The notes beneath the pieces are model-generated. The model made no database searches, was not told where the DNA came from, and worked only from the letters and a program-made list of their open reading frames with translations. 57,339 nucleotides of DNA from positions 1 through 57,339 of the forward strand of contig CACZPI010000092.1 in NCBI GenBank assembly GCA_902783005.1, read 5' to 3'. The first letter of the stretch is position 1. Every line of letters begins with the position of its first letter. The stretch is from an uncultured Ruminococcus sp. GTDB lineage: Bacteria; Bacillota; Clostridia; Oscillospirales; Ruminococcaceae. Of this stretch, positions 1 through 57,339 are shown piece after piece. Made by a program: the position numbers and the translations under genes.

Positions 1-2
1 CT

Positions 3-734
3 GTGACGACCGAAACACAGACCACCCATACTACCACGATGCCGCTTACCACATCGACGATGAAGCAGACGACAAGCACCACATACCCGACGACTACCAA
101 CACACAAACCACCCAGACCATAACTCAGCCGGCAACCACATCCACCACAAACACAACGACCACAGAAACCACGACTTCCAGAATGACGACCACAACAGAG
201 ACCACGACCACAACAACGCAGACGGAGACGACCTTGACCACGAGCTTTGTGACCTCCACGGAGCAGTCCACCACGGAAACCACCACACAATCCACCCCGA
301 CCGAGACCACCACGGACTCCACCTCGACTGCAACCTCCACTGAATCCACTTCGACCGAGACCACCACGGACTCCACTCCGACTGAAACCTCCACAGAATC
401 CACTTCGACCGAAACCACCACGGAAACAACCGCTTCCACCACGGAGACCACTTCGACGGATACCGGAACGGAGCCTGCCGAGGGGCTGCTGGGTGATGTG
501 AATGATGACGGCGAAGTCAATTCCGTGGATGCGTCTATGATCCTGGTAGCAGCGGCGCTGGCCGGCCTGGATCAGGACAACGGCCTGACACCGGAGCAGG
601 AACGCCGGGCTGACGTAGACGGCAGCGGTAATGTCAACGCGGTCGATGCCTCCATCGTCCTTGTCTATGCATCGAATGCAGGACTTGGCGGTGATGTGAA
701 GCTCGAGGATTTTATCCCGAAAACCACGCTCTGA
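3..734 (+). CDS. Thr-rich secreted protein with C-terminal dockerin (5' partial)
   Basis: The 3' part of a gene entering from the left edge; the true start is outside the window, and the GTG at 3 is only the first in-frame start codon. About 155 residues are a low-complexity Thr/Ser/Glu linker, probably extended and O-glycosylated outside the cell. The last ~75 residues form a type I dockerin with two Ca-binding repeats (starting GDVNDDGEVNSVDAS and ADVDGSGNVNAVDAS), each with the D-x-N/D-x-D/N loop and a following helix. Dockerins plug into cohesin modules of scaffoldins, so this is probably the C-terminus of a cellulosomal or cell-surface protein. Its catalytic or binding domain is not visible. 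The linker contains a 54-bp tandem repeat. Confidence 0.85.
   Translation: MTTETQTTHTTTMPLTTSTMKQTTSTTYPTTTNTQTTQTITQPATTSTTNTTTTETTTSRMTTTTETTTTTTQTETTLTTSFVTSTEQSTTETTTQSTPTETTTDSTSTATSTESTSTETTTDSTPTETSTESTSTETTTETTASTTETTSTDTGTEPAEGLLGDVNDDGEVNSVDASMILVAAALAGLDQDNGLTPEQERRADVDGSGNVNAVDASIVLVYASNAGLGGDVKLEDFIPKTTL
301..430 (+). repeat. 54-bp tandem repeat in the Thr-rich linker
   Basis: A unit beginning ccgagaccaccacggac starts at 301 and 355, and a diverged partial copy starts at 409. Each unit encodes 18 residues of Thr/Ser/Glu linker. The repeat keeps frame, so copy number can vary and change linker length without breaking the dockerin. Confidence 0.75.
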
Positions 735-743
735 CCTTAACGG

Positions 744-780
744 ATCTCCCCCGTATGCAGATACGGGGGAGATGCTTTTT
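744..780 (+). terminator. Rho-independent terminator of the dockerin gene
   Basis: A 13-bp perfect stem (744-756 with 761-773) around a GCAG loop is followed by GCTTTTT, ten bases after the stop codon. Confidence 0.9.
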
Positions 781-872
781 GTTGAAAATACGCCGTTTTG
801 CGAAAAAACATACGAAATACCGGACAAAAGCCGTCAGGATACAGTGAAAGTGCCGAAAATGCGTGATTTTGC

Positions 873-901
873 TTTACAAATCCGCATTCGGGTGCTATAA
901 T
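873..901 (+). promoter_or_regulatory. Orphan sigma-A promoter
   Basis: TTTACA (873-878), a 17-bp spacer and TATAAT (896-901) preceded by the extended -10 element TGc. It lies between two convergent genes and points into a region without an ORF, so it probably drives the RNA candidate listed next. Confidence 0.7.
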
Positions 902-907
902 AGGTAC

Positions 908-985
908 GATGCAGCCGAAACAGCGCTGCATCGGCATTTTGATAACAGAACAGCTCCCCGGCACAGTGCAGGGGAGCTGTTTGAA
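908..985 (+). ncRNA. Candidate small RNA with two hairpins
   Basis: Transcription from the 873-901 promoter would start near 908. The RNA begins with an 8-bp hairpin (908-915 with 925-932) and carries a second, 10-bp perfect hairpin (950-959 with 971-980) followed by UUUGAAUU. No ribosome-binding site plus credible ORF is present. The second hairpin may also terminate the convergent glycosyltransferase gene, whose stop codon is at 986-988. The RNA could instead read on as antisense to that gene. I recognise no known RNA family. Confidence 0.5.
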
Positions 986-2551
986 TTATCGGGGCAGCAG
1001 GATCGTGTAGACATACACGCTGCAGCCCATGAACAGGACGGCTGCGGCACCTGTCAGGAAGCGCAGGATCGCTGCCGCCCTGCCCTTTGCATGCTGCAAG
1101 GTGAGGCCGGCCAGCGCGGCGCCCGCATAAATGACCGGCGTTGCATAGCGGATGCTTTGTGTGCAGGTATGCGGATAGGCAAGGCAGAAGCCGAAATAGC
1201 TGACCAGCGGGATCAGGTAGGTCATCACCAGAATGATCCGGTGGTGAGCTGTCCCATGCTTCCCCACCAGCGCCCACACGCCTGCTGCCAGACAGAGCGC
1301 TGCCAGCGCGGCATCTGACCAGAAGAGCCATTCTCCGGCACCTGCGATGGCAGGGAACCGGTCAGTATTCAGAAATTCATCGAATACTGCGGTCTTCATC
1401 AGGGCGACCAGGGGATTGTATTCATTGTACGCCTGCCCGTACATCACATAACAGTCGTAAATGTAGGAAAACTGCGCCGGGGAGAAATCCAGCAGCCGCT
1501 TTGCTACGGGAAGATCTCCCACATACTGTGCGCTGTCTGCTGACAGCAGCGGGATGTAGGTCACCGGTACGCCCCAGCGTACCAGATTCCGGGCATACCA
1601 CCAGAGCCCCAGCGGAACGCATACGCATCCGAATGCCGTGTACTGCCGCATCAGCGGGGCAGTCTCCTTTTCCCGGAGCAGCGCCGCCAGAAAGACGAAT
1701 GCTGCTGCCGGAGCGCACATCCATGCCGAGAGCTTCGTGCTCATACCGAGCCCGATGGCAAGTGCCAATAGGAGAATGGTGTGCAGGCGTGGGGATTCAT
1801 CCCATTTCAGTGTCAGGTACAGCGCCGTGACCATCAGCAGAATGCTGAGCATGTCATTGTTCAGGCTCCCTGCAAGAATGAGAAACGACGGATGCACCGC
1901 CAGAATCCCGAACACGACCGCAAAGATGCTCCCGCGAAGGCCGATCTTCCGGAGGATCAGCCCCATGACTGCCAATGCCGCACAGGAATAGGCAAATGGA
2001 AGGAGCTGCATGGATTCATATAATGTATCCCCACGCAGTCCCACTGCGGTCATCAGCCGCATCCACAGCGCCGCCAGTGCATGATGCAGCGGCGGATGGT
2101 AGAACTGCCAGACTGTCCGGACATCAAACTGCGGCAGACATCCCTCCCGGCAGAGAAACCGGATATAGCCTGCGTGGCCGCCCGGATCGTCAAAGTACCC
2201 GACATCATGCTGCATCTGCCAGTAGGGGAAGCGCAGGATCTGCACCAGCCGCATCAGGTATCCGGCACACCATACCAGACCACCATTCACCCCCTCACAG
2301 GGATTTTTCCCCCTCCGGATGCACCGGCAGACCGGATCCCAGAGAAGGCCAAGCGCCAGAAATGCCGGTGCTGCGAGCCTTGCACTCTTGAGAACGCTTC
2401 CTGCCGCCGGTGGGTGCAGGTGGGGGAGAAGGGGGATGGATCCCAGCACCAGAATCGCTGCGATCCAACCGATGACCCGGCCGAGGCCGCGATGCTGCGT
2501 CCTTCCGGGAAAAGCACCGTTGTCTTCAAAGGCTGCATTTTGTTTCACCAC
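986..2551 (-). CDS. GT-C-type membrane glycosyltransferase (GT39/ArnT-like)
   Basis: A 521-residue polytopic membrane protein with roughly ten or more hydrophobic segments. An early luminal loop carries acidic and His/Pro motifs (YFDDPGGHAGY and QFYHPPLHH), as in the GT39/PMT and ArnT superfamily, which use lipid-linked sugars outside the membrane; the Asp pair is the usual metal/donor site. The start is GTG at 2551, with GGTGG upstream. Acceptor and sugar cannot be predicted. It is monocistronic with its own promoter at 2594-2622, and a hairpin at 950-980 lies just past its stop. Confidence 0.75.
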   Translation of the reverse strand: MVKQNAAFEDNGAFPGRTQHRGLGRVIGWIAAILVLGSIPLLPHLHPPAAGSVLKSARLAAPAFLALGLLWDPVCRCIRRGKNPCEGVNGGLVWCAGYLMRLVQILRFPYWQMQHDVGYFDDPGGHAGYIRFLCREGCLPQFDVRTVWQFYHPPLHHALAALWMRLMTAVGLRGDTLYESMQLLPFAYSCAALAVMGLILRKIGLRGSIFAVVFGILAVHPSFLILAGSLNNDMLSILLMVTALYLTLKWDESPRLHTILLLALAIGLGMSTKLSAWMCAPAAAFVFLAALLREKETAPLMRQYTAFGCVCVPLGLWWYARNLVRWGVPVTYIPLLSADSAQYVGDLPVAKRLLDFSPAQFSYIYDCYVMYGQAYNEYNPLVALMKTAVFDEFLNTDRFPAIAGAGEWLFWSDAALAALCLAAGVWALVGKHGTAHHRIILVMTYLIPLVSYFGFCLAYPHTCTQSIRYATPVIYAGAALAGLTLQHAKGRAAAILRFLTGAAAVLFMGCSVYVYTILLPR

Positions 2552-2593
2552 AATTCACCACCATTTTTGATTTTTGCGGGTTTAGCTGTTTCC

Positions 2594-2622
2594 ATTATAC
2601 CACATTCCAAGCACGGATGCAA
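2594..2622 (-). promoter_or_regulatory. Promoter of the GT-C glycosyltransferase gene
   Basis: Read on the minus strand: TTGCAT, a 17-bp spacer and TATAAT with extended -10 TGg. The -10 lies about 43 bp upstream of the GTG start. Confidence 0.8.
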
Positions 2623-2756
2623 CAGTAAAACACGTTTTTGAAACTCCAAAAATGTTGGACGCAATTTCGGGGTTTTATGGCATTTGTTGTGCATAATGCA
2701 CAAAAACGGCGGTATAGTCCACTTCAAGATTGTGCAAAAAAAGATGCGAATTCCGC

Positions 2757-2785
2757 TTGCATGTTTCTGCCGTAAATGGTATAAT
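2757..2785 (+). promoter_or_regulatory. Promoter of the dcw cluster (mraZ)
   Basis: TTGCAT (2757-2762), a 17-bp spacer and TATAAT (2780-2785) with extended -10 TGg. Confidence 0.85.
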
Positions 2786-3049
2786 ATTGATTGTAGGGTG
2801 CCGGCAAACGCTGCGCGGAAAGGGTGGTACTCCATCCCTGAATAAAAAGAAACTTCGTTCTGCTTTGCCGAACAGATCAGAATATCATGCACCCGTGTAG
2901 AGACAACCTGCATGTGACCCATGCAGACAACAAAAGAAACCATTTTTCAAAGGCAGGCAAGAGGAACAAACCGGAGGCCATGCACACACAGCATTGCAGA
3001 CAGCAACGCGGGTGTAGGCCGAAAGCAAGGCTGACAACAGAAACGGCAG

Positions 3050-3556
3050 GTGAGGGCGGTGAACGGAACGGCCGATCAGACAAAAATGCTTACAGATGCA
3101 ACCGGAACAGAGACTTTTCTTTCCGGTCAGATCAGTCTGTGCGGCTCGTTCTCACACAACCTCGATGCGAAGGGAAGAATCAATTTCCCGGCCAAGCTGC
3201 GCGAGATCATCGGAGAAAAATTCATGGTCGCGCGTGGGATCGGAAAGAAATTCCTGGCGGTGTATTCCATGGAGATGTGGATGAATGTCCAGCAGCAGCT
3301 CATGGCACAGCCGGGACAAGCCGGTGAAGCACTGATGCGCTGGATCAATGCCGGTGCAGCAGAAGTCACACCCGACAAGCAGGGACGCATCCTGATTCCC
3401 GGACCTTTGCGGGAATATGCGCAGCTGCGCAAGGATGTCCTCGTCGTCGGTGCCGGCAGAAAGGCAGAGATCTGGAATCCCGTGCTCTTCAAGGAGGAGG
3501 ACGACGCATTCAATCCTGCGGATTATCCCGAGCTGCTTGACCAACTGCGTCTGTAA
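3050..3556 (+). CDS. mraZ: Transcriptional regulator MraZ
   Basis: MraZ is an AbrB-fold DNA-binding protein that heads the dcw cluster and, where studied, represses it. The core begins at GSFSHNLDAKGRINFPAKLREI (first half-repeat, DxKGR motif), and a second half-repeat begins near TPDKQGRILIPGPLREYAQL. The protein is 168 residues against about 143 usually; the extra ~30 N-terminal residues are not part of the fold. The start is uncertain: GTG 3050, GTG 3059 (AGGTGAGG just upstream) or ATG 3086. It is the first gene after the 2757 promoter and is followed 61 bp later by rsmH. Confidence 0.92.
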   Translation: MRAVNGTADQTKMLTDATGTETFLSGQISLCGSFSHNLDAKGRINFPAKLREIIGEKFMVARGIGKKFLAVYSMEMWMNVQQQLMAQPGQAGEALMRWINAGAAEVTPDKQGRILIPGPLREYAQLRKDVLVVGAGRKAEIWNPVLFKEEDDAFNPADYPELLDQLRL

Positions 3557-3617
3557 GATTTTTCTGTAACTATTTTTGAAAGATATTTGCACAGACGCAT
3601 TATCAGGAGGCGAGTTG

Positions 3618-4604
3618 ATGGCGATGCAGAATGATCCGGCAAAGGGAATACAGGCCAAAGATATGACCGCATCCCTCGGGTTCACGCATATCCCGGTGCT
3701 CCTTCCTGAGACGATCGACCTTCTTGGTGTGCGTTCCGACGGCATTTATGTGGACGGAACGACAGGAGGCGCAGGGCATTCCAGAGCGATCGCTTCACTT
3801 CTGGATGGTGCGCAGGGAGGCTTGCTGATCGGTCTTGATCGTGATCCGGATGCTGTGGCGGCCGCCACAGCAAGACTGGCAGGGTACCCGGCGAAGGTGG
3901 TACACTGCAATTACTCCGAAATGCGCCGCGTGCTCGATGATCTGAGCATCGGAAGCGTGGACGGGGTGCTGCTGGATCTGGGAGTTTCCTCCCACCAGCT
4001 CGATGAAGCGGAGCGCGGCTTTTCCTACAATGCCGATGCACCGCTTGATATGCGCATGAGCCAGGAGGGGTTGAGTGCGCGTGATATTGTCAATGACTGG
4101 GATGCCGGGGAGATCACCAGGATCCTGTGGGATTACGGCGAAGAGAAATTCGCCCCCCGCATTGCCGCCGCGATCATTCGTGCGCGTCAGGAGGCACCCA
4201 TTGAAACGACCCTCCAGCTTGCGGATATTATCCGTGAGGCAGTACCGCAGAAGTACAGAAGGGACAAGAATCCCTGTAAGAAGAGCTTTCAGGCAATCCG
4301 CATCCGTGTGAACGCTGAGTTCGATCATCTGCGCGGCGGCCTGACAGCGGCATTTGAAAGCCTGAAGCCCGGCGGACGGCTGGCGGTCATTACCTTCCAT
4401 TCCCTGGAAGACCGGATCGTCAAGCAGCAGTTCGCGCAGTGGTGCGCAGGCTGTACCTGTCCGCCGGATTTCCCGCAGTGTGTCTGCGGCAACAAGCCGA
4501 AGGGCAGACTCGTGAATCGCAAGCCGGTCACGGCAGGTGAGCAGGAGCTTGCGGAGAACCGCCGCAGCCACAGCGCCAAGCTCAGAGTGATCGAGAAGCT
4601 CTGA
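3618..4604 (+). CDS. rsmH: 16S rRNA (cytosine(1402)-N(4))-methyltransferase RsmH (MraW)
   Basis: This SAM-dependent enzyme methylates N4 of C1402 in the 16S rRNA decoding site. The product is 328 residues. The N-terminus reads HIPVLLPETIDLL, followed by the SAM loop VDGTTGGAGHS, DRDPDA, the LLDLGVSSHQLD motif and the C-terminal ITFHSLEDRIVK motif, all family hallmarks. I chose ATG 3618 because AGGAGG lies 7 bp upstream (3605-3610); an in-frame start at 3576 has no ribosome-binding site. It is the second dcw gene. Confidence 0.95.
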   Translation: MAMQNDPAKGIQAKDMTASLGFTHIPVLLPETIDLLGVRSDGIYVDGTTGGAGHSRAIASLLDGAQGGLLIGLDRDPDAVAAATARLAGYPAKVVHCNYSEMRRVLDDLSIGSVDGVLLDLGVSSHQLDEAERGFSYNADAPLDMRMSQEGLSARDIVNDWDAGEITRILWDYGEEKFAPRIAAAIIRARQEAPIETTLQLADIIREAVPQKYRRDKNPCKKSFQAIRIRVNAEFDHLRGGLTAAFESLKPGGRLAVITFHSLEDRIVKQQFAQWCAGCTCPPDFPQCVCGNKPKGRLVNRKPVTAGEQELAENRRSHSAKLRVIEKL

Positions 4605-4669
4605 CGCATATCACAGATTCAAGAGATAGTTCCCATGCGGATCATCTCTGGAAAGGAGCTCATGTATCC

Positions 4670-5149
4670 ATGGCTTATTACAGATCCGGCAATACTGCCC
4701 CGGCAGAGCAGACCCCGCCGGCAGAGCAGCCGGAGTATGGGCCGGCATACGAGGCAAAGATCGAAATGAAGAAAAATACAAGTCCCAGAGCTCCTATGAT
4801 CAGGATTACGCTTTCACTTATCGTTGTGTTTGCACTGCTCGGCGTGCTGATCTACAGCCGCGTGGAGCAGTTGAATCTGAACAACCAGATCACAGCCAAG
4901 CAGCATGAATATTCCGACCTGCAGGCTGATAACGTCCGGATGCAGTCCGAGATCGCGGGCAGAACGTCCAGCAAGAAGATCCAGGAATATGCAGAGGATG
5001 TTCTGAACATGCATCCCATTGATGTGTCACAGATCGAATATGTGCGGATCCAGACCGATGATGTGGTAGAGATCCCCGAGGCGGAGCAGAATCTGTTCGT
5101 CCGGGTGAAGCTCTGGTTCGATAATTTTGTAGAATATCTGCGCGGATAA
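4670..5149 (+). CDS. ftsL: FtsL/DivIC-like septum formation protein
   Basis: A 159-residue bitopic protein: a Pro/Glu-rich cytoplasmic N-terminus, one transmembrane helix at about 44-63, then an extracytoplasmic coiled coil at about 65-110 and a short tail. This topology and its place between rsmH and the class B PBP gene are typical of FtsL, which bridges FtsQ/DivIB and FtsW-PBP in the divisome. FtsL sequences diverge strongly, so the call rests on topology and synteny. GGAAAGGAG lies about 11 bp before the ATG. Confidence 0.85.
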   Translation: MAYYRSGNTAPAEQTPPAEQPEYGPAYEAKIEMKKNTSPRAPMIRITLSLIVVFALLGVLIYSRVEQLNLNNQITAKQHEYSDLQADNVRMQSEIAGRTSSKKIQEYAEDVLNMHPIDVSQIEYVRIQTDDVVEIPEAEQNLFVRVKLWFDNFVEYLRG

Positions 5150-5235
5150 GCGGCATATAGTAAATCACAAACCGCTGTCATCCGCACCCTGCGCCGGACA
5201 ATCCGTCACAATATGAAACAGACAGAAAAGGAGCA

Positions 5236-5380
5236 GCACGCGAGTGCTTAGGTGCCGGCCGGAACCGTCCATATACAGAAAAGGCACTGCCGCAGGACGG
5301 TTCCCGGCTGCATCCGCAGACCGGGGCAAACAGAGAGGAACGATAACAGGATGACAGGCAGGCCAGCAGAAACCTGCCTG
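5236..5380 (+). promoter_or_regulatory. Structured leader between ftsL and the PBP gene
   Basis: The 286-bp gap holds a 10-bp perfect inverted repeat (GGAACCGTCC 5261-5270 with GGACGGTTCC 5295-5304), extendable by nearby GCCGG/CGGC pairs. A further 8-bp stem (CAGGCAGG 5355-5362 with CCTGCCTG 5373-5380) is followed by TTTCGTC. The second looks like a weak intrinsic terminator or attenuator. No promoter or ORF was seen. Confidence 0.45.
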
Positions 5381-5435
5381 TTTCGTCATTACAACAGCCT
5401 GCTGTGCAGGCGTCTTCAATGTAGGAGATGATGAG

Positions 5436-7754
5436 TTGAAAACGACCGATAAGGAACCGACGACCGGTATGAATAAACGCCTGGTATGGGGTATTCTGAC
5501 GCCGATGCTGCTGCTGGCAGGCAGTGTCATCACCAAGCTCGGCATGCTGACGATCAAGGATCACAAGCTCTATGCGGAAATGGCCAACAGCACCCATTTC
5601 ACGAACAAGACCATTACTGCCGGACGCGGTGCGATCTATGACTGTGCCGGCAATCCGCTGGCATGGAGTGCCACTGTATATAAGGTGTATATTGACCCTG
5701 TGACCTTCCGCGAGGAGATGGATGCCATCGACGAGAAAATGAAGGCACGCCAGGAGATCCTCGACCAGGGCGGCGAGCTGAAGGAAGGCACGATTTTGAT
5801 TTCCCGCGAGGATCTTGAAGCGGAGATCGTCGAGAAGCTGACCTCCACCCTGAAGATCAGCGAGGACATCGTGCTGACGGCGATGGAGAAGAATTCCCGT
5901 TATTTTGTCCTTCAGACACAGGTGGAGAAGGATGTTGCGGATGATCTGATGGATTATCTGGCCGGCTACGGCATTGAATCCATCACCACCCAGCAGGATT
6001 CCAAGCGCTATTACCCGCAGAATGAGCTGGCCGCGCAGGTGGTGGGCTTCTGCAACGGCGACAATGACGGCCAGTACGGCCTGGAAGCGTATTACAATGA
6101 TTACCTTGCCGGTGTGGACGGCCGGATCACCTCGGCCAAGGATGCGCAGGGCAAGACGATGCCCTACCGCTATTCCACGACCTATCCGGCACAGGACGGC
6201 GACGATCTGTATCTGACGCTTGATTCCACACTGCAATATTCCGTCGAGAAGAACCTTGAAAAGATGTGCCAGGAATTTGAGGTGCGCAACCGTGCCTGCG
6301 GCATCATCATGAATGTGAATACCGGCGCGATCTATGCGATGGCGACCTATTCCCCCTTTGACCTGAACAATCCCTCCGAGATCTTTGATGCCTCTGTCAG
6401 TGACTATCTTGCCGGGCTTCCGGAGGAGGAATACCAGGACGCCTACATCGAAGCCCGCGAAAAACAGTGGAAGAACAAGGCTGTCACGGAGCTGTATGTA
6501 CCCGGATCCGTCTTCAAGATCTTCACGGCGTCGGCTGCCATCGAGGAGAAGGCGATCGACTGGCAGAATGACGGATTTTACTGCTCCGGCGGCTATGTGA
6601 TCGGTGATGAGACCATTCACTGTCATCTGAGGAGCGGCCACGGCATGCAGGCATTCTGGAAGGCGCTGTCCAATTCCTGCAACCCCGCCTTCATCGAAGT
6701 CGGCAAGCGGCTGGGCGTGCATCGGTTCTGCCATTATTTCGAGGCATTCGGCCTCGGCGAAAAGACCGGCATTGACCTGCCGGGTGAGGTTTCCAGTATC
6801 TATTACAATGAGGAAAACATGAAATTCATCGACCTGGCGACCTCGAGTTTCGGTCAGGCATCGAAACTGACACCTATCCAGATGGCAACTGGTATTTCCG
6901 CGGCGGTAAATGGAGGTTACCTCGTACAGCCTCACGTCGTGGATAAGATCGTTTCGAGCGACGGCAACATCGTCAAGACCCTCGGCACCAATGTGCGCCG
7001 TCAGGTCATTTCTGCGGAGACCTCCGCGATCATGTGCGATCTGCTCCAGCAGGTCGTAGACGACAAGTCGACCTCCAATGCGCATATCGACGGCTACAAG
7101 ATCGGCGGCAAGTCGGGTACCTCCGAGAAACTCGATGAATACCCGCCTTCCAACTTGCAGTATGTTGCATCCTATGCCTGCTTTGCGCCGGCAGATGATC
7201 CGGAATTCTTGATTCTGGTCATGGCCGACGAGCCGAACCCGAATATCAATTACTACGGCTCGTATGTGGCAGCGCCCTGTGCCCGCAATATCATGCAGGA
7301 TACGCTTGACCACCTGGGCTACTATCCGGAATATACCGAGGAGCAGTACCAGAATCTCGACATTTCCATTCCGCTGCTCATCAATTCCACCGTGGAGCAG
7401 GCCAAGGCAACGCTTGACGATTACGGACTGGAATACAAGATCCTCGGCGAAGGCACATCCGTCACCGGACAGTGCCCCACGACCGGATCCATGATCTCGC
7501 CGGACGGCACGGTGATCCTCTACACCGAGGAGAATTACACCGCCGAGACCGTTGAGGTGCCGGATCTGACGAATTATACCGCAGCCACCGCCAACCAGGC
7601 GTTGACGAATCTCGGCCTGAATTATGTGGCAGTCGGTGCATCGTCCGGGCGCGAGGATATTCTGGTATCGTCGCAGTCCATCGAGCCGGGCACCAAGGTC
7701 GAGATCGGCACCGTCATCAGACTGACCTATCTGGTCAATGACCAGTCGGGCTGA
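5436..7754 (+). CDS. Class B penicillin-binding protein (FtsI/PBP2x/SpoVD-like) with PASTA repeats
   Basis: A 772-residue D,D-transpeptidase that cross-links septal peptidoglycan. It has a short cytoplasmic tail, one membrane anchor at about 18-38, a PBP dimerisation domain (RGAIYDCAGNPLA), then the transpeptidase domain with S358-x-x-K361 (PGSVFK), S414-x-N416 (SCNP) and K559-SGT. About 120 C-terminal residues form two PASTA-like units. The start is TTG 5436, with AGGAG 8 bp upstream; ATG 5469 is an alternative. It ends 13 bp before murE. Whether the role is vegetative (FtsI) or spore-specific (SpoVD) cannot be decided; the locus favours division. Confidence 0.93.
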   Translation: MKTTDKEPTTGMNKRLVWGILTPMLLLAGSVITKLGMLTIKDHKLYAEMANSTHFTNKTITAGRGAIYDCAGNPLAWSATVYKVYIDPVTFREEMDAIDEKMKARQEILDQGGELKEGTILISREDLEAEIVEKLTSTLKISEDIVLTAMEKNSRYFVLQTQVEKDVADDLMDYLAGYGIESITTQQDSKRYYPQNELAAQVVGFCNGDNDGQYGLEAYYNDYLAGVDGRITSAKDAQGKTMPYRYSTTYPAQDGDDLYLTLDSTLQYSVEKNLEKMCQEFEVRNRACGIIMNVNTGAIYAMATYSPFDLNNPSEIFDASVSDYLAGLPEEEYQDAYIEAREKQWKNKAVTELYVPGSVFKIFTASAAIEEKAIDWQNDGFYCSGGYVIGDETIHCHLRSGHGMQAFWKALSNSCNPAFIEVGKRLGVHRFCHYFEAFGLGEKTGIDLPGEVSSIYYNEENMKFIDLATSSFGQASKLTPIQMATGISAAVNGGYLVQPHVVDKIVSSDGNIVKTLGTNVRRQVISAETSAIMCDLLQQVVDDKSTSNAHIDGYKIGGKSGTSEKLDEYPPSNLQYVASYACFAPADDPEFLILVMADEPNPNINYYGSYVAAPCARNIMQDTLDHLGYYPEYTEEQYQNLDISIPLLINSTVEQAKATLDDYGLEYKILGEGTSVTGQCPTTGSMISPDGTVILYTEENYTAETVEVPDLTNYTAATANQALTNLGLNYVAVGASSGREDILVSSQSIEPGTKVEIGTVIRLTYLVNDQSG

Positions 7755-7767
7755 CAGGAGGAAGCGC

Positions 7768-9222
7768 ATGAAACTGTTTGAATTGCTGGAAAACCGCTAT
7801 TCCACGAATATCGGTGATACGGAGATCACAGCCGTCACCGATGATAACCGCAAGATCACGCCCGGATGCATCTTCATCTGCGTCAAGGGCGAGAAATTCG
7901 ACGGACATACCGTTGCCGCAAAGGCGATCGGGGACGGTGCTGCCGTCTGCATTTGCGAGCATGATCTGGGTCTGGGCGATCGTCAGATCGTCGTGCCGGA
8001 TTCCCGCACGGAATACGGCAATCTGTGTGCCGCATGGTTCGGCCATCCCGAACGCAGAATGCGCTTTATCGGCGTGACCGGCACCAACGGCAAGACCACC
8101 ATCACCAATATCATCAAATTCATCCTGACGCGCAGCGGCCATAAGGTCGGCCTGATCGGAACCATTCAGAATGAGATCGGTGACGAGGTGCTCCATACCG
8201 ACAACACCACCCCCGTGACCTTCGAGCTGTTTGCACTGTATCAGAAAATGGCAGATGCCGGCTGCGATACGGTGGTGATGGAGGTCAGCTCCTTCGGACT
8301 GGTGCAGAAGCGCATCGGGCCGACGCATTTTGAAACTGCCGTGTTCACGAACCTGACCCAGGATCATCTGGATTACCACGGCACAATGGAAAACTATTAT
8401 CAGGCCAAGCGGATGCTGTTTGACATCTGCGATACGGCGATCGTCAATACCGATGACGAATACGGCAAACGCCTGTATGCAGAGATCACCTGCCCGAAAT
8501 ACAGCTACGGCAAGGAAGGCGATTTCGCATACGATTCTTGCAGCGTCCGTGCTGACGGGACACAGTTTACACTCCACATTTCCATGGATAACATGGATAC
8601 CCGGAGCTATCGTGTCGATACCCGCATGACCGGCTTTTTCAATGTCGCCAATGCGACCGCAGCCCTTGCGGTCTGCACACAGATGACGGGATCTGAAGTA
8701 TCCTTTGCTGATCTGCTCGATACTCTCGGCCAATGCCCCGGCGTGCGCGGACGCTGCGAGGTCATTCCGACCGGGCGCGAATTCTCCGTCATCTGCGACT
8801 ACGCCCACACCCCGGACGCCATCGAGAATATTCTGGAGAATGTCAAGCTCTACACCAAGGGCAGACTGATCTGCCTGTTCGGCTGCGGCGGCAACCGCGA
8901 CAAGACCAAGCGTCCGCTCATGGCACAGGCTGCGGCGAAATATGCCGACAAGCTGATCGTGACCTCCGACAATCCCCGCGACGAGGATCCGGAGGCGATC
9001 ATTGCGGATATTCTGGCCGGGCTGACCGGTACGCAGGTGCCGTATGACGTTGTGACCGACCGCCGGGAGGCGATCGCCCATGCGCTGAAGACCGCGCAGA
9101 AGGACGATGTGATCGTTCTGGCCGGAAAGGGACATGAGGATTATCAGATTTTTGCAGGCAATGTCCACACGCATTTTGATGAGCGTGAGGTCGTGGCCGA
9201 GGAGCTGGCAAAGCTCGCATAA
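7768..9222 (+). CDS. murE: UDP-MurNAc-tripeptide synthetase MurE, meso-DAP type
   Basis: This Mur ligase adds the third stem-peptide residue to UDP-MurNAc-L-Ala-D-Glu using ATP. The 484 residues include the P-loop G105-TNGKTT, the central Mur ligase domain, and D401-NPR followed by DEDP. DNPR is the motif of enzymes that add meso-diaminopimelate rather than lysine, so a DAP-type wall is inferred. I chose ATG 7768 because AGGAGG (7757-7762) precedes it; an upstream in-frame ATG at 7738 lies inside the PBP gene. murF follows after 33 bp. Confidence 0.96.
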   Translation: MKLFELLENRYSTNIGDTEITAVTDDNRKITPGCIFICVKGEKFDGHTVAAKAIGDGAAVCICEHDLGLGDRQIVVPDSRTEYGNLCAAWFGHPERRMRFIGVTGTNGKTTITNIIKFILTRSGHKVGLIGTIQNEIGDEVLHTDNTTPVTFELFALYQKMADAGCDTVVMEVSSFGLVQKRIGPTHFETAVFTNLTQDHLDYHGTMENYYQAKRMLFDICDTAIVNTDDEYGKRLYAEITCPKYSYGKEGDFAYDSCSVRADGTQFTLHISMDNMDTRSYRVDTRMTGFFNVANATAALAVCTQMTGSEVSFADLLDTLGQCPGVRGRCEVIPTGREFSVICDYAHTPDAIENILENVKLYTKGRLICLFGCGGNRDKTKRPLMAQAAAKYADKLIVTSDNPRDEDPEAIIADILAGLTGTQVPYDVVTDRREAIAHALKTAQKDDVIVLAGKGHEDYQIFAGNVHTHFDEREVVAEELAKLA

Positions 9223-9255
9223 CACCGGAAATACAGGATGTAGGAGGAACCCGGA

Positions 9256-10599
9256 ATGGAACCCATTTCACTTGACAGAATCGCAGAAAGACTGGGTACG
9301 CAGACCCCGGTACACACGGACATCACGGTGCTGAGCACCGATACCCGTGACCTGCCGGAGGGCTGTCTGTTCCTTGCGCTGCGGGGAAAGAATTTTGACG
9401 GACACGATTTCGTCGGCAAGGCCATTGAAGCCGGTGCCGTCGCTGCCGTGACCGATACACAGGTGGGGGACTATCCCTGCATAATAGCTGCCGATACCGG
9501 GCAGGCATTGCTCGATATTGCGTCGCTGTATCGTGATACATTCGATATTCCGGTTGTCGGCGTCACCGGCAGCGTGGGAAAAACCACCACCAAGGAGCTT
9601 TGCGCCTGTGTACTCTCACAGAAGTACAACACCCTGCGCACGGCCGCCAATCTCAACAACGAGATCGGATGTCCCAAGACGCTGCTTGGCCTGACAAAGG
9701 AGCACGGTGCGGCAGTCATCGAAATGGGCATGAACCATTTCGGTGAGATCTCCCGCATGAGCCGCTGCACAAAGCCGACCGTGGCGGTCATCACAAATAT
9801 CGGCTTTTCCCATGTCGAGAATCTCGGCTCGCAGGAGGGCATCCTGAAGGCCAAGCTCGAAATGCTCGAGGGCATGGCGGAGGATGCACCGCTTGTCACC
9901 AGCGCGGATGACAAGCTGCTTGCGCCGCTGAAAAATACGCTGACCCGTCCGGTCTACACATTCTCCACCCAGGGCAATCCTGCCGATGTATCGGCCGAGG
10001 AGATCAAGGAGGAGAACGGCGTGACCACCTTCACCATTGTTCATGGTGAAGAGCGCCTGCTTGCAGTCCTGCCGGCAGTGGGTGAGCACAATGTCAAGAA
10101 TGCGCTTGCCGCCTATCTGGTCGGAAAGCTCTGCGGCATGGAGGATCAGGAGATCCTGGTCGGCCTGGCTGATTACGAGCCGACCGGCAACCGCCAGAAT
10201 ATCAAGGAGCGGAATGGACAGACTGTGATTGCAGACTGCTACAATGCAAGCCCCGATTCCATGCGTGCGGCACTCGGCGTACTGGCAAGCCTGCCGTGCG
10301 AGGGCAGACGCATTGCCGTGCTCGGTGATATGCTCGAGCTGGGTGAAATGAGCCGGGAGCTGCATGAGCGCGTCGGACAGATGGTCACGGATGCCGGGAT
10401 CGACCTGCTTTTGTGCTACGGCGAGGCATCGCAGGCCATTGCGGACACAGCAGATGTGCCCGCCTACCATACGAATGACAAGGTCGCACTCACCGAACAC
10501 CTGCGGGAGACTGCCAAGGCCGGTGACTGCGTGCTGTTCAAGGGAAGCCACGGAATGCATCTCGAGGAAGTCATCGAGGCGATCTACGGGGCAGTCTGA
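9256..10599 (+). CDS. murF: UDP-MurNAc-tripeptide:D-Ala-D-Ala ligase MurF
   Basis: MurF adds D-Ala-D-Ala to the UDP-MurNAc-tripeptide, the last cytoplasmic step before lipid I. The 447-residue protein shows the N-terminal MurF fold (LSTDTRDLPEGCLFLALRG), the P-loop G105-SVGKTT, NNEIGCPKTLL, the EMGMNHFGEI motif, and NRQNIKERNGQTVIADCYNA with LGDMLELG in the C-terminal domain. AGGAGG precedes the ATG by 7 bp. The stop overlaps the ATG of the next gene by one base (TGATG), suggesting translational coupling to the MraY-like protein. Confidence 0.96.
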   Translation: MEPISLDRIAERLGTQTPVHTDITVLSTDTRDLPEGCLFLALRGKNFDGHDFVGKAIEAGAVAAVTDTQVGDYPCIIAADTGQALLDIASLYRDTFDIPVVGVTGSVGKTTTKELCACVLSQKYNTLRTAANLNNEIGCPKTLLGLTKEHGAAVIEMGMNHFGEISRMSRCTKPTVAVITNIGFSHVENLGSQEGILKAKLEMLEGMAEDAPLVTSADDKLLAPLKNTLTRPVYTFSTQGNPADVSAEEIKEENGVTTFTIVHGEERLLAVLPAVGEHNVKNALAAYLVGKLCGMEDQEILVGLADYEPTGNRQNIKERNGQTVIADCYNASPDSMRAALGVLASLPCEGRRIAVLGDMLELGEMSRELHERVGQMVTDAGIDLLLCYGEASQAIADTADVPAYHTNDKVALTEHLRETAKAGDCVLFKGSHGMHLEEVIEAIYGAV

Positions 10600-11510
10600 T
10601 GCCGGTCTGGCTGCAGCTTGCCGCGGCGCTGCTCGCAGGACTGGCAGCGGGCATCATGGGGAAGGCTTTCATTCCGTTTCTGCGCCGCGCCCGCTGGTGT
10701 GAGCCGCTGACAAAGAAGCAGGAAGATGAGGAGGCCTCCGGCGAGCAGCTTCGCCCGAATCTGGGCGGGGTGCTGCTGTGCTTCGGGATCCTGGCGGGCA
10801 TCTCGCTGGGATTCGCCCTGTTTCAGACCGCTGTCCGCACGGAGCTCCCGGAAAAGGAATACCTTGCCGGACAGAAGCAGCTTTTGCTGCTGCTCGGGCA
10901 GGGAGGAATCCTGGCACTGGGCGGCTTCATTGTGGATGTTCTGCGGATCCGGCGGCGTCTGCTATATAAGGTACCGCTCTGGATGCAGGGGCTTGCCGTC
11001 TATCTGGTGACGCTCGGCATGCAGACGGCGCTGCAGGAGGAGCCCTCGCTGCTCCGGACACTGTATGTGGCAGTCTGCTGGATGCTGATGCAGGGAATGG
11101 AAGAAACCGACGGCGGGATGCTTGCAGTGGGAACGGTGCAGCTGTTGTGCATTGCCGTTCTGATGCTGGCAGGCATGCTGTATCTGCCGGCGCTGTATGC
11201 GCTGGTATGTGCGGGGGCATGCATGGGATGCATGGTCTGGTGCCTGCATCCGGCGAAATGCCGCTTCGGGAGTACAGGCAGCTTTCTGCTGGGCGGCACG
11301 GTGCCGCTGCTTCTGCTGATGACACAGGAATGGCAGGCATGTGTGCTGCTGATGGCAGTGTGCCTGGTGAATGCGCTGCCCCGGCTGCTGCGCAGGCCTT
11401 CGCTTGACGGAAGCCTTGCGGAGAGCGGGATGCAGCCGCTCGGACGTATTGCCGTATTTGCCGGCGCGGCGGCCGTAACCGGTGCCGTGACGCTGCTGGC
11501 AGTGCATTGA
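10599..11510 (+). CDS. Degenerate MraY-like membrane protein (probable pseudoenzyme) at the mraY locus
   Basis: A 303-residue polytopic protein lying between murF and ftsW, where mraY normally sits. Recognisable MraY remnants are the first helix with FIPFLRR, PNLGGVLL (family: PTMGG), GFIVD at 109-113 (family: GFIDD), TDGG at 170-173 (family: NLTDGLDG) and GSTGS at 224-228 (family: GDTGS). So the first Asp of the DD pair, the second Asp of TDGLDG and the Asp of GDTGS are missing, and the HHH loop is absent. The reading frame is intact and closely coupled to murF, so the protein is probably made but unlikely to synthesise lipid I. It may be a structural or regulatory paralogue. Confidence 0.7.
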   Translation: MPVWLQLAAALLAGLAAGIMGKAFIPFLRRARWCEPLTKKQEDEEASGEQLRPNLGGVLLCFGILAGISLGFALFQTAVRTELPEKEYLAGQKQLLLLLGQGGILALGGFIVDVLRIRRRLLYKVPLWMQGLAVYLVTLGMQTALQEEPSLLRTLYVAVCWMLMQGMEETDGGMLAVGTVQLLCIAVLMLAGMLYLPALYALVCAGACMGCMVWCLHPAKCRFGSTGSFLLGGTVPLLLLMTQEWQACVLLMAVCLVNALPRLLRRPSLDGSLAESGMQPLGRIAVFAGAAAVTGAVTLLAVH

Positions 11511-11539
11511 ATTCGGAAACCTCACAAGGGAGGGTGTGC

Positions 11540-12751
11540 ATGAAACACAAACAGAAGGAACCCAAGCCAAAAAAGCAGCGGATGCATGTCCGCGTCGGCG
11601 GCACGAATCTGGCATTTACGCTGACGATCCTGATTTTGCTGGGCATGGGCATCGTGATGATGTTCTCGGCCAGCTACGCCATTGCGATCAATGAGGGCAA
11701 GGACGGATATTATTACGCGCTGCGCCAGGCAGTCTTTGCCGGCGTGGGACTGATCGCCATGATCGGAATGTCCTTTTTCGACTATCACCAGTTCCAGAGG
11801 CGCGGCGTGGCATTGCTGCTGTACCTCGGCAGCATTGTACTGCTGATTCTGGTCTATATCATCGGTACCGACCTCGGCACCGGATGTAAACGATGGATAC
11901 GATTGCCGTTTACGACATTCCAGCCGTCAGAGCTGGCGAAATTCGCCATCGTGATCCTCTTCGCATTCCTCATCAACCAGAATTTTGACCGGATGAAGAA
12001 GGCGACCGTCGGCACCATTCCGTTTGCGCTGCTGCTTGGTGCGGTCGTGGCACTGGTTCTGCCGGAGCCGCATCTGTCCTGCTCCATCCTGATCTGCCTG
12101 ATCGGCGTTACGCTGATGTTCGTCGGCGGTGCCAGATGGTGGCATATCACGATCGTCGGCCTGATCGGCGCTGCGGTCATGGGTCTGTTCCTGCTCTACC
12201 TCATCAAGGTCAAGGGCGTCGGCTACTTTGAGACCCGTATCGACAACTGGCTCGATCCGTTCAACAGCACCGACGAAAAGGGAAGCTGGCAGACCCGCCA
12301 GTCTCTCATTGCCATCGGCTCGGGCGGCCTGTTCGGACTCGGCCTGGGCGAATCCCGTCAGAAATATATCTACCTCCCCGAGGCGGAGAATGACTTTGTC
12401 TTCTCCATCGTCTGTGAGGAGCTGGGACTTGCCGGCGCGATCATGATTATCCTGCTGTTCGTGCTGCTGGTCGCACAGGGCTTTTCCATTGCAGCGCACT
12501 GCAAGGATCGCTTCGGCATGCTGATCGCGATCGGCTTTACGCTGCAGATCGGATTGCAGGCCTTTATCAATATCGGTGTTGTCAGCGGCCTGCTGCCGAA
12601 TACCGGTATCAGTCTGCCGTTCTTCAGCTACGGCGGTACGGCACTCATCATGCAGCTTGCGGAAATGGGCATCGTTCTGAATATCTCCCGTCCGCGTGAG
12701 ATCGTCGAGCCTGTGCGTTCCGTGCGCAAGGCAGAGCCGGAGCAGGCATAA
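11540..12751 (+). CDS. ftsW: SEDS-family peptidoglycan glycosyltransferase FtsW
   Basis: A 403-residue integral membrane protein with about ten membrane segments after a basic N-terminus. SEDS proteins polymerise lipid II into glycan strands together with a class B PBP, here the 5436 gene. Family signatures are FSASYA in the first helix, FQPSELAKF, the large loop with the SLIAIGSGGLFGLGLGESRQ motif, FSIVCEELG, and the C-terminal LPFFSYGGTALIMQL. I chose ATG 11540 because AAGGGAGG is just upstream. No murD lies between it and the mraY-like gene, unlike most clostridial dcw clusters. Confidence 0.93.
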   Translation: MKHKQKEPKPKKQRMHVRVGGTNLAFTLTILILLGMGIVMMFSASYAIAINEGKDGYYYALRQAVFAGVGLIAMIGMSFFDYHQFQRRGVALLLYLGSIVLLILVYIIGTDLGTGCKRWIRLPFTTFQPSELAKFAIVILFAFLINQNFDRMKKATVGTIPFALLLGAVVALVLPEPHLSCSILICLIGVTLMFVGGARWWHITIVGLIGAAVMGLFLLYLIKVKGVGYFETRIDNWLDPFNSTDEKGSWQTRQSLIAIGSGGLFGLGLGESRQKYIYLPEAENDFVFSIVCEELGLAGAIMIILLFVLLVAQGFSIAAHCKDRFGMLIAIGFTLQIGLQAFINIGVVSGLLPNTGISLPFFSYGGTALIMQLAEMGIVLNISRPREIVEPVRSVRKAEPEQA

Positions 12752-12766
12752 GAAGGGGGATCCTGA

Positions 12767-13891
12767 ATGAAAGTATTACTTGCAGGCGGCGGCACCGGCG
12801 GGCATATCAATCCCGCGCTTGCCATTGCCGCGATCATCCGGCAGCATCGTCCGGATACGGAATTCCTGTTTGCGGGAACGCCGAACCATATGGAGGCAAA
12901 GCTCATTCCGCAGGCAGGCTACAAGATCGAATTTATCAAGGTCGAAGGGTTCCAGCGCAGCTTTACCCCTGAGAACATCGGCCGGAATATCAAGGCCGTC
13001 TGGTACCTGGCATGGTCGGGTGCGCGGGCCAAGCAGATCATCCGGGAATTCCAGCCGGACATTGCCATCGGCACCGGCGGCTATGTGGCAGGCCCCGTCA
13101 TCCGCATGGCAGCGCGAATGGGCATTCCGACGGCGATCCATGAGCAGAATGCCTACCCCGGCGTGACCAACAAGCTCCTTGCCAAGGAGGTCAGCCATGT
13201 GATGCTGACTGTGGAGGATGCGCTGAAATATTTCGAGCCGGGAATCAAGTACACTGTCACCGGCCTGCCCGTCCGTGAGGAGCTGCTGCACAAAAACAAG
13301 GCAGATGCCCGCCGAGAGCTGGGCTTTGACGATGCCTTCACCATTCTGTCCTTCGGCGGCAGCCTTGGTGCGGGTGCCATCAACGAGACTATGGCCGAGG
13401 TGCTGCGGTGGCACACCTCCAAGGGACTGCCGGTCAACCACATCCACGGCTACGGCGGCATGGGACGCGATACCTTCCCGCAGAAGATGCAGGAGTACGG
13501 CATTCCCATGAAGAACGACCGCATCCGCATCACTGAATACATCAATGACATGGACACCTGCATGGCAGCCGCCGATCTGGTTGTCTGCCGCTCCGGCGCG
13601 AATGCGCTTGCAGAGCTTGAAGCAATGGGCAAGCCGTCCATTCTGATCCCGTCCCCGATCGTGGCCGGCAATCACCAGTATCACAATGCGATGGTGCTTG
13701 GCAATGCCGGTGCCGCGCAGGTCATTGAGCAGAAGAATGTCACGAATGAGGATATGATCTCCCGCGTCGAGGCGCTGTACAACGATCCCGACAAGCTCCG
13801 GAGCATGGCACAGAATGCGGCTTCGCTTGCGGTGCGGGATACGGAGGAGCGTATCTGGAGCGTGATCGAACAGCTCATTCCCAAGGCATAA
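12767..13891 (+). CDS. murG: Lipid II synthase MurG
   Basis: This GT28 enzyme transfers GlcNAc from UDP-GlcNAc to lipid I at the inner membrane face. The 374 residues include the first G-loop GGGTGGHINPA, the second glycine motif FGGSLGAGAIN, GYVAGPVI, EQNAYPG, and the donor-binding RSGANALAELEAMGKPSILIP region. It lies 15 bp after ftsW with AGAAGGGGG upstream of the ATG. A functional MurG here makes a working lipid I synthase elsewhere in the genome all the more necessary, given the degenerate MraY. Confidence 0.97.
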   Translation: MKVLLAGGGTGGHINPALAIAAIIRQHRPDTEFLFAGTPNHMEAKLIPQAGYKIEFIKVEGFQRSFTPENIGRNIKAVWYLAWSGARAKQIIREFQPDIAIGTGGYVAGPVIRMAARMGIPTAIHEQNAYPGVTNKLLAKEVSHVMLTVEDALKYFEPGIKYTVTGLPVREELLHKNKADARRELGFDDAFTILSFGGSLGAGAINETMAEVLRWHTSKGLPVNHIHGYGGMGRDTFPQKMQEYGIPMKNDRIRITEYINDMDTCMAAADLVVCRSGANALAELEAMGKPSILIPSPIVAGNHQYHNAMVLGNAGAAQVIEQKNVTNEDMISRVEALYNDPDKLRSMAQNAASLAVRDTEERIWSVIEQLIPKA

Positions 13892-13942
13892 TCACCAAGC
13901 GTCCGCCCCTTTCATACTATGCAGAGGAAAGGAGTGGGACGT

Positions 13943-15193
13943 ATGCAGAAATTCGTCATTCAGGGCGGCCGGCGGCTGACCGGGGAGATCCGCGTGCAGG
14001 GCGCAAAGAACAGTGCCCTCCCGATCCTCGCAGCCGCACTCCTCTGCAAGGGGGAGAGCTGCCTGGAAAACTGCCCGCGCTTATCGGATGTGTTTGCAGC
14101 CTGCCGCATCCTGACCGGACTTGGATGCCGCTGCCGGATCGACGGGGAGACCGTCACTGTCCGGGCGGATCCGACAGAAACCGCCATTCCGGAGGCGCTG
14201 ATGCAGGAGATGCGCTCGTCAATCATCTTCCTGGGTGCGGCGCTCGGCAGGATGGGGGCATGCACCCTCGGTTATCCGGGCGGATGCGAACTCGGCCCCC
14301 GGCCGATCGACCTGCATCTGGCGGGTCTGCGCAGAATGGGTGCCCGCATCACCGAGGAAAACGGCTGCCTGCACTGTACCGCACCCGGCGGGCTGCACGG
14401 TGCCAGGATCCATTTGCAGTTTCCTTCGGTGGGCGCGACCGAAAACCTGCTGCTTGCAGCAGTAACGGCAAAGGGGGAAACGATACTCACCAATGCCGCC
14501 CGCGAACCGGAAATTGCAGATCTTGCCGCGTATCTGAACCGATGCGGCGCGTGCATTGAAGGGGCAGGCTGTTCCACAGTGCGGGTGCAGGGCGTCGGGG
14601 AGCTGACCGGTTGTACATACCGGATCATGCCCGACCGGATCGCAGCGGCAACATGGCTTGCGGCTGCGGCAGTCACGGGCGGGGAGCTCTGCCTGCGGGA
14701 TGCAGATGCGCAGAGCCTGGAAAGCTTTCTGGATGTACTCGATCAGATGCACTGCCGGTGCATCCGCATGGATGACCGTATCTGCATTGCGGCTGCAAGG
14801 CCGCTTCGTGCGGTGCGGTACCTGAAAACAATGCCGTACCCGGGATTCCCGACCGATGCGCAGGCGATCGTGACCGCGCCGCTTTGCATCGCAGACGGCA
14901 CCTCGGTGGTGGAGGAATCCATCTTCGAGAATCGCTTCCGCCACACTGATGCCCTCGTGAAGATGGGGGCGGACATCCGCATTGCCGGACGCGCTGCGGT
15001 GATCCGCGGTGTTCCGGGGCTACATGGGGCGCAGGTCTGCGCGACCGACCTGCGCGGCGGCGCCGCAATGCTGATCGCAGCCCTTGGCGCACAGGGCGAG
15101 ACTGTGCTGACAGGATTGCAGCATATTGACCGCGGATACGACAGCCCGGAGCATGTGCTCCGCAGCGTAGGCGCCGGGATCCGCAGAGAATAG
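13943..15193 (+). CDS. murA: UDP-N-acetylglucosamine 1-carboxyvinyltransferase MurA
   Basis: MurA transfers enolpyruvate from PEP to UDP-GlcNAc, the first committed step of peptidoglycan synthesis. The 416-residue protein keeps Lys22 (GAKNSALPILAA), the catalytic loop Cys115 (YPGGCELGPRPIDLH), which is the fosfomycin target, and PGFPTDAQ. I chose ATG 13943 with AAAGGAG upstream; the in-frame ATG at 13919 lacks a ribosome-binding site. It sits between murG and ftsQ, a common Firmicutes arrangement. Confidence 0.95.
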   Translation: MQKFVIQGGRRLTGEIRVQGAKNSALPILAAALLCKGESCLENCPRLSDVFAACRILTGLGCRCRIDGETVTVRADPTETAIPEALMQEMRSSIIFLGAALGRMGACTLGYPGGCELGPRPIDLHLAGLRRMGARITEENGCLHCTAPGGLHGARIHLQFPSVGATENLLLAAVTAKGETILTNAAREPEIADLAAYLNRCGACIEGAGCSTVRVQGVGELTGCTYRIMPDRIAAATWLAAAAVTGGELCLRDADAQSLESFLDVLDQMHCRCIRMDDRICIAAARPLRAVRYLKTMPYPGFPTDAQAIVTAPLCIADGTSVVEESIFENRFRHTDALVKMGADIRIAGRAAVIRGVPGLHGAQVCATDLRGGAAMLIAALGAQGETVLTGLQHIDRGYDSPEHVLRSVGAGIRRE

Positions 15194-15247
15194 ACACAAG
15201 GAACAAGGCAGGGGAACGCTCCTGCTGCCGGAAAAGGATGGTACACC

Positions 15248-16180
15248 GTGAGAGATGTAGAGAAAACCAGTCTTCAGCATGAAACCAATTCCCGCCGCAC
15301 CCGCCGCCGCAGACGGGGGAGGACGCTGTATATACTGATGATCGTCGTGCTGGCTGTGGCAGCAATTGTCACGCTTTCCCTGACGGTGCTGTTCAATATC
15401 CAGACCATCCGCGTGACGGGCTATGCCGATAATTACCGTGCCGAGGATATTGTGGCGGCGACCGGCATCGAGGTCGGTGACAATATGTTCCGGCTCGATA
15501 CCGAGGTCGCCCGCCAGCGTGCCCTCGATTCCCTGATCTATGTCGAGAGCATCGAGATCGACCGGCAGTTCCCGAACACCGTTGAGATCCAGGTGCAGAA
15601 ATGCACACCGGCTTATAATGTGGTCTATGAATTCGGCACCCTTGTCGTCAGCGAGCACGGCAAGATCCTGGAGGATACGATGTACCCGCCGGAGGGGCTG
15701 GTCAAGATCACCGGCTACACCCCGATGGAAACGACCCCCGGCAAGCAGATCGCCGCAGAGGAGGAGCGCTATGACAAGGTGTTCGATGCATTCCGCGAGC
15801 TGATCTACCAGGGCGGCCTGGGTGCGCCGATCGTGGCGGTGGATATGTCGGATTTCAATGACATCATGGTCAATTTCGACAACCGCATCACGTTTGACAT
15901 GGGCAACTGGAGCGAGATCGGCTACAAGATCAATTTTGCAGAGCAGGTCATTGCCGAGCAGCCCGCCGACAAGGAGGGCTACATCATCATGGTCGGCACG
16001 AACCAGTGCTCATTCCGCAACAAGGCCGATTATGAGGCCACGCGCCGTGCTGTCAAGGCTGCTGCCGAGCCGACAGATCCGACCGATGAAAGCAGTGAGA
16101 CAGATGAGGACGGCGAGGACGAAACCACTGAGGCACCGGAAGATGAAGGCGCGGATCCGGATGAAAATTTGGATGATTAG
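15248..16180 (+). CDS. ftsQ: Cell division protein FtsQ/DivIB
   Basis: A 310-residue bitopic membrane protein of the divisome. A basic N-terminus is followed by one transmembrane helix (about residues 28-50) and an extracytoplasmic POTRA domain (FNIQTIRVTGYADNY, then the NMFRLD and SLIYVESIEIDRQFPNTVEIQV motifs). The remaining DivIB region follows, and then a strongly acidic, probably disordered C-terminal tail of ~40 residues. The start is GTG 15248, with AAAAGGATGG upstream. It closes the first dcw transcription unit; ftsZ has its own promoter. Confidence 0.88.
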   Translation: MRDVEKTSLQHETNSRRTRRRRRGRTLYILMIVVLAVAAIVTLSLTVLFNIQTIRVTGYADNYRAEDIVAATGIEVGDNMFRLDTEVARQRALDSLIYVESIEIDRQFPNTVEIQVQKCTPAYNVVYEFGTLVVSEHGKILEDTMYPPEGLVKITGYTPMETTPGKQIAAEEERYDKVFDAFRELIYQGGLGAPIVAVDMSDFNDIMVNFDNRITFDMGNWSEIGYKINFAEQVIAEQPADKEGYIIMVGTNQCSFRNKADYEATRRAVKAAAEPTDPTDESSETDEDGEDETTEAPEDEGADPDENLDD

Positions 16181-16504
16181 AATAAATTTCCACCTGATTT
16201 TTGTTGATTCTGCTCAAAATGAATCTTGACGAATTATCAAAAAAGTTGAAAATCAACTAATTTTCAAAAGGGTATTGAAAAATCGGACAGGATATGCTAA
16301 AATAGTAATGTCTCAAAATAGGTAAGGTATGCACATCGGAAGATGTGCGGGAAAACAGAACAAATCAGACAAATCAGAATGAGACCGGAGGCCACGTTTC
16401 GACAGAATCCGCAGAGGCATTCTGCGGGAATTGATATTGGCAGCAGCTCCGGCGAGAATCAGGTTCCGGAATTCCAAACAGGGATCAATCAGGAGGAAAT
16501 TACA
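16181..16504 (+). promoter_or_regulatory. ftsZ promoter and structured leader
   Basis: A sigma-A promoter, TTGAAA (16275-16280), 17 bp and TAAAAT (16298-16303) with TGc, gives a leader of about 195 nt. Two strong hairpins lie in it: GCACATC-GGAA-GATGTGC (16331-16348, GNRA loop close to the 5' end) and CCGCAGA-ggcat-TCTGCGG (16409-16427). A minus-strand TGTCGAA (16398-16404), an exact Spo0A-box match, lies between them. An 8-bp inverted repeat sits upstream of the promoter (16246-16267). Confidence 0.7.
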
Positions 16505-17671
16505 ATGACGGACTTCATTTACGAGGAAGCATTTGAACCCGATGTCAACATCAAGGTCATCGGTGTCGGCGGCGGCGGCGGCAACGCCCTGAACTGCATG
16601 GTCGATTCCGATGTCAGCGATATTGAATATGTGGCCATCAACACCGATGCCAAGGCACTGAAGAATTCCAAGGCTGCCACCCGTATCCAGATCGGCGCCA
16701 AGGAGACCAAGGGCCGCGGTGCCGGCAACAAGCCGGAGATCGGCAAGAAGAGCGCCGAGGAGAACATCGACGAGATCGAGAATGCACTCAAGGGTGCAGA
16801 CATGGTCTTCATTACTGCCGGCATGGGCGGCGGCACCGGTACGGGCGCAGCTCCGGTCGTTGCCAAGACCGCGCAGGAGATGGGCATTCTGACCGTTGCG
16901 GTTGTCACCAAGCCTTTCGCATTCGAGCGCGAGCAGAAGATGGTACAGGCTGAGTCCGGTATCAACGAGCTGAAGAAATATGTCGATTCCCTGATCGTCA
17001 TTCCGAACGAGCGCCTGCTGGTCGGCCTGGACAAGCCGCTGACCATGAAGGAATCTTTCGCACGCTCTGACGATGTTCTGAAGATCGGTGTCAAGAGCAT
17101 TGCCGACCTGATCGTTGAGGAAGGCTACATCAACCTCGACTTTGCCGATGTTTCCACCACCATGAAGGGCGCAGGCTACGCACACATGGCAATGGGCAGA
17201 GCACAGGGCAAGGACAAGGCTACCGAGGCTGCCAAGGCTGTTATCTCCAGCCCGCTGCTTGAAACCTCCATCGCCGGTGCAAGACGCCTGCTTATCAATA
17301 TTGCGATGTCTGAGGATACGCTTGCTTCCGATGTGGATACAGCTTCCAAGATGATCACCGAGGCAGCAGCTCCGGATGTACAGTTCATCTTCGGTGCTGC
17401 CTTCAAGGAGGACATGCAGGACGAGATGGCGATTACCGTCATTGCTGCGGATTTTGCTGACAGCAACGCACCTGCAAGAACCGCTGCTCCGGCAGCTCCC
17501 GCTGTGGAAGAGACACCGGCTCTCCCGCCTTCTCCGACTGAGGAGCCGATTCCGATCGACAATCCGCTGCTGGACGACAAGATGGATTACGGCGAGCCCG
17601 CTGCACCTGCCCGTCAGGTGACCAACGATATTGATATGGACGATATTTTCTCCATTCTTGGGAATAATTGA
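16505..17671 (+). CDS. ftsZ: Cell division GTPase FtsZ
   Basis: FtsZ is the tubulin homologue that polymerises into the division ring. The 388 residues contain the N-terminal VIGVGGGGGNA loop, the tubulin signature GGGTGTG at 108-114, and the T7 loop NLDFADV needed for GTP hydrolysis between subunits. An Ala/Pro-rich linker follows, and then the short C-terminal peptide DIDMDDIFSILGNN that binds membrane tethers. AGGAGG lies 8 bp before ATG 16505. It has its own promoter and terminator, so it can be expressed apart from the dcw operon. Confidence 0.98.
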   Translation: MTDFIYEEAFEPDVNIKVIGVGGGGGNALNCMVDSDVSDIEYVAINTDAKALKNSKAATRIQIGAKETKGRGAGNKPEIGKKSAEENIDEIENALKGADMVFITAGMGGGTGTGAAPVVAKTAQEMGILTVAVVTKPFAFEREQKMVQAESGINELKKYVDSLIVIPNERLLVGLDKPLTMKESFARSDDVLKIGVKSIADLIVEEGYINLDFADVSTTMKGAGYAHMAMGRAQGKDKATEAAKAVISSPLLETSIAGARRLLINIAMSEDTLASDVDTASKMITEAAAPDVQFIFGAAFKEDMQDEMAITVIAADFADSNAPARTAAPAAPAVEETPALPPSPTEEPIPIDNPLLDDKMDYGEPAAPARQVTNDIDMDDIFSILGNN

Positions 17672-17695
17672 TTGTTTCAGAAAATACGGCAATTG

Positions 17696-17726
17696 TCCTG
17701 CTGACCAATGGTCAGCAGGATTTTTT
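17696..17726 (+). terminator. Terminator of ftsZ
   Basis: An 11-bp perfect stem (17696-17706 with 17710-17720) with an AAT loop, followed by TTTTTT. Confidence 0.95.
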
Positions 17727-17781
17727 GCACATTTTGTTTAATCTGCACAAAAATCTGGATTTGAATTCTACGGCAAGTCTA

Positions 17782-17810
17782 TTGCAACGAGTAAAAAAAT
17801 GTGGTATAAT
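17782..17810 (+). promoter_or_regulatory. Promoter of the DivIVA-like coiled-coil gene
   Basis: TTGCAA (17782-17787), a 17-bp spacer and TATAAT (17805-17810) with extended -10 TGg. Confidence 0.85.
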
Positions 17811-17887
17811 AACAATAAATAATGTTACCAGATGCGGGATGGCTGTACATATATGCGCACCTGCTCTGTGAAAAGGAGAGATACACT

Positions 17888-19441
17888 ATGGCAGATATTC
17901 CGTCCGGAGTACTCAAGCCCGCGAAGTTCGGCGGCCTTGAAAAGGAATCCGTAATGACCTACCTCGATGAGCTGAATACCAAGATCGACGATCTTGAGAA
18001 GCAGCTTGCCGAGCGTGAAGAGGCAGGCGGCGCACAGGAGTCCAACCTGATCAAGGAGTACAGACGCGATCTGGAAGAAGCTGAAAAGCGTGCATCCGAG
18101 GCGCAGAAGGCAGCCGACGAAGCCGCCGGACAGCTCCAGTCCGCCAATGACAAGGCTGCACAGCTTGCCCAGGCGCTCAAGTCCGAGCGTGACGGCAGAG
18201 CAGCCGATGCACAGCAGATGAAGCAGCTTCTCCAGCAGGCACAGGCCAAGGCCAACAGTGTCGATGAGGGCAAAATGCGCGAATATCAGCAGGAGATCGT
18301 TGCACTCAAGGGTGAGATCAGCGAGCTGACCGCAGAAAACACCGAGCTGAAGAAGACCGCAAATGCAAGCGGAGAGGCACTCAATGCTTCTGTTGAGGAG
18401 CTTGAAAAGAAGCTGTCCAAGCAGGAGGATAAGGCCAAGGAGGCTGAGGAATCCCTCGAAGCTGCCAATACACAGCTTGCTACCGTTTCGGCAGAGCTCA
18501 GCTCTATCCAGGCAGAGATGTTTGCCAAGGATTCTCAGCTTGAGGATCTCAAGAAGCAGGTCGAGGAGCTTGAAGCCGAGAAGGCTGAGCTGGAGGCGAA
18601 GGCTTCCGAGGTAACGGCATTTGCACCGCAGTTCGATATGAGTGCGCTGTATGCAGAGGCGCAGAAGAATGCCAACCAGCTTGTTGTTACTGCCAAGACC
18701 ACAGCGGATAAGATGACCAAGGATGCCGAAACCAAGGCAAAGCAGACTGTCGAGGAAGCGGATGCCAAGGCGAAGCAGACCATTGAAGATGCTGATGCAC
18801 AGGCCAAGAAGACCATCGAGGATGCTGATGCACAGGCAAAGAAGACCATTGACGATGCCAATGCCGAGGCTGAGGAGACCCGCAGAGAAGCTGATGAGCG
18901 CCTCGAGACCGCAACTGAGGAGGCCGAGGAGATCCTTGGCAATGCAGAGACGAAGGCACAGGAGGATGCAGAACGCATCACCAAGGATGCCAAGGAGCAG
19001 GAGGCTCGCGTCCGTGAGCTGACCGTGACCATCCGTTCGATGCTCCTGAGTGAGATCGAGGGCTTTGAGAAGAGCGTCAAGAGCGCTTCCGACTTCATGA
19101 AGCAGGCTGCTTCTACCATGGAGCAGAAGATCGGCGATACCTCCAGACTGATCGACGATGCCCGCTCGGCCGTGGATGAGAATGCCAAGGTTGAGGATAT
19201 GCGCATGGATGCGATCATGAACGCACCGGCTCCGGAGGCTGCTCCTGAGAGGAAGCCGGCTCCGAAGGGCGCAAGCAAGGACAATTTTGCAAGCTCGATG
19301 CTGGATGATTTTGATGCCATGCCCAATGCCGAGGATGCCCTTGGCACAGTCGATACGGCAGCCGAGAAGGCACCGAAGTCCTTCAAGTTTGATATGAGCG
19401 AGCTGATCAAGGATGCCGAGGCATCTGTGACAGACGAATAA
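17888..19441 (+). CDS. DivIVA-like hendecad-repeat coiled-coil protein
   Basis: 517 residues, almost all charged helix. The N-terminus (PAKFGGLEKESVMTYLDEL) resembles the lipid-binding DivIVA/GpsB head, in which an F-x-G-hydrophobic stretch precedes a coiled coil. Heptad-type coiled coil follows to about 250. From residue 279 there are about nine 11-residue repeats of the type ADAQAKKTIED, a hendecad coil; the DNA shows these as 33-bp repeats. The tail is Ala/Pro-rich and ends in a short conserved-looking helix (SFKFDMSELIKDA). AAAGGAG lies before ATG 17888. A division-site or polar scaffold role is inferred from its place after ftsZ and its architecture. Confidence 0.65.
   Translation: MADIPSGVLKPAKFGGLEKESVMTYLDELNTKIDDLEKQLAEREEAGGAQESNLIKEYRRDLEEAEKRASEAQKAADEAAGQLQSANDKAAQLAQALKSERDGRAADAQQMKQLLQQAQAKANSVDEGKMREYQQEIVALKGEISELTAENTELKKTANASGEALNASVEELEKKLSKQEDKAKEAEESLEAANTQLATVSAELSSIQAEMFAKDSQLEDLKKQVEELEAEKAELEAKASEVTAFAPQFDMSALYAEAQKNANQLVVTAKTTADKMTKDAETKAKQTVEEADAKAKQTIEDADAQAKKTIEDADAQAKKTIDDANAEAEETRREADERLETATEEAEEILGNAETKAQEDAERITKDAKEQEARVRELTVTIRSMLLSEIEGFEKSVKSASDFMKQAASTMEQKIGDTSRLIDDARSAVDENAKVEDMRMDAIMNAPAPEAAPERKPAPKGASKDNFASSMLDDFDAMPNAEDALGTVDTAAEKAPKSFKFDMSELIKDAEASVTDE
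18722..18886 (+). repeat. 33-bp in-frame tandem repeats (hendecads)
   Basis: Five 33-bp units begin at 18722, 18755, 18788, 18821 and 18854. The copies at 18788 and 18821 are nearly identical. Each encodes 11 residues; more diverged units continue to about 19018. They look like recent duplications extending the coiled coil. Confidence 0.85.
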
Positions 19442-19468
19442 TCCCAAAACGATTCTGAGGTGAGTGCT

Positions 19469-20020
19469 ATGCCGGAGATCCGGCGTATCCGGACAGAGGA
19501 GCTGAAGACAGCGGATCTGCGCATCGGTGACAAGATTCTGCTGTCCGGCACCGTTTATACCGCGCGTGATGCTGCACACAAGCGCATTGCAGCCATGCTG
19601 GATGCCGGCGAGGAACCGCCGTTTCCGCTGGAAGGGGCTGTGATCTATTATGCAGGCCCGACCCCCGCACCGCCCGGGAAGCCGATCGGTTCGTGCGGCC
19701 CGACAACCTCGGGACGCATGGATCCGTATGCCCCGCGGCTGCTGGATCTGGGACTTGCAGGCATGATCGGCAAGGGCGAACGCGCAAAGCCGGTACAGGA
19801 TGCCATTGTTCGCAACGGCGCTGTCTATCTGTGCGCTGTCGGCGGTGCAGGTGCATTGGCTGCACGCTGCATCAAATCCCTGGAGGTCATTGCCTTCGAG
19901 GATCTTGGCTGTGAATCGGTCAAGCGACTGGAGATCGAGGATTTTCCGCTTGTCGTCTGCAATGACGCACACGGCGGGGATCTTTTCTCGCAGGGCAGGG
20001 CGGAATACTGTCATGTCTGA
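19469..20020 (+). CDS. Class I fumarate/tartrate hydro-lyase, beta subunit (orphan)
   Basis: 183 residues matching the C-terminal/beta half of iron-sulfur (class I) fumarases and L-tartrate dehydratases. Visible motifs are LRIGDKILLSGTVYTARDAAHKR, the substrate loop GPTTSGRMDPY, MIGKG, and the CAVGGAGAL segment. The partner alpha subunit, which carries the 4Fe-4S cluster, is not adjacent or anywhere in the window. I chose ATG 19469, with GAGGTGAG upstream, over GTG 19460. The end overlaps the next sigma factor gene by 8 nt, so the two are probably coupled. Confidence 0.9.
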   Translation: MPEIRRIRTEELKTADLRIGDKILLSGTVYTARDAAHKRIAAMLDAGEEPPFPLEGAVIYYAGPTPAPPGKPIGSCGPTTSGRMDPYAPRLLDLGLAGMIGKGERAKPVQDAIVRNGAVYLCAVGGAGALAARCIKSLEVIAFEDLGCESVKRLEIEDFPLVVCNDAHGGDLFSQGRAEYCHV

Positions 20021-20606
20021 CAGAGCGGATCCGATTTCCGATGAAGCGCTGGCTGCTGCGGCACGCACAAGCGCGGAGGCACAGAGTGAGCTCATCAGCC
20101 GGTATTTTGCGTTGATCCGGTATCATGCTGCCCGTTTTGCCGCGGGTACACCGTTCGGCGCCGATATTGACGACTATGTGCAGGAGGGGCTGATCGCCCT
20201 GATCCATGCCGTTTCCGAATACAGACCGGAGGAGGGGAAACGCTTCTCCGCGTTTGTACAAAGCTGCATCATCAACCGGATGCTCGATCTGGTACGCCGG
20301 GAGCAGCGCAATGCCTCCCCTGTGGAGGATCTGCTGCAGCATCTTGAGCAGCAGGGCGAGCTGGTCGATCCGGATACCCCTGAGAGCGTGCTTCTGGAGA
20401 AGGAGCGCTATGAGGATTGCCGCATGCGTGTGATGGCATTGCTATCGGAACGCGAATGGGAGATCCTGCAATGCAGCCTCGACGGCATGCGCTATCAGGA
20501 GATCGCGCAGCATCTTGGCACGACCGTCAAGGCGGTTGACAGTGCCATGCAGCGGATCCGCAGAAAAATGCGGGCCGTGCGAAGTACGGATTACTTCGAT
20601 TCTTAA
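20013..20606 (+). CDS. RNA polymerase sigma-70 family factor (SigH-like)
   Basis: 197 residues. Region 2 is clear (ADIDDYVQEGLIALIHAVSEYRPEEGKRFSAFVQ, the core-binding and -10 recognition part), and region 4 is a helix-turn-helix (SEREWEILQCSLDGMRYQEIAQHL, then GTTVKAVDSAMQRIRRKM). There is no region 1.1 or 3, and the layout resembles Spo0H/SigH, which drives early sporulation genes in Firmicutes. Given spo0A at 46150, a SigH role is plausible but inferred. It overlaps the fumarase beta gene (ATGTCTGA). Confidence 0.85.
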   Translation: MSDRADPISDEALAAAARTSAEAQSELISRYFALIRYHAARFAAGTPFGADIDDYVQEGLIALIHAVSEYRPEEGKRFSAFVQSCIINRMLDLVRREQRNASPVEDLLQHLEQQGELVDPDTPESVLLEKERYEDCRMRVMALLSEREWEILQCSLDGMRYQEIAQHLGTTVKAVDSAMQRIRRKMRAVRSTDYFDS

Positions 20607-20817
20607 ATTTGGTCGCAGGCTTTTGAAATCCAAGAGCTTCCGATATATAGGGCTTGTAGCTTAACAAGAGCGTTGTTCATCAATTCATGGCGATATTCCA
20701 ACAAATATCCGGTCAAGAAGCAGTGTCCAAAGGTGACGGTTTCACTCCGTCCGTAGTCCTGACAAGCTGTGCATTTCATGCACAAATCTCTATCAACCCA
20801 AAGTGAGGTAAAGTATC
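20607..20817 (+). promoter_or_regulatory. Possible promoter and leader of the zinc-ribbon gene
   Basis: TTGAAA (20623-20628), 17 bp and TATAGG (20646-20651) form a moderate promoter. The ~160-nt leader holds a perfect hairpin GTGCAT-ttc-ATGCAC (20769-20783). No ORF or tRNA fits here. Confidence 0.4.
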
Positions 20818-21090
20818 ATGTACGAAGACAAGACATTAGTTTGCAAGGACTGCGGTAACGAGTTCGTATTCACAGCAGGCGAGCAGGAGTTCTACGCAGA
20901 AAAGGGATTCGAGCACGAGCCCCAGAGATGCAAGGACTGCCGCAATGCCAGAAAGAACAAGACCACCAAGGAAATGTTCACTGCCGTATGTGCAGGCTGC
21001 GGCGGCGAGGCTCGCGTTCCGTTCCAGCCCCGCGAGGACAGACCGGTTTACTGCAGCGAGTGCTTCGCAAAGCAGAGACAGGGCTATTGA
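20818..21090 (+). CDS. Small zinc-ribbon protein
   Basis: 90 residues with two zinc-binding units. The first is CKDCGNEF...CKDC (two CxxC pairs, residues ~9-41), matching the bacterial probable-zinc-ribbon domain seen in small cytoplasmic proteins. The second is CAGCGGEARVPFQP...YCSEC with another two CxxC pairs near the C-terminus. Both have intact cysteines. The function is not established for this family; nucleic-acid or ribosome-associated roles are possible. GTGAGG precedes the ATG. Confidence 0.85.
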   Translation: MYEDKTLVCKDCGNEFVFTAGEQEFYAEKGFEHEPQRCKDCRNARKNKTTKEMFTAVCAGCGGEARVPFQPREDRPVYCSECFAKQRQGY

Positions 21091-21109
21091 TCCATCTATG
21101 AATTTCATG

Positions 21110-21137
21110 CAGGAACACGGCGCATGCCGTGTTCCTG
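21110..21137 (+). other. Strong hairpin between the zinc-ribbon and DUF1858 genes
   Basis: A 12-bp perfect stem (21110-21121 with 21126-21137) around GCAT, with no U-tract after it. It is likelier to be a processing or mRNA-stability element than a full terminator. Confidence 0.5.
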
Positions 21138-21160
21138 TGCATCTGTACCGGAGGTAAGAT

Positions 21161-21361
21161 ATGGTAGTCACAAAGGATACCGTCATCGGTAACATTCTTG
21201 ACGAGAATCTGGAGGCAGCAGCACCGCTGTTCCTCGGAATCGGCATGCATTGCCTCGGATGCCCTGCATCCCGCGGCGAGACCATCGAGGAAGCCTGCCA
21301 GGTTCATGGCGTCAATGCCGATGAGCTGGTGGAAGAGCTGAACAAGGTTCTGAACAAGTGA
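21161..21361 (+). CDS. DUF1858 domain protein (hybrid-cluster-associated disulfide type)
   Basis: 66 residues, the whole length being one DUF1858 domain: the TKDTVIGNIL start and the signature MHCLGCPAS with its C-x-x-C pair, followed by TIEEACQVHGVN. Such domains occur alone or fused to ScdA/Ric-type iron-sulfur repair proteins and hybrid cluster proteins, and are thought to act in redox or Fe-S chemistry. CGGAGG precedes the ATG, and an intrinsic terminator follows. Confidence 0.9.
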   Translation: MVVTKDTVIGNILDENLEAAAPLFLGIGMHCLGCPASRGETIEEACQVHGVNADELVEELNKVLNK

Positions 21362-21367
21362 TTGGTG

Positions 21368-21394
21368 GGGCTGTGAGCGATCGCAGCCCTTTTG
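21368..21394 (+). terminator. Terminator after the DUF1858 gene
   Basis: A 9-bp stem with one G-U pair (21368-21376 with 21381-21389), a GCGA tetraloop, then TTTTG. Confidence 0.75.
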
Positions 21395-21409
21395 TAATAG
21401 GAGGAGCTT

Positions 21410-22078
21410 ATGCAGAATGCCAGACTGCTTGCCTGCGCCCGGTTTGTCCGTCCCGGGGCGCATGTGTGTGATGTGGGGACGGATCATGCGCAGCTTCCGG
21501 TGTATCTCCTGGAGCAGGGAATTGCGCAGGAGGTCATTGCCTCTGACATCGGGGAAGGCCCCCTGCAATCCGCAGAGCGCACCATCGCACAGCACGGCCT
21601 GACCGGGCGGATCCGGACGATCCTGTCCGACGGTCTTGCCAATGTCCCGCCGGAAGGGCTGACCGATATTATCATTGCCGGAATGGGCGGGGAGACCATG
21701 GTGCATATTCTGGCGGACTGTCCGTTCAGCCTTGCGGAGCGCCGCCTGATCCTGCAACCCATGAGCAAGGCGGAAATTCTGCAGGAATGGCTGCTGCGGT
21801 CAGGCTTTGCCATCCGTGAGGAGGTATGTGTGCCGGACGGAAAATTCCTGTATGCCGTGCTGTATGCGGAATATACCGGCATACCTGCCGTTCCCGCGCC
21901 GGCGGAGATCTGGTTCGGCGCCATGGATCTGCATGAGGAAAATGCCCGTGCCTATGCAGTCCGGCAGCAGAACCGTCTCGAACGCCGCCTGTCCAGCATC
22001 CGTGAAGCAGGGCAGGAGGATGCCGCCCTTGCCGAAGCCGTGGAAGCCCTGAACCGAAGATTGGAGGAAACCGCATGA
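21410..22078 (+). CDS. trmK: tRNA (adenine(22)-N(1))-methyltransferase TrmK
   Basis: A SAM-dependent enzyme making m1A22 in tRNA. The 222 residues have a Rossmann core with motif I as CDVGTDHAQLPVYLL, ASDIGEGPLQSA, SDGL, and the family motif IIIAGMGGETMVHIL, followed by a C-terminal helical part. AGGAG precedes the ATG. Its stop overlaps the nif3 ATG (ATGA). Together with nif3 and rlmA it forms the frequently conserved trmK-nif3 pair plus an RNA-modification gene. Confidence 0.93.
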   Translation: MQNARLLACARFVRPGAHVCDVGTDHAQLPVYLLEQGIAQEVIASDIGEGPLQSAERTIAQHGLTGRIRTILSDGLANVPPEGLTDIIIAGMGGETMVHILADCPFSLAERRLILQPMSKAEILQEWLLRSGFAIREEVCVPDGKFLYAVLYAEYTGIPAVPAPAEIWFGAMDLHEENARAYAVRQQNRLERRLSSIREAGQEDAALAEAVEALNRRLEETA

Positions 22079-22839
22079 TTACCGCTGGACAGATCTATGC
22101 ATGCATCGACCGCATTGCACCGTTTGCAACACAGGAAAAATGGGACAATTCCGGCCTTCTGGTCGGTGCTCCGGGGGATGCGGTGACAGGCGTCCTGGTT
22201 TCACTGGACATTTCCCCGGCGGCTGTACAGGAGGCTGCAAGGCTTGGGTGCGATCTGATCGTGTCGCATCACCCGGTCATTTTCTTGCCGCTGCATACGC
22301 TCGATTCCCGCAGCATTCCCTATCAGCTTGCCCGCCGCGGCATGGTTGCCGTCTGCTGCCATACGCCGCTTGACATGGCGCCGGGGGGAATCAATGACAT
22401 TCTCGCCGGAAAGCTATCTGCGGTTCTCCCCGTGCAGGATACCGGTGAGCGCGAGACCCTTTGCGGCAGCGAGGGACGCATTCTCACGCTGTCTGCCGCA
22501 TGCACCGTGCAGGAAATCGCTGCTGCTGCCAAAAAAGCACTCGGCATTCCGCATGTGCGCTACACAATGGACAGATCCGTGCAGCGGCTCGGGCTGTGCT
22601 CCGGCTCCGGTGCCTCCATGCTTGAGGATGTGGAAGGTGCCTGTGACTGTCTGCTGACCGGCGACATTAAGCACGATCGCTGGTACAAGGCGCAGGAGCT
22701 TGGAATCGGCCTGATCGACTGCGGGCATTACCATACCGAGGTGATCGCAGTGCAATACCTGGCGCGGGTGCTGCGGGAAGCATTCCCGGGACTGCCGGTC
22801 ACGGCATTTGAGGAGGGGGATCCCGTTGCTTATGCGTGA
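22075..22839 (+). CDS. Nif3-like dinuclear metal centre protein
   Basis: 254 residues of the NIF3/DUF34 family, a hexameric protein binding two metals; some members have been linked to GTP cyclohydrolase or quality-control functions, but the general role is unsettled. Typical motifs: EKWDNSGLLVG, the metal site SHHPVIF, VCCHTPLD, LTGDIKHDRWYKAQELG and the C-terminal IDCGHYHTEV. The ATG overlaps the trmK stop by 4 nt, so translation is coupled. The 3' end overlaps the rlmA start. Confidence 0.92.
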   Translation: MITAGQIYACIDRIAPFATQEKWDNSGLLVGAPGDAVTGVLVSLDISPAAVQEAARLGCDLIVSHHPVIFLPLHTLDSRSIPYQLARRGMVAVCCHTPLDMAPGGINDILAGKLSAVLPVQDTGERETLCGSEGRILTLSAACTVQEIAAAAKKALGIPHVRYTMDRSVQRLGLCSGSGASMLEDVEGACDCLLTGDIKHDRWYKAQELGIGLIDCGHYHTEVIAVQYLARVLREAFPGLPVTAFEEGDPVAYA

Positions 22840-23647
22840 ATCTGTCTGGATGTGTCCGGTCTGCGGCGGAGATCTTGAATGGAATGACAGATCCCTTTGC
22901 TGCGGGAAGAAGCATTGCTTCGATGCCGCAAGGAGCGGGTATGTCCACCTGCTCCCGGCAAGCCGGATGCATGCAAAGCTCCCCGGGGATGATCCGGAAA
23001 TGGTACGCGCCCGCAGACGCTTCCTGCAAAAGGAGTATTATGCACATCTGCGCCAGGCTTTGACAGACGCGCTGCACGAAGCGCTGCCCGGCGGCGGCGT
23101 TCTTCTGGATGCCGGATGCGGGGAGGGCTATTATACAGCCGGGATCCGCGCCGCACTTGACCTGAAGGCCTACGGCGTGGATATTTCCAAGACGGCTGCC
23201 GATCTGGCGGCGCGTGCGGACAAGGAGTCGCAGTACGCGGTGGGAAGTGTTTTCCATCTGCCGGTGCGGGACGGGGCATGCGATGCAGTCATGAGCGTAT
23301 TTGCCCCGTACTGCGGAGAGGAATTCCAGAGGGTGCTGCGTCCGGGCGGCTTTTTCGTCATGGCGATCCCGGCAGCCCGGCATCTCTGGGAGCTCAAATC
23401 CGCTGTGTATGACCATCCCTATGAGAATGAGGTCAAGGACTATGCACTGGAAGGTTTCCGGTTCCTGCGGTGCATTCCGGCGGAAAAGATGCTGCATCTG
23501 CCTTCGCAGGAGGACATTGCGGATCTGTTTGCCATGACGCCCTATGCCTACCGCACGGGAGCGCAGGAAAAGGAACGTCTTGCTGCATTGGAAAAGCTCG
23601 ATACCCGTGCCGAATTTGAAGTGCTGGTGTATGCACGGGAGGCGTGA
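22826..23647 (+). CDS. 23S rRNA (guanine-N1)-methyltransferase RlmA-like
   Basis: About 273 residues. The N-terminal zinc finger is CPVCGGDL...CCGKKHCFD, followed by SGYVHLLP and then a SAM-binding methyltransferase fold (LLDAGCGEGYYT, YGVDISKTA). This is the RlmA(I)/(II) architecture that methylates G745 or G748 of 23S rRNA; which one cannot be told. The start is uncertain: TTG 22826 has AGGAGGGGG 9 bp upstream, and ATG 22832 is the alternative. It overlaps nif3 slightly and touches the next gene at GTGATG. Confidence 0.9.
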   Translation: MLMRESVWMCPVCGGDLEWNDRSLCCGKKHCFDAARSGYVHLLPASRMHAKLPGDDPEMVRARRRFLQKEYYAHLRQALTDALHEALPGGGVLLDAGCGEGYYTAGIRAALDLKAYGVDISKTAADLAARADKESQYAVGSVFHLPVRDGACDAVMSVFAPYCGEEFQRVLRPGGFFVMAIPAARHLWELKSAVYDHPYENEVKDYALEGFRFLRCIPAEKMLHLPSQEDIADLFAMTPYAYRTGAQEKERLAALEKLDTRAEFEVLVYAREA

Positions 23648-24258
23648 TGGATAAGGTATGGTGCCTGCTGACCGGGGTGATGCTGCTGCTGCTGGGACGG
23701 TGCAGCGTGGATCTTCCCAATCCCCCGGTGCAGGACGATGACTGGATGCACGGCACGCAAAGCGCGGTATTCCGCCCGGAAGCCGCCCCTCCCATGCCGG
23801 AGAAGGTGCCGTATGTCTTTGAGACAGTGGATCCGGAGGAGTGGCGGACAGGCTCGGCAGAGGTGCCGGGCGGGTTTGCTTTTTATTGTCCGGTGAAGGA
23901 ACGCGAGGGACAAAATCTGGGCGACTGGGCGCTGACCCTCGGGCAGATCTGGACGATCTTCGGCGAGCCCGCGGATCCGGAGTGGTATGAGGATTATTTC
24001 TGCTATTTCGTCACGGCAGAGGATGCACAGGGACATGTGTATTATTTCCAGCTCTATCAGGGCAGCGGCGGCCCTTCGGTCTGTGCCCCGGTGCAGGATA
24101 CAGAGGAATATGCACAGGCGGCACAGATGCTTTGTGCGGTGATCTGTGCGGCGGCACCGGCGGATTATACCTGGGATCCGGGCAGGGGCGAGAGCGAGGA
24201 TTTTGACTGGGCTGTGCGTTATTCATGCAGGGATGGTCACGCATTGGCAGAATACTGA
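23647..24258 (+). CDS. Exported protein of unknown function
   Basis: 203 residues. A hydrophobic N-terminal segment (residues ~4-18) followed by GRCS looks like a signal or anchor; the Cys20 context (G-R-C) is a poor lipobox, so lipidation is doubtful. The mature part is acidic and aromatic-rich with two or more cysteines, and I do not recognise a domain. GGGAGG lies just before the ATG, which overlaps the rlmA stop, so it is the last gene of the trmK operon. Confidence 0.6.
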   Translation: MDKVWCLLTGVMLLLLGRCSVDLPNPPVQDDDWMHGTQSAVFRPEAAPPMPEKVPYVFETVDPEEWRTGSAEVPGGFAFYCPVKEREGQNLGDWALTLGQIWTIFGEPADPEWYEDYFCYFVTAEDAQGHVYYFQLYQGSGGPSVCAPVQDTEEYAQAAQMLCAVICAAAPADYTWDPGRGESEDFDWAVRYSCRDGHALAEY

Positions 24259-24289
24259 GCGGAATGCCGGAATGTTTACAAAATCAGCA

Positions 24290-24318
24290 TTGCATCCGGC
24301 GCAGGGGTGTGCTATAAT
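24290..24318 (+). promoter_or_regulatory. Promoter of pyruvate kinase
   Basis: TTGCAT (24290-24295), a 17-bp spacer and TATAAT (24313-24318) with extended -10 TGc. The leader is very short, about 30 nt. Confidence 0.85.
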
Positions 24319-24356
24319 AAAGCTGTACACATATTGCGTAAAGGAGCATGAACACC

Positions 24357-25778
24357 ATGAGAAAAACCAAGATCGTATGCACCATCGGCCCTGCTACTGA
24401 CAATGATGATGTCCTGCGCGAAATGATGCGTGCGGGCATGAATGTAGCCCGTTTCAATTTCTCCCACGGTTCCTATGAGGATCACAGACGCCGCTATGAG
24501 CAGGTGGTTCGTCTGCGTGAGGAGCTCGGCCTTCCGGTCGCCACCTTGCTTGATACCAAGGGGCCGGAGGTTCGCCTGCGCGAATTTGCCGGCAATAAGC
24601 CCGTACAGATTGCCGACGGCGATACCTATACCCTGACCACCAAGGATGTCCCCTGCACCGCCGAGATCGGCAGCGTGACCTTTGAACGGCTCCCACAGGA
24701 TGTGACGCCGGGAACGCGCATTCTCATCAATGACGGTGCCGTGGAGCTGATTGCCGAGAAGATCACCCGCACGGATATTGTCTGCAAGGTCATTCACGGC
24801 GGCACCCTCTCGGATCACAAGGGCATCAATGTCCCCGGCGTGCGCCTGACCATGCCGTACCTGTCGGATGCGGACATGAGCGATCTGGAATTCGGTGCGA
24901 AGATGGGGTATGATTTCATTGCCGCCAGCTTTGTGCGCACGGCAGCGGATATTATCTATCTGCGGCGCTTCACGGAATCGCTCGGCTGGTTCGATGTGCG
25001 CATCATTGCCAAGATCGAGAATACCGACGGCGTGGAAAATATTGACGAGATCCTCGAAGCGGCTGACGGCATCATGGTTGCCCGCGGTGACATGGGCGTG
25101 GAAATTCCCTTTGAACAGATCCCCGCGATCCAGAAGCAGCTCATCCAGAAGGGCTACAACGCCGGCAAGCAGGTGGTCACTGCAACGCAGATGCTTGAAT
25201 CCATGATCTCCAATCCCCGCCCGACCCGTGCGGAGATCACCGATGTTGCCAATGCGATCTATGACGGCACCAGCGCGATCATGCTCTCCGGCGAGACGGC
25301 AGCGGGCAAATACCCGGTGGAAGCCGTGCGCACCATGCAGCTCATTGCTTCGACGACCGAGAGCGATATTGATTACCGGCATGAATTTGAGAGCCGCGAG
25401 GAGGACGGCAATGCGAGCGTTGCCCTGGGCATTGCACATGCGGCCGTTACAACGGCGCATGACCTGGGTGCAAAGGCGATCATTGCAGTCACCAAGCGCG
25501 GCCAGACGGCGCGTCTGATCTCGAAATTCCGGCCGGCAGTTCCGATTCTCGGCTGCACGACGGACGAGATGAACCAGCGCCGGATGAATCTGAGCTGGGG
25601 CGTGACGCCGTATGTCATTGACGAGGTCAATGATACCGATTCCCTCTTTGCCAAGGCTGTGGAAGCAGCGAAGGCACAGGGACTTGTGGAAACGGATGAT
25701 CTTGTCGTCATTACCGCCGGTGTGCCGCTGGGCATTTCAGGCATGACGAACCTGATGAAGGTGGAGATCGTCAAGTAA
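24357..25778 (+). CDS. pyk: Pyruvate kinase
   Basis: Catalyses PEP + ADP to pyruvate + ATP, the last step of glycolysis. The 473 residues start TKIVCTIGPAT and keep NVARFNFSHG, DTKGPEVR, the KIENTDGVENIDEIL active-site strand, MVARGDMGVE and the TATQMLESM motif. It has the usual A, B and C domains and no C-terminal PEP-utiliser extension. I chose ATG 24357 because AAGGAG (24341-24346) lies 10 bp upstream; the in-frame ATG 24348 is too close to it. Monocistronic with promoter and terminator. Confidence 0.96.
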   Translation: MRKTKIVCTIGPATDNDDVLREMMRAGMNVARFNFSHGSYEDHRRRYEQVVRLREELGLPVATLLDTKGPEVRLREFAGNKPVQIADGDTYTLTTKDVPCTAEIGSVTFERLPQDVTPGTRILINDGAVELIAEKITRTDIVCKVIHGGTLSDHKGINVPGVRLTMPYLSDADMSDLEFGAKMGYDFIAASFVRTAADIIYLRRFTESLGWFDVRIIAKIENTDGVENIDEILEAADGIMVARGDMGVEIPFEQIPAIQKQLIQKGYNAGKQVVTATQMLESMISNPRPTRAEITDVANAIYDGTSAIMLSGETAAGKYPVEAVRTMQLIASTTESDIDYRHEFESREEDGNASVALGIAHAAVTTAHDLGAKAIIAVTKRGQTARLISKFRPAVPILGCTTDEMNQRRMNLSWGVTPYVIDEVNDTDSLFAKAVEAAKAQGLVETDDLVVITAGVPLGISGMTNLMKVEIVK

Positions 25779-25784
25779 GCGCTG

Positions 25785-25813
25785 AAGGGCTGCGGGAACA
25801 TTCCGCAGCCCTT
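25785..25813 (+). terminator. Terminator of pyk
   Basis: An 11-bp perfect stem (25785-25795 with 25803-25813) followed by GTTTCCTG; the U-tract is short. Confidence 0.8.
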
Positions 25814-25894
25814 GTTTCCTGTCCTGTGTTACATTTTCACACCCCAGAGCGAGTATAAAGGTGAAGACCGGACTTCAGGAAGGATGGATGTACT

Positions 25895-26464
25895 ATGACC
25901 GATGCGGAATACCGTGCGCTGCTGCGGCAGGATCCGAATGCGGCACACAGGGCGCTGTTTGATGCGTACTGCGGCTATGTGTATGCGATCGTGTACCGGC
26001 GGCTGCATGCGGTGGCGGGTGCCCGGGATATTGAGGAATGTGTCAGCGATGTATTCGCGGATGTGTATTTCTCGTACCATGCACAGTCGCCGCATGCCGG
26101 GGATCTGCGCGGTTTCATCGGCGCGGTCGCAGGCAGGCGGGCGGTCGATACCTACCGGCGCTGTGCCCGCGTGCAAAGCCGCAGCATTCCGATGGAGACA
26201 CTTGCAGAGCAGGCATCCGGGGAGAATATTCCTGCGCAGGCCGAGGCCGCAGAACGCAGCCGGATCCTCCTGGAATGCATCGAAGCACTCGGAGAGCCGG
26301 ATGCGTCCATCGTGTTGCAGCGGTACTATTACGGCATTCCGGTAGCGGACATTGCCGCCGCATGGAAGCTGACGCCTGCTGCCGTGCGGATGCGCTGCAG
26401 CCGGGCGATGAAACGCCTGAGAACTGCCCTTGCAGACAGGGGCATCACCGGAACGGAGGGGTGA
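25895..26464 (+). CDS. ECF-type RNA polymerase sigma factor
   Basis: 189 residues with region 2 (LFDAYCGYVYAIVYRRL...DIEECVSDVFADVYFSY...LRGFIGAVAGRRAVDTYRR) and region 4 (LECIEALGEPDASIVLQRYYYGIPVADIAAAWKLTPAAVRMRCSRAMKRLR), the standard two-domain ECF layout. It is followed 2 bp later by a membrane protein whose N-terminus should lie in the cytoplasm, the usual position of an anti-sigma. AGGAAGG lies upstream. No sigma-A-type promoter was evident, so autoregulation is possible. The signal is unknown. Confidence 0.9.
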   Translation: MTDAEYRALLRQDPNAAHRALFDAYCGYVYAIVYRRLHAVAGARDIEECVSDVFADVYFSYHAQSPHAGDLRGFIGAVAGRRAVDTYRRCARVQSRSIPMETLAEQASGENIPAQAEAAERSRILLECIEALGEPDASIVLQRYYYGIPVADIAAAWKLTPAAVRMRCSRAMKRLRTALADRGITGTEG

Positions 26465-26466
26465 TT

Positions 26467-28125
26467 ATGCAGAAGCTATTTGAAGAGCTGCGGCTCCCGG
26501 AGGATCGTGCCGATTCACTGATCCCGGAGCAGATGCGCGAGCGCATGTTTGCACGCAGCGAAGAGAAATACGAAGCGCTCCGGGACGATTTGCAGCCGGA
26601 CGGCGAAACACAGACATTTACCGCCATTGAGGTGCGCCCGCGGCGGCTGCACAGGGCATGCATCGGGCTTGCTGCCTGTGCGGTGCTGGCTGCGGGCATC
26701 GGCGGCATCTGGATGCTGCGCTCCCATGCCCCGGAGAATCTCCTTGCACCGGGGGAGACTGTGCAGACAGAAGGGTGCTACGATCTTCCGGAGGGAGCAG
26801 TCTTCCCGCTTGCACAGGGGACAGCACTGTTCTTTGCGGATGAAGCCCATGCACCGGCCTATTACCGCATTTCCAGCGAGCGGCAGACGGCCTTCATCGA
26901 CTATATCAGCAGCGTTCCCATCGAGTATCTTCCAAATGACGGGAGCCTTGCTGTCATGGCAGGCGGTGACCGGTTCCGGATGTATCTGGAAACGGGCGGC
27001 GTGAAGAGCACCGTGACCTTCTGGGAGAACGGCAAGATCGTTCAGAGCTTCCCGGACGGCTCGGGTGATGTGCTCTGGTGGGAGACGCAGGAGGCGGGCT
27101 TTTATGATAAGCTCACAGGGTTCCTGACGCCGGAGCGGTTTTACAAAACACGCTTTTCGACCTTTGAGGCAATGAAGATGAACGATGCCGAGATGCTGAA
27201 CCTCATGTTCGGACGCTCCGCGCCGTTTGGCTCCTTTGAAGGCGGCTTTGCGGTGGCGATGGAGGCAGCCTATGCGCCGTATCTGCTGACGATTCCGGGG
27301 GAGAATCTCGATGCTCTGAATACCGCCTGTCAGGCAGCATCCTGGCGGGAGCTTGACGGCGAGCCGGCGCTTCCGGACGGGGAATGCGTGATCCTGTATT
27401 TCTGGGATGCACGGGAACCGTACTCCCTGACATTCTACGCAGACAGCACCGTGCGCTGGGAGACCGGACAGGAGGTGCGCTTCTTTGAGACGGAGCAGAG
27501 CGTGAGCGATGCCCTTGCCGCCGCGCTGGATCTGCCGGACGAGTACGCCGTTTCGCATCTGACATGGTACGATCCGACCGATGATCCCCGTATGGATGTG
27601 TGGAAGGCAATGGATGAAGCTGCCGCGCAGATTGACATGTCGGTGTATCGGGTGGAAGGCATCTGGTTGAAGCCCTATGAAGAGTGCCTGCAGGAACCGG
27701 ACTATACGCCGGGCAGATATGCATACAGTGTGTACAGTCTGATGCAGGCAAAGCCGATCGAATCGCTGCCCGCATTCACATTGTCGTGGAACAACTGGTA
27801 CGACCATGTACAGGGCACACAGGATGATCTTCCGGGGGAGGTACGGGATGCGCTTATGGAGCGGATCGAAAGCGAATTTCCTTCCGATCCCATTGATCTG
27901 TACCCGCAGAATCCCCAGGTCTGGCTGACCTGTCAGCGGGGCGGTGAGACGATCGAATTTGTCTGGAACAACCCGCAGATGATCTCAGAGGGCAACATGC
28001 CGTTTAACTGCATCCGCTTTACAGATGCACACGGGAACATTTCCTATTACGAAATGCCAGAATCGCTGTTCCATTATGTGATCGAAGCGCTCTCCATCCC
28101 GGAGGACGCCTTTCGCTGGGACTGA
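26467..28125 (+). CDS. Membrane-anchored partner of the ECF sigma factor (putative anti-sigma)
   Basis: 552 residues: a ~62-residue charged cytoplasmic N-terminus, one transmembrane helix (about 64-84), then about 465 extracytoplasmic residues rich in Trp, Tyr, Glu and Asp. I recognise no named domain in the outer part. The GGAGGGG site directly before ATG 26467 overlaps the end of the sigma gene, so the two are co-translated. An anti-sigma or sensor role is inferred from position and topology only; no zinc-binding HxxxCxxC motif is visible. Confidence 0.65.
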   Translation: MQKLFEELRLPEDRADSLIPEQMRERMFARSEEKYEALRDDLQPDGETQTFTAIEVRPRRLHRACIGLAACAVLAAGIGGIWMLRSHAPENLLAPGETVQTEGCYDLPEGAVFPLAQGTALFFADEAHAPAYYRISSERQTAFIDYISSVPIEYLPNDGSLAVMAGGDRFRMYLETGGVKSTVTFWENGKIVQSFPDGSGDVLWWETQEAGFYDKLTGFLTPERFYKTRFSTFEAMKMNDAEMLNLMFGRSAPFGSFEGGFAVAMEAAYAPYLLTIPGENLDALNTACQAASWRELDGEPALPDGECVILYFWDAREPYSLTFYADSTVRWETGQEVRFFETEQSVSDALAAALDLPDEYAVSHLTWYDPTDDPRMDVWKAMDEAAAQIDMSVYRVEGIWLKPYEECLQEPDYTPGRYAYSVYSLMQAKPIESLPAFTLSWNNWYDHVQGTQDDLPGEVRDALMERIESEFPSDPIDLYPQNPQVWLTCQRGGETIEFVWNNPQMISEGNMPFNCIRFTDAHGNISYYEMPESLFHYVIEALSIPEDAFRWD

Positions 28126-28133
28126 TACACAAA

Positions 28134-28162
28134 AGCCCCCTTCCGGAATCCGGAAGGGGGCT
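28134..28162. terminator. Bidirectional terminator between the anti-sigma-like gene and purL
   Basis: A 13-bp perfect stem (28134-28146 with 28150-28162), loop AAT, with ATTTTG on the plus side and TTTTG on the minus side. It serves both convergent genes. Confidence 0.9.
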
Positions 28163-28175
28163 ATTTTGAGCGATA

Positions 28176-31100
28176 TTACAGGAAATACTTCACACCATTC
28201 TCGAAGATGTGCTGATCCTTGTTGCCAGGAACGTTCTTGCAGATGTCCGTGCCCTTGCGCTCGGAATGACCCATCTTGCCGAGAATGCGGCCGTCCGGGG
28301 AAGTAATGCCCTCGATGGCGCTCATGGAAGTGTTCGGGTTGTAGCGGATGTCCATGCTCGGCTTGCCGGAAATATCCACATACTGCGTTGCGATCTGTCC
28401 GTTGCCTGCAAGGCGCTGGATCAGGCTTGCCGGAGCCACGAATCTGCCTTCACCGTGGGAGATCGCGATGGAGTGGATGTCACCGACCTTGGAATCTGCC
28501 AGCCACGGGGACTTGTTGGAAGCAATGCGGGTGTTGACCATCATGCTCTGGTGGCGTGCAATGGTGTTGAAGGTCAGTGTCGGGGATTCGTCAGTCATGT
28601 CCACGATCTCGCCGAACGGCACCAGACCGAGCTTGATAAGCGCCTGGAAGCCGTTGCAGATGCCCAGCATCAGGCCGTCGCGCTCATTCAGGAAGGCATG
28701 TACGGCGTCCTTGATCTCCGGGTTGCGGAAGAATGCCGTGATGAACTTGCCGGAGCCCTCCGGCTCGTCACCGCCGGAGAATCCGCCGGGGATCATGATG
28801 ATCTGGGAATTGGCGATCTTCTCCTCCATGGCCTTGACGGAATCGGCAATATCCGAAGCCGAGAGGTTGCGCAGCACCAGAATATCTGCCACAGCACCGG
28901 CCTTCTCAAAGGCGCGTGCGGTGTCGTATTCGCAGTTGGTGCCGGGGAATACCGGGATCAGGACACGCGGCTTTGCCACATGGACTGCCGGCGCCGGACG
29001 GCTGGATGCCTCGAAGGCATAGGTCTGCGGGGTCTCCTTGGTCGTCTTGATGCGGCAGGGGAATACGCTTTCGAGCTTCTCCTCCCAGATGCGCTGGAGG
29101 GATTCGAGCGATACGGAATAATCGAGGGTGTAGATCTTGTAATCGTCATTGATCTGGCCGATCACCTGCTCGTCCGACTGTGCCTCGCCGTCGATCTCGA
29201 CAATGAAGGAGCCGTAGCACGGTGTGAACAGCGTGCGCGGAGAGAGCTGGCCGGAGAAGGTGAAGCCGAGCTTGTTGCCCATGCACATCTTGGCAATGCC
29301 CTCTGCAACGCCGGCATAGCCGACGGCCCAGACTGCCTTGGCGCGGCCGTCTGCAATGATCTGCTCCATCTTGTTGAAGGTGTCACGCAGGGAATCGAAA
29401 TTCGGCAGGCCGTTGCCGTCATATTCCGGCGTCAGGAGAATGACCTTGTCACCGGCCTTCTTGAATTCAGTCGAAACGATGCTGCCGGAGCTTGCGGTCG
29501 ATACCGCGAAGGAAACGAGCGTCGGCGGTACATCAATATGCTCGAAGGTGCCGGACATGGAGTCCTTGCCGCCGATCGAGCCGCAGCCCAGTTCAAGCTG
29601 TGCCTTGTAGGCACCGAGGAGTGCTGCAAGCGGCTTGCCCCAGCGCTTGGGATCGTTCTGGGTGCGCTCGAAATATTCCTGGAAGGTCAGCCAGCAATGG
29701 CTGCGCTTGCCGCCTGCGGCAATGACCTTGGCGATGGATTCCACCACTGCCAGGAGAGCACCGTGGTACGGGCTGCCAGAGCTGATATTCGGGTTGTAGC
29801 CCCAGCCCATGAGCGAGCAGGTATCGGTCTCGCCTTCCAGTACCGGGATCTTGGCGGCCATAGCCTGCGAGGGCGTCATCTGGTAAGCGCCGCCGTAGGG
29901 CATGAGTACGGTGCCGGCGCCAATGGTGGAGTCGAATTTCTCGACCAGACCCTTCTGCGAGCATACATTCAGGTCAGCCATCATATCGTTCCAGCTTTCC
30001 GGAGAATCGCCGGGTACCTCGCGGCGGGATTCCTCGGGAGCCTCGATCTCAATATCGGTGTACTTGGTGGCACCGTTGGAATTGAGGAAGTCGCGGGACA
30101 GATCCACGATCGTCTTGCCGTTCCATTCCATCTTCAGACGCGGCTCAGCCACAACATCGGCCACCTTGGTCGCCTGGAGATTTTCCTTGCCGGCTTCTGC
30201 AATGAAGCGCTCGGCATCCTCGGCAGCAACGACGACTGCCATACGCTCCTGCGACTCGGAAATCGCAATTTCCGTGCCGTCAAGGCCGTCATATTTCTTC
30301 GGAACCGCACCCAGGTCAATGACCAGACCGTCCGTCAGCTCACCGATGGCAACGGAAACGCCGCCTGCGCCGAAGTCGTTGCAGCGCTTGATCATCGAGG
30401 TGACCTCGGGATTGCGGAAGAGTCTCTGGAGCTTGCGTTCCTCAGCGGGGTTGCCCTTCTGTACCTCGGCGCCGCAGCTTTCGAGGGATTCGAGGGTGTG
30501 GGACTTGGAGGAGCCGGTCGCACCGCCGCAGCCGTCGCGTCCGGTCTTGCCGCCGAGCAAAATGACAACGTCACCCGGTACAGGGGCTTCTCTGCGGATA
30601 TTGGAAGCGGGAGCCGCGCCGAGAACGGCACCGATCTCCAGACGCTTGGCCACATAGCCCGGATGGTACACCTCGGCAACGTGGCCTGTTGCCAGACCGA
30701 TCTGGTTGCCGTAGGAGCTGTAGCCGTTTGCTGCGCCGACAGTGATCTTACGCTGCGGGAGCTTGCCGGCAATGGTGTCCTCTACCGGAACGAGCGGATT
30801 TGCCGCGCCGGTCACACGCATGGCCTGGTATACATAGGAACGTCCCGACAGCGGGTCACGGATGGCACCGCCGAGGCAGGTGGCAGCACCGCCGAAGGGC
30901 TCGATTTCGGTCGGATGGTTGTGGGTCTCATTCTTGAACATGAGGATCCAGTCGGCTTCCTCGCCGTCAATGTTGGCCTTGATCTTGACGGAGCAGGCAT
31001 TGATCTCCTCGCTCTCGTCGAGGTCATTGAGCAGACCCTTTGCCTTGAGGACACGCGCACCCATCGTGGCAAGATCCATGAGGGTCAGCGGCTTTTCCTC

Positions 31101-31880
31101 GCGGCCAAGCTCCTTGCGGTCGGCAAGGTACTGGTCATAGGTACGGCGGATGTAGTCGGTGGGAATGCTGACATTCTGGATATTCGTCAGGAAGGTGGTG
31201 TGGCGGCAGTGATCCGACCAGTAGGTGTCGATCATGCGGATCTCGGTAATGGTAGGATCGCGCTTCTCGGTATTGCGGAAGTAATCCTGGCAGAACTTGA
31301 TGTCGTCAAGATCCATTGCCAGGCCGAATTCCTTGATGAAGGCAGCAAGGCCGGCGGCATTCAGGCGGATGAAGCCCTCGAGGGTCTCGACGGTGGTCGG
31401 AATGTCGTAATTGGTATCGAGGCTGTCATAGGTATCGAGGGTGGCCTCGCGGGATTCCACGGGGTTGATCAGATACTTCTTGAGACGCTCGAAATCGGCA
31501 TCGGAGAGGTTGCCGGAAATGATGTAGATTCTGGCATTGCGGACACGGCAGCGCTCCTTCTTGGTCAGCAGGGAGATGCACTGCTCGCAGGAATCGGCTC
31601 TCTGGTCGAACTGGCCGGGGAGGTATTCCACGGCAAACATGCGCTCGCCGTTTTCAAGGGCGGGCAGGGAGGTGTAGACCTCATCGACAGCGGGTTCGGA
31701 GAACACGGTCGGGATGGCTGCCTGGAAATCCTCCTCCGGAAGACGGTCGGCATCGTAACGGTTGAGGATGCGCACCCCGTGGAGGTCGAGCCGCAGGGCA
31801 GTACGGACGTCATTGAGGACGGACTGTGCTTCTACGGCGAATTCAGGCTTTTTTTCAACATAGACGCGGAAAACAGACAT
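28176..31880 (-). CDS. purL: Phosphoribosylformylglycinamidine synthase PurL (fused, clostridial type)
   Basis: Converts FGAR + glutamine + ATP to FGAM in purine synthesis. At 1234 residues it is the single-chain form: an N-terminal PurS-like region, two AIRS-type synthetase halves (SDHCRHTTF, MFKNETHNHPTEIEPFGGAATCLGGAIRD, GRDGCGGATGSSKS) and a C-terminal class I glutaminase (VFPGTNCEYDTARAF and the catalytic Cys in GICNGFQALIKLG). GGAGATAAG precedes the ATG. It is monocistronic with its own promoter and terminator. No other pur gene is nearby. Confidence 0.96.
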   Translation of the reverse strand: MSVFRVYVEKKPEFAVEAQSVLNDVRTALRLDLHGVRILNRYDADRLPEEDFQAAIPTVFSEPAVDEVYTSLPALENGERMFAVEYLPGQFDQRADSCEQCISLLTKKERCRVRNARIYIISGNLSDADFERLKKYLINPVESREATLDTYDSLDTNYDIPTTVETLEGFIRLNAAGLAAFIKEFGLAMDLDDIKFCQDYFRNTEKRDPTITEIRMIDTYWSDHCRHTTFLTNIQNVSIPTDYIRRTYDQYLADRKELGREEKPLTLMDLATMGARVLKAKGLLNDLDESEEINACSVKIKANIDGEEADWILMFKNETHNHPTEIEPFGGAATCLGGAIRDPLSGRSYVYQAMRVTGAANPLVPVEDTIAGKLPQRKITVGAANGYSSYGNQIGLATGHVAEVYHPGYVAKRLEIGAVLGAAPASNIRREAPVPGDVVILLGGKTGRDGCGGATGSSKSHTLESLESCGAEVQKGNPAEERKLQRLFRNPEVTSMIKRCNDFGAGGVSVAIGELTDGLVIDLGAVPKKYDGLDGTEIAISESQERMAVVVAAEDAERFIAEAGKENLQATKVADVVAEPRLKMEWNGKTIVDLSRDFLNSNGATKYTDIEIEAPEESRREVPGDSPESWNDMMADLNVCSQKGLVEKFDSTIGAGTVLMPYGGAYQMTPSQAMAAKIPVLEGETDTCSLMGWGYNPNISSGSPYHGALLAVVESIAKVIAAGGKRSHCWLTFQEYFERTQNDPKRWGKPLAALLGAYKAQLELGCGSIGGKDSMSGTFEHIDVPPTLVSFAVSTASSGSIVSTEFKKAGDKVILLTPEYDGNGLPNFDSLRDTFNKMEQIIADGRAKAVWAVGYAGVAEGIAKMCMGNKLGFTFSGQLSPRTLFTPCYGSFIVEIDGEAQSDEQVIGQINDDYKIYTLDYSVSLESLQRIWEEKLESVFPCRIKTTKETPQTYAFEASSRPAPAVHVAKPRVLIPVFPGTNCEYDTARAFEKAGAVADILVLRNLSASDIADSVKAMEEKIANSQIIMIPGGFSGGDEPEGSGKFITAFFRNPEIKDAVHAFLNERDGLMLGICNGFQALIKLGLVPFGEIVDMTDESPTLTFNTIARHQSMMVNTRIASNKSPWLADSKVGDIHSIAISHGEGRFVAPASLIQRLAGNGQIATQYVDISGKPSMDIRYNPNTSMSAIEGITSPDGRILGKMGHSERKGTDICKNVPGNKDQHIFENGVKYFL

Positions 31881-31936
31881 AACTTATCTCCTTATATTAG
31901 TCATGTATTCGGCTTTATAGAAGCCGGTTCCCTTTT

Positions 31937-31965
31937 ATTGTATCACAAAACGGATAAAAAGGCAA
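31937..31965 (-). promoter_or_regulatory. Promoter of purL
   Basis: Minus strand: TTGCCT, a 17-bp spacer and TACAAT with extended -10 TGa. The leader of ~50 nt carries a small hairpin (CGGCTT-ctata-AAGCCG) and is too short for a purine riboswitch. Confidence 0.8.
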
Positions 31966-32055
31966 ATGTTTTTTGAAAAAAATCGGGGCTGTCGAAAAAT
32001 CTTTACAATTCTGTTCACGCATGATTAAGAAGCCATTAAAAAACAGGCAGGAATC

Positions 32056-32084
32056 TTGACAATTCATGTGGGGTATGCTATAAT
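32056..32084 (+). promoter_or_regulatory. Perfect-consensus promoter of the 32125 gene
   Basis: TTGACA (32056-32061), 17 bp and TATAAT (32079-32084) with TGc. Both hexamers match consensus exactly. A TGTCGAA (31990-31996) lies 60 bp upstream. Confidence 0.9.
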
Positions 32085-32124
32085 AAAATCACATTTTCAC
32101 CAGATACAAGGAGGCGCCAGACAG

Positions 32125-32772
32125 ATGCAAGTAATTTTCTTTGGCATATTTGCCGTGATTATACTCAAAATGATTCTTAATGAAAAAAACAAAGGGCTTA
32201 GTGCTAAACTTGATGCTGCTAATCAGCAGCTCCAACAGCTTGGCGGTCAGCCGGTGACATATGTTAAAACTGTGCCTACACGGACGGCCAAAATAGAGCA
32301 GCTCACCCCCGAAATGCTCGAATACCAGGCAGAAAGCGCCCGCAAGGCACAGGAGGCGATCCTCCGCCAGCATGCCGAGGGGCTGATGCCGCAGTATGAA
32401 AAATCCGAGCTTGTGCGCGACCTGGTCAATACCATCGGCAACTGCAACAAATACGGCGTGATCTGGGATGTGCGCATTGCCGATACAGAGGTCATCGTCA
32501 CCACCATGACCGATATGATGGAGAGCCGGTATGTCTTCATGGAGGAGCATTATGACTTCACCTCCATGGGCTATCAGGATCCCATCCGTGAGAGCGGCCA
32601 CCGCCTTGCCCTTGCCCTTGCGCTGCAAAAGCGCCTCGGCATGGATTACGGCATTGAGTACAACTATCAGTACAACACCTCCACGCAGGCTTACGAAATG
32701 TCCGGTCTGAACATCGGCTACCGCAAGAAGCAGGAGGATCACGGCGGCGAAATGCTCAAATCCCCCATCTGA
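32125..32772 (+). CDS. Membrane-anchored protein of unknown function
   Basis: 215 residues. The first ~18 residues are hydrophobic (FFGIFAVIILKMIL) and should anchor the protein; a short coiled coil follows (about 22-40), then an amphipathic helix and a mixed alpha/beta domain of ~130 residues. I recognise no family. The product of its perfect-consensus promoter and AAGGAGG site at 32109-32115 should be abundant. It stands alone, with its own terminator. Confidence 0.7.
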   Translation: MQVIFFGIFAVIILKMILNEKNKGLSAKLDAANQQLQQLGGQPVTYVKTVPTRTAKIEQLTPEMLEYQAESARKAQEAILRQHAEGLMPQYEKSELVRDLVNTIGNCNKYGVIWDVRIADTEVIVTTMTDMMESRYVFMEEHYDFTSMGYQDPIRESGHRLALALALQKRLGMDYGIEYNYQYNTSTQAYEMSGLNIGYRKKQEDHGGEMLKSPI

Positions 32773-32778
32773 CACGAT

Positions 32779-32804
32779 GCCCCCTTCCTTTGCAGGAAGG
32801 GGGC
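32779..32804 (+). terminator. Terminator of the 32125 gene
   Basis: An 11-bp perfect stem (32779-32789 with 32794-32804), loop TTGC, followed by TCATTTT. mtaB ends convergently just beyond it. Confidence 0.85.
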
Positions 32805-32809
32805 TCATT

Positions 32810-34093
32810 TTATGGGGCTGCAAGAAGATGGCCGGATTCCGCAGAGGTGACGGTCACCGTCCGGATCGTGCCGCGCCAGTCCGCACCGTCGGAAGGAACC
32901 TGCACCGCTGCATAATTCTCCGCATGACCCCGGTGCCAGCCGTCGCCGCGCTCGCGTTCAAAGAGGACAGAGACTTTTCGCCCGGCCATGCCCGCGAGGA
33001 ATTCTGCCTGCATCCTTGCACCAAGTGCGGCAAGCTGATCGGCGCGGGATTTCTTGACCGCTTCCGGGATCTGCTCCGGTGCCGATGCCGCCGGGGTGCC
33101 CGGGCGCGGAGAATAGCGGAATACATGGATCCGGGCAAAGCGCATTGCTTCGGCAAAGCACAGCGTTTCGGCAAAGTCCGAGTCCGTTTCCCCGGGGAAT
33201 CCGACCATCAGATCCGTCGTGACGGCTGCCTCCGGGAACCGCGCCCGGATGCGTGTGAGCAGCGCGGCATATTCCTCTGTGCTGTAATGCCGGTGCATTG
33301 CTGCAAGCGTCCGGTCGCAGCCGCTCTGCACCGAAATGTGAAACTGCGGACACAGCCCCGGCACTCCTGCCAGGCGATCGAGTACATCCTCCGTCAGTCC
33401 GTCCGGCTCAAGGGATCCCAGCCGGATGCGCGGAATGCCGGCGTCGGCACAAAGTCCTGCGGCATCGGCCAGATCCATGCCCTGATCCTCCCAGCAGGCC
33501 AGATTGATCCCGCACAGCACGATCTCCCGGAACCCCTGCGCGGCAAGGGCGGCCGCTTCTTTCCGGATGTCCGATGCGCTGCGTGAACGGCTGCGCCCGC
33601 GGGCATAGGGAATGATGCAGTAGGTACAGAACCGGTCGCAGCCGTCCTGGATCTTCAGGAATGCGCGGGTATGCGCCGCATCCGTACCCTGCGGCAGCGG
33701 CTCGAAGGCATCCCCGGGCATGTATGCTTCCTGCGCAAGGATCCGGTGGGGATGCGCCAGGTATTCCCGGATCAGCCCGGGAATCGCGCTGCGGTGCCGG
33801 GTGCCTGTGAGAATGTCCGCCTCGGGAATGGCAGCAGCCTCCTCCGGGAATGCCTGCACATAGCAGCCGGTCAGCACGATGACCGCATCCGGATGCTCCC
33901 GCCGGAGCGTGCGAAGCTGCCGGCGCATCCGGCTGTCTCCGGAGGCGGTGACGGTGCAGGAATTGAGGACGATCACATCCACGCCGGACGGATCCTCTGA
34001 AACGGTGAATCCCTCCTCCCGGAGGAGGGCGGCGATGCTGCCGGTCTCAATGGCATTGACCTTGCAGCCGAGGGTATACAGACAGGCCTTCAT
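32810..34093 (-). CDS. mtaB: tRNA t6A37 methylthiotransferase MtaB
   Basis: A radical SAM enzyme that converts t6A37 to ms2t6A in ANN-reading tRNAs. The 427 residues show the N-terminal MTTase domain with three cysteines (TLGCKVN, LNSCTVT, LTGCYVQ) for one 4Fe-4S cluster. The radical SAM CxxxCxxC follows (CDRFCTYCIIPYARG), then the central TIM barrel and a C-terminal TRAM-like region (VLFERERGDGWHRGHAENYAAVQV). The GCKVN start is typical of MtaB rather than MiaB. Transcribed from a promoter divergent from the HPr-like gene. Confidence 0.95.
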   Translation of the reverse strand: MKACLYTLGCKVNAIETGSIAALLREEGFTVSEDPSGVDVIVLNSCTVTASGDSRMRRQLRTLRREHPDAVIVLTGCYVQAFPEEAAAIPEADILTGTRHRSAIPGLIREYLAHPHRILAQEAYMPGDAFEPLPQGTDAAHTRAFLKIQDGCDRFCTYCIIPYARGRSRSRSASDIRKEAAALAAQGFREIVLCGINLACWEDQGMDLADAAGLCADAGIPRIRLGSLEPDGLTEDVLDRLAGVPGLCPQFHISVQSGCDRTLAAMHRHYSTEEYAALLTRIRARFPEAAVTTDLMVGFPGETDSDFAETLCFAEAMRFARIHVFRYSPRPGTPAASAPEQIPEAVKKSRADQLAALGARMQAEFLAGMAGRKVSVLFERERGDGWHRGHAENYAAVQVPSDGADWRGTIRTVTVTSAESGHLLAAP

Positions 34094-34220
34094 GGCAGTT
34101 CACTTCCTTATCCGGATGCTGCCGCCCTCCGGCGCGGTGTCGAATAACGGCAGAATCATGGGTTTTTTCGGGATAGAATGGCATCAAGTTGAATAAAAAT
34201 GCTTTTGCATTTTCGTTTCT

Positions 34221-34249
34221 ATTATACCAGAATGCCGAAAATTTTGCAA
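34221..34249 (-). promoter_or_regulatory. Promoter of mtaB
   Basis: Minus strand: TTGCAA, 17 bp and TATAAT with TGg. An AAAATGC/GCATTTT hairpin (34197-34214) starts only a few bases into the transcript. The -35 is six bases from the -35 of the divergent HPr-like promoter. Confidence 0.85.
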
Positions 34250-34254
34250 GCCCC

Positions 34255-34283
34255 TTGACAGTACGTCTTTTTCGTGGTATGCT
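34255..34283 (+). promoter_or_regulatory. Promoter of the HPr-like gene
   Basis: TTGACA (34255-34260), 17 bp and TATGCT (34278-34283) with TGg. It lies back-to-back with the mtaB promoter. Confidence 0.75.
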
Positions 34284-34287
34284 ATAG

Positions 34288-34487
34288 TTGCAGCAAAGGA
34301 AAAAGCTGTACACAAGGAAAAAAGAGAAAGCCATCAACCAAAGCGCTGTGCGATCGCGCAAGCGATCGCAGACGGGTTTCTCCCAGGAAAACTGGAACAA
34401 TCCGGGCGCACGACCCTGCGTATTCAGATCTGATCTGTTATTTCACAGGAATTGATTTGAACGCAATTTGAACGGAGGTAGAGATTT
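34288..34487 (+). promoter_or_regulatory. 200-nt leader of the HPr-like gene with a GNRA hairpin
   Basis: Contains TGCGATCGC-GCAA-GCGATCGCA (34349-34370), a 9-bp perfect stem closed by a GNRA tetraloop and built from two GCGATCGC octamers. No U-tract follows, so it is not a terminator. GGAGG (34473-34477) serves the ATG at 34488. Confidence 0.55.
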
Positions 34488-34718
34488 ATGACCACAACAC
34501 ATGTATTCCTGAAAGAGATCAACGATGTCAAGGATTTCGTGAATGTCCTGATGCGTTTCGGCTTCGATATCGACCTGGTATCCGGTAAGTATGTCGTAGA
34601 CGCAAAGTCCATTATGGGTATCTTCAGCCTCGACCTTTCCAAGCCGATCGAGCTGCGTGCCTATACTGAGGACGCTGAGGATCTGTTCGCTGCACTCGAC
34701 AAGTATATCGTCAAGTAA
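34488..34718 (+). CDS. HPr-like regulatory protein lacking the phosphoryl-transfer histidine (Crh-type)
   Basis: 76 residues with the HPr fold length. The second half matches HPr closely, including the regulatory-Ser loop DAKSIMGIFSL (Ser41, the equivalent of HPr Ser46). The stretch where HPr has its catalytic GLHARPA is EINDVKDFVNV and has no histidine. It should therefore not carry phosphate in PTS sugar uptake but could be phosphorylated on Ser by HPr kinase and act in catabolite control, as Crh does in Bacillus. It stands alone with its own promoter and terminator. Confidence 0.85.
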   Translation: MTTTHVFLKEINDVKDFVNVLMRFGFDIDLVSGKYVVDAKSIMGIFSLDLSKPIELRAYTEDAEDLFAALDKYIVK

Positions 34719-34769
34719 TCCGCGGACACCCTGCTTAATTATACAGATAAATTGTTTTGCAAATACGGC

Positions 34770-34808
34770 AGCAAGTCCCTCCGTTCCCGCGGAGGGGCTT
34801 GCTGTTTT
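34770..34808 (+). terminator. Terminator of the HPr-like gene
   Basis: A long stem (AGCAAG and CCTCCG on the 5' arm with CGGAGG and CTTGCT on the 3' arm, 34770-34803) followed by GTTTTTCTGTTTTT. Confidence 0.9.
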
Positions 34809-34880
34809 TCTGTTTTTATTTATATCTGATTGCGGTGTTTAGGATTTGTATGCAAAGTCAATAAGAACCGGTTAAGTCCC

Positions 34881-34909
34881 TTGCGCGACAGGCACATTTG
34901 CAGTAGAAT
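34881..34909 (+). promoter_or_regulatory. Promoter of the C39-like peptidase gene
   Basis: TTGCGC (34881-34886), 17 bp and TAGAAT (34904-34909); no extended -10. Confidence 0.65.
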
Positions 34910-34941
34910 AGACATAGACTAAAACCAAGGAGGCGTCTGTC

Positions 34942-35664
34942 ATGAATGCGGAAAAGAAGAAACGCGCCCGCGGCAGGAGAATTGCGGCGGTGATCCTGCT
35001 GGTGCTGCTGGCAGGCGGGGGCTGGGCGGTTTACCGGCATTTGCAGATCCCCGCGGAGCTGCTGGGATTTGCGGCAGCCTATCCGGAGGCACGCAGCTTT
35101 GTGATGCAGTATCCGAAGGAAGCGGGGCGGCATCACGAGATCGCGCTGGAGGCAGAGGAGGGCATCCCGCTGCTGCTGCAATGGGATACGCGCTGGGGGT
35201 ATGAGCGGTACGGAGACAGCTGGATCGGGGACAGCGGATGCGGCCCGACCTGTCTGTCGATGGTGGTCGTTGGACTGACCGGACAGACGCAGCAGCATCC
35301 GCTGGCGGTCGCACGGCTTTCGGAGGCGAACGGCTGGTATGTGGAAGGCGTCGGCACCGCATGGGATCTGATGACGGAGGGCGCTGCAAAGCTGGGCGTG
35401 CAGGGCGAACGCGGCGAGCTGACGGAGGAATGGATCCTGGCACATCTCTCGGCGCAGACCCCGATGATCGCTTCGATGAAGCCGGGGGATTTCACATACG
35501 GCGGGCATTTCATCGTGCTGACCGGCATTGAGGAGGACGGCCGGATCCGGGTGAATGATCCGAACAGCCCGGAACGCTCCGGAAGAAGCTGGGACGTGGG
35601 TACCTTGGTGCGGCAGATGAAGGGACTCTGGGTGTACCGCCTTCCGGAGGATGAAACGGCATGA
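34942..35664 (+). CDS. Membrane-anchored C39-like (papain-fold) peptidase
   Basis: 240 residues: a basic N-terminus, one transmembrane helix (about 13-31), then an extracytoplasmic Peptidase_C39_2-type domain. The triad is visible: Cys100 in DSGCGPTCLSM, His189 in YGGHFIVLTG and Asp206 in VNDPNS, with Gln80 (LLQWDTRWG) as the oxyanion residue. Such proteins are common in Ruminococcus and may cleave peptides at the cell surface; the substrate is unknown. AAGGAGG lies 10 bp upstream of the ATG. Confidence 0.88.
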   Translation: MNAEKKKRARGRRIAAVILLVLLAGGGWAVYRHLQIPAELLGFAAAYPEARSFVMQYPKEAGRHHEIALEAEEGIPLLLQWDTRWGYERYGDSWIGDSGCGPTCLSMVVVGLTGQTQQHPLAVARLSEANGWYVEGVGTAWDLMTEGAAKLGVQGERGELTEEWILAHLSAQTPMIASMKPGDFTYGGHFIVLTGIEEDGRIRVNDPNSPERSGRSWDVGTLVRQMKGLWVYRLPEDETA

Positions 35665-35667
35665 AAA

Positions 35668-35699
35668 ATCCCCCTCTTTGCGTTCCCAAAGAGGGGGAT
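35668..35699. terminator. Bidirectional terminator between the C39-like and CotH genes
   Basis: A 13-bp perfect stem (35668-35680 with 35687-35699). On the minus strand ATTTTTC follows, giving a good U-tract for the CotH gene; the plus side is weaker. Confidence 0.85.
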
Positions 35700-35703
35700 G
35701 ATC

Positions 35704-38313
35704 TTACCGGTTGAGAATGAGGTGCTTGAGGGCTGCCAGATCGAAAATATCCGTGATGCCGTCGGCATGGACATCGGTTCTGGCAAGTGTGACCTTTTCA
35801 CCGACCAGATATTTCTGGAGCAGCACGGCATCGCGTACATCCACAACGCCGTTGGCATCGTAGTCACCGACAAGCGTATCGGAATAGACGGCTGTAATCG
35901 TGGTATCACCGTCCATCTTCACGCTGACGGAAGCAGACTGCTCTGTTCCCTCGGTAATGGTGCCGCCGGTGATCTCCCAGTGCGAGAAGGAGGAACCGGG
36001 CTTCGGGACTGCGGTCAGATGCAGGTCATAATCGCTGTGGTATTTGCCCGACCATGTGCTGCCCACATCGTCAAGGGTAAGGGTGTTGAGCTGTACATAG
36101 CCCTCGGCCTCCGGACTGTTGACGGTCAGCTTCTTGGCATCGCCGCGCAGGGAAAGCGCCTGCCGCATGGTGCGTTCAGCAGCATCCGGGCGCTGGTTGT
36201 AGAAATTGGTAATGGTGCTGTATTCCTCATTGAAGCGCTGCTGTCCCTTCTGACCGGACAGATCCCTGGAATAGAACCGTGCAAAGGTATCAAGGATCTG
36301 CTGCTGGTAATTCTGCTGGTAGAAGCTGATTACAGGCTTGGTGCGGTCGGGGGCAAAGTTGTAATTGGCCAGATCCATCATCGTGGAGGCGAATTGCAGC
36401 CGGAATGCGTCATAGCTCAGGAGCTTCGTGAAGCAGCGGCTCCAGTCGTCGGTATTGCTGGAAATGCGGGAGAAGACGTTCGCATTTACGGAGGTGTTGT
36501 TGTCGCTGTAAAGGCCGGTGTTGTACTCGGTATCGAACAGGAACATTCTCCATTTGCCGTCGGCATAGGGATTTGTCTCGTCAATGGCATTGCAGCGCCA
36601 TGCGCAGTTGTTGTTCTGCGGCCAGTCAGCATTGCACCAGTAGATCTGCGCGGCGTAATAGTCAATATAGCTCTGAATGTCAACCTTTTCACAGAACTGC
36701 TCATAGCTGATGCTGCCGTTTGCCACGCCCTGCTGGAGATTGTCCCAGTCGGCAAGATCCTGGTCGGTGCCTTCTTCAAGGGCATTGTTCTTGACAATGG
36801 CGACATCGCTGCCCTTGACGCCGTAGTGATCCTTGAGGTAATCCTTGCCGAGCTTTTCGGTGATCTGGTAGATGCCCCAGAATTCGCCGTCGATGAGGAC
36901 GATGCATTCATTCGTTGCCTGGGTGGCAAAGCTGCGGTCGGAGACAAGTGCCTGGTTGATGGAATCGCGGAAGAAGGCATAGCTGGTATCATTGCCGCCG
37001 TTGCGCAGGACGATGCCTTCGTATTTGCTGATGGTCTTGCCGTTCTTGGCCTTGGTGGCCTTGCCGTCAAAGAAATCAAAGGCAAGCTCCGGCGTGCCGT
37101 AATCCTGCCGCGCATAGACATTGAAGCTCTTCTGCGGTGCGGAACGCGAGGCAGCGCCCTTGATGCGGATGCCGACATTCTGGGAGAGGATCTCCTGTCC
37201 GTTCTCGAAGAGGGTGAAGGAAGCCTCGCGCTCCCATTCGCGTCCCTTCTGGGTGTAGTTGGCATCCATTTCCCACGGCTGCTTGCCGCCGAAGCCCGGC
37301 CAGCCGCCCCAGCCTCCCCAGGGATTCTGGCTGCCCTGGTTCTCCTCGTCATAGACCTTGCCGAGGCAATAGATACCGGTCTCGTAATCAAAGAGATTGT
37401 CCGGATCGGTCACGAGGGAAACGACCTTCATGGTCTTGTAGTACCCGGAATTCGTTTTGCCGACGAAATAGGTGCGCGTGACCGGATCACTGATGCGTCC
37501 CTGTGCATCCACGGCGACTGCACGGATGACGGCGGCCTTATCCACATTGCCGCTGGGCGCATCCGCACCGCCTGCGGCAATATCGGTTTTCGCGCTCAGA
37601 CGGTTGGGGGTATTGGTCATGTCCTCCACGCGGATCGGCGCGGAATACTTCTCGGAATCCGTGGACGGATCGCTGCCGTCGGTGGTATAGTATACAGTTG
37701 TTCCGGCGGGAGCAGTGATCGTCAGATCGAAGGCGCTGTCATAGAAGCCGCTTGCTGCGGAGAATTCCGGGAGCTGCACGGCATTCGAGCCTTCCGGTGC
37801 GGCATTGGCATTGCCGGGGGTGCCGGAGAGGGTGTACCAGGTGCCGGAGCCGTCGGGATACTGTCCGTAGGTGGTATCGGCTGCCAGGGCGCCGAAGGTA
37901 AGGGTATCCATGGCATTGCCGGCGGCATCGGTCAGGGTGAGCGTTTCGCCGGATGTGGAAAGACCGAAGGGCGCATAGGAGGGATTTGTCAGTGCGGCAT
38001 TGCTGTCACACCAGACCACAAGGGTACCGCCCGCAGGAACGGAGGTACCGGCGGGGAAGGTGTAGCGGTAGGGCTCGGCCGCCTTGTCGGAGAGGCCGCA
38101 GCCGGATAAGTCGGCGGGAGCGCTGCCGGGGTTGTACAGCTCTATCCAGTCGTAGAAGCTGCCGTCCGGGGCAGGCATGGTGGTATTCTTGGAGCAGACC
38201 TCATTGAAGGTGATGCCCCCGGCAGCAGCGGCGGGGAGCAGTCCGGCATTGCCGAGAATGAGAGACAGACTCAGGATCCCTGCGGCGGTGCGCAGGGGAT
38301 GATGGTTTTTCAT
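35704..38313 (-). CDS. Secreted CotH-kinase-family protein with lamin-tail, chitobiase-like and dockerin modules
   Basis: 869 residues. Signal peptide at 1-32 (ends PAAAAGG), then a lamin-tail domain (TFNEVCSKNT...FYDWIELYNPG), a chitobiase/HEX C-terminal-like beta domain (GTTVYYTTDGSDPS), the CotH domain (IRIKGAASR, KSFNVY, RNGGND, DGEFWGIYQI, EYNTG), a small beta-repeat domain and a C-terminal dockerin (GDYDANGVVDVRDAVLLQKYL plus a second loop). CotH proteins are often attached to cellulosomes; some phosphorylate proteins, but activity here is not shown. I chose ATG 38313 with GGAGG upstream; the longer frame to 38361 lacks a signal-peptide start. Confidence 0.9.
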   Translation of the reverse strand: MKNHHPLRTAAGILSLSLILGNAGLLPAAAAGGITFNEVCSKNTTMPAPDGSFYDWIELYNPGSAPADLSGCGLSDKAAEPYRYTFPAGTSVPAGGTLVVWCDSNAALTNPSYAPFGLSTSGETLTLTDAAGNAMDTLTFGALAADTTYGQYPDGSGTWYTLSGTPGNANAAPEGSNAVQLPEFSAASGFYDSAFDLTITAPAGTTVYYTTDGSDPSTDSEKYSAPIRVEDMTNTPNRLSAKTDIAAGGADAPSGNVDKAAVIRAVAVDAQGRISDPVTRTYFVGKTNSGYYKTMKVVSLVTDPDNLFDYETGIYCLGKVYDEENQGSQNPWGGWGGWPGFGGKQPWEMDANYTQKGREWEREASFTLFENGQEILSQNVGIRIKGAASRSAPQKSFNVYARQDYGTPELAFDFFDGKATKAKNGKTISKYEGIVLRNGGNDTSYAFFRDSINQALVSDRSFATQATNECIVLIDGEFWGIYQITEKLGKDYLKDHYGVKGSDVAIVKNNALEEGTDQDLADWDNLQQGVANGSISYEQFCEKVDIQSYIDYYAAQIYWCNADWPQNNNCAWRCNAIDETNPYADGKWRMFLFDTEYNTGLYSDNNTSVNANVFSRISSNTDDWSRCFTKLLSYDAFRLQFASTMMDLANYNFAPDRTKPVISFYQQNYQQQILDTFARFYSRDLSGQKGQQRFNEEYSTITNFYNQRPDAAERTMRQALSLRGDAKKLTVNSPEAEGYVQLNTLTLDDVGSTWSGKYHSDYDLHLTAVPKPGSSFSHWEITGGTITEGTEQSASVSVKMDGDTTITAVYSDTLVGDYDANGVVDVRDAVLLQKYLVGEKVTLARTDVHADGITDIFDLAALKHLILNR

Positions 38314-38384
38314 AGCGGGATTCCTCCTTCGGGATGATGTCGAAAACGGTATACTTGCCAAAACTATCCGATTTTACTGTATTT

Positions 38385-38413
38385 ATTATAACATGCCGCA
38401 GAAAAATTGTCAA
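38385..38413 (-). promoter_or_regulatory. Promoter of the CotH-dockerin gene
   Basis: Minus strand: TTGACA, 17 bp and TATAAT with TGt. A TGTCGAA (plus-strand 38338-38344) lies in the leader. Confidence 0.9.
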
Positions 38414-38441
38414 CATAGAATGAACGATTCCTGAAAAAAGC

Positions 38442-38472
38442 ATGTATCCCCCGCTGAATGCGGGGGATACAT
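38442..38472 (-). terminator. Terminator of the EAL-domain gene
   Basis: A 13-bp perfect stem (38442-38454 with 38460-38472). On the minus strand it is followed by GCTTTTTTC. Confidence 0.93.
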
Positions 38473-38481
38473 TTCCCTTAT

Positions 38482-40134
38482 CTATGCCAGGTATTTCTCT
38501 TTGAATTCCGCAATGGGAATTGGTTTGGAATAATAATAGCCCTGCAGGCTGTCCACCTGGTACCGCAGCAGATGGTTGCGCATTTCTGCCGTTTCCACGC
38601 CCTCCACGCAGAGCTTTGCGCCGAAGGAACCGGCAAGGGATGCAATGAACTGCACCGTACTCTGGTCGGCCTTGCTGTGGACAATGTTCTTGACGTAATC
38701 CCGGTCGATCTTGACGGTATCGACTTCCAGCTCCCGCAGAATGCCGAGAGAGGAAAAGCCTGTTCCGAAATCATCGAGCGCTACACGGATGCCGCAGCTG
38801 CGCAGGGTGCCGAAGGTATTGCGCAGGAGCTTGACGTCGAGAATGCGGCAGCGCTCCGTGATCTCCAGACACAGATTCTCCGGCGGGAAGCCGGTCTCTG
38901 CGAGCAGATCGAGCACTTCCTTGACAAAGGCAGTGTTCTCAAGCTGGGTATACGAGAGATTCACATTCAGGACAAGCTGCGGATAGCGTCCGAGAAGCTG
39001 TCTGCCCTCGGTCATGGCCGTGCGCAGGATCCATTTTCCCAGCTCCGGATACAGTGAATCTTCCTCGAGCACCGGAATGAACTGGTTCGGCGTGATAATG
39101 CCGTAATCTGCATCATGCCAGCGGATCAGCGCCTCCATGCCCTTGAGCTTTTCGGTTATGGTATCCACGATCGGCTGGTAGCACAGGTAGAATCCCGTGC
39201 ATCCTTCCGCAACACTTTGCCGGACAGTATTGATCCGCTCAATGGAATGCCGGTTGTCGTCCGTCAGCCGGTCGGCAAAGGTCACGCATTCCCCGAGCTT
39301 GTGATTCTTGGATTGATAATAGGCATATTTCAGACAGCTGTACACCGTCTTGGTGCTGATGTCGAAGGTATTTACATTGAGCAGGCCTGCGTTGAGTGCC
39401 AGGCTGATGCGCTCCTCCTCCACATAGAACCGGTGTGTGCAGCACTCCCGGATGAGCTGATACCCCGCGATCATTTCCTCCTCGGAGAGAGAATGGGAAA
39501 TGACGGCGAACTTGGTACCGTCGAGCCGGTAGACAGCGCCGTTGTTGGCGAATTCCCGCTGCAGGAGATTAGCAAGCGCCTGCAGCACGCTGTTGCCGAA
39601 GCTGTAGCCGTACAGGTCATTGACATTCGAGAAGGCTGTCAGACCGATCATCATGACGGTGAAGCTCTCCTGCTTCCAGAAGGAGGATTGCAGGTCGTCA
39701 AAGAAGCCGTACAGGCTCCGCAGTCCCGTGGACACATCAATGAAGCTCAGAAGTCCGTGATTGTGGATGGAGCCGCCGAAATACGCCGGGCTGCCGTCCG
39801 CATCCCGGATGACCACGCCGCGGCAGGTACAGACCGCATAGCTGCCGTCCTTGGCCAGCGCCCGGTACTGCATGTCATGGCCGGAATCACGCCCTTCAAA
39901 AATGGCGGCGATGCTGCTGTTATAATTGTCACGGTCGTCCGGATGGATATGCTCCGCCCAGATCGCACCGGCATTCTTCATGTATTCGCCCGGCAGATCA
40001 AAAAAATCCACCGCACGCTCTGACCAGCGGGACACATCCTCCTTCATGTCACACAGGTAGACATAGTTTCCCTCTGCGATGATGGAGAAGGCTTCAAACA
40101 AGCTGTCAAGCCGTTTTTTTCTGTCTGCATCCAT
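38482..40134 (-). CDS. PAS-GGDEF-EAL protein, probable c-di-GMP phosphodiesterase
   Basis: 550 residues without membrane segments. A PAS domain (about 25-125, HIHPDDRDNYNSSI), a degenerate GGDEF domain (about 130-285; the active loop reads RLDGTKF instead of GGDEF), then an EAL domain (about 300-545). The EAL metal and catalytic motifs are intact: GMEALIRW, NVNLSYTQLEN, EITER, DDFGTGFSSLG, VKID, VEGVET and QGYYYSKPI. It is therefore likely to hydrolyse c-di-GMP and not to make it; the GGDEF half may bind GTP as a regulator. Monocistronic. Confidence 0.92.
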   Translation of the reverse strand: MDADRKKRLDSLFEAFSIIAEGNYVYLCDMKEDVSRWSERAVDFFDLPGEYMKNAGAIWAEHIHPDDRDNYNSSIAAIFEGRDSGHDMQYRALAKDGSYAVCTCRGVVIRDADGSPAYFGGSIHNHGLLSFIDVSTGLRSLYGFFDDLQSSFWKQESFTVMMIGLTAFSNVNDLYGYSFGNSVLQALANLLQREFANNGAVYRLDGTKFAVISHSLSEEEMIAGYQLIRECCTHRFYVEEERISLALNAGLLNVNTFDISTKTVYSCLKYAYYQSKNHKLGECVTFADRLTDDNRHSIERINTVRQSVAEGCTGFYLCYQPIVDTITEKLKGMEALIRWHDADYGIITPNQFIPVLEEDSLYPELGKWILRTAMTEGRQLLGRYPQLVLNVNLSYTQLENTAFVKEVLDLLAETGFPPENLCLEITERCRILDVKLLRNTFGTLRSCGIRVALDDFGTGFSSLGILRELEVDTVKIDRDYVKNIVHSKADQSTVQFIASLAGSFGAKLCVEGVETAEMRNHLLRYQVDSLQGYYYSKPIPIAEFKEKYLA

Positions 40135-40178
40135 GCTGCTCCCTCCTTCCTTGTCTCTTTCAGTATGCTACTTTTTTT

Positions 40179-40207
40179 ATTATATCATAAAGAAAACCAA
40201 AAGTCAA
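40179..40207 (-). promoter_or_regulatory. Promoter of the EAL-domain gene
   Basis: Minus strand: TTGACT, 17 bp and TATAAT with TGa. Confidence 0.85.
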
Positions 40208-40314
40208 TCATTTTCCGGCAGAATGAGCAGAACATTTGATGCTTCAGGCAGAAATTTATGCATGATTCTGGATATCAAGGCATTTTTTTAGCAGGTGTGT
40301 CAAATTCCCGCCGC

Positions 40315-40343
40315 TTTACATTCTGCCCGTGCTGTGGTATAAT
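40315..40343 (+). promoter_or_regulatory. Promoter of the second ECF sigma operon
   Basis: TTTACA (40315-40320), 17 bp and TATAAT (40338-40343) with TGg. It leaves a ~165-nt leader. The rest of the 378-bp gap (40135-40512) holds the EAL promoter and no credible ORF. Confidence 0.8.
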
Positions 40344-40512
40344 GATACAGACAGAGAAACAAACGTGATTGGTGATACTTCACAAATTACAGGTGATAAT
40401 TTGTGCAATGCTACAAAGTTTGGGATGCGGCAGAAAAAAGTGTCAGGATTCGCCCTGCAAAAACGTATTCTTATCAGAAGCCCCGCAAGAGGGGAGAAAG
40501 GTGGGATGTACA

Positions 40513-41052
40513 ATGCTGTCGATGTATGAAACGGACGAGGCGGCGGGCAGCAGCACCGGGACGATCCGGATAACGGGCGGCAGCTTTGCGGCGATCGACC
40601 GTTACAAGGATGTGGTTTACCGCACGGCACTGACGGCGACGGGGAATCATGCAGATGCCGAGGATGTGATGCAGGAGGTATTTCTGCGGTATTTTCAGAC
40701 GCATCCGACATTTGCGTCGGATACACATGAAAAGGCGTGGTTCATCCGGGTCGCGTTGAATCAGTCGCACAATATCACACGCAGCGTATGGTTTCGCAGG
40801 CGCACCGATGCAGATCTGACAAAGATCCCGCAGCCGGAGGAAGGTCAGACAGATTCGGCTGTGCTTCGGGCAGTTCTGGCATTGCCGGAACGGTACCGGG
40901 TAGCAGTGTATCTGTACTATTATGAAGAATATCCGACCAAGGAGATTGCCCGACTGATGGGAAAGTCAGAGGCAGCCGTGGCACAATACCTGAGCCGCGG
41001 CCGGGCAAAGCTCCGCAGAAAGCTGGGAGGTGCAGGGCATGAATCTGCGTGA
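40513..41052 (+). CDS. ECF-type RNA polymerase sigma factor
   Basis: 179 residues. Region 2 is YKDVVYRTALTATGNHADAEDVMQEVFLRYFQTHP...EKAWFIRVALNQSHN, and region 4 is LPERYRVAVYLYYYEEYPTKEIARLMGKSEAAVAQYLSRGRAKLRRKL. The start is ATG 40513, with GAAAGGTGGGA upstream; ATG 40522 is possible. It overlaps the next gene by 14 nt, so it is coupled to its membrane partner. Transcribed from a sigma-A promoter, unlike the 25895 pair, where none was seen. Confidence 0.9.
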   Translation: MLSMYETDEAAGSSTGTIRITGGSFAAIDRYKDVVYRTALTATGNHADAEDVMQEVFLRYFQTHPTFASDTHEKAWFIRVALNQSHNITRSVWFRRRTDADLTKIPQPEEGQTDSAVLRAVLALPERYRVAVYLYYYEEYPTKEIARLMGKSEAAVAQYLSRGRAKLRRKLGGAGHESA

Positions 41053-41380
41053 TGAGATCAGACGGGCTTATGATCCGGTGAAGCCCCCGGAGGAAACGAT
41101 AGAAAAGATGAAGCAGGAGTTGTATCAGAAGGATTTCCATGAGGACGAGGAGGAACTGACTTTTATTGCCGAGGAGGCAAGGCGTCCGGGGATCCGGCAG
41201 TATTTCGGCTATTTTGCAATGACGGCGGCAGTATGCCTGGTGCTGGGTGGCGTGATCTGGAACGGGATGCAGGAAAAGGTCAATGACTTCCATCCCGGCA
41301 GCAACGTCAACATCGAGACAACCGTTCCCACAGAGGAAACGACTGAGGAAACCGCCGAGACCACGACGGCGCCGGAATAA
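41039..41380 (+). CDS. Small membrane protein partnered with the ECF sigma (putative anti-sigma)
   Basis: 113 residues: a ~62-residue charged cytoplasmic N-terminus, one transmembrane helix (YFGYFAMTAAVCLVLGGVIW), and a short extracytoplasmic Thr/Glu-rich tail (TTVPTEETTEETAETTT). The layout fits a minimal anti-sigma without a sensor domain. GGGAGG precedes ATG 41039 inside the sigma gene. The function is inferred from gene coupling and topology. Confidence 0.65.
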   Translation: MNLRDEIRRAYDPVKPPEETIEKMKQELYQKDFHEDEEELTFIAEEARRPGIRQYFGYFAMTAAVCLVLGGVIWNGMQEKVNDFHPGSNVNIETTVPTEETTEETAETTTAPE

Positions 41381-41395
41381 CGGACAACACATGAA

Positions 41396-41427
41396 AAACC
41401 CCTTTCCTGCAAGCAGGGAAGGGGTTT
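41396..41427. terminator. Bidirectional terminator between the anti-sigma-like and rhomboid genes
   Basis: A 15-bp stem with one wobble pair (41396-41410 with 41413-41427). On the minus strand it runs into GGTTTTTC; on the plus strand TTTGGTTC follows. Confidence 0.85.
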
Positions 41428-41430
41428 GGT

Positions 41431-42003
41431 TCATTCAGAAGCCTTCGGCTCCCGGGCATACAAAAGCCCGAAGAAGATGCCGCAGAGCCCGCCGATGATG
41501 TGGGTGAGCTGGGAAATGTTGTCGCTGTTTGCCACACCGTTCAGGATCTCCTGACCGATGTAGATGACCACGACCAGTACCAGCGTGACCGGCAGCTTGC
41601 CGGATTTCACGGAAGTACACGAGCACAGGATGATGAACAGGAACACAATGCCGCTCGCGCCTACAAGCGCCGCACCGCTCAGAAGCAGATGTGCCAGGCC
41701 GCTGACGACCGCTGTCACAAAGATCATGAGCACCAGCCGTTTGCTGCCGTATTTTTCTTCGAGCATAGGGCCGGTTAGGATGATGGTGGTGAAGTTGTTG
41801 ACGAAATGTGTCATATCCGCGTGCACGAAAATGTAAGAAAAGAGCCGGACATACTGCATCGGATCCTTCAGATCCGTCCGCTGGCACGCCAGTAAGCCGA
41901 TGCTGTCCCCGCGTGTGGCATAGCCTGCCAGCACCAGCAGAAAGGACAGGATCGTGAATGTGATCGTGACCGGAGCATTCAGCTCGATCTTCAGGGATTT
42001 CAT
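41431..42003 (-). CDS. Rhomboid-family intramembrane serine protease
   Basis: 190 residues, about six membrane segments. Catalytic Ser117 lies in GASGIVF (motif GxSG) and His168 in THIIGG; HADMTHFVNN gives the conserved H-x-x-x-N of the second helix. The family cleaves transmembrane substrates inside the bilayer. It starts in the overlap with the stop of the upstream phosphoribosyltransferase-like gene, so the two form an operon. The substrate is unknown. Confidence 0.92.
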   Translation of the reverse strand: MKSLKIELNAPVTITFTILSFLLVLAGYATRGDSIGLLACQRTDLKDPMQYVRLFSYIFVHADMTHFVNNFTTIILTGPMLEEKYGSKRLVLMIFVTAVVSGLAHLLLSGAALVGASGIVFLFIILCSCTSVKSGKLPVTLVLVVVIYIGQEILNGVANSDNISQLTHIIGGLCGIFFGLLYAREPKASE

Positions 42004-42641
42004 CAGATTTTGGAATAGCCGAAGCTGTTAACGATGGCGTCAACCTTGGCGCCGCTTGCGCACAGCGGGCACTCGCTCGGGATCGCGGATTTGTATTCCG
42101 GCATATCCTCAAGGGAGAATACAGAGTCGATCTTGATGCCGTTGTACTCCGGAACAGCCGAGAAGATGGCAGCCACTCCTGCGAGCTTGCCCGAATAGTA
42201 CTGCAGGCACTCTACGCAGCGGTTGATGGACTTGCCGGTGGAAATGGAGGACATGAGGAGCAGGATCTCCTTGCCGTAGATCTTCTTCTGGAGGTTGTCA
42301 CGGAAGATCATCTGGTTGTTCATGTTGGTCTCCGGGGTGATGACGGAAATATCGGTGCCGCCGTTCATGCCGCCGCCGTTCTCGCACAGGTCGCGTGCGA
42401 GGAATGCGCCGATCATCTCGGTGCCCTCAAAGCAGAGAATGGTGTCAATCTGCTTGTTGTGCGCATAGAACTTGGCAAGCTCACGGGCAGCCTCGCGTGC
42501 TGCACGGTACTCGGTCTTGGTGGTAGTCATGTCTACAAAATAGTTGACATGAGAATGGTTGGTGGCAAAGTGGCCGGGGATCAGTCCGAGTCTGACATTG
42601 GAATTGTTCTTGGCAGTAATGTCGATCTGTCTGTTTTCCAT
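42003..42641 (-). CDS. Phosphoribosyltransferase-like protein with altered PRPP site
   Basis: 212 residues resembling type I phosphoribosyltransferases of the orotate PRTase group in overall pattern. The fold's PRPP loop reads EILLLMSSISTGKSINR where active enzymes carry two acidic residues (such as VDDVITTG). Both acidic residues are replaced by Ser, so catalysis is doubtful. A C-terminal CPLCASGAKVD motif with two cysteines could bind metal. It has a strong promoter and precedes rhomboid. The role is unknown; annotation as pyrE would be unsafe. Confidence 0.65.
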   Translation of the reverse strand: MENRQIDITAKNNSNVRLGLIPGHFATNHSHVNYFVDMTTTKTEYRAAREAARELAKFYAHNKQIDTILCFEGTEMIGAFLARDLCENGGGMNGGTDISVITPETNMNNQMIFRDNLQKKIYGKEILLLMSSISTGKSINRCVECLQYYSGKLAGVAAIFSAVPEYNGIKIDSVFSLEDMPEYKSAIPSECPLCASGAKVDAIVNSFGYSKI

Positions 42642-42723
42642 AGTGATTTCATCCTTTCATAATGCTTTGTATTGCTTTCAGGTTGTTCACAGAAATCTGC
42701 GCCCGCAGGCGCATCACACAATT

Positions 42724-42752
42724 ATTATATCAAATCGGATGCAAAATGTCAA
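42724..42752 (-). promoter_or_regulatory. Promoter of the PRTase-like/rhomboid operon
   Basis: Minus strand: TTGACA, 17 bp and TATAAT with TGa, a perfect-consensus promoter. The leader has a TGCGCC/GGCGCA hairpin close to its 5' end. Confidence 0.88.
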
Positions 42753-42783
42753 TAGGTGTGACAATGTCGGATCTGTGATGCAG

Positions 42784-42816
42784 AAAAATCAGCGGTATAC
42801 CGGATGTATACCGCTG
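42784..42816 (-). terminator. Terminator of the small lipoprotein gene
   Basis: An 11-bp perfect stem (42790-42800 with 42806-42816). On the minus strand ATTTTTC follows. Confidence 0.92.
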
Positions 42817-42824
42817 AAACAAGG

Positions 42825-43175
42825 TCAATCGTGTCTGCCGTTGTCGTACACGCGCCCGCGCTCGTCGGCGCGGTAGGTGCCGTCACCGTCATGCATCTCT
42901 TCCTTTATATCACCGGCAAGATCCGTTGCCAGCTCCTTGCCGTCCTCGACCAGATCGCTGGCCATCTCTTTGCCGTTTTCGGCAGCATTGCTGGCCATCT
43001 CGCGGCCGTTCTCCACAGCATCGCTGACAAGCCCCTCATCGCGGCGCTCCTCCCGGCGGGCGGTCGCCTCCGGGTGTGTCTCTGCACGGCTGTCGGTATC
43101 GCGGTCTCTTCTCCCGCCGCATCCGGTCAGCACAAGTGCAGCCGCGAGTGCGGGCAGGATCCATCTGTTCTTCAT
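42825..43175 (-). CDS. Small lipoprotein with 11-residue helical repeats
   Basis: 116 residues. A type II signal peptide ends in the lipobox LTGC (Cys19), so the protein should be lipid-anchored outside the membrane. After a charged segment come three to four 11-residue units (ASNAAENGKEM, ASDLVEDGKEL and relatives), predicted to form an amphipathic helix. I recognise no named domain. GGAGG lies 7-8 bp before the ATG. It is monocistronic; its promoter is unclear, with TTGTCG-17-TAAATC (minus strand) the best candidate. Confidence 0.7.
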   Translation of the reverse strand: MKNRWILPALAAALVLTGCGGRRDRDTDSRAETHPEATARREERRDEGLVSDAVENGREMASNAAENGKEMASDLVEDGKELATDLAGDIKEEMHDGDGTYRADERGRVYDNGRHD

Positions 43176-43267
43176 GTCAAAAACCTCCTATCCTGCAAAT
43201 GAACCGTCCGCAGGACGATTCCACGATAGTATGTGCATTTGTCACGGATTTATCCGGTGTACATGGT

Positions 43268-43298
43268 TTCGACAAAATTATTGTGCGTATTGCACAAT
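43268..43298. promoter_or_regulatory. Possible operator region between the lipoprotein and tautomerase genes
   Basis: A minus-strand TGTCGAA (43268-43274) overlaps the candidate -35 of the lipoprotein gene. A 7-bp inverted repeat ATTGTGC-gtatt-GCACAAT follows at 43280-43298. Both lie between divergent genes. The regulators are not known. Confidence 0.4.
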
Positions 43299-43345
43299 TT
43301 AGTGGAAAAATATTCGTTCATATCAATGATTTGGTACAAAAACTA

Positions 43346-43374
43346 TTGCATGAACCGCGGAAAGGTGGTATAAT
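43346..43374 (+). promoter_or_regulatory. Promoter of the tautomerase/GH13 operon
   Basis: TTGCAT (43346-43351), 17 bp and TATAAT (43369-43374) with TGg. Confidence 0.85.
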
Positions 43375-43399
43375 AATGAAGACGAAGGGAGGCGGAATC

Positions 43400-43741
43400 A
43401 TGCCATTTATTGATGTGAGAACGAACCGCAGCGTGTCCCCTGCAAATCTCGATGCGATCAAGCAGGCGTTTGGCACGGCCATCACGGCGATCCCGGGCAA
43501 GTCCGAGAGCTGGCTGATGGTGGAGATCCGCGGCGATGAAGCACTGTATTTCAAGGGCTCCGATGCCCCGGCGGCCATGACGCAGGTGAGCATTTACGGC
43601 AGACCGGATGCAGCGGCATTCGACGATCTGACCGGAAGGATCACGGAGATCCTCACGAAGTATCTGGAGATCCCGGCCGACCGCATCTATGTCAGCTACC
43701 AATGCACGGAGCACTGGGGTTGGAACGGCGGCAATTTCTGA
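43400..43741 (+). CDS. MIF/phenylpyruvate tautomerase-like protein
   Basis: 113 residues beginning Met-Pro-Phe, so removal of Met exposes the N-terminal proline that acts as the base in the tautomerase superfamily. NRSVSPANLDAIKQAFG, KSESWLMVEI and DRIYVSYQCTEHWGWNGGNF match the MIF pattern. I chose ATG 43400, with GGGAGG upstream, because only it gives the Met-Pro start; ATG 43376 would add eight residues and lies at the transcript's 5' end. It precedes the GH13 gene by 46 bp, without an obvious metabolic link. Confidence 0.9.
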   Translation: MPFIDVRTNRSVSPANLDAIKQAFGTAITAIPGKSESWLMVEIRGDEALYFKGSDAPAAMTQVSIYGRPDAAAFDDLTGRITEILTKYLEIPADRIYVSYQCTEHWGWNGGNF

Positions 43742-43787
43742 TCCGCATGATATTGGATAATATTCTGGTTTTAAGGAGTCTTTTTAC

Positions 43788-45371
43788 ATGAGTTGGTACG
43801 AAAATGCGATCATCTATCATATCTATCCTCTCGGCTTCTGCGGCGCACCGCGGTTCAATGAGGGCGGCGAGCCGGTCAGACGGCTGGAGAAGATCTATGA
43901 ATGGATCCCGCATTTCAAGGAAATGAATGTGGATGCCGTTTACTTCGGGCCGGTTTTCGAGTCCGTTGAGCACGGCTACGATACCACGGACTATAAAATG
44001 ATCGACCGCCGTCTGGGTGACAACAACATGTTCCGCGAGATCTGCGAGACGCTTCATAAGGAAGGCATCCGCGTGATCCTCGACGGCGTGTTCAACCATG
44101 TCGGCAGACGCTTCCCGCAGTTTGTGGATATCCAGCAGAACGGACAGAGCTCCGGCTACTGCGGCTGGTTCCAGAATCTGAATTTCGGCGGCTCTTCGCC
44201 GTGCGGGGATCCGTTCTGGTATGAGGGCTGGAACGGGCATTACAACCTCGTCAAGCTCAACCTCCAGAATGTCGGCGTTTGCGATCACCTGATCGACGCG
44301 ATCAATTACTGGATGGAGGAATTCAAGATCGACGGCATCCGCTTTGATGCGGCTGACTGCATCGACTTCAATTTCTTCAAGCGCATCCGCAGCTTCTGCA
44401 AGGGCAAGAATCCCGATTTCTGGCTGATGGGTGAGATCATTCACGGCGACTACAACCGCTGGGCAAACCCGGAGATGCTCGATTCTGTCACGAATTACGA
44501 ATGCTACAAGGGCATCTGGTCGTCCCACAATGACAAGAATTTCTACGAGATTGACTATTCCATCAACCGCCAGTCCGGCACGAACGGCGGTATCTACCGG
44601 AATATCAAGCTCTACAATTTCGTCGATAACCACGACGTCAACCGCCTTGCCAGCACCCTGCGTGACAAGCGCAATCTCGGCACCTGCTACACGCTGCTGT
44701 ATGCAATGCCCGGCATTCCGTCGATCTATTACGGCTCGGAATTCGGCATTGAAGGCGCCAAGCAGGGCGGCGATGATTCCCCGATGCGTCCTTGCCTGAA
44801 TCTGGCAGATATGGATGTCCATTCCGACATTTACAAGCATATCGTCAAGCTCGGCCGGATCTACCGTGCATACCCTGCACTGCGCACCGGCGGCTACCGC
44901 AGAATCAATATCACCAACCGTCAGCTGCTCTTTGCCAAGGAGATCGACGGACAGACGGTCTATGTAGCGCTGAACCTCGATGAAAACGGGTTTGACTGGG
45001 ATTTCGGCACGCATTACAGCGGCCTGGTCGATGTCATGACCGGCAATCCGATTTCGGTGAACAACGGCAATGCCCATATTCATATGGAGCCGTTCTCCTC
45101 GAAGATCCTGGTCAACGACGATATTGTCAACGACCAGACGGAGCCGGAGGCAACACCTGCCGAGGTGCCGCGTGAGCTGCATGAGGGGCAGCATTACCGC
45201 CATTTCAAGGGCGGGCAGTACACCGTACTCGGCGTGGCAACACACAGTGAAACGCTTGAGGACATGGTGGTTTACCGCAGCGATGCGGACGGCAGTGTAT
45301 GGGTACGCCCGAAGGCCATGTTCATGGATAAGGTCGGCGACGGGTACCGATTCACGCTGCTTGATGATTAA
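43788..45371 (+). CDS. GH13 alpha-amylase-family enzyme fused to a C-terminal DUF1653 domain
   Basis: 527 residues, no signal peptide, so cytoplasmic. The GH13 barrel is complete: region I DGVFNH (99-104), region II GIRFDAAD with nucleophile Asp187, region III MGEI with acid/base Glu216, region IV FVDNHD with Asp283. A beta domain follows, and from about 465 a DUF1653 domain (HYRHFKGGQYTVLGVATHSETLEDMVVYR, then WVRPKAMF). DUF1653 is usually a free-standing ~70-residue protein. Substrate specificity is open; alpha-glucan breakdown in the cytoplasm is likely. AAGGAG lies before the ATG. Confidence 0.92.
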   Translation: MSWYENAIIYHIYPLGFCGAPRFNEGGEPVRRLEKIYEWIPHFKEMNVDAVYFGPVFESVEHGYDTTDYKMIDRRLGDNNMFREICETLHKEGIRVILDGVFNHVGRRFPQFVDIQQNGQSSGYCGWFQNLNFGGSSPCGDPFWYEGWNGHYNLVKLNLQNVGVCDHLIDAINYWMEEFKIDGIRFDAADCIDFNFFKRIRSFCKGKNPDFWLMGEIIHGDYNRWANPEMLDSVTNYECYKGIWSSHNDKNFYEIDYSINRQSGTNGGIYRNIKLYNFVDNHDVNRLASTLRDKRNLGTCYTLLYAMPGIPSIYYGSEFGIEGAKQGGDDSPMRPCLNLADMDVHSDIYKHIVKLGRIYRAYPALRTGGYRRINITNRQLLFAKEIDGQTVYVALNLDENGFDWDFGTHYSGLVDVMTGNPISVNNGNAHIHMEPFSSKILVNDDIVNDQTEPEATPAEVPRELHEGQHYRHFKGGQYTVLGVATHSETLEDMVVYRSDADGSVWVRPKAMFMDKVGDGYRFTLLDD

Positions 45372-45402
45372 GCTTTCTCCAATCACACACCTTTCATAGC
45401 GG

Positions 45403-45431
45403 GAATCCCCTGAGTCTGACTCAGGGGATTC
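45403..45431 (+). terminator. Terminator of the GH13 gene
   Basis: A 12-bp perfect stem (45403-45414 with 45420-45431), loop TCTGA, followed by TTGCTGT; the U-tract is poor. Confidence 0.75.
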
Positions 45432-45456
45432 TTGCTGTCTGAGGAAATTTTGACGG

Positions 45457-45543
45457 TCAGTCGCAGCATGGCTCATCCGGGCGGACGGTAGGCTCCTCTT
45501 CACCGGTATGCTGCTGCGTGGATTTACTGCGCTTCTTGCTCAT
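45457..45543 (-). CDS. Candidate 28-residue protein
   Basis: ATG 45543 (minus) with GGGAG about 8 bp upstream opens a 28-codon frame for a basic N-terminal half (MSKKRSKS), an acidic stretch and a terminal PCCD with two adjacent cysteines. The frame also continues upstream to 45705, but that part lacks a ribosome-binding site. No matching promoter was found. It may be a real small protein or chance. Confidence 0.3.
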   Translation of the reverse strand: MSKKRSKSTQQHTGEEEPTVRPDEPCCD

Positions 45544-45752
45544 GGCACTCGCTCCCATCTCCGCACGGATTCTCGTGAAATGCGGAATGTGCGGGATTCC
45601 GTTGTCAGGAGTATGCCCGCAGAAAGCGGGAATATACGGCGGGCACAATTTCACATTGACCATGTATCCTGAAAAAATAAGGGTAACTATGTTGAAAAAA
45701 TGCAATTTCCATTTTATGGAATTCTACATAGCGCCAACTATCAAACAGGGGC

Positions 45753-45781
45753 TTGCAATCCGGGAGAGAATGTGGTATACT
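45753..45781 (+). promoter_or_regulatory. Promoter of the 45822 gene
   Basis: TTGCAA (45753-45758), 17 bp and TATACT (45776-45781) with TGg. Confidence 0.8.
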
Positions 45782-45821
45782 ATAAATAACACATCCCGAT
45801 CAGGAAAGGAAGCGGATCCAT

Positions 45822-46100
45822 ATGCTGAAAGTGACAGTCGTGGGCGGTGAGCTGCCGCAGGAGGAGATTGATGCGTACATCTTCCATACCAAGAAGAAGT
45901 ACGGCACGATATTGCCGGAGGATCTTGAGCTGATCCTGGAGGTGGACGGAGATTATGTGAATATTCGTTATAATCCGCCGTTCTTCTTCCGTGCGATCCG
46001 CAGCACCGATTATCTGGTCAACAGTACCGAAAAGCTCAACGATGCCAAGCTCGCGGAGCTTCATGACAAGATCCCCAGCTCGCTGGAGGAATGCAGCTGA
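45822..46100 (+). CDS. Small conserved-looking protein of unknown function
   Basis: 92 residues, soluble, starting MLKVTVVGGELPQEEIDAYI and containing an acidic beta stretch (LELILEVDGDYVNIRYN) and a PPFFFRAIR segment. No motif assigns a function; I suspect a small clostridial family but cannot name it. AAAGGAAGCGG precedes the ATG. It is monocistronic, convergent with spo0A, and shares the hairpin at 46112-46145. Confidence 0.7.
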   Translation: MLKVTVVGGELPQEEIDAYIFHTKKKYGTILPEDLELILEVDGDYVNIRYNPPFFFRAIRSTDYLVNSTEKLNDAKLAELHDKIPSSLEECS

Positions 46101-46111
46101 ATCCATGAAAA

Positions 46112-46145
46112 AACTGGTACAGAAGCATCAGCTTCTGTACCAGTT
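46112..46145 (-). terminator. Terminator of spo0A
   Basis: A long perfect stem (AACTGGTACAGAAGC, 46112-46126, with 46131-46145) around ATCA. On the minus strand TTTTTC follows; it may also stop the convergent 45822 transcript. Confidence 0.92.
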
Positions 46146-46149
46146 CTCA

Positions 46150-46920
46150 TTACATACTGTGTTCGGTGGTACGTCCCTCGGACATGAGCTGGAGCCGCAG
46201 CTTGTCCGTGATGAGGGCGATGAATTCGGAATTGGTGGGCTTCCCGCGGCAGGTGTTGATGGTGTAGCCGAAGAAGGAATTGAGCATTTCGAGATCCCCT
46301 CTGTCCCAGGCGATTTCAATGGCGTGGCGGATGGCACGTTCCACGCGGGAGGGCGTTGTCTTGAAATGCTGTGCCACGGTCGGATAAAGCAGCTTTGTCA
46401 CGCTGTCAAGCAGCTCGTGGTTTTCCAGTGAAGCCAGAATGGCGTCGCGCAGGTAGTGATAGCCCTTGATATGGGCAGGGACACCGAGCTGATGAATGAT
46501 CTCGGTCACTTTGATCTCGACGGAGGTGTCGCGGGATGAGGCGTTCCCTTTGCCGGCAAGATCACGGATGCGCTGGGCGAGAATGCCGACGTCAAACGGA
46601 CGGATCATGTAATATTTTGCACCAAGCTCCATGATCTGGCGCTCCACAAAGGGATTGTCATAGCCGGATGTCACGATGAAATCCGGAAAATCATGCGCCT
46701 CGGCCTTGACGCGGCGGATCAGTTCGATGGCATCCATGTGCGGCATCACTGTGTCAATGACCACCACATCCGGGCGCTCCTCGAGGATGGTGTTGAGCAG
46801 AATATTCCCGTCCTTCCGGCGGGTAAAGGCGTACATGCCGCAGTTGCGCAGGGCGCTTGCGGTGGTGACGCCGAAATCGACGGAATCGTCCCCGATAAGG
46901 ACTCTGATCTTTTCATTCAT
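46150..46920 (-). CDS. spo0A: Sporulation master regulator Spo0A
   Basis: 256 residues. The N-terminal receiver has the acidic pair DD (11-12), phospho-acceptor Asp56 (VVVIDTVMPHMDAIE), and Thr84 in VTSG. The usual conserved Lys of the KPF motif is Arg107 (YYMIRPFD). After a linker comes the Spo0A C-terminal DNA-binding domain with the recognition helix SRVERAIRHAIEIAW and the CRGKPTNSEFIALITDKLRL end. Its presence implies sporulation ability. Phosphorelay control is expected from the family. AGGAGG precedes the ATG. Exact 0A boxes lie upstream. Confidence 0.97.
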   Translation of the reverse strand: MNEKIRVLIGDDSVDFGVTTASALRNCGMYAFTRRKDGNILLNTILEERPDVVVIDTVMPHMDAIELIRRVKAEAHDFPDFIVTSGYDNPFVERQIMELGAKYYMIRPFDVGILAQRIRDLAGKGNASSRDTSVEIKVTEIIHQLGVPAHIKGYHYLRDAILASLENHELLDSVTKLLYPTVAQHFKTTPSRVERAIRHAIEIAWDRGDLEMLNSFFGYTINTCRGKPTNSEFIALITDKLRLQLMSEGRTTEHSM

Positions 46921-46952
46921 AGAAGTCTCTTCCTCCTTTGCTCTACAATTCT

Positions 46953-46981
46953 ATCCTACCACATTTTCCGGCAGGGCGCAA
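46953..46981 (-). promoter_or_regulatory. Promoter of spo0A
   Basis: Minus strand: TTGCGC, 17 bp and TAGGAT with extended -10 TGg. A SigH-like reading (GCCGGAAAA then GAAT) overlaps it but with short spacing. Confidence 0.6.
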
Positions 46982-47022
46982 GGGGTGTTTATTGTCCTTT
47001 TATGGTGCAATAACGGAGATTT

Positions 47023-47039
47023 TGTCGAATCCTGACGAA
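47023..47039. promoter_or_regulatory. Pair of Spo0A boxes upstream of spo0A
   Basis: TGTCGAA (47023-47029) and TGACGAA (47033-47039), one helical turn apart, match the 0A-box consensus TGNCGAA. They lie about 40-60 bp beyond the -35 of spo0A, fitting autoregulation. Confidence 0.6.
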
Positions 47040-47045
47040 TGCGCC

Positions 47046-47100
47046 CGACGCCGTCCTGTTGAATCCTTGTGGATTCCTGCCGAGTGCGTCGAGACGGCGG
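47046..47100. other. Nested inverted repeats between spo0A and argG
   Basis: An outer CGCCGTC/GACGGCG pair and an inner GAATCC-ttgt-GGATTC palindrome (47062-47077), with a competing CGACGC/GCGTCG pair. There is no U-tract. It could be an operator or a structured RNA element in the spo0A upstream region. The rest of the 394-bp gap holds the 0A boxes, ARG-box-like repeats and promoters listed separately; no ORF. Confidence 0.4.
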
Positions 47101-47148
47101 GGGTATTGGAGCAATATGTGCGGGCGGGGTGCTTCCGCTGATTCGTTG

Positions 47149-47227
47149 ATATTCAAAATATTCATGATATTCATGTATAACTGCATAATCGGACTATATT
47201 TATCAAATTTTTCTGAATATTTATGCA
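47149..47227. promoter_or_regulatory. Putative ArgR sites upstream of argG
   Basis: Three ATATTCA elements repeat every 9 bp (47149, 47158, 47167), and TGAATATTTATGCA (47214-47227) lies 7 bp before the argG -35. The last resembles published ARG boxes (TGAAT and TGCAT half-sites around an A/T core). Arginine-dependent repression is inferred. Confidence 0.5.
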
Positions 47228-47234
47228 ATCCCCC

Positions 47235-47263
47235 TTGACAATGGCGGCGCAATGGTGTATAAT
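47235..47263 (+). promoter_or_regulatory. Promoter of the arginine cluster
   Basis: TTGACA (47235-47240), 17 bp and TATAAT (47258-47263), a perfect consensus. Confidence 0.92.
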
Positions 47264-47314
47264 GATAGATGTTCAATCGGGGCAGAGCCCTGTATCATTC
47301 AGGAGGTTGTAATC

Positions 47315-48559
<1,245 letters not shown>

Positions 48560-48575
48560 TAAAGGACGGATCCAT

Positions 48576-49103
48576 ATGGCTGACGAGTTGCAGGAAATGC
48601 AGGCGCAGACCACCGAAAACGGGACAGCAGATAACGACACAGACCTGTCTGATCTGCCGGAGACCGTAGTGCGCGGCAAGGTGATCCGCGGTGACCAGCT
48701 CAAGCGGGCTGTGTTTGAAGAGGTGGATCTGGAATGTGCCGTGATCAGTGCGGCAAATCTGCTGTGCGGTGCGATCATGACCTCGAACTGCGATGAAATG
48801 CGCATCGAGGAATGCAGCATGCAGAATGCGCAGTTCCGGAATATGGCGATGAAGAATGCTTCGTTCCAGGCGGTCGATCTGCAGGGAGCCACCTTTGCGG
48901 ATGCGAGCCTCGTCGGGGCGCAGGTGAAGCACCTGGATATGCATTCCTCCGCCTTTACCCATCTGAATCTGAATGAATCCGTATATGAGAGCTGTGCCTT
49001 TGTGGGCGCAGATTTCCGCGGCTGCATCTGGGATGACGCCATGATCGACGGCATTCCGGTGCGCGATCTGCTCGCGGCATATCAGGAAGTTCACAACAGC
49101 TGA
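48576..49103 (+). CDS. Pentapeptide-repeat-like protein
   Basis: 175 residues: a ~30-residue acidic, disordered N-terminus, then a right-handed beta-helix of pentapeptide repeats (A/C-x-L/F/M-x-x), e.g. AVFEEVDLECAVISAANLLCGAIM and ASFQAVDLQGATFADASLVGAQV, ending in a short helix. Such folds bind proteins or DNA; none is typical of arginine synthesis. It lies 16 bp after argG with AAAGGACGG upstream, so it is co-transcribed; a hairpin with a weak U-tract separates it from argH. Confidence 0.85.
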   Translation: MADELQEMQAQTTENGTADNDTDLSDLPETVVRGKVIRGDQLKRAVFEEVDLECAVISAANLLCGAIMTSNCDEMRIEECSMQNAQFRNMAMKNASFQAVDLQGATFADASLVGAQVKHLDMHSSAFTHLNLNESVYESCAFVGADFRGCIWDDAMIDGIPVRDLLAAYQEVHNS

Positions 49104-49121
49104 AAAAAACAAATCATGTAC

Positions 49122-49158
49122 ACAGCACGGGGGCTTTCCCAAAAGTCCCCGGCGCTGT
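49122..49158 (+). terminator. Hairpin, possible partial terminator before argH
   Basis: ACAGC and CGGGGGCTTT (49122-49137) pair with AAAGTCCCCG and GCTGT (49142-49158), followed by CATTTTCTG. It may reduce read-through into argH. Confidence 0.55.
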
Positions 49159-49199
49159 CATTTTCTGAGATAGAAATCAAGAACCGGAGGACAGGACTT

Positions 49200-50585
49200 A
49201 TGGCACTTTGGGCAGGCAGATTTTCCAAGGAAGTCGATGCGACCGTCAATGCGTTCAATTCATCCATTGCCTTTGATGCGAGGATGTATGCGCAGGATAT
49301 CCGCGGCAGCATCGCACATGCAACGATGCTCGGAAAATGCGGCATCATTGAGGAATCCGAAAGCAAGGCGATCATCGAGGGTCTGCGCGGCATTCTGGCA
49401 GATATTCAGAGTGGAGCGCTGGAATTCGATCCGAATGCGGAGGATATCCACATGTTCGTCGAGGCAGAGCTGACAAAGCGCCTCGGCAGCACGGGCAAGC
49501 GTCTGCATACCGCACGCTCCCGCAACGATCAGGTAGCACTGGACATCCGGCTGTACCTGCGTGATGCCGTGGCTGAGATCCGGAAGCTGGTGCTGGAGCT
49601 GATGGAGACCATCTGCGATCTGGCTGAAAAGCATACCGAAACGATCATGCCGGGCTATACCCATCTGCAGCGTGCGCAGCCGATCACATTCGCACATCAT
49701 CTGCTGGCCTATGCACAGATGCTTCGGCGCGATTATGCGCGTCTCACCGATGCGGCAGACCGCATGAATGAATGCCCCATCGGCAGCTGCGCCCTTGCCG
49801 GAACGACCTATCTGATCGACCGGGAAATGACCTCCTCGCTGCTGGGATTCCGGCAGCCGGTGGCAAACAGCCTGGACGGCGTTTCCGACCGTGATTTCTG
49901 CGTGGAGATCGGCTGTGCGCTGTCGCTTCTGATGACGCATCTGAGCCGTTTCTCGGAGGAGATCATTCTCTGGTGCTCGTGGGAATTCAAATTCATCGAG
50001 CTTGACGATGCCTATGCGACCGGCTCGTCGATCATGCCGCAGAAGAAGAATCCCGATGTGACGGAGCTCATCCGCGGCAAGACGGGCAGAGTCAACGGCG
50101 ATCTCATGACGCTGCTGACCATGCTCAAGGGACTTCCGCTGGCGTATAACAAGGACATGCAGGAGGACAAGGAGGCCATCTTCGACGCACTCGACAATAC
50201 TGAGCTGTGCCTGAAGACCTTCATTCCGATGCTGGCAACAATGCGCGTGATCCCTGAGAATATGCGTGCCGCAGCCGCAAAGGGCTTCATCAATGCGACT
50301 GACTGCGCCGATTACCTGGTCAAGAAGGGCATGCCCTTCCGCGATGCCTACAAGATCACCGGAACGCTGGTGGCACGCTGCATCGAACAGGGGCTGACGC
50401 TTGAAACGCTTCCGCTCGAGCAGTACCGCGAAATGACGGAGCTCTTCACGGAGGATGTCTTCGAGGCGATCTCGCTGGAAACCTGCGTGCGCGGCAGAGG
50501 CTCCTACGGCGGCCCTGCACCGGAGGCTGTCCGACAGCAGCTTGCGGATATGCGCAGCATCATCCGGGGCTTTGAAAACGCATGA
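49200..50585 (+). CDS. argH: Argininosuccinate lyase
   Basis: Splits argininosuccinate into arginine and fumarate. The 461 residues begin LWAGRFSKEVDA and contain the RLGSTGKRLHTARSRNDQVALD motif, MPGYTHLQRAQPITF with the catalytic His, and the superfamily signature SSIMPQKKNPDVTELIRGK with the catalytic Ser. I chose ATG 49200, with CGGAGGACAGG upstream. Its stop overlaps the next ATG (ATGA), giving coupling to the 76-residue membrane protein. Confidence 0.97.
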   Translation: MALWAGRFSKEVDATVNAFNSSIAFDARMYAQDIRGSIAHATMLGKCGIIEESESKAIIEGLRGILADIQSGALEFDPNAEDIHMFVEAELTKRLGSTGKRLHTARSRNDQVALDIRLYLRDAVAEIRKLVLELMETICDLAEKHTETIMPGYTHLQRAQPITFAHHLLAYAQMLRRDYARLTDAADRMNECPIGSCALAGTTYLIDREMTSSLLGFRQPVANSLDGVSDRDFCVEIGCALSLLMTHLSRFSEEIILWCSWEFKFIELDDAYATGSSIMPQKKNPDVTELIRGKTGRVNGDLMTLLTMLKGLPLAYNKDMQEDKEAIFDALDNTELCLKTFIPMLATMRVIPENMRAAAAKGFINATDCADYLVKKGMPFRDAYKITGTLVARCIEQGLTLETLPLEQYREMTELFTEDVFEAISLETCVRGRGSYGGPAPEAVRQQLADMRSIIRGFENA

Positions 50586-50812
50586 AAAAACGCGCATTTA
50601 TCTTTATCCTCGCGCTGACCTCGCTGACGGTGTTCGTGTGGGCGGTGGTGGAATTCTTCCTCATCGGGCCGCTCATCAACAATTATTATGTCTCCCTCGG
50701 CTGGGGCATCTTCTGTCTGGTGGCGTGCTGTGCATACAGCCTGTGGAAATGCCCGCGGGAGCCGATTGACGACGATGATGACGACGAGGACGATGACGAT
50801 ACCAAATCATAA
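50582..50812 (+). CDS. Small two-helix membrane protein with poly-Asp tail
   Basis: 76 residues: two hydrophobic segments (about 5-28 and 36-52) and a tail of thirteen acidic residues within about fifteen positions (DDDDDDEDDDD). The tail is probably cytoplasmic given the KKR start. There is no known domain. It overlaps argH by 4 nt and precedes argC by 12 nt, so it is firmly inside the operon. Confidence 0.75.
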   Translation: MKKRAFIFILALTSLTVFVWAVVEFFLIGPLINNYYVSLGWGIFCLVACCAYSLWKCPREPIDDDDDDEDDDDTKS

Positions 50813-50824
50813 GGAGGACTGGAT

Positions 50825-51778
50825 ATGTCCGGAAATCTTGTAAAAGTATATGTAGACGGTCAGGCCGGTACGACCGGACTGAAGATTATTGACAGACTCG
50901 CAGGCCGTGAGGACATCGAGCTGCTGAAGATCGCGGACGAGGACAGACACAACAATGCTGCCCGCGCCGAGATCATGAAGGAAGCGGATTTCACGTTCCT
51001 GTGCCTGCCGGATGCCGCTGCCATTGAGGCGGTGGAGCTGGCTGCCGGGAATACCCGCATCCTCGATGCCTCTACCGCACACCGGACAAATCCGGCGTGG
51101 GCATACGGCTTCCCGGAGCTGAGCCCGGAATTCCGCAGCAAGATCGTGGATTCCAGACAGACGGCAGTTCCCGGGTGCTACGCCTCCGGCTTCATTTCGC
51201 TGCTCTATCCGATGGTGCAGCACGGACTGATCCCGGCAGATTTTCCGGTATTTGCCTATGCGACCAGCGGTTACAGCGGCGCAGGCAAGAATGCCATTGC
51301 GGTCTATGAGGGCGAGGAGAAGCCCTATGAATTCAATTCCCCCCGGCAGTATGCACTTTCGCAGCATCACAAGCACCTGCCGGAGATGCAGAAATTCGCA
51401 GGTCTGACCCATGCACCGATGTTCAATCCGATCGTGTGCGATTATTACAGCGGCATGGTCGTTTCCGTGCCGATCCAGACACGGATGCTCGACAAGAAGA
51501 TCACGCTGGCGCAGGTCAATGAGACCTTCCGTGCCCATTACGCCGATGCAAAGCTCGTTACGGTCAATCCGCTCATGACCGATGAGGAGCAGGGCAAGTT
51601 CTTCCTGGCATCGAATACCCTGTCCGGCCAGAACAAGCTCGAGATCTTCACCTTCGGCAACGATGAACAGATCCTGCTGTGCGCACGCCTGGACAATCTT
51701 GGCAAGGGCGCTTCGGGTGCAGCAGTACAGTGCCTGAATATCATGATGGGTATTGACGAGACGACAGGCCTTGTCTGA
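50825..51778 (+). CDS. argC: N-acetyl-gamma-glutamyl-phosphate reductase (type 2)
   Basis: NADPH-dependent reduction of N-acetylglutamyl phosphate to the semialdehyde. At 317 residues it is the shorter ArgC form. KVYVDGQAGTTGLKI gives the dinucleotide loop, DASTAHRT and WAYGFPEL follow, and the catalytic cysteine is Cys118 in VPGCYASGF; SGYSGAGKNAI is also conserved. AAGGAGG lies 7 bp upstream of the ATG. Confidence 0.95.
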   Translation: MSGNLVKVYVDGQAGTTGLKIIDRLAGREDIELLKIADEDRHNNAARAEIMKEADFTFLCLPDAAAIEAVELAAGNTRILDASTAHRTNPAWAYGFPELSPEFRSKIVDSRQTAVPGCYASGFISLLYPMVQHGLIPADFPVFAYATSGYSGAGKNAIAVYEGEEKPYEFNSPRQYALSQHHKHLPEMQKFAGLTHAPMFNPIVCDYYSGMVVSVPIQTRMLDKKITLAQVNETFRAHYADAKLVTVNPLMTDEEQGKFFLASNTLSGQNKLEIFTFGNDEQILLCARLDNLGKGASGAAVQCLNIMMGIDETTGLV

Positions 51779-51792
51779 GAGGAGTATGGATC

Positions 51793-53037
51793 ATGAATAA
51801 AAAAGCATTCAAGGGATTTCCCTTTGTAGAAGGCGGCGTTTGTGCCGCAAAGGGCTTCCGTGCCGGCGGCATTCATGCCGGGATCAAGGCAGGGAGCAAT
51901 CCGGACAAGAACGATCTGGCAATGATCTGCGCCGACAAGCCCTGTACGGCAGCGGCGATGTATACCACCAACAAGGTACAGGGCGCTCCCATTGCCGTGA
52001 CAAGAGAACATCTTGCAGACGGCATGGCACAGGCAGTCATTGTCAATTCCGTCAATGCCAATACCTGCAATGCCGACGGTGAGAAGAAGGCACAGCAGAT
52101 GTGCGAGGCCGCTGCAAACGCACTCGGCCTGAAGCCGGAGGACATTATCGTGGCTTCGACCGGTGTCATCGGTCAGCCGCTTCCGATCGAGCCGATCGTG
52201 AATGCCGTTCCCGCACTGGCAGCTTCCCTCAATGACAAGGGCAATGCCGCAGCGGTCAACGCGATCATGACGACCGACACTGTACCGAAGGAGGCCGCCG
52301 TTGAATTCGAGATCGGCGGCGTGAAGTGCCGTCTCGGCGGCATGCTCAAGGGCAGCGGTATGATCCATCCGAATATGGCAACGACGCTGACCTTCCTGAC
52401 GACTGACTGCGATATTGATGCAGAGCTGCTGCGTGAGGCGCTGCGCGAGGTGGTATTCATCACCCTCAACCGCGTGAGCGTGGACGGCGATACCTCGACC
52501 AATGATATGGTCTGCGTACTTGCAAACGGAGATGCAGGCAATCCGAAGATCACCCGCGAGAATGCGGATTATGAGACCTTCCGTGATGCGCTGTATGCCG
52601 TGCTGATGAATCTGGCACGGATGATGGCACGCGACGGCGAGGGCGCCACCAAGCTGATCGAATGCCTCTGCGACGGCGCACCGGACGACAAGACCGCGGA
52701 GATCGTGGCCAAGTCCGTCATTACCTCGTCGCTGTTCAAGGCAGCCATCTTCGGTGAGGATGCCAACTGGGGCAGAGTGCTCTGCGCCGTGGGCTATGCA
52801 CCGGCTGAATTCAACATTCATGAGGTTCGCGTGACACTCGGTTCCTCCAAGGGCACGATTGAGGTCTGCCGCGACGGCGCAGGTGTGCCGTTCTCGGAGG
52901 AGGAGGCCAAGACCATTCTCGGCGAAGAGGAGATCTATGTGCATGTGACCATCGGTACCGCAGGCGGCAGCGCCATTGCATGGGGCTGCGACCTGACGTA
53001 TGATTATGTCCGCATCAACGGCGATTACCGCAGCTGA
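51793..53037 (+). CDS. argJ: Glutamate N-acetyltransferase / ornithine acetyltransferase ArgJ
   Basis: Recycles the acetyl group from N-acetylornithine to glutamate, making the pathway cyclic. The 414-residue precursor keeps the self-cleavage site KGSGMIHPNMATTL; cleavage before Thr197 exposes the nucleophile of the beta chain. Other motifs are NSVNANTCN and the C-terminal GTAGGSAIAWGCDLTYDYVRINGDYRS. No argA is needed if ArgJ is bifunctional. AGAGGAG precedes the ATG by 8 bp. Confidence 0.96.
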   Translation: MNKKAFKGFPFVEGGVCAAKGFRAGGIHAGIKAGSNPDKNDLAMICADKPCTAAAMYTTNKVQGAPIAVTREHLADGMAQAVIVNSVNANTCNADGEKKAQQMCEAAANALGLKPEDIIVASTGVIGQPLPIEPIVNAVPALAASLNDKGNAAAVNAIMTTDTVPKEAAVEFEIGGVKCRLGGMLKGSGMIHPNMATTLTFLTTDCDIDAELLREALREVVFITLNRVSVDGDTSTNDMVCVLANGDAGNPKITRENADYETFRDALYAVLMNLARMMARDGEGATKLIECLCDGAPDDKTAEIVAKSVITSSLFKAAIFGEDANWGRVLCAVGYAPAEFNIHEVRVTLGSSKGTIEVCRDGAGVPFSEEEAKTILGEEEIYVHVTIGTAGGSAIAWGCDLTYDYVRINGDYRS

Positions 53038-53049
53038 TGGAGGAAGGAA

Positions 53050-53931
53050 GTGCAGCAAATGGGTGAGATGAAAATTTCCAATGAAGCACGGGCACGCGTC
53101 CTGAATGACGCGCTCCCGTATATCCAGAAATATCATGACAAGATCGTTGTCATCAAGTACGGCGGCAATGCCATGACCAACGAAACCCTCAAGCAGGCAG
53201 TCATGAGCGACATCGTGCTGCTGACGCTTGTCGGCGTCAAGGTCGTGCTCGTTCACGGCGGCGGTCCGGAGATCAATGAAATGCTCGGCAAGCTCGGCAT
53301 TGAGAGCAAGTTCATCGGCGGCCTTCGCTATACCGATGCCGCAACGATCGATGTGGTCAAGATGGTGCTTGCCGGCAAGGTCAACAAGGAGCTTGTTTCT
53401 CTGCTCGGCCAGGCAGGCGGCACGGCGCTCGGCCTGTGCGGTCTCGATGAGCAGATGCTGACGGCAGAACGCACCTACGGGCCGAATGACGAGGATCTCG
53501 GCTTCGTCGGCAATATCACAAAGGTCAATGCCAAGGCGATCCGTGATGCGCTCAATGACGGCGTCATCCCGGTCATTGCAACTGTGGCAAGCGACAGCGA
53601 GGGTCAGGCATATAATGTCAATGCAGACACCGCAGCCGCCCAGATCGCCGCAGAGCTTGGTGCGGAGAATCTGATCCTTCTGACGGATATTGCAGGCCTG
53701 CTTCGTGACAAGGACGATCCGTCCACGCTGATCCATGAGGTCAATGTCAGCGAGGTGCCGTTCATGAAGAAGCGCGGCATCATCTCCGGCGGTATGATCC
53801 CGAAGATCGACTGCTGCGTCGAGGCAGTCCGCCGCGGCGTGAAGAAGACCGTTATCATTGACGGCAGAGTGCCGCATTCCATCCTCATCGAGATCCTCTC
53901 CAATGAGGGCATCGGTACCATGTTCCGATGA
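53050..53931 (+). CDS. argB: Acetylglutamate kinase
   Basis: Phosphorylates N-acetylglutamate, usually the arginine-controlled step. The 293 residues show VVIKYGGNAM, VLVHGGGPEIN, the GLRYTD substrate loop, NVNADTAAAQIAAELGA, LLTDIAGLL and GGMIPKI. The N-terminal helix (ARARVLNDALPYI) is present as in arginine-sensitive hexameric enzymes, which suggests feedback control. The start is GTG 53050 with GGAGG 6 bp upstream; ATG 53059 is possible. It overlaps the next ATG by 4 nt. Confidence 0.96.
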   Translation: MQQMGEMKISNEARARVLNDALPYIQKYHDKIVVIKYGGNAMTNETLKQAVMSDIVLLTLVGVKVVLVHGGGPEINEMLGKLGIESKFIGGLRYTDAATIDVVKMVLAGKVNKELVSLLGQAGGTALGLCGLDEQMLTAERTYGPNDEDLGFVGNITKVNAKAIRDALNDGVIPVIATVASDSEGQAYNVNADTAAAQIAAELGAENLILLTDIAGLLRDKDDPSTLIHEVNVSEVPFMKKRGIISGGMIPKIDCCVEAVRRGVKKTVIIDGRVPHSILIEILSNEGIGTMFR

Positions 53932-54344
53932 ATCCGGCGCTTCTGGCTGTCCGGCTCGCACCCGTCCTGATCGCAGCGGTCTGCATTGTACTGGCGCTGC
54001 TGCCGGACGGACACAGGGGCATTGCGCATCCGGCGTACACCATGGGGACGGTGGTACGCACGGCAACGCAGCATGTCTGGAGCCATCACAGCGAGACAAC
54101 CGCTTGTGCGCCGGTGATCCGCTTTGAAGCACAGGGGCGGCGCTATGAACTGACCTCCCGGCATTTCGTGCCGGAATGGCAGTACCGCCATCGGATGGGC
54201 GACAAGGTCAGAATTTGCTATAATGCCAGGCAGCCGGAGCAGTTCCGGATCTGCCGGGACGGCGGTGAGTGGCGCAGAGGTGCCCTGCTGATCGCCGGGA
54301 TCGGTACGCTGGCAGCGTATGCGGTCATTCTATGGATGTATTGA
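53928..54344 (+). CDS. DUF3592-like membrane protein
   Basis: 138 residues with a transmembrane helix at each end (about 6-25 and 118-136) and an extracytoplasmic beta domain between. GDKVRICYNARQPEQF matches the DUF3592 pattern (hydrophilic domain ending in x-Y-x-P/A-x-x-P). The family has no defined function. Its ATG overlaps the argB stop (ATGA), so it belongs to the operon. Confidence 0.7.
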   Translation: MNPALLAVRLAPVLIAAVCIVLALLPDGHRGIAHPAYTMGTVVRTATQHVWSHHSETTACAPVIRFEAQGRRYELTSRHFVPEWQYRHRMGDKVRICYNARQPEQFRICRDGGEWRRGALLIAGIGTLAAYAVILWMY

Positions 54345-54397
54345 GGGAATGCAAGAAGGGGTAGTATCGGAAAGAGATTATCAAAAAAGGAGTGGTC

Positions 54398-55570
54398 ATG
54401 ATGAGTCAGATTATGGAGCAGACAAATGCACACATCATGGGGACATACGGGAGAAATGAAGTCGTTGTGGATCACGGTACAGGCGCAACCTGCACAGATG
54501 AGAACGGCAAGCAGTATATTGACTTCGGCAGCGGCATCGGCACGACCTCGCTCGGCTTCTGCAATGAGGCATGGGCGCAGGCAGTCTGCGAGCAGGTACG
54601 CAAGGTGCAGCACACCTCGAACCTGTTCTATCATGCCCCGCAGGCACAGCTTGCCGAAAAGCTGTGTGCCATGTCCGGATACAGCAAGGTGTTCTTCGGC
54701 AACAGCGGCGCTGAGGCCAACGAATGCGCCATCAAGCTGGCCAGAAAGTACAGCTTCGACAAGTACGGTGAGGGCAGAAATACCATCATTACACTGGTCA
54801 ATTCCTTCCACGGCAGAACGATCGCAACGCTGTCGGCAACCGGACAGGATGTGTTCCACATTTATTTCTTCCCCTTTGTCGGCGGCTTCCGCTATGCAAA
54901 GGCCAATGACATTGCCGATCTGCATGAAAAGCTCGATGATACGGTCTGCGCGATCATGATCGAGTATGTGCAGGGCGAGGGCGGCGTGATGGCACTCGAC
55001 CAGGCATTCGTGGACGAGATCCGGAAGATCTGCGACGAGCGCGATATTCTGATGATCGCGGATGAGGTGCAGACCGGCATCGGCAGAACGGGCAGGCTGT
55101 TTGCAGGTGAATATTTCGGCGTGAAGGCCGATGTGACCACGGCTGCCAAGGGCATTGGCGGCGGTCTGCCGATCGGCGTATGCCTGGCAAATGCTAAATG
55201 CCAGGATGTCCTGGGCAAGGGTGCCCACGGCTCTACCTTCGGCGGCAATCCGGTTGTCTGCGCTGGCGCAGTCAAGGTGCTTGAAACGCTTGATGCACCG
55301 GGATTCCTGGAGGGTGTCCGCGAAAAGGCCGCATACCTGCGGAGCAGACTGGAGGCACTCGACGAGGTCGAAGCTGTATCCGGACTGGGCTTCATGATCG
55401 GCATTACCCTGAAAACCAAGAAGGCACCGGAGGTGCTGGCAGCCTGCATTGACAAGGGGCTTCTGGTGCTGACGGCAAAGGAAAAGGTACGTTTGCTGCC
55501 CCCGCTAACGATCACACAGAAGGAGCTGGAGGCCGGCGCAGATATTCTTTGCAGTGTATTGGAGGGCTGA
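54398..55570 (+). CDS. argD: Acetylornithine aminotransferase
   Basis: A PLP enzyme converting N-acetylglutamate semialdehyde and glutamate to N-acetylornithine and 2-oxoglutarate. The 390 residues include YIDFGSGIGTTSLGF, FFGNSGAEANECAIKLAR, NSFHGRT, EYVQGEGGV, IADEVQTGIGRTG and the PLP lysine Lys251 (TTAAKGIGGGLPIG). The start is ATG 54398 or 54401; AAAAAAGGAG precedes both. Of the omega-aminotransferases, ArgD is chosen on sequence pattern and operon context. Confidence 0.95.
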   Translation: MMSQIMEQTNAHIMGTYGRNEVVVDHGTGATCTDENGKQYIDFGSGIGTTSLGFCNEAWAQAVCEQVRKVQHTSNLFYHAPQAQLAEKLCAMSGYSKVFFGNSGAEANECAIKLARKYSFDKYGEGRNTIITLVNSFHGRTIATLSATGQDVFHIYFFPFVGGFRYAKANDIADLHEKLDDTVCAIMIEYVQGEGGVMALDQAFVDEIRKICDERDILMIADEVQTGIGRTGRLFAGEYFGVKADVTTAAKGIGGGLPIGVCLANAKCQDVLGKGAHGSTFGGNPVVCAGAVKVLETLDAPGFLEGVREKAAYLRSRLEALDEVEAVSGLGFMIGITLKTKKAPEVLAACIDKGLLVLTAKEKVRLLPPLTITQKELEAGADILCSVLEG

Positions 55571-55572
55571 GG

Positions 55573-56046
55573 ATGGAGCTGACGATCATTCCAAAGGGAA
55601 GCGGCAAGTTTGAGATCAACGATCCCAAGGGACGAAAGATCTACAGCGTCACCAAAAAGCGCAAGCTGATGGGCAATCCCATTACCACGCTGCATGATGC
55701 TTCCAATTATGCACTGTATACCATGGTGCGGACGGCGGCCGGAAAGCATCCGTCTTTCCAGATCATCTTCAATGACGCTGTATTTCTGAATGTTCAGTGC
55801 AAGTCCCTGTATGTTGACCCGAGCATTCTGTTTGAAGGGCAGGGCGGCAAGTACGAGCTCAAGGGCAAGACTTCCAAGAATCTGGAACTGCGTACACAGG
55901 GGCAGCTCATCGGCGGTATTGTGACAGAGGAGCAGTCCAATGGCATGCCGAAGTATCAGTTGACGATCGAGGATAAATTCTATGACGATTTTATCCCGCT
56001 GTTTGCGGTAGCTGTAGACAAGTGCTTCAGCACCGCCAATAAGTAA
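55573..56046 (+). CDS. Small protein of unknown function, possibly LURP-one-like
   Basis: 157 residues, soluble, all-beta in appearance. KFEINDPKGRKIYSVTKKRKLMGNP and the closing hydrophobic helix (FIPLFAVAVDKCFS) recall the LURP-one-related/scramblase beta-barrel fold with a central helix, but this is a weak resemblance. GGAGGGCTGAGG precedes ATG 55573, and the gene follows argD by 2 bp, so it is co-transcribed with argD and argF. Confidence 0.6.
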   Translation: MELTIIPKGSGKFEINDPKGRKIYSVTKKRKLMGNPITTLHDASNYALYTMVRTAAGKHPSFQIIFNDAVFLNVQCKSLYVDPSILFEGQGGKYELKGKTSKNLELRTQGQLIGGIVTEEQSNGMPKYQLTIEDKFYDDFIPLFAVAVDKCFSTANK

Positions 56047-56064
56047 ACCACAGGAGGAACCAAT

Positions 56065-56979
56065 ATGAAGCATTTACTGAAAATGCTGGATCTGAGCCAG
56101 CAGGAGATTTTCGATATTCTTGACCTTGCCGACAAGCTGAAGTACCAGACCAAGCACGGCATCCCGCACCCGATCCTGCAGGGCAAGACCCTCGGCATGA
56201 TCTTCCAGAAGGCGTCTACGCGCACGAGAGTGTCCTTTGAGACCGGTATGTACCAGCTCGGCGGCTATCCGCTGTTCCTGAGCGCCAATGACCTCCAGAT
56301 CGGCAGAGGCGAGCCGGTGCAGGATACTGCCCGTGTACTTTCCCGCTATCTTGACGGCATCATGATCCGCACCTTTGCACAGCAGGAGGTCGAGGATCTT
56401 GCCAATTACGGCTCTATTCCGATCATCAACGGCCTGACTGACTTCTGCCATCCCTGCCAGGTGCTTGCTGACCTGCTGACGATCCGCGAGAAGAAGGACA
56501 CCTTTGACGGCCTGAAAATGTGCTACATCGGTGACGGTAATAATATGGCCAATTCCCTCATTGTCGGCGGTCTCAAGGTCGGCATGGAGGTTTCCGTGGC
56601 ATGCCCGAATGACTATCGCCCTGACAAGGCGGTAATGGACTTTGCAGCAGGCTATGACTGCTTCTCCATTACCGACAAGCCGCTTGAGGCTGCTGCAAAT
56701 GCAGATGTCCTCATTACCGATGTATGGTCGTCGATGGGTATGGAAGCAGAGATCGAGAAGCGCAAGATCGCATTCAAGGGCTACCAGATCAACGATGATG
56801 TCATGGCTGCTGCGCATTCTGATGCCATGGTAATGCACTGCCTGCCCGCACACCGCGAGGAGGAGATCACAGCTAAGGTATTTGAGGAGCACGCTGCCGA
56901 GATCTTTGACGAAGCGGAGAACCGTCTGCATGCCCAGAAGGCTGTTATGGTCAAGCTGATGAGCAGCGACGAGGCGTAA
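56065..56979 (+). CDS. argF: Ornithine carbamoyltransferase
   Basis: Makes citrulline from ornithine and carbamoyl phosphate. The 304 residues keep the carbamoyl-phosphate motif STRTR (51-55), HPCQ (129-132), the ornithine loop DVWSSMG, and HCLPAHREEEITAKVFE. AGGAGG lies 6-7 bp before the ATG. It is the last gene of the arginine cluster and is followed by a terminator. Being biosynthetic rather than catabolic is inferred from context. Confidence 0.97.
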   Translation: MKHLLKMLDLSQQEIFDILDLADKLKYQTKHGIPHPILQGKTLGMIFQKASTRTRVSFETGMYQLGGYPLFLSANDLQIGRGEPVQDTARVLSRYLDGIMIRTFAQQEVEDLANYGSIPIINGLTDFCHPCQVLADLLTIREKKDTFDGLKMCYIGDGNNMANSLIVGGLKVGMEVSVACPNDYRPDKAVMDFAAGYDCFSITDKPLEAAANADVLITDVWSSMGMEAEIEKRKIAFKGYQINDDVMAAAHSDAMVMHCLPAHREEEITAKVFEEHAAEIFDEAENRLHAQKAVMVKLMSSDEA

Positions 56980-56983
56980 TTTC

Positions 56984-57014
56984 ATTCCCCTCCGATGCAA
57001 AACCGGAGGGGAAT
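56984..57014 (+). terminator. Terminator of the arginine cluster
   Basis: An 11-bp perfect stem (56984-56994 with 57004-57014) followed by TCTGTGTTTTG. Confidence 0.85.
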
Positions 57015-57102
57015 TCTGTGTTTTGATAGCAGATTCCCGACCGGAAAGCAGCGAGTTGTTAAAATGTACAAAAGGGAAGCGAAAACAGGAGCAATCTTTG
57101 AC

Positions 57103-57131
57103 TTGACAAAGTCGGAAAAACATGGTATACT
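57103..57131 (+). promoter_or_regulatory. Upstream tandem promoter (P1) at the right edge
   Basis: TTGACA (57103-57108), 17 bp and TATACT (57126-57131) with TGg. It is 151 bp upstream of P2. The RNA from it would contain an ACCAC/GGTGGT hairpin and then a long A/T-rich stretch. Confidence 0.85.
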
Positions 57132-57194
57132 AAATAAGTCGTCAGGCGAGAGTAATCGCAGGACGGGTACCACAAAGGGTGGTCGAAGGGGAAA

Positions 57195-57339
57195 AGAAAA
57201 TTAGATTTTTTTGAGAAAATCAAAAAAACTTTTCAAAAAATTCAAAAAACCACTTGACAAACCCAAGAAAATGTGGTATAATAAATAAGCTGTCCGGCTG
57301 AGAGATGAGCTTCAAAAAACTTTGAAACCGGCTCGAAAC
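57195..57339 (+). promoter_or_regulatory. P2 promoter with A/T-rich upstream tract; probable rRNA operon leader
   Basis: TTGACA (57254-57259), 17 bp and TATAAT (57277-57282) with TGg is a perfect consensus. The 50 bp before it (57199-57250) are nearly all A/T with phased A and T runs, like an UP element. The downstream leader contains ACTTTGAAAC (57319-57328), similar to the Firmicutes rrn boxA core CTTTGAAA. No ORF or 16S sequence is reached before the edge. Confidence 0.6.

Follow-up and report, generated by a model that had tools for sequence, protein, structure and literature searches.

Pseudoenzymes that are kept as scaffolds or regulators constitute a known general class of proteins. 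The protein described here resembles them in that its catalytic residues are gone and selection on it has been kept. Its closest described relative is canonical MraY (TIGR00445; PDB 5jnq, 4j72, 8g01), with which it shares homology over most of its length, the same slot in the dcw cluster, the P..GG of loop I and the PAK..GxTGS frame, and from which it differs in the loss of the first Asp of the DD motif, one Asp of DGxDG, the Asp of GDTGS and the HHH motif, and in scores below the curated cut-offs of both profiles used. According to one study, residues D98, D99, D174, D231, H289 and H290 of Bacillus subtilis MraY are catalytically important (PMC5039524), and in two publications MraY is described with MurG, MreB and the Mur ligases, loops I and V being likely partner sites (PMC4929429, PMC5039524). 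A further relative is a divergent group found in Ruminococcus and Lachnospiraceae records, characterized by the motifs DD, NCxDGVDG, MGDAGS and HDH, for which we use our own label, type II. It belongs to the MraY superfamily, as the slot protein does, and has complete motifs and a predicted MraY-like fold; it differs in belonging to another subfamily, in occupying its own locus and in lacking TPTMGG. Among the titles and abstract openings listed in a search of the PubMed Central literature, which includes few subscription papers, neither an MraY pseudoenzyme nor type II is described.

The window, i.e. the whole stretch of DNA analysed, comprises 57,339 nucleotides from an uncultured Ruminococcus sp. 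The original prediction held that the protein in its mraY slot is a degenerate MraY, and proposed either a dedicated pseudoenzyme with an active mraY elsewhere in the genome or lipid I synthesis by altered chemistry. Here, the slot gene, its relatives and the remaining MraY superfamily proteins are compared across 38 genomes of the window's genus and 197 genomes of the family, three of which are from that genus.

Results

The mraY slot of the dcw cluster

The features of the locus are given below in window coordinates; counts out of 28 refer to full-length copies from the genus.

9256..10599, + strand: murF, directly upstream of pseudo-MraY, with a one-base overlap with its start
10599..11510, + strand: pseudo-MraY, 303 aa, a degenerate homologue of MraY that occupies the mraY slot of the dcw cluster
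10752..10769, + strand: RPNLGG, codons 52-57, remnant of the MraY loop-I motif TPTMGG; P53 and G57 invariant (28/28)
10923..10937, + strand: GFIVD, codons 109-113, remnant of GFxDD; first Asp gone, second retained (28/28)
11106..11117, + strand: TDGG, codons 170-173, what is left of TDGxDG; a single Asp remains of two
11268..11282, + strand: GSTGS, codons 224-228, what is left of GDTGS; the Asp that binds Mg is replaced, and neither Gly varies
11385..11444, + strand: place of loop V, codons 263-282; no HHH
11540..12751, + strand: ftsW, directly downstream of pseudo-MraY, named from sequence and gene order
12767..13891, + strand: murG of the dcw cluster, named from sequence and order; its homologues adjoin ftsW at other loci

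The reading frame of the slot gene is intact, and the single base that it shares with murF belongs to the murF stop codon. The longest ftsW ORF starts with TTG at 11507, within the end of pseudo-MraY, and the ATG at 11540, behind GGGAGGG, is the likelier start. At the edge of the window (positions 3-734) lies a threonine-rich ORF with a C-terminal dockerin-like repeat, recognized by eye.

The window protein scores under the cut-offs of both Pfam PF00953 (21.5 bits, cut-off 27) and TIGR00445 mraY (31 bits, cut-off 192), and a search for related loci with this protein as the query found no relative. A profile was built from 28 homologues. Of the 33 matching genomes of the genus, five did not contribute to the alignment: G018 and G006, whose copies (L022 and L034, respectively) are truncated at contig ends, and G001, G007 and G012, for which the genus search gave no locus. 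With this profile, five MraY sequences rank first in the PDB (5jnq with an E-value of 5.5e-17, then 8tlu, 8g01, 4j72 and 9zno), far ahead of human DPAGT1 (E 0.038). Profile match and gene order bear out the claim of an MraY-like protein in the mraY slot; by these two kinds of evidence, the slot protein is an MraY homologue by descent, located in the dcw slot between murF and ftsW. As to the ten-helix fold of MraY, an AlphaFold model of the window protein from its single sequence was poor, with a pLDDT of 52.7.

The first Asp of DD is replaced in all 28 full-length genus copies, by 11 different residues, and so is the Asp of GDTGS, by ten (Q, R, S, T, N, A, H, E, C and K). Every copy retains the second DD Asp, an Asp-Gly of the DGxDG motif and the two Gly of GxxG; the invariant residues are P53, G57, D113, D171, G172, W214, G224 and G227. 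The window protein has one DG only rather than both Asp of TDGxDG, and its PxHHH loop is absent. The losses proposed for the first DD Asp, the GDTGS Asp and HHH are thus confirmed, with the remnant motifs at the positions predicted, and the two Asp substitutions recur in the related Ruminococcus genomes in which it had been suggested to look for them. The original prediction was half right about TDGLDG: one Asp is lost, but three alignments put the DG of the window protein on the second DG of DGxDG, which makes the first Asp, and not the second, the more probable loss. Two of the 28 relatives (L032 and L033) read VDGADI, with a second Asp nearby. A sequencing error or frameshift is ruled out by losses common to 28 genus genomes, and a shift of the motifs, as opposed to their loss, by the three alignments, which leave unsure which Asp of DGxDG was lost.

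None of 54 distinct degenerate slot sequences, three of them cut by contig ends, has TDGxDG, PxHHH or an aligned GDxGS, and GxxDD is retained in five; D113 and D171, invariant within the genus, are not retained across genera. The P..GG of loop I is aligned, as judged by eye, in 21 of 27 slot proteins; a pattern count gives 22 of 27, one of which (G145) has the pattern elsewhere in the stretch. Slot proteins of the R. albus group (L134, L144, L159, L160, L161, L163, L164, L285 and L286) share additional residues within the DGxDG loop. From the residues that are missing, the slot protein is almost certainly catalytically dead.

The original prediction also listed murD as missing. It is absent from the cluster, but not from the genome: an intact copy lies on another contig (G000:C62:735-2066; 337.7 bits, cut-off 211.95), G000 being the window's own genome. 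The proposed genome check for murC likewise found it intact on a separate contig (G000:C74; 408.2 bits, cut-off 335.1). Loss of murD as part of the change in MraY is thereby ruled out.

Distribution and selection in the genus

The slot gene is present in 33 of the 38 genus genomes and in all 12 whose completeness is 90% or more and contamination 5% or less. The five genomes without a match are 57-79% complete; one of them (G031) carries a C-terminal fragment that adjoins ftsW where a contig ends, and the remaining four yielded no FtsW either. None of the 28 full-length copies contains an internal stop; the match in L022 has one TAA near the contig end, and a TGA in L008 is the gene's own stop codon.

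Ten pairs hand-picked as close relatives were used to estimate dN/dS, among them two that involve the contig-end copies L022 and L034. In the nine with usable dS (dS is saturated in G016-G033), the slot gene has a dN/dS of 0.08-0.23. The corresponding ranges are 0.04-0.10 (murF, seven pairs, this gene being unavailable in two), 0.06-0.13 (ftsW) and 0.035-0.16 (type II). For individual pairs the slot value is up to 2.4 times that of murF, 3.5 times that of ftsW and 5.7 times that of type II. Since these ratios are far below 1, the slot gene is under purifying selection, with a constraint clearly relaxed relative to its neighbours. The combination of lost catalytic residues and purifying selection that defines a pseudoenzyme is thus observed, and the earlier view that an intact frame overlapping murF is maintained holds across the genus.

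Conservation was compared between the slot family and 27 canonical relatives, groups of differing breadth in which only the ranking of regions is meaningful. On this scale the slot family falls below the canonical one in the DD loop (0.48 vs 0.87), loop V (0.48 vs 0.87), the DGxDG loop (0.59 vs 0.85) and residues 123-168 (0.41 vs 0.69) and 231-262 (0.53 vs 0.71), and exceeds it in residues 1-30 (0.74 vs 0.61), 63-92 (0.58 vs 0.42) and 181-200 (0.56 vs 0.48).

A complete MraY relative elsewhere in the genome

PF00953 has two hits in the genome that the window comes from: besides the slot protein, it picks out an ORF of 346 aa on contig C115 (G000:C115). The latter, a type II protein, carries GYLDD, NCADGVDG, MGDAGS and HDH. 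The recommended search for a second MraY with intact motifs therefore succeeded in part: a relative with complete motifs exists, but it reads HDH rather than HHH and belongs to a different subfamily. Type II is present in 36 of the 38 genus genomes, 31 of which have it together with the slot gene. None of these proteins exceeds the TIGR00445 cut-off of 192 bits, their scores being 77-102 bits (76-95 bits for three members scanned separately). The motifs are retained in thirty aligned genus copies, and all four motif patterns in 109 of 114 distinct type II copies from all sources; three of the five exceptions read HDQ or HDE for HDH.

A type II profile matches MraY in the PDB with an E-value of 6.4e-27 and DPAGT1 with one of 3e-4, and individual members score better to MraY than to WecA (81 vs 33 bits for L001, 76 vs 38 bits for L154). 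The type II protein of R. albus KH2T6, modelled from 41 sequences with a pLDDT of 90.5, retrieves 23 MraY chains first in Foldseek (TM up to 0.78 by query length, E 7.9e-13), with human DPAGT1 close behind (TM 0.68-0.72), so the fold alone cannot settle the substrate of type II.

A PF00953 scan of 27 genomes included 25 without canonical MraY, and in all 25, drafts included, type II is accompanied by no other match than, at most, the slot protein. It is the sole PF00953 match in four genomes with an empty slot, in three Butyrivibrio and in Lachnospira pectinoschiza. As lipid I synthesis is essential and no other intact PF00953 protein is present, we infer by elimination that type II is very likely the lipid I synthase. 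Type II was not found in five drafts with a degenerate slot, two from the genus (G012, 91% complete, and G024, 86%) and three from outside it (G101, 99%; G139, 88%; G203, 85%).

Close to type II on G000:C115, and in the same orientation, is a gene for a PBP2/MrdA-like transpeptidase (L297:3059-4792 -, L297:7517-8554 -). A location in an mreBCD elongation locus was considered in view of this gene and ruled out for G000 by the other neighbours, which are maf, a sugar transferase gene, alaS, a leucine-rich-repeat gene and a dockerin-bearing papain-like gene. A PBP2/MrdA homologue is within the fetched flank at 18 of 30 genus type II loci, on the opposite strand in 16 of the 18.

Recurrence in the family and evolutionary history

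Among the 197 family genomes, TIGR00445 matches 161 over its cut-off and 28 at weaker scores only; the eight without a match at an E-value of 1e-5 are G038, G044, G075, G106, G112, G134 (95% complete), G156 and G181. The 28 with weaker matches comprise the three from the window's genus, two with MraYs cut by contig ends (G131 and G157) and 23 others from 13 genera. A degenerate protein precedes ftsW in 19 of these 23. In 16 of the 19 it is flanked by murF on the side away from ftsW; for G066, G149 and G176 the sequence retrieved stops too early to show that side. The degenerate slot protein is retained in 11 other genera, including a cultured representative, Ruminococcus albus strain KH2T6 (L183, in G238, which has the same coordinates and scores as G193 and was taken as one genome with it). 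In the remaining four (L279, L281, L282 and L289; genera g63 and g74), there is no slot gene, and ftsW directly adjoins or overlaps murF. Of the 23, 20 gave a type II match, and G101, G139 and G203 gave none.

All four motifs are present in 65 of 69 distinct canonical MraY sequences (64 from the family and five, L247-L251, from other genomes; fetched loci only, taken best-scoring first), and the exceptions are two cut sequences, one with masked bases and that of G078. The last (L127) reads GNLGS for GDTGS, its other motifs being intact, in a genome that also holds type II; it perhaps represents the first step of decay. G078 is one of five of the 161 canonical genomes with type II, together with G055, G105, G170 and G182, so the presence of type II does not force decay at once.

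History was taken from a tree of FtsW, as the tree of slot proteins joins long branches. Its 71 rows comprise 28 with canonical MraY (every second locus; L092 and L117 are from one genome), five with both canonical MraY and type II, 22 with a degenerate slot, 12 of the 28 from the genus and four with an empty slot. The tree calls for seven changes between an intact and a non-intact slot, at least three of them forced on well-supported branches, three changes that could also be one gain and two losses. An independent-pairs test, with two pairs on supported branches, gave no significance. More than one separate inactivation is likely, reversals or a single ancestral inactivation being possible alternatives.

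The window's genus forms one clade with a support of 100. Its neighbours, G064, G171, G162, G042 and G153 (joint support 88, below the starred level), have canonical MraY and no second TIGR00445 match. Beyond the genus, the slot profile scores highest with canonical MraYs, those of G064, G223, G171, G056 and G162, which is expected if the slot gene decayed in place. In a tree of type II with 65 of 114 rows (14 from the genus, all 18 others from the family and every second of 66 named records), the genus copies group, with support, with type II of other Ruminococcus. Transfer of type II between lineages is possible.

Discussion

The explanation that we favour, as the probable though far from certain one, is that of a replaced mraY retained as a pseudoenzyme scaffold. 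The slot gene would be the vertically inherited canonical mraY of the lineage, and the divergent type II enzyme would have taken over lipid I synthesis; the old copy would then have lost its catalytic residues and kept its MraY homology, its place between murF and ftsW and selection. Most likely, and most simply, the slot protein would now serve in the membrane as a scaffold or docking subunit without catalysis: made beside MurF and FtsW, it would hold MurF, MurG, FtsW or type II together at the division site. This agrees with the first alternative of the original prediction, a dedicated pseudoenzyme with MraY elsewhere, for which the complete-motif relative, genus-wide conservation and purifying selection all speak. 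The scaffold role itself is evenly balanced: it would fit the partners described for MraY and the remnant of loop I in most slot proteins, and against it, loop V, one of the proposed partner sites, is lost in the slot protein, and the absence of the gene from the four genomes of g63 and g74 means that the function of the slot is dispensable there. The five drafts with a degenerate slot and no type II match, and the relaxed constraint on the slot gene, also count against the overall explanation.

The main rival to a scaffold is a direct partnership with type II, in which the slot protein would be a regulatory or structural partner, a dead subunit that binds the live one in a hetero-oligomer. 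Co-occurrence of both genes in most genus genomes, the relatively good conservation of slot residues 1-30 and 63-92 and the description of MraY as dimeric in one paper (PMC4929429) are in keeping with it. Such a partner is not generally needed, however, given that type II stands alone in L. pectinoschiza, three Butyrivibrio and the four empty-slot genomes, and we regard this reading as rather unlikely.

Still less probable is a slowly decaying relic without function. The faster evolution of the slot gene than of its neighbours, the many different residues at its dead positions and its complete loss in two genera are what a relic would display; the low dN/dS in all nine pairs, the 28 full-length copies without a stop and the retention of the gene in 11 other genera count against it.

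Altered chemistry, by which the slot protein would still be an enzyme and which was the second alternative of the original prediction, is highly improbable. The invariance of D113 and D171-G172 in all 28 genus copies speaks in its favour, but these Asp residues are not kept across genera, the position of the Mg-ligand Asp holds ten different residues within one genus, HHH is gone and a complete MraY relative exists elsewhere in the genome.

Two further readings are weaker still. Retention of the slot gene as a mere translational bridge from murF to ftsW would account for where the gene starts: at 27 of the 28 loci from the genus the start, chosen by pattern, is -4 to +3 bases from the stop of murF (the sole exception, L013, has a value that reads 328). 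But coupling would not preserve an amino-acid sequence and four genomes manage with murF abutting ftsW, so this is hardly credible. It is equally hard to accept that type II makes another glycolipid and that lipid I comes from an unknown enzyme: the low TIGR00445 scores of type II, the bacterial sugar transferase gene near it in G000 and a fold match that alone does not tell MraY from DPAGT1 would allow this, yet no other intact PF00953 protein occurs in any of the 25 searched genomes that lack canonical MraY, and type II is closer by score to MraY than to WecA.

If a replaced mraY has indeed been retained as a pseudoenzyme scaffold, an essential antibiotic target has been swapped out in these rumen and gut bacteria and its dead predecessor kept for another job. 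An MraY that selection retains despite its lost active site would allow the structural role to be told apart from the catalytic one, which a knock-out in ordinary bacteria cannot do. More tentatively, lipid I synthesis may have been split in several lineages of gut and rumen Clostridia, probably separately, into chemistry by type II from its own locus and division-site docking by the MraY of the dcw cluster. An essential enzyme would then have abandoned catalysis without leaving the machinery, and MraY would have a second, non-catalytic job, open to study apart from its reaction. As type II falls below the curated mraY cut-off, annotation of Ruminococcus, Butyrivibrio and Lachnospira genomes may mistake the inactive copy for MraY or leave the step without a gene.
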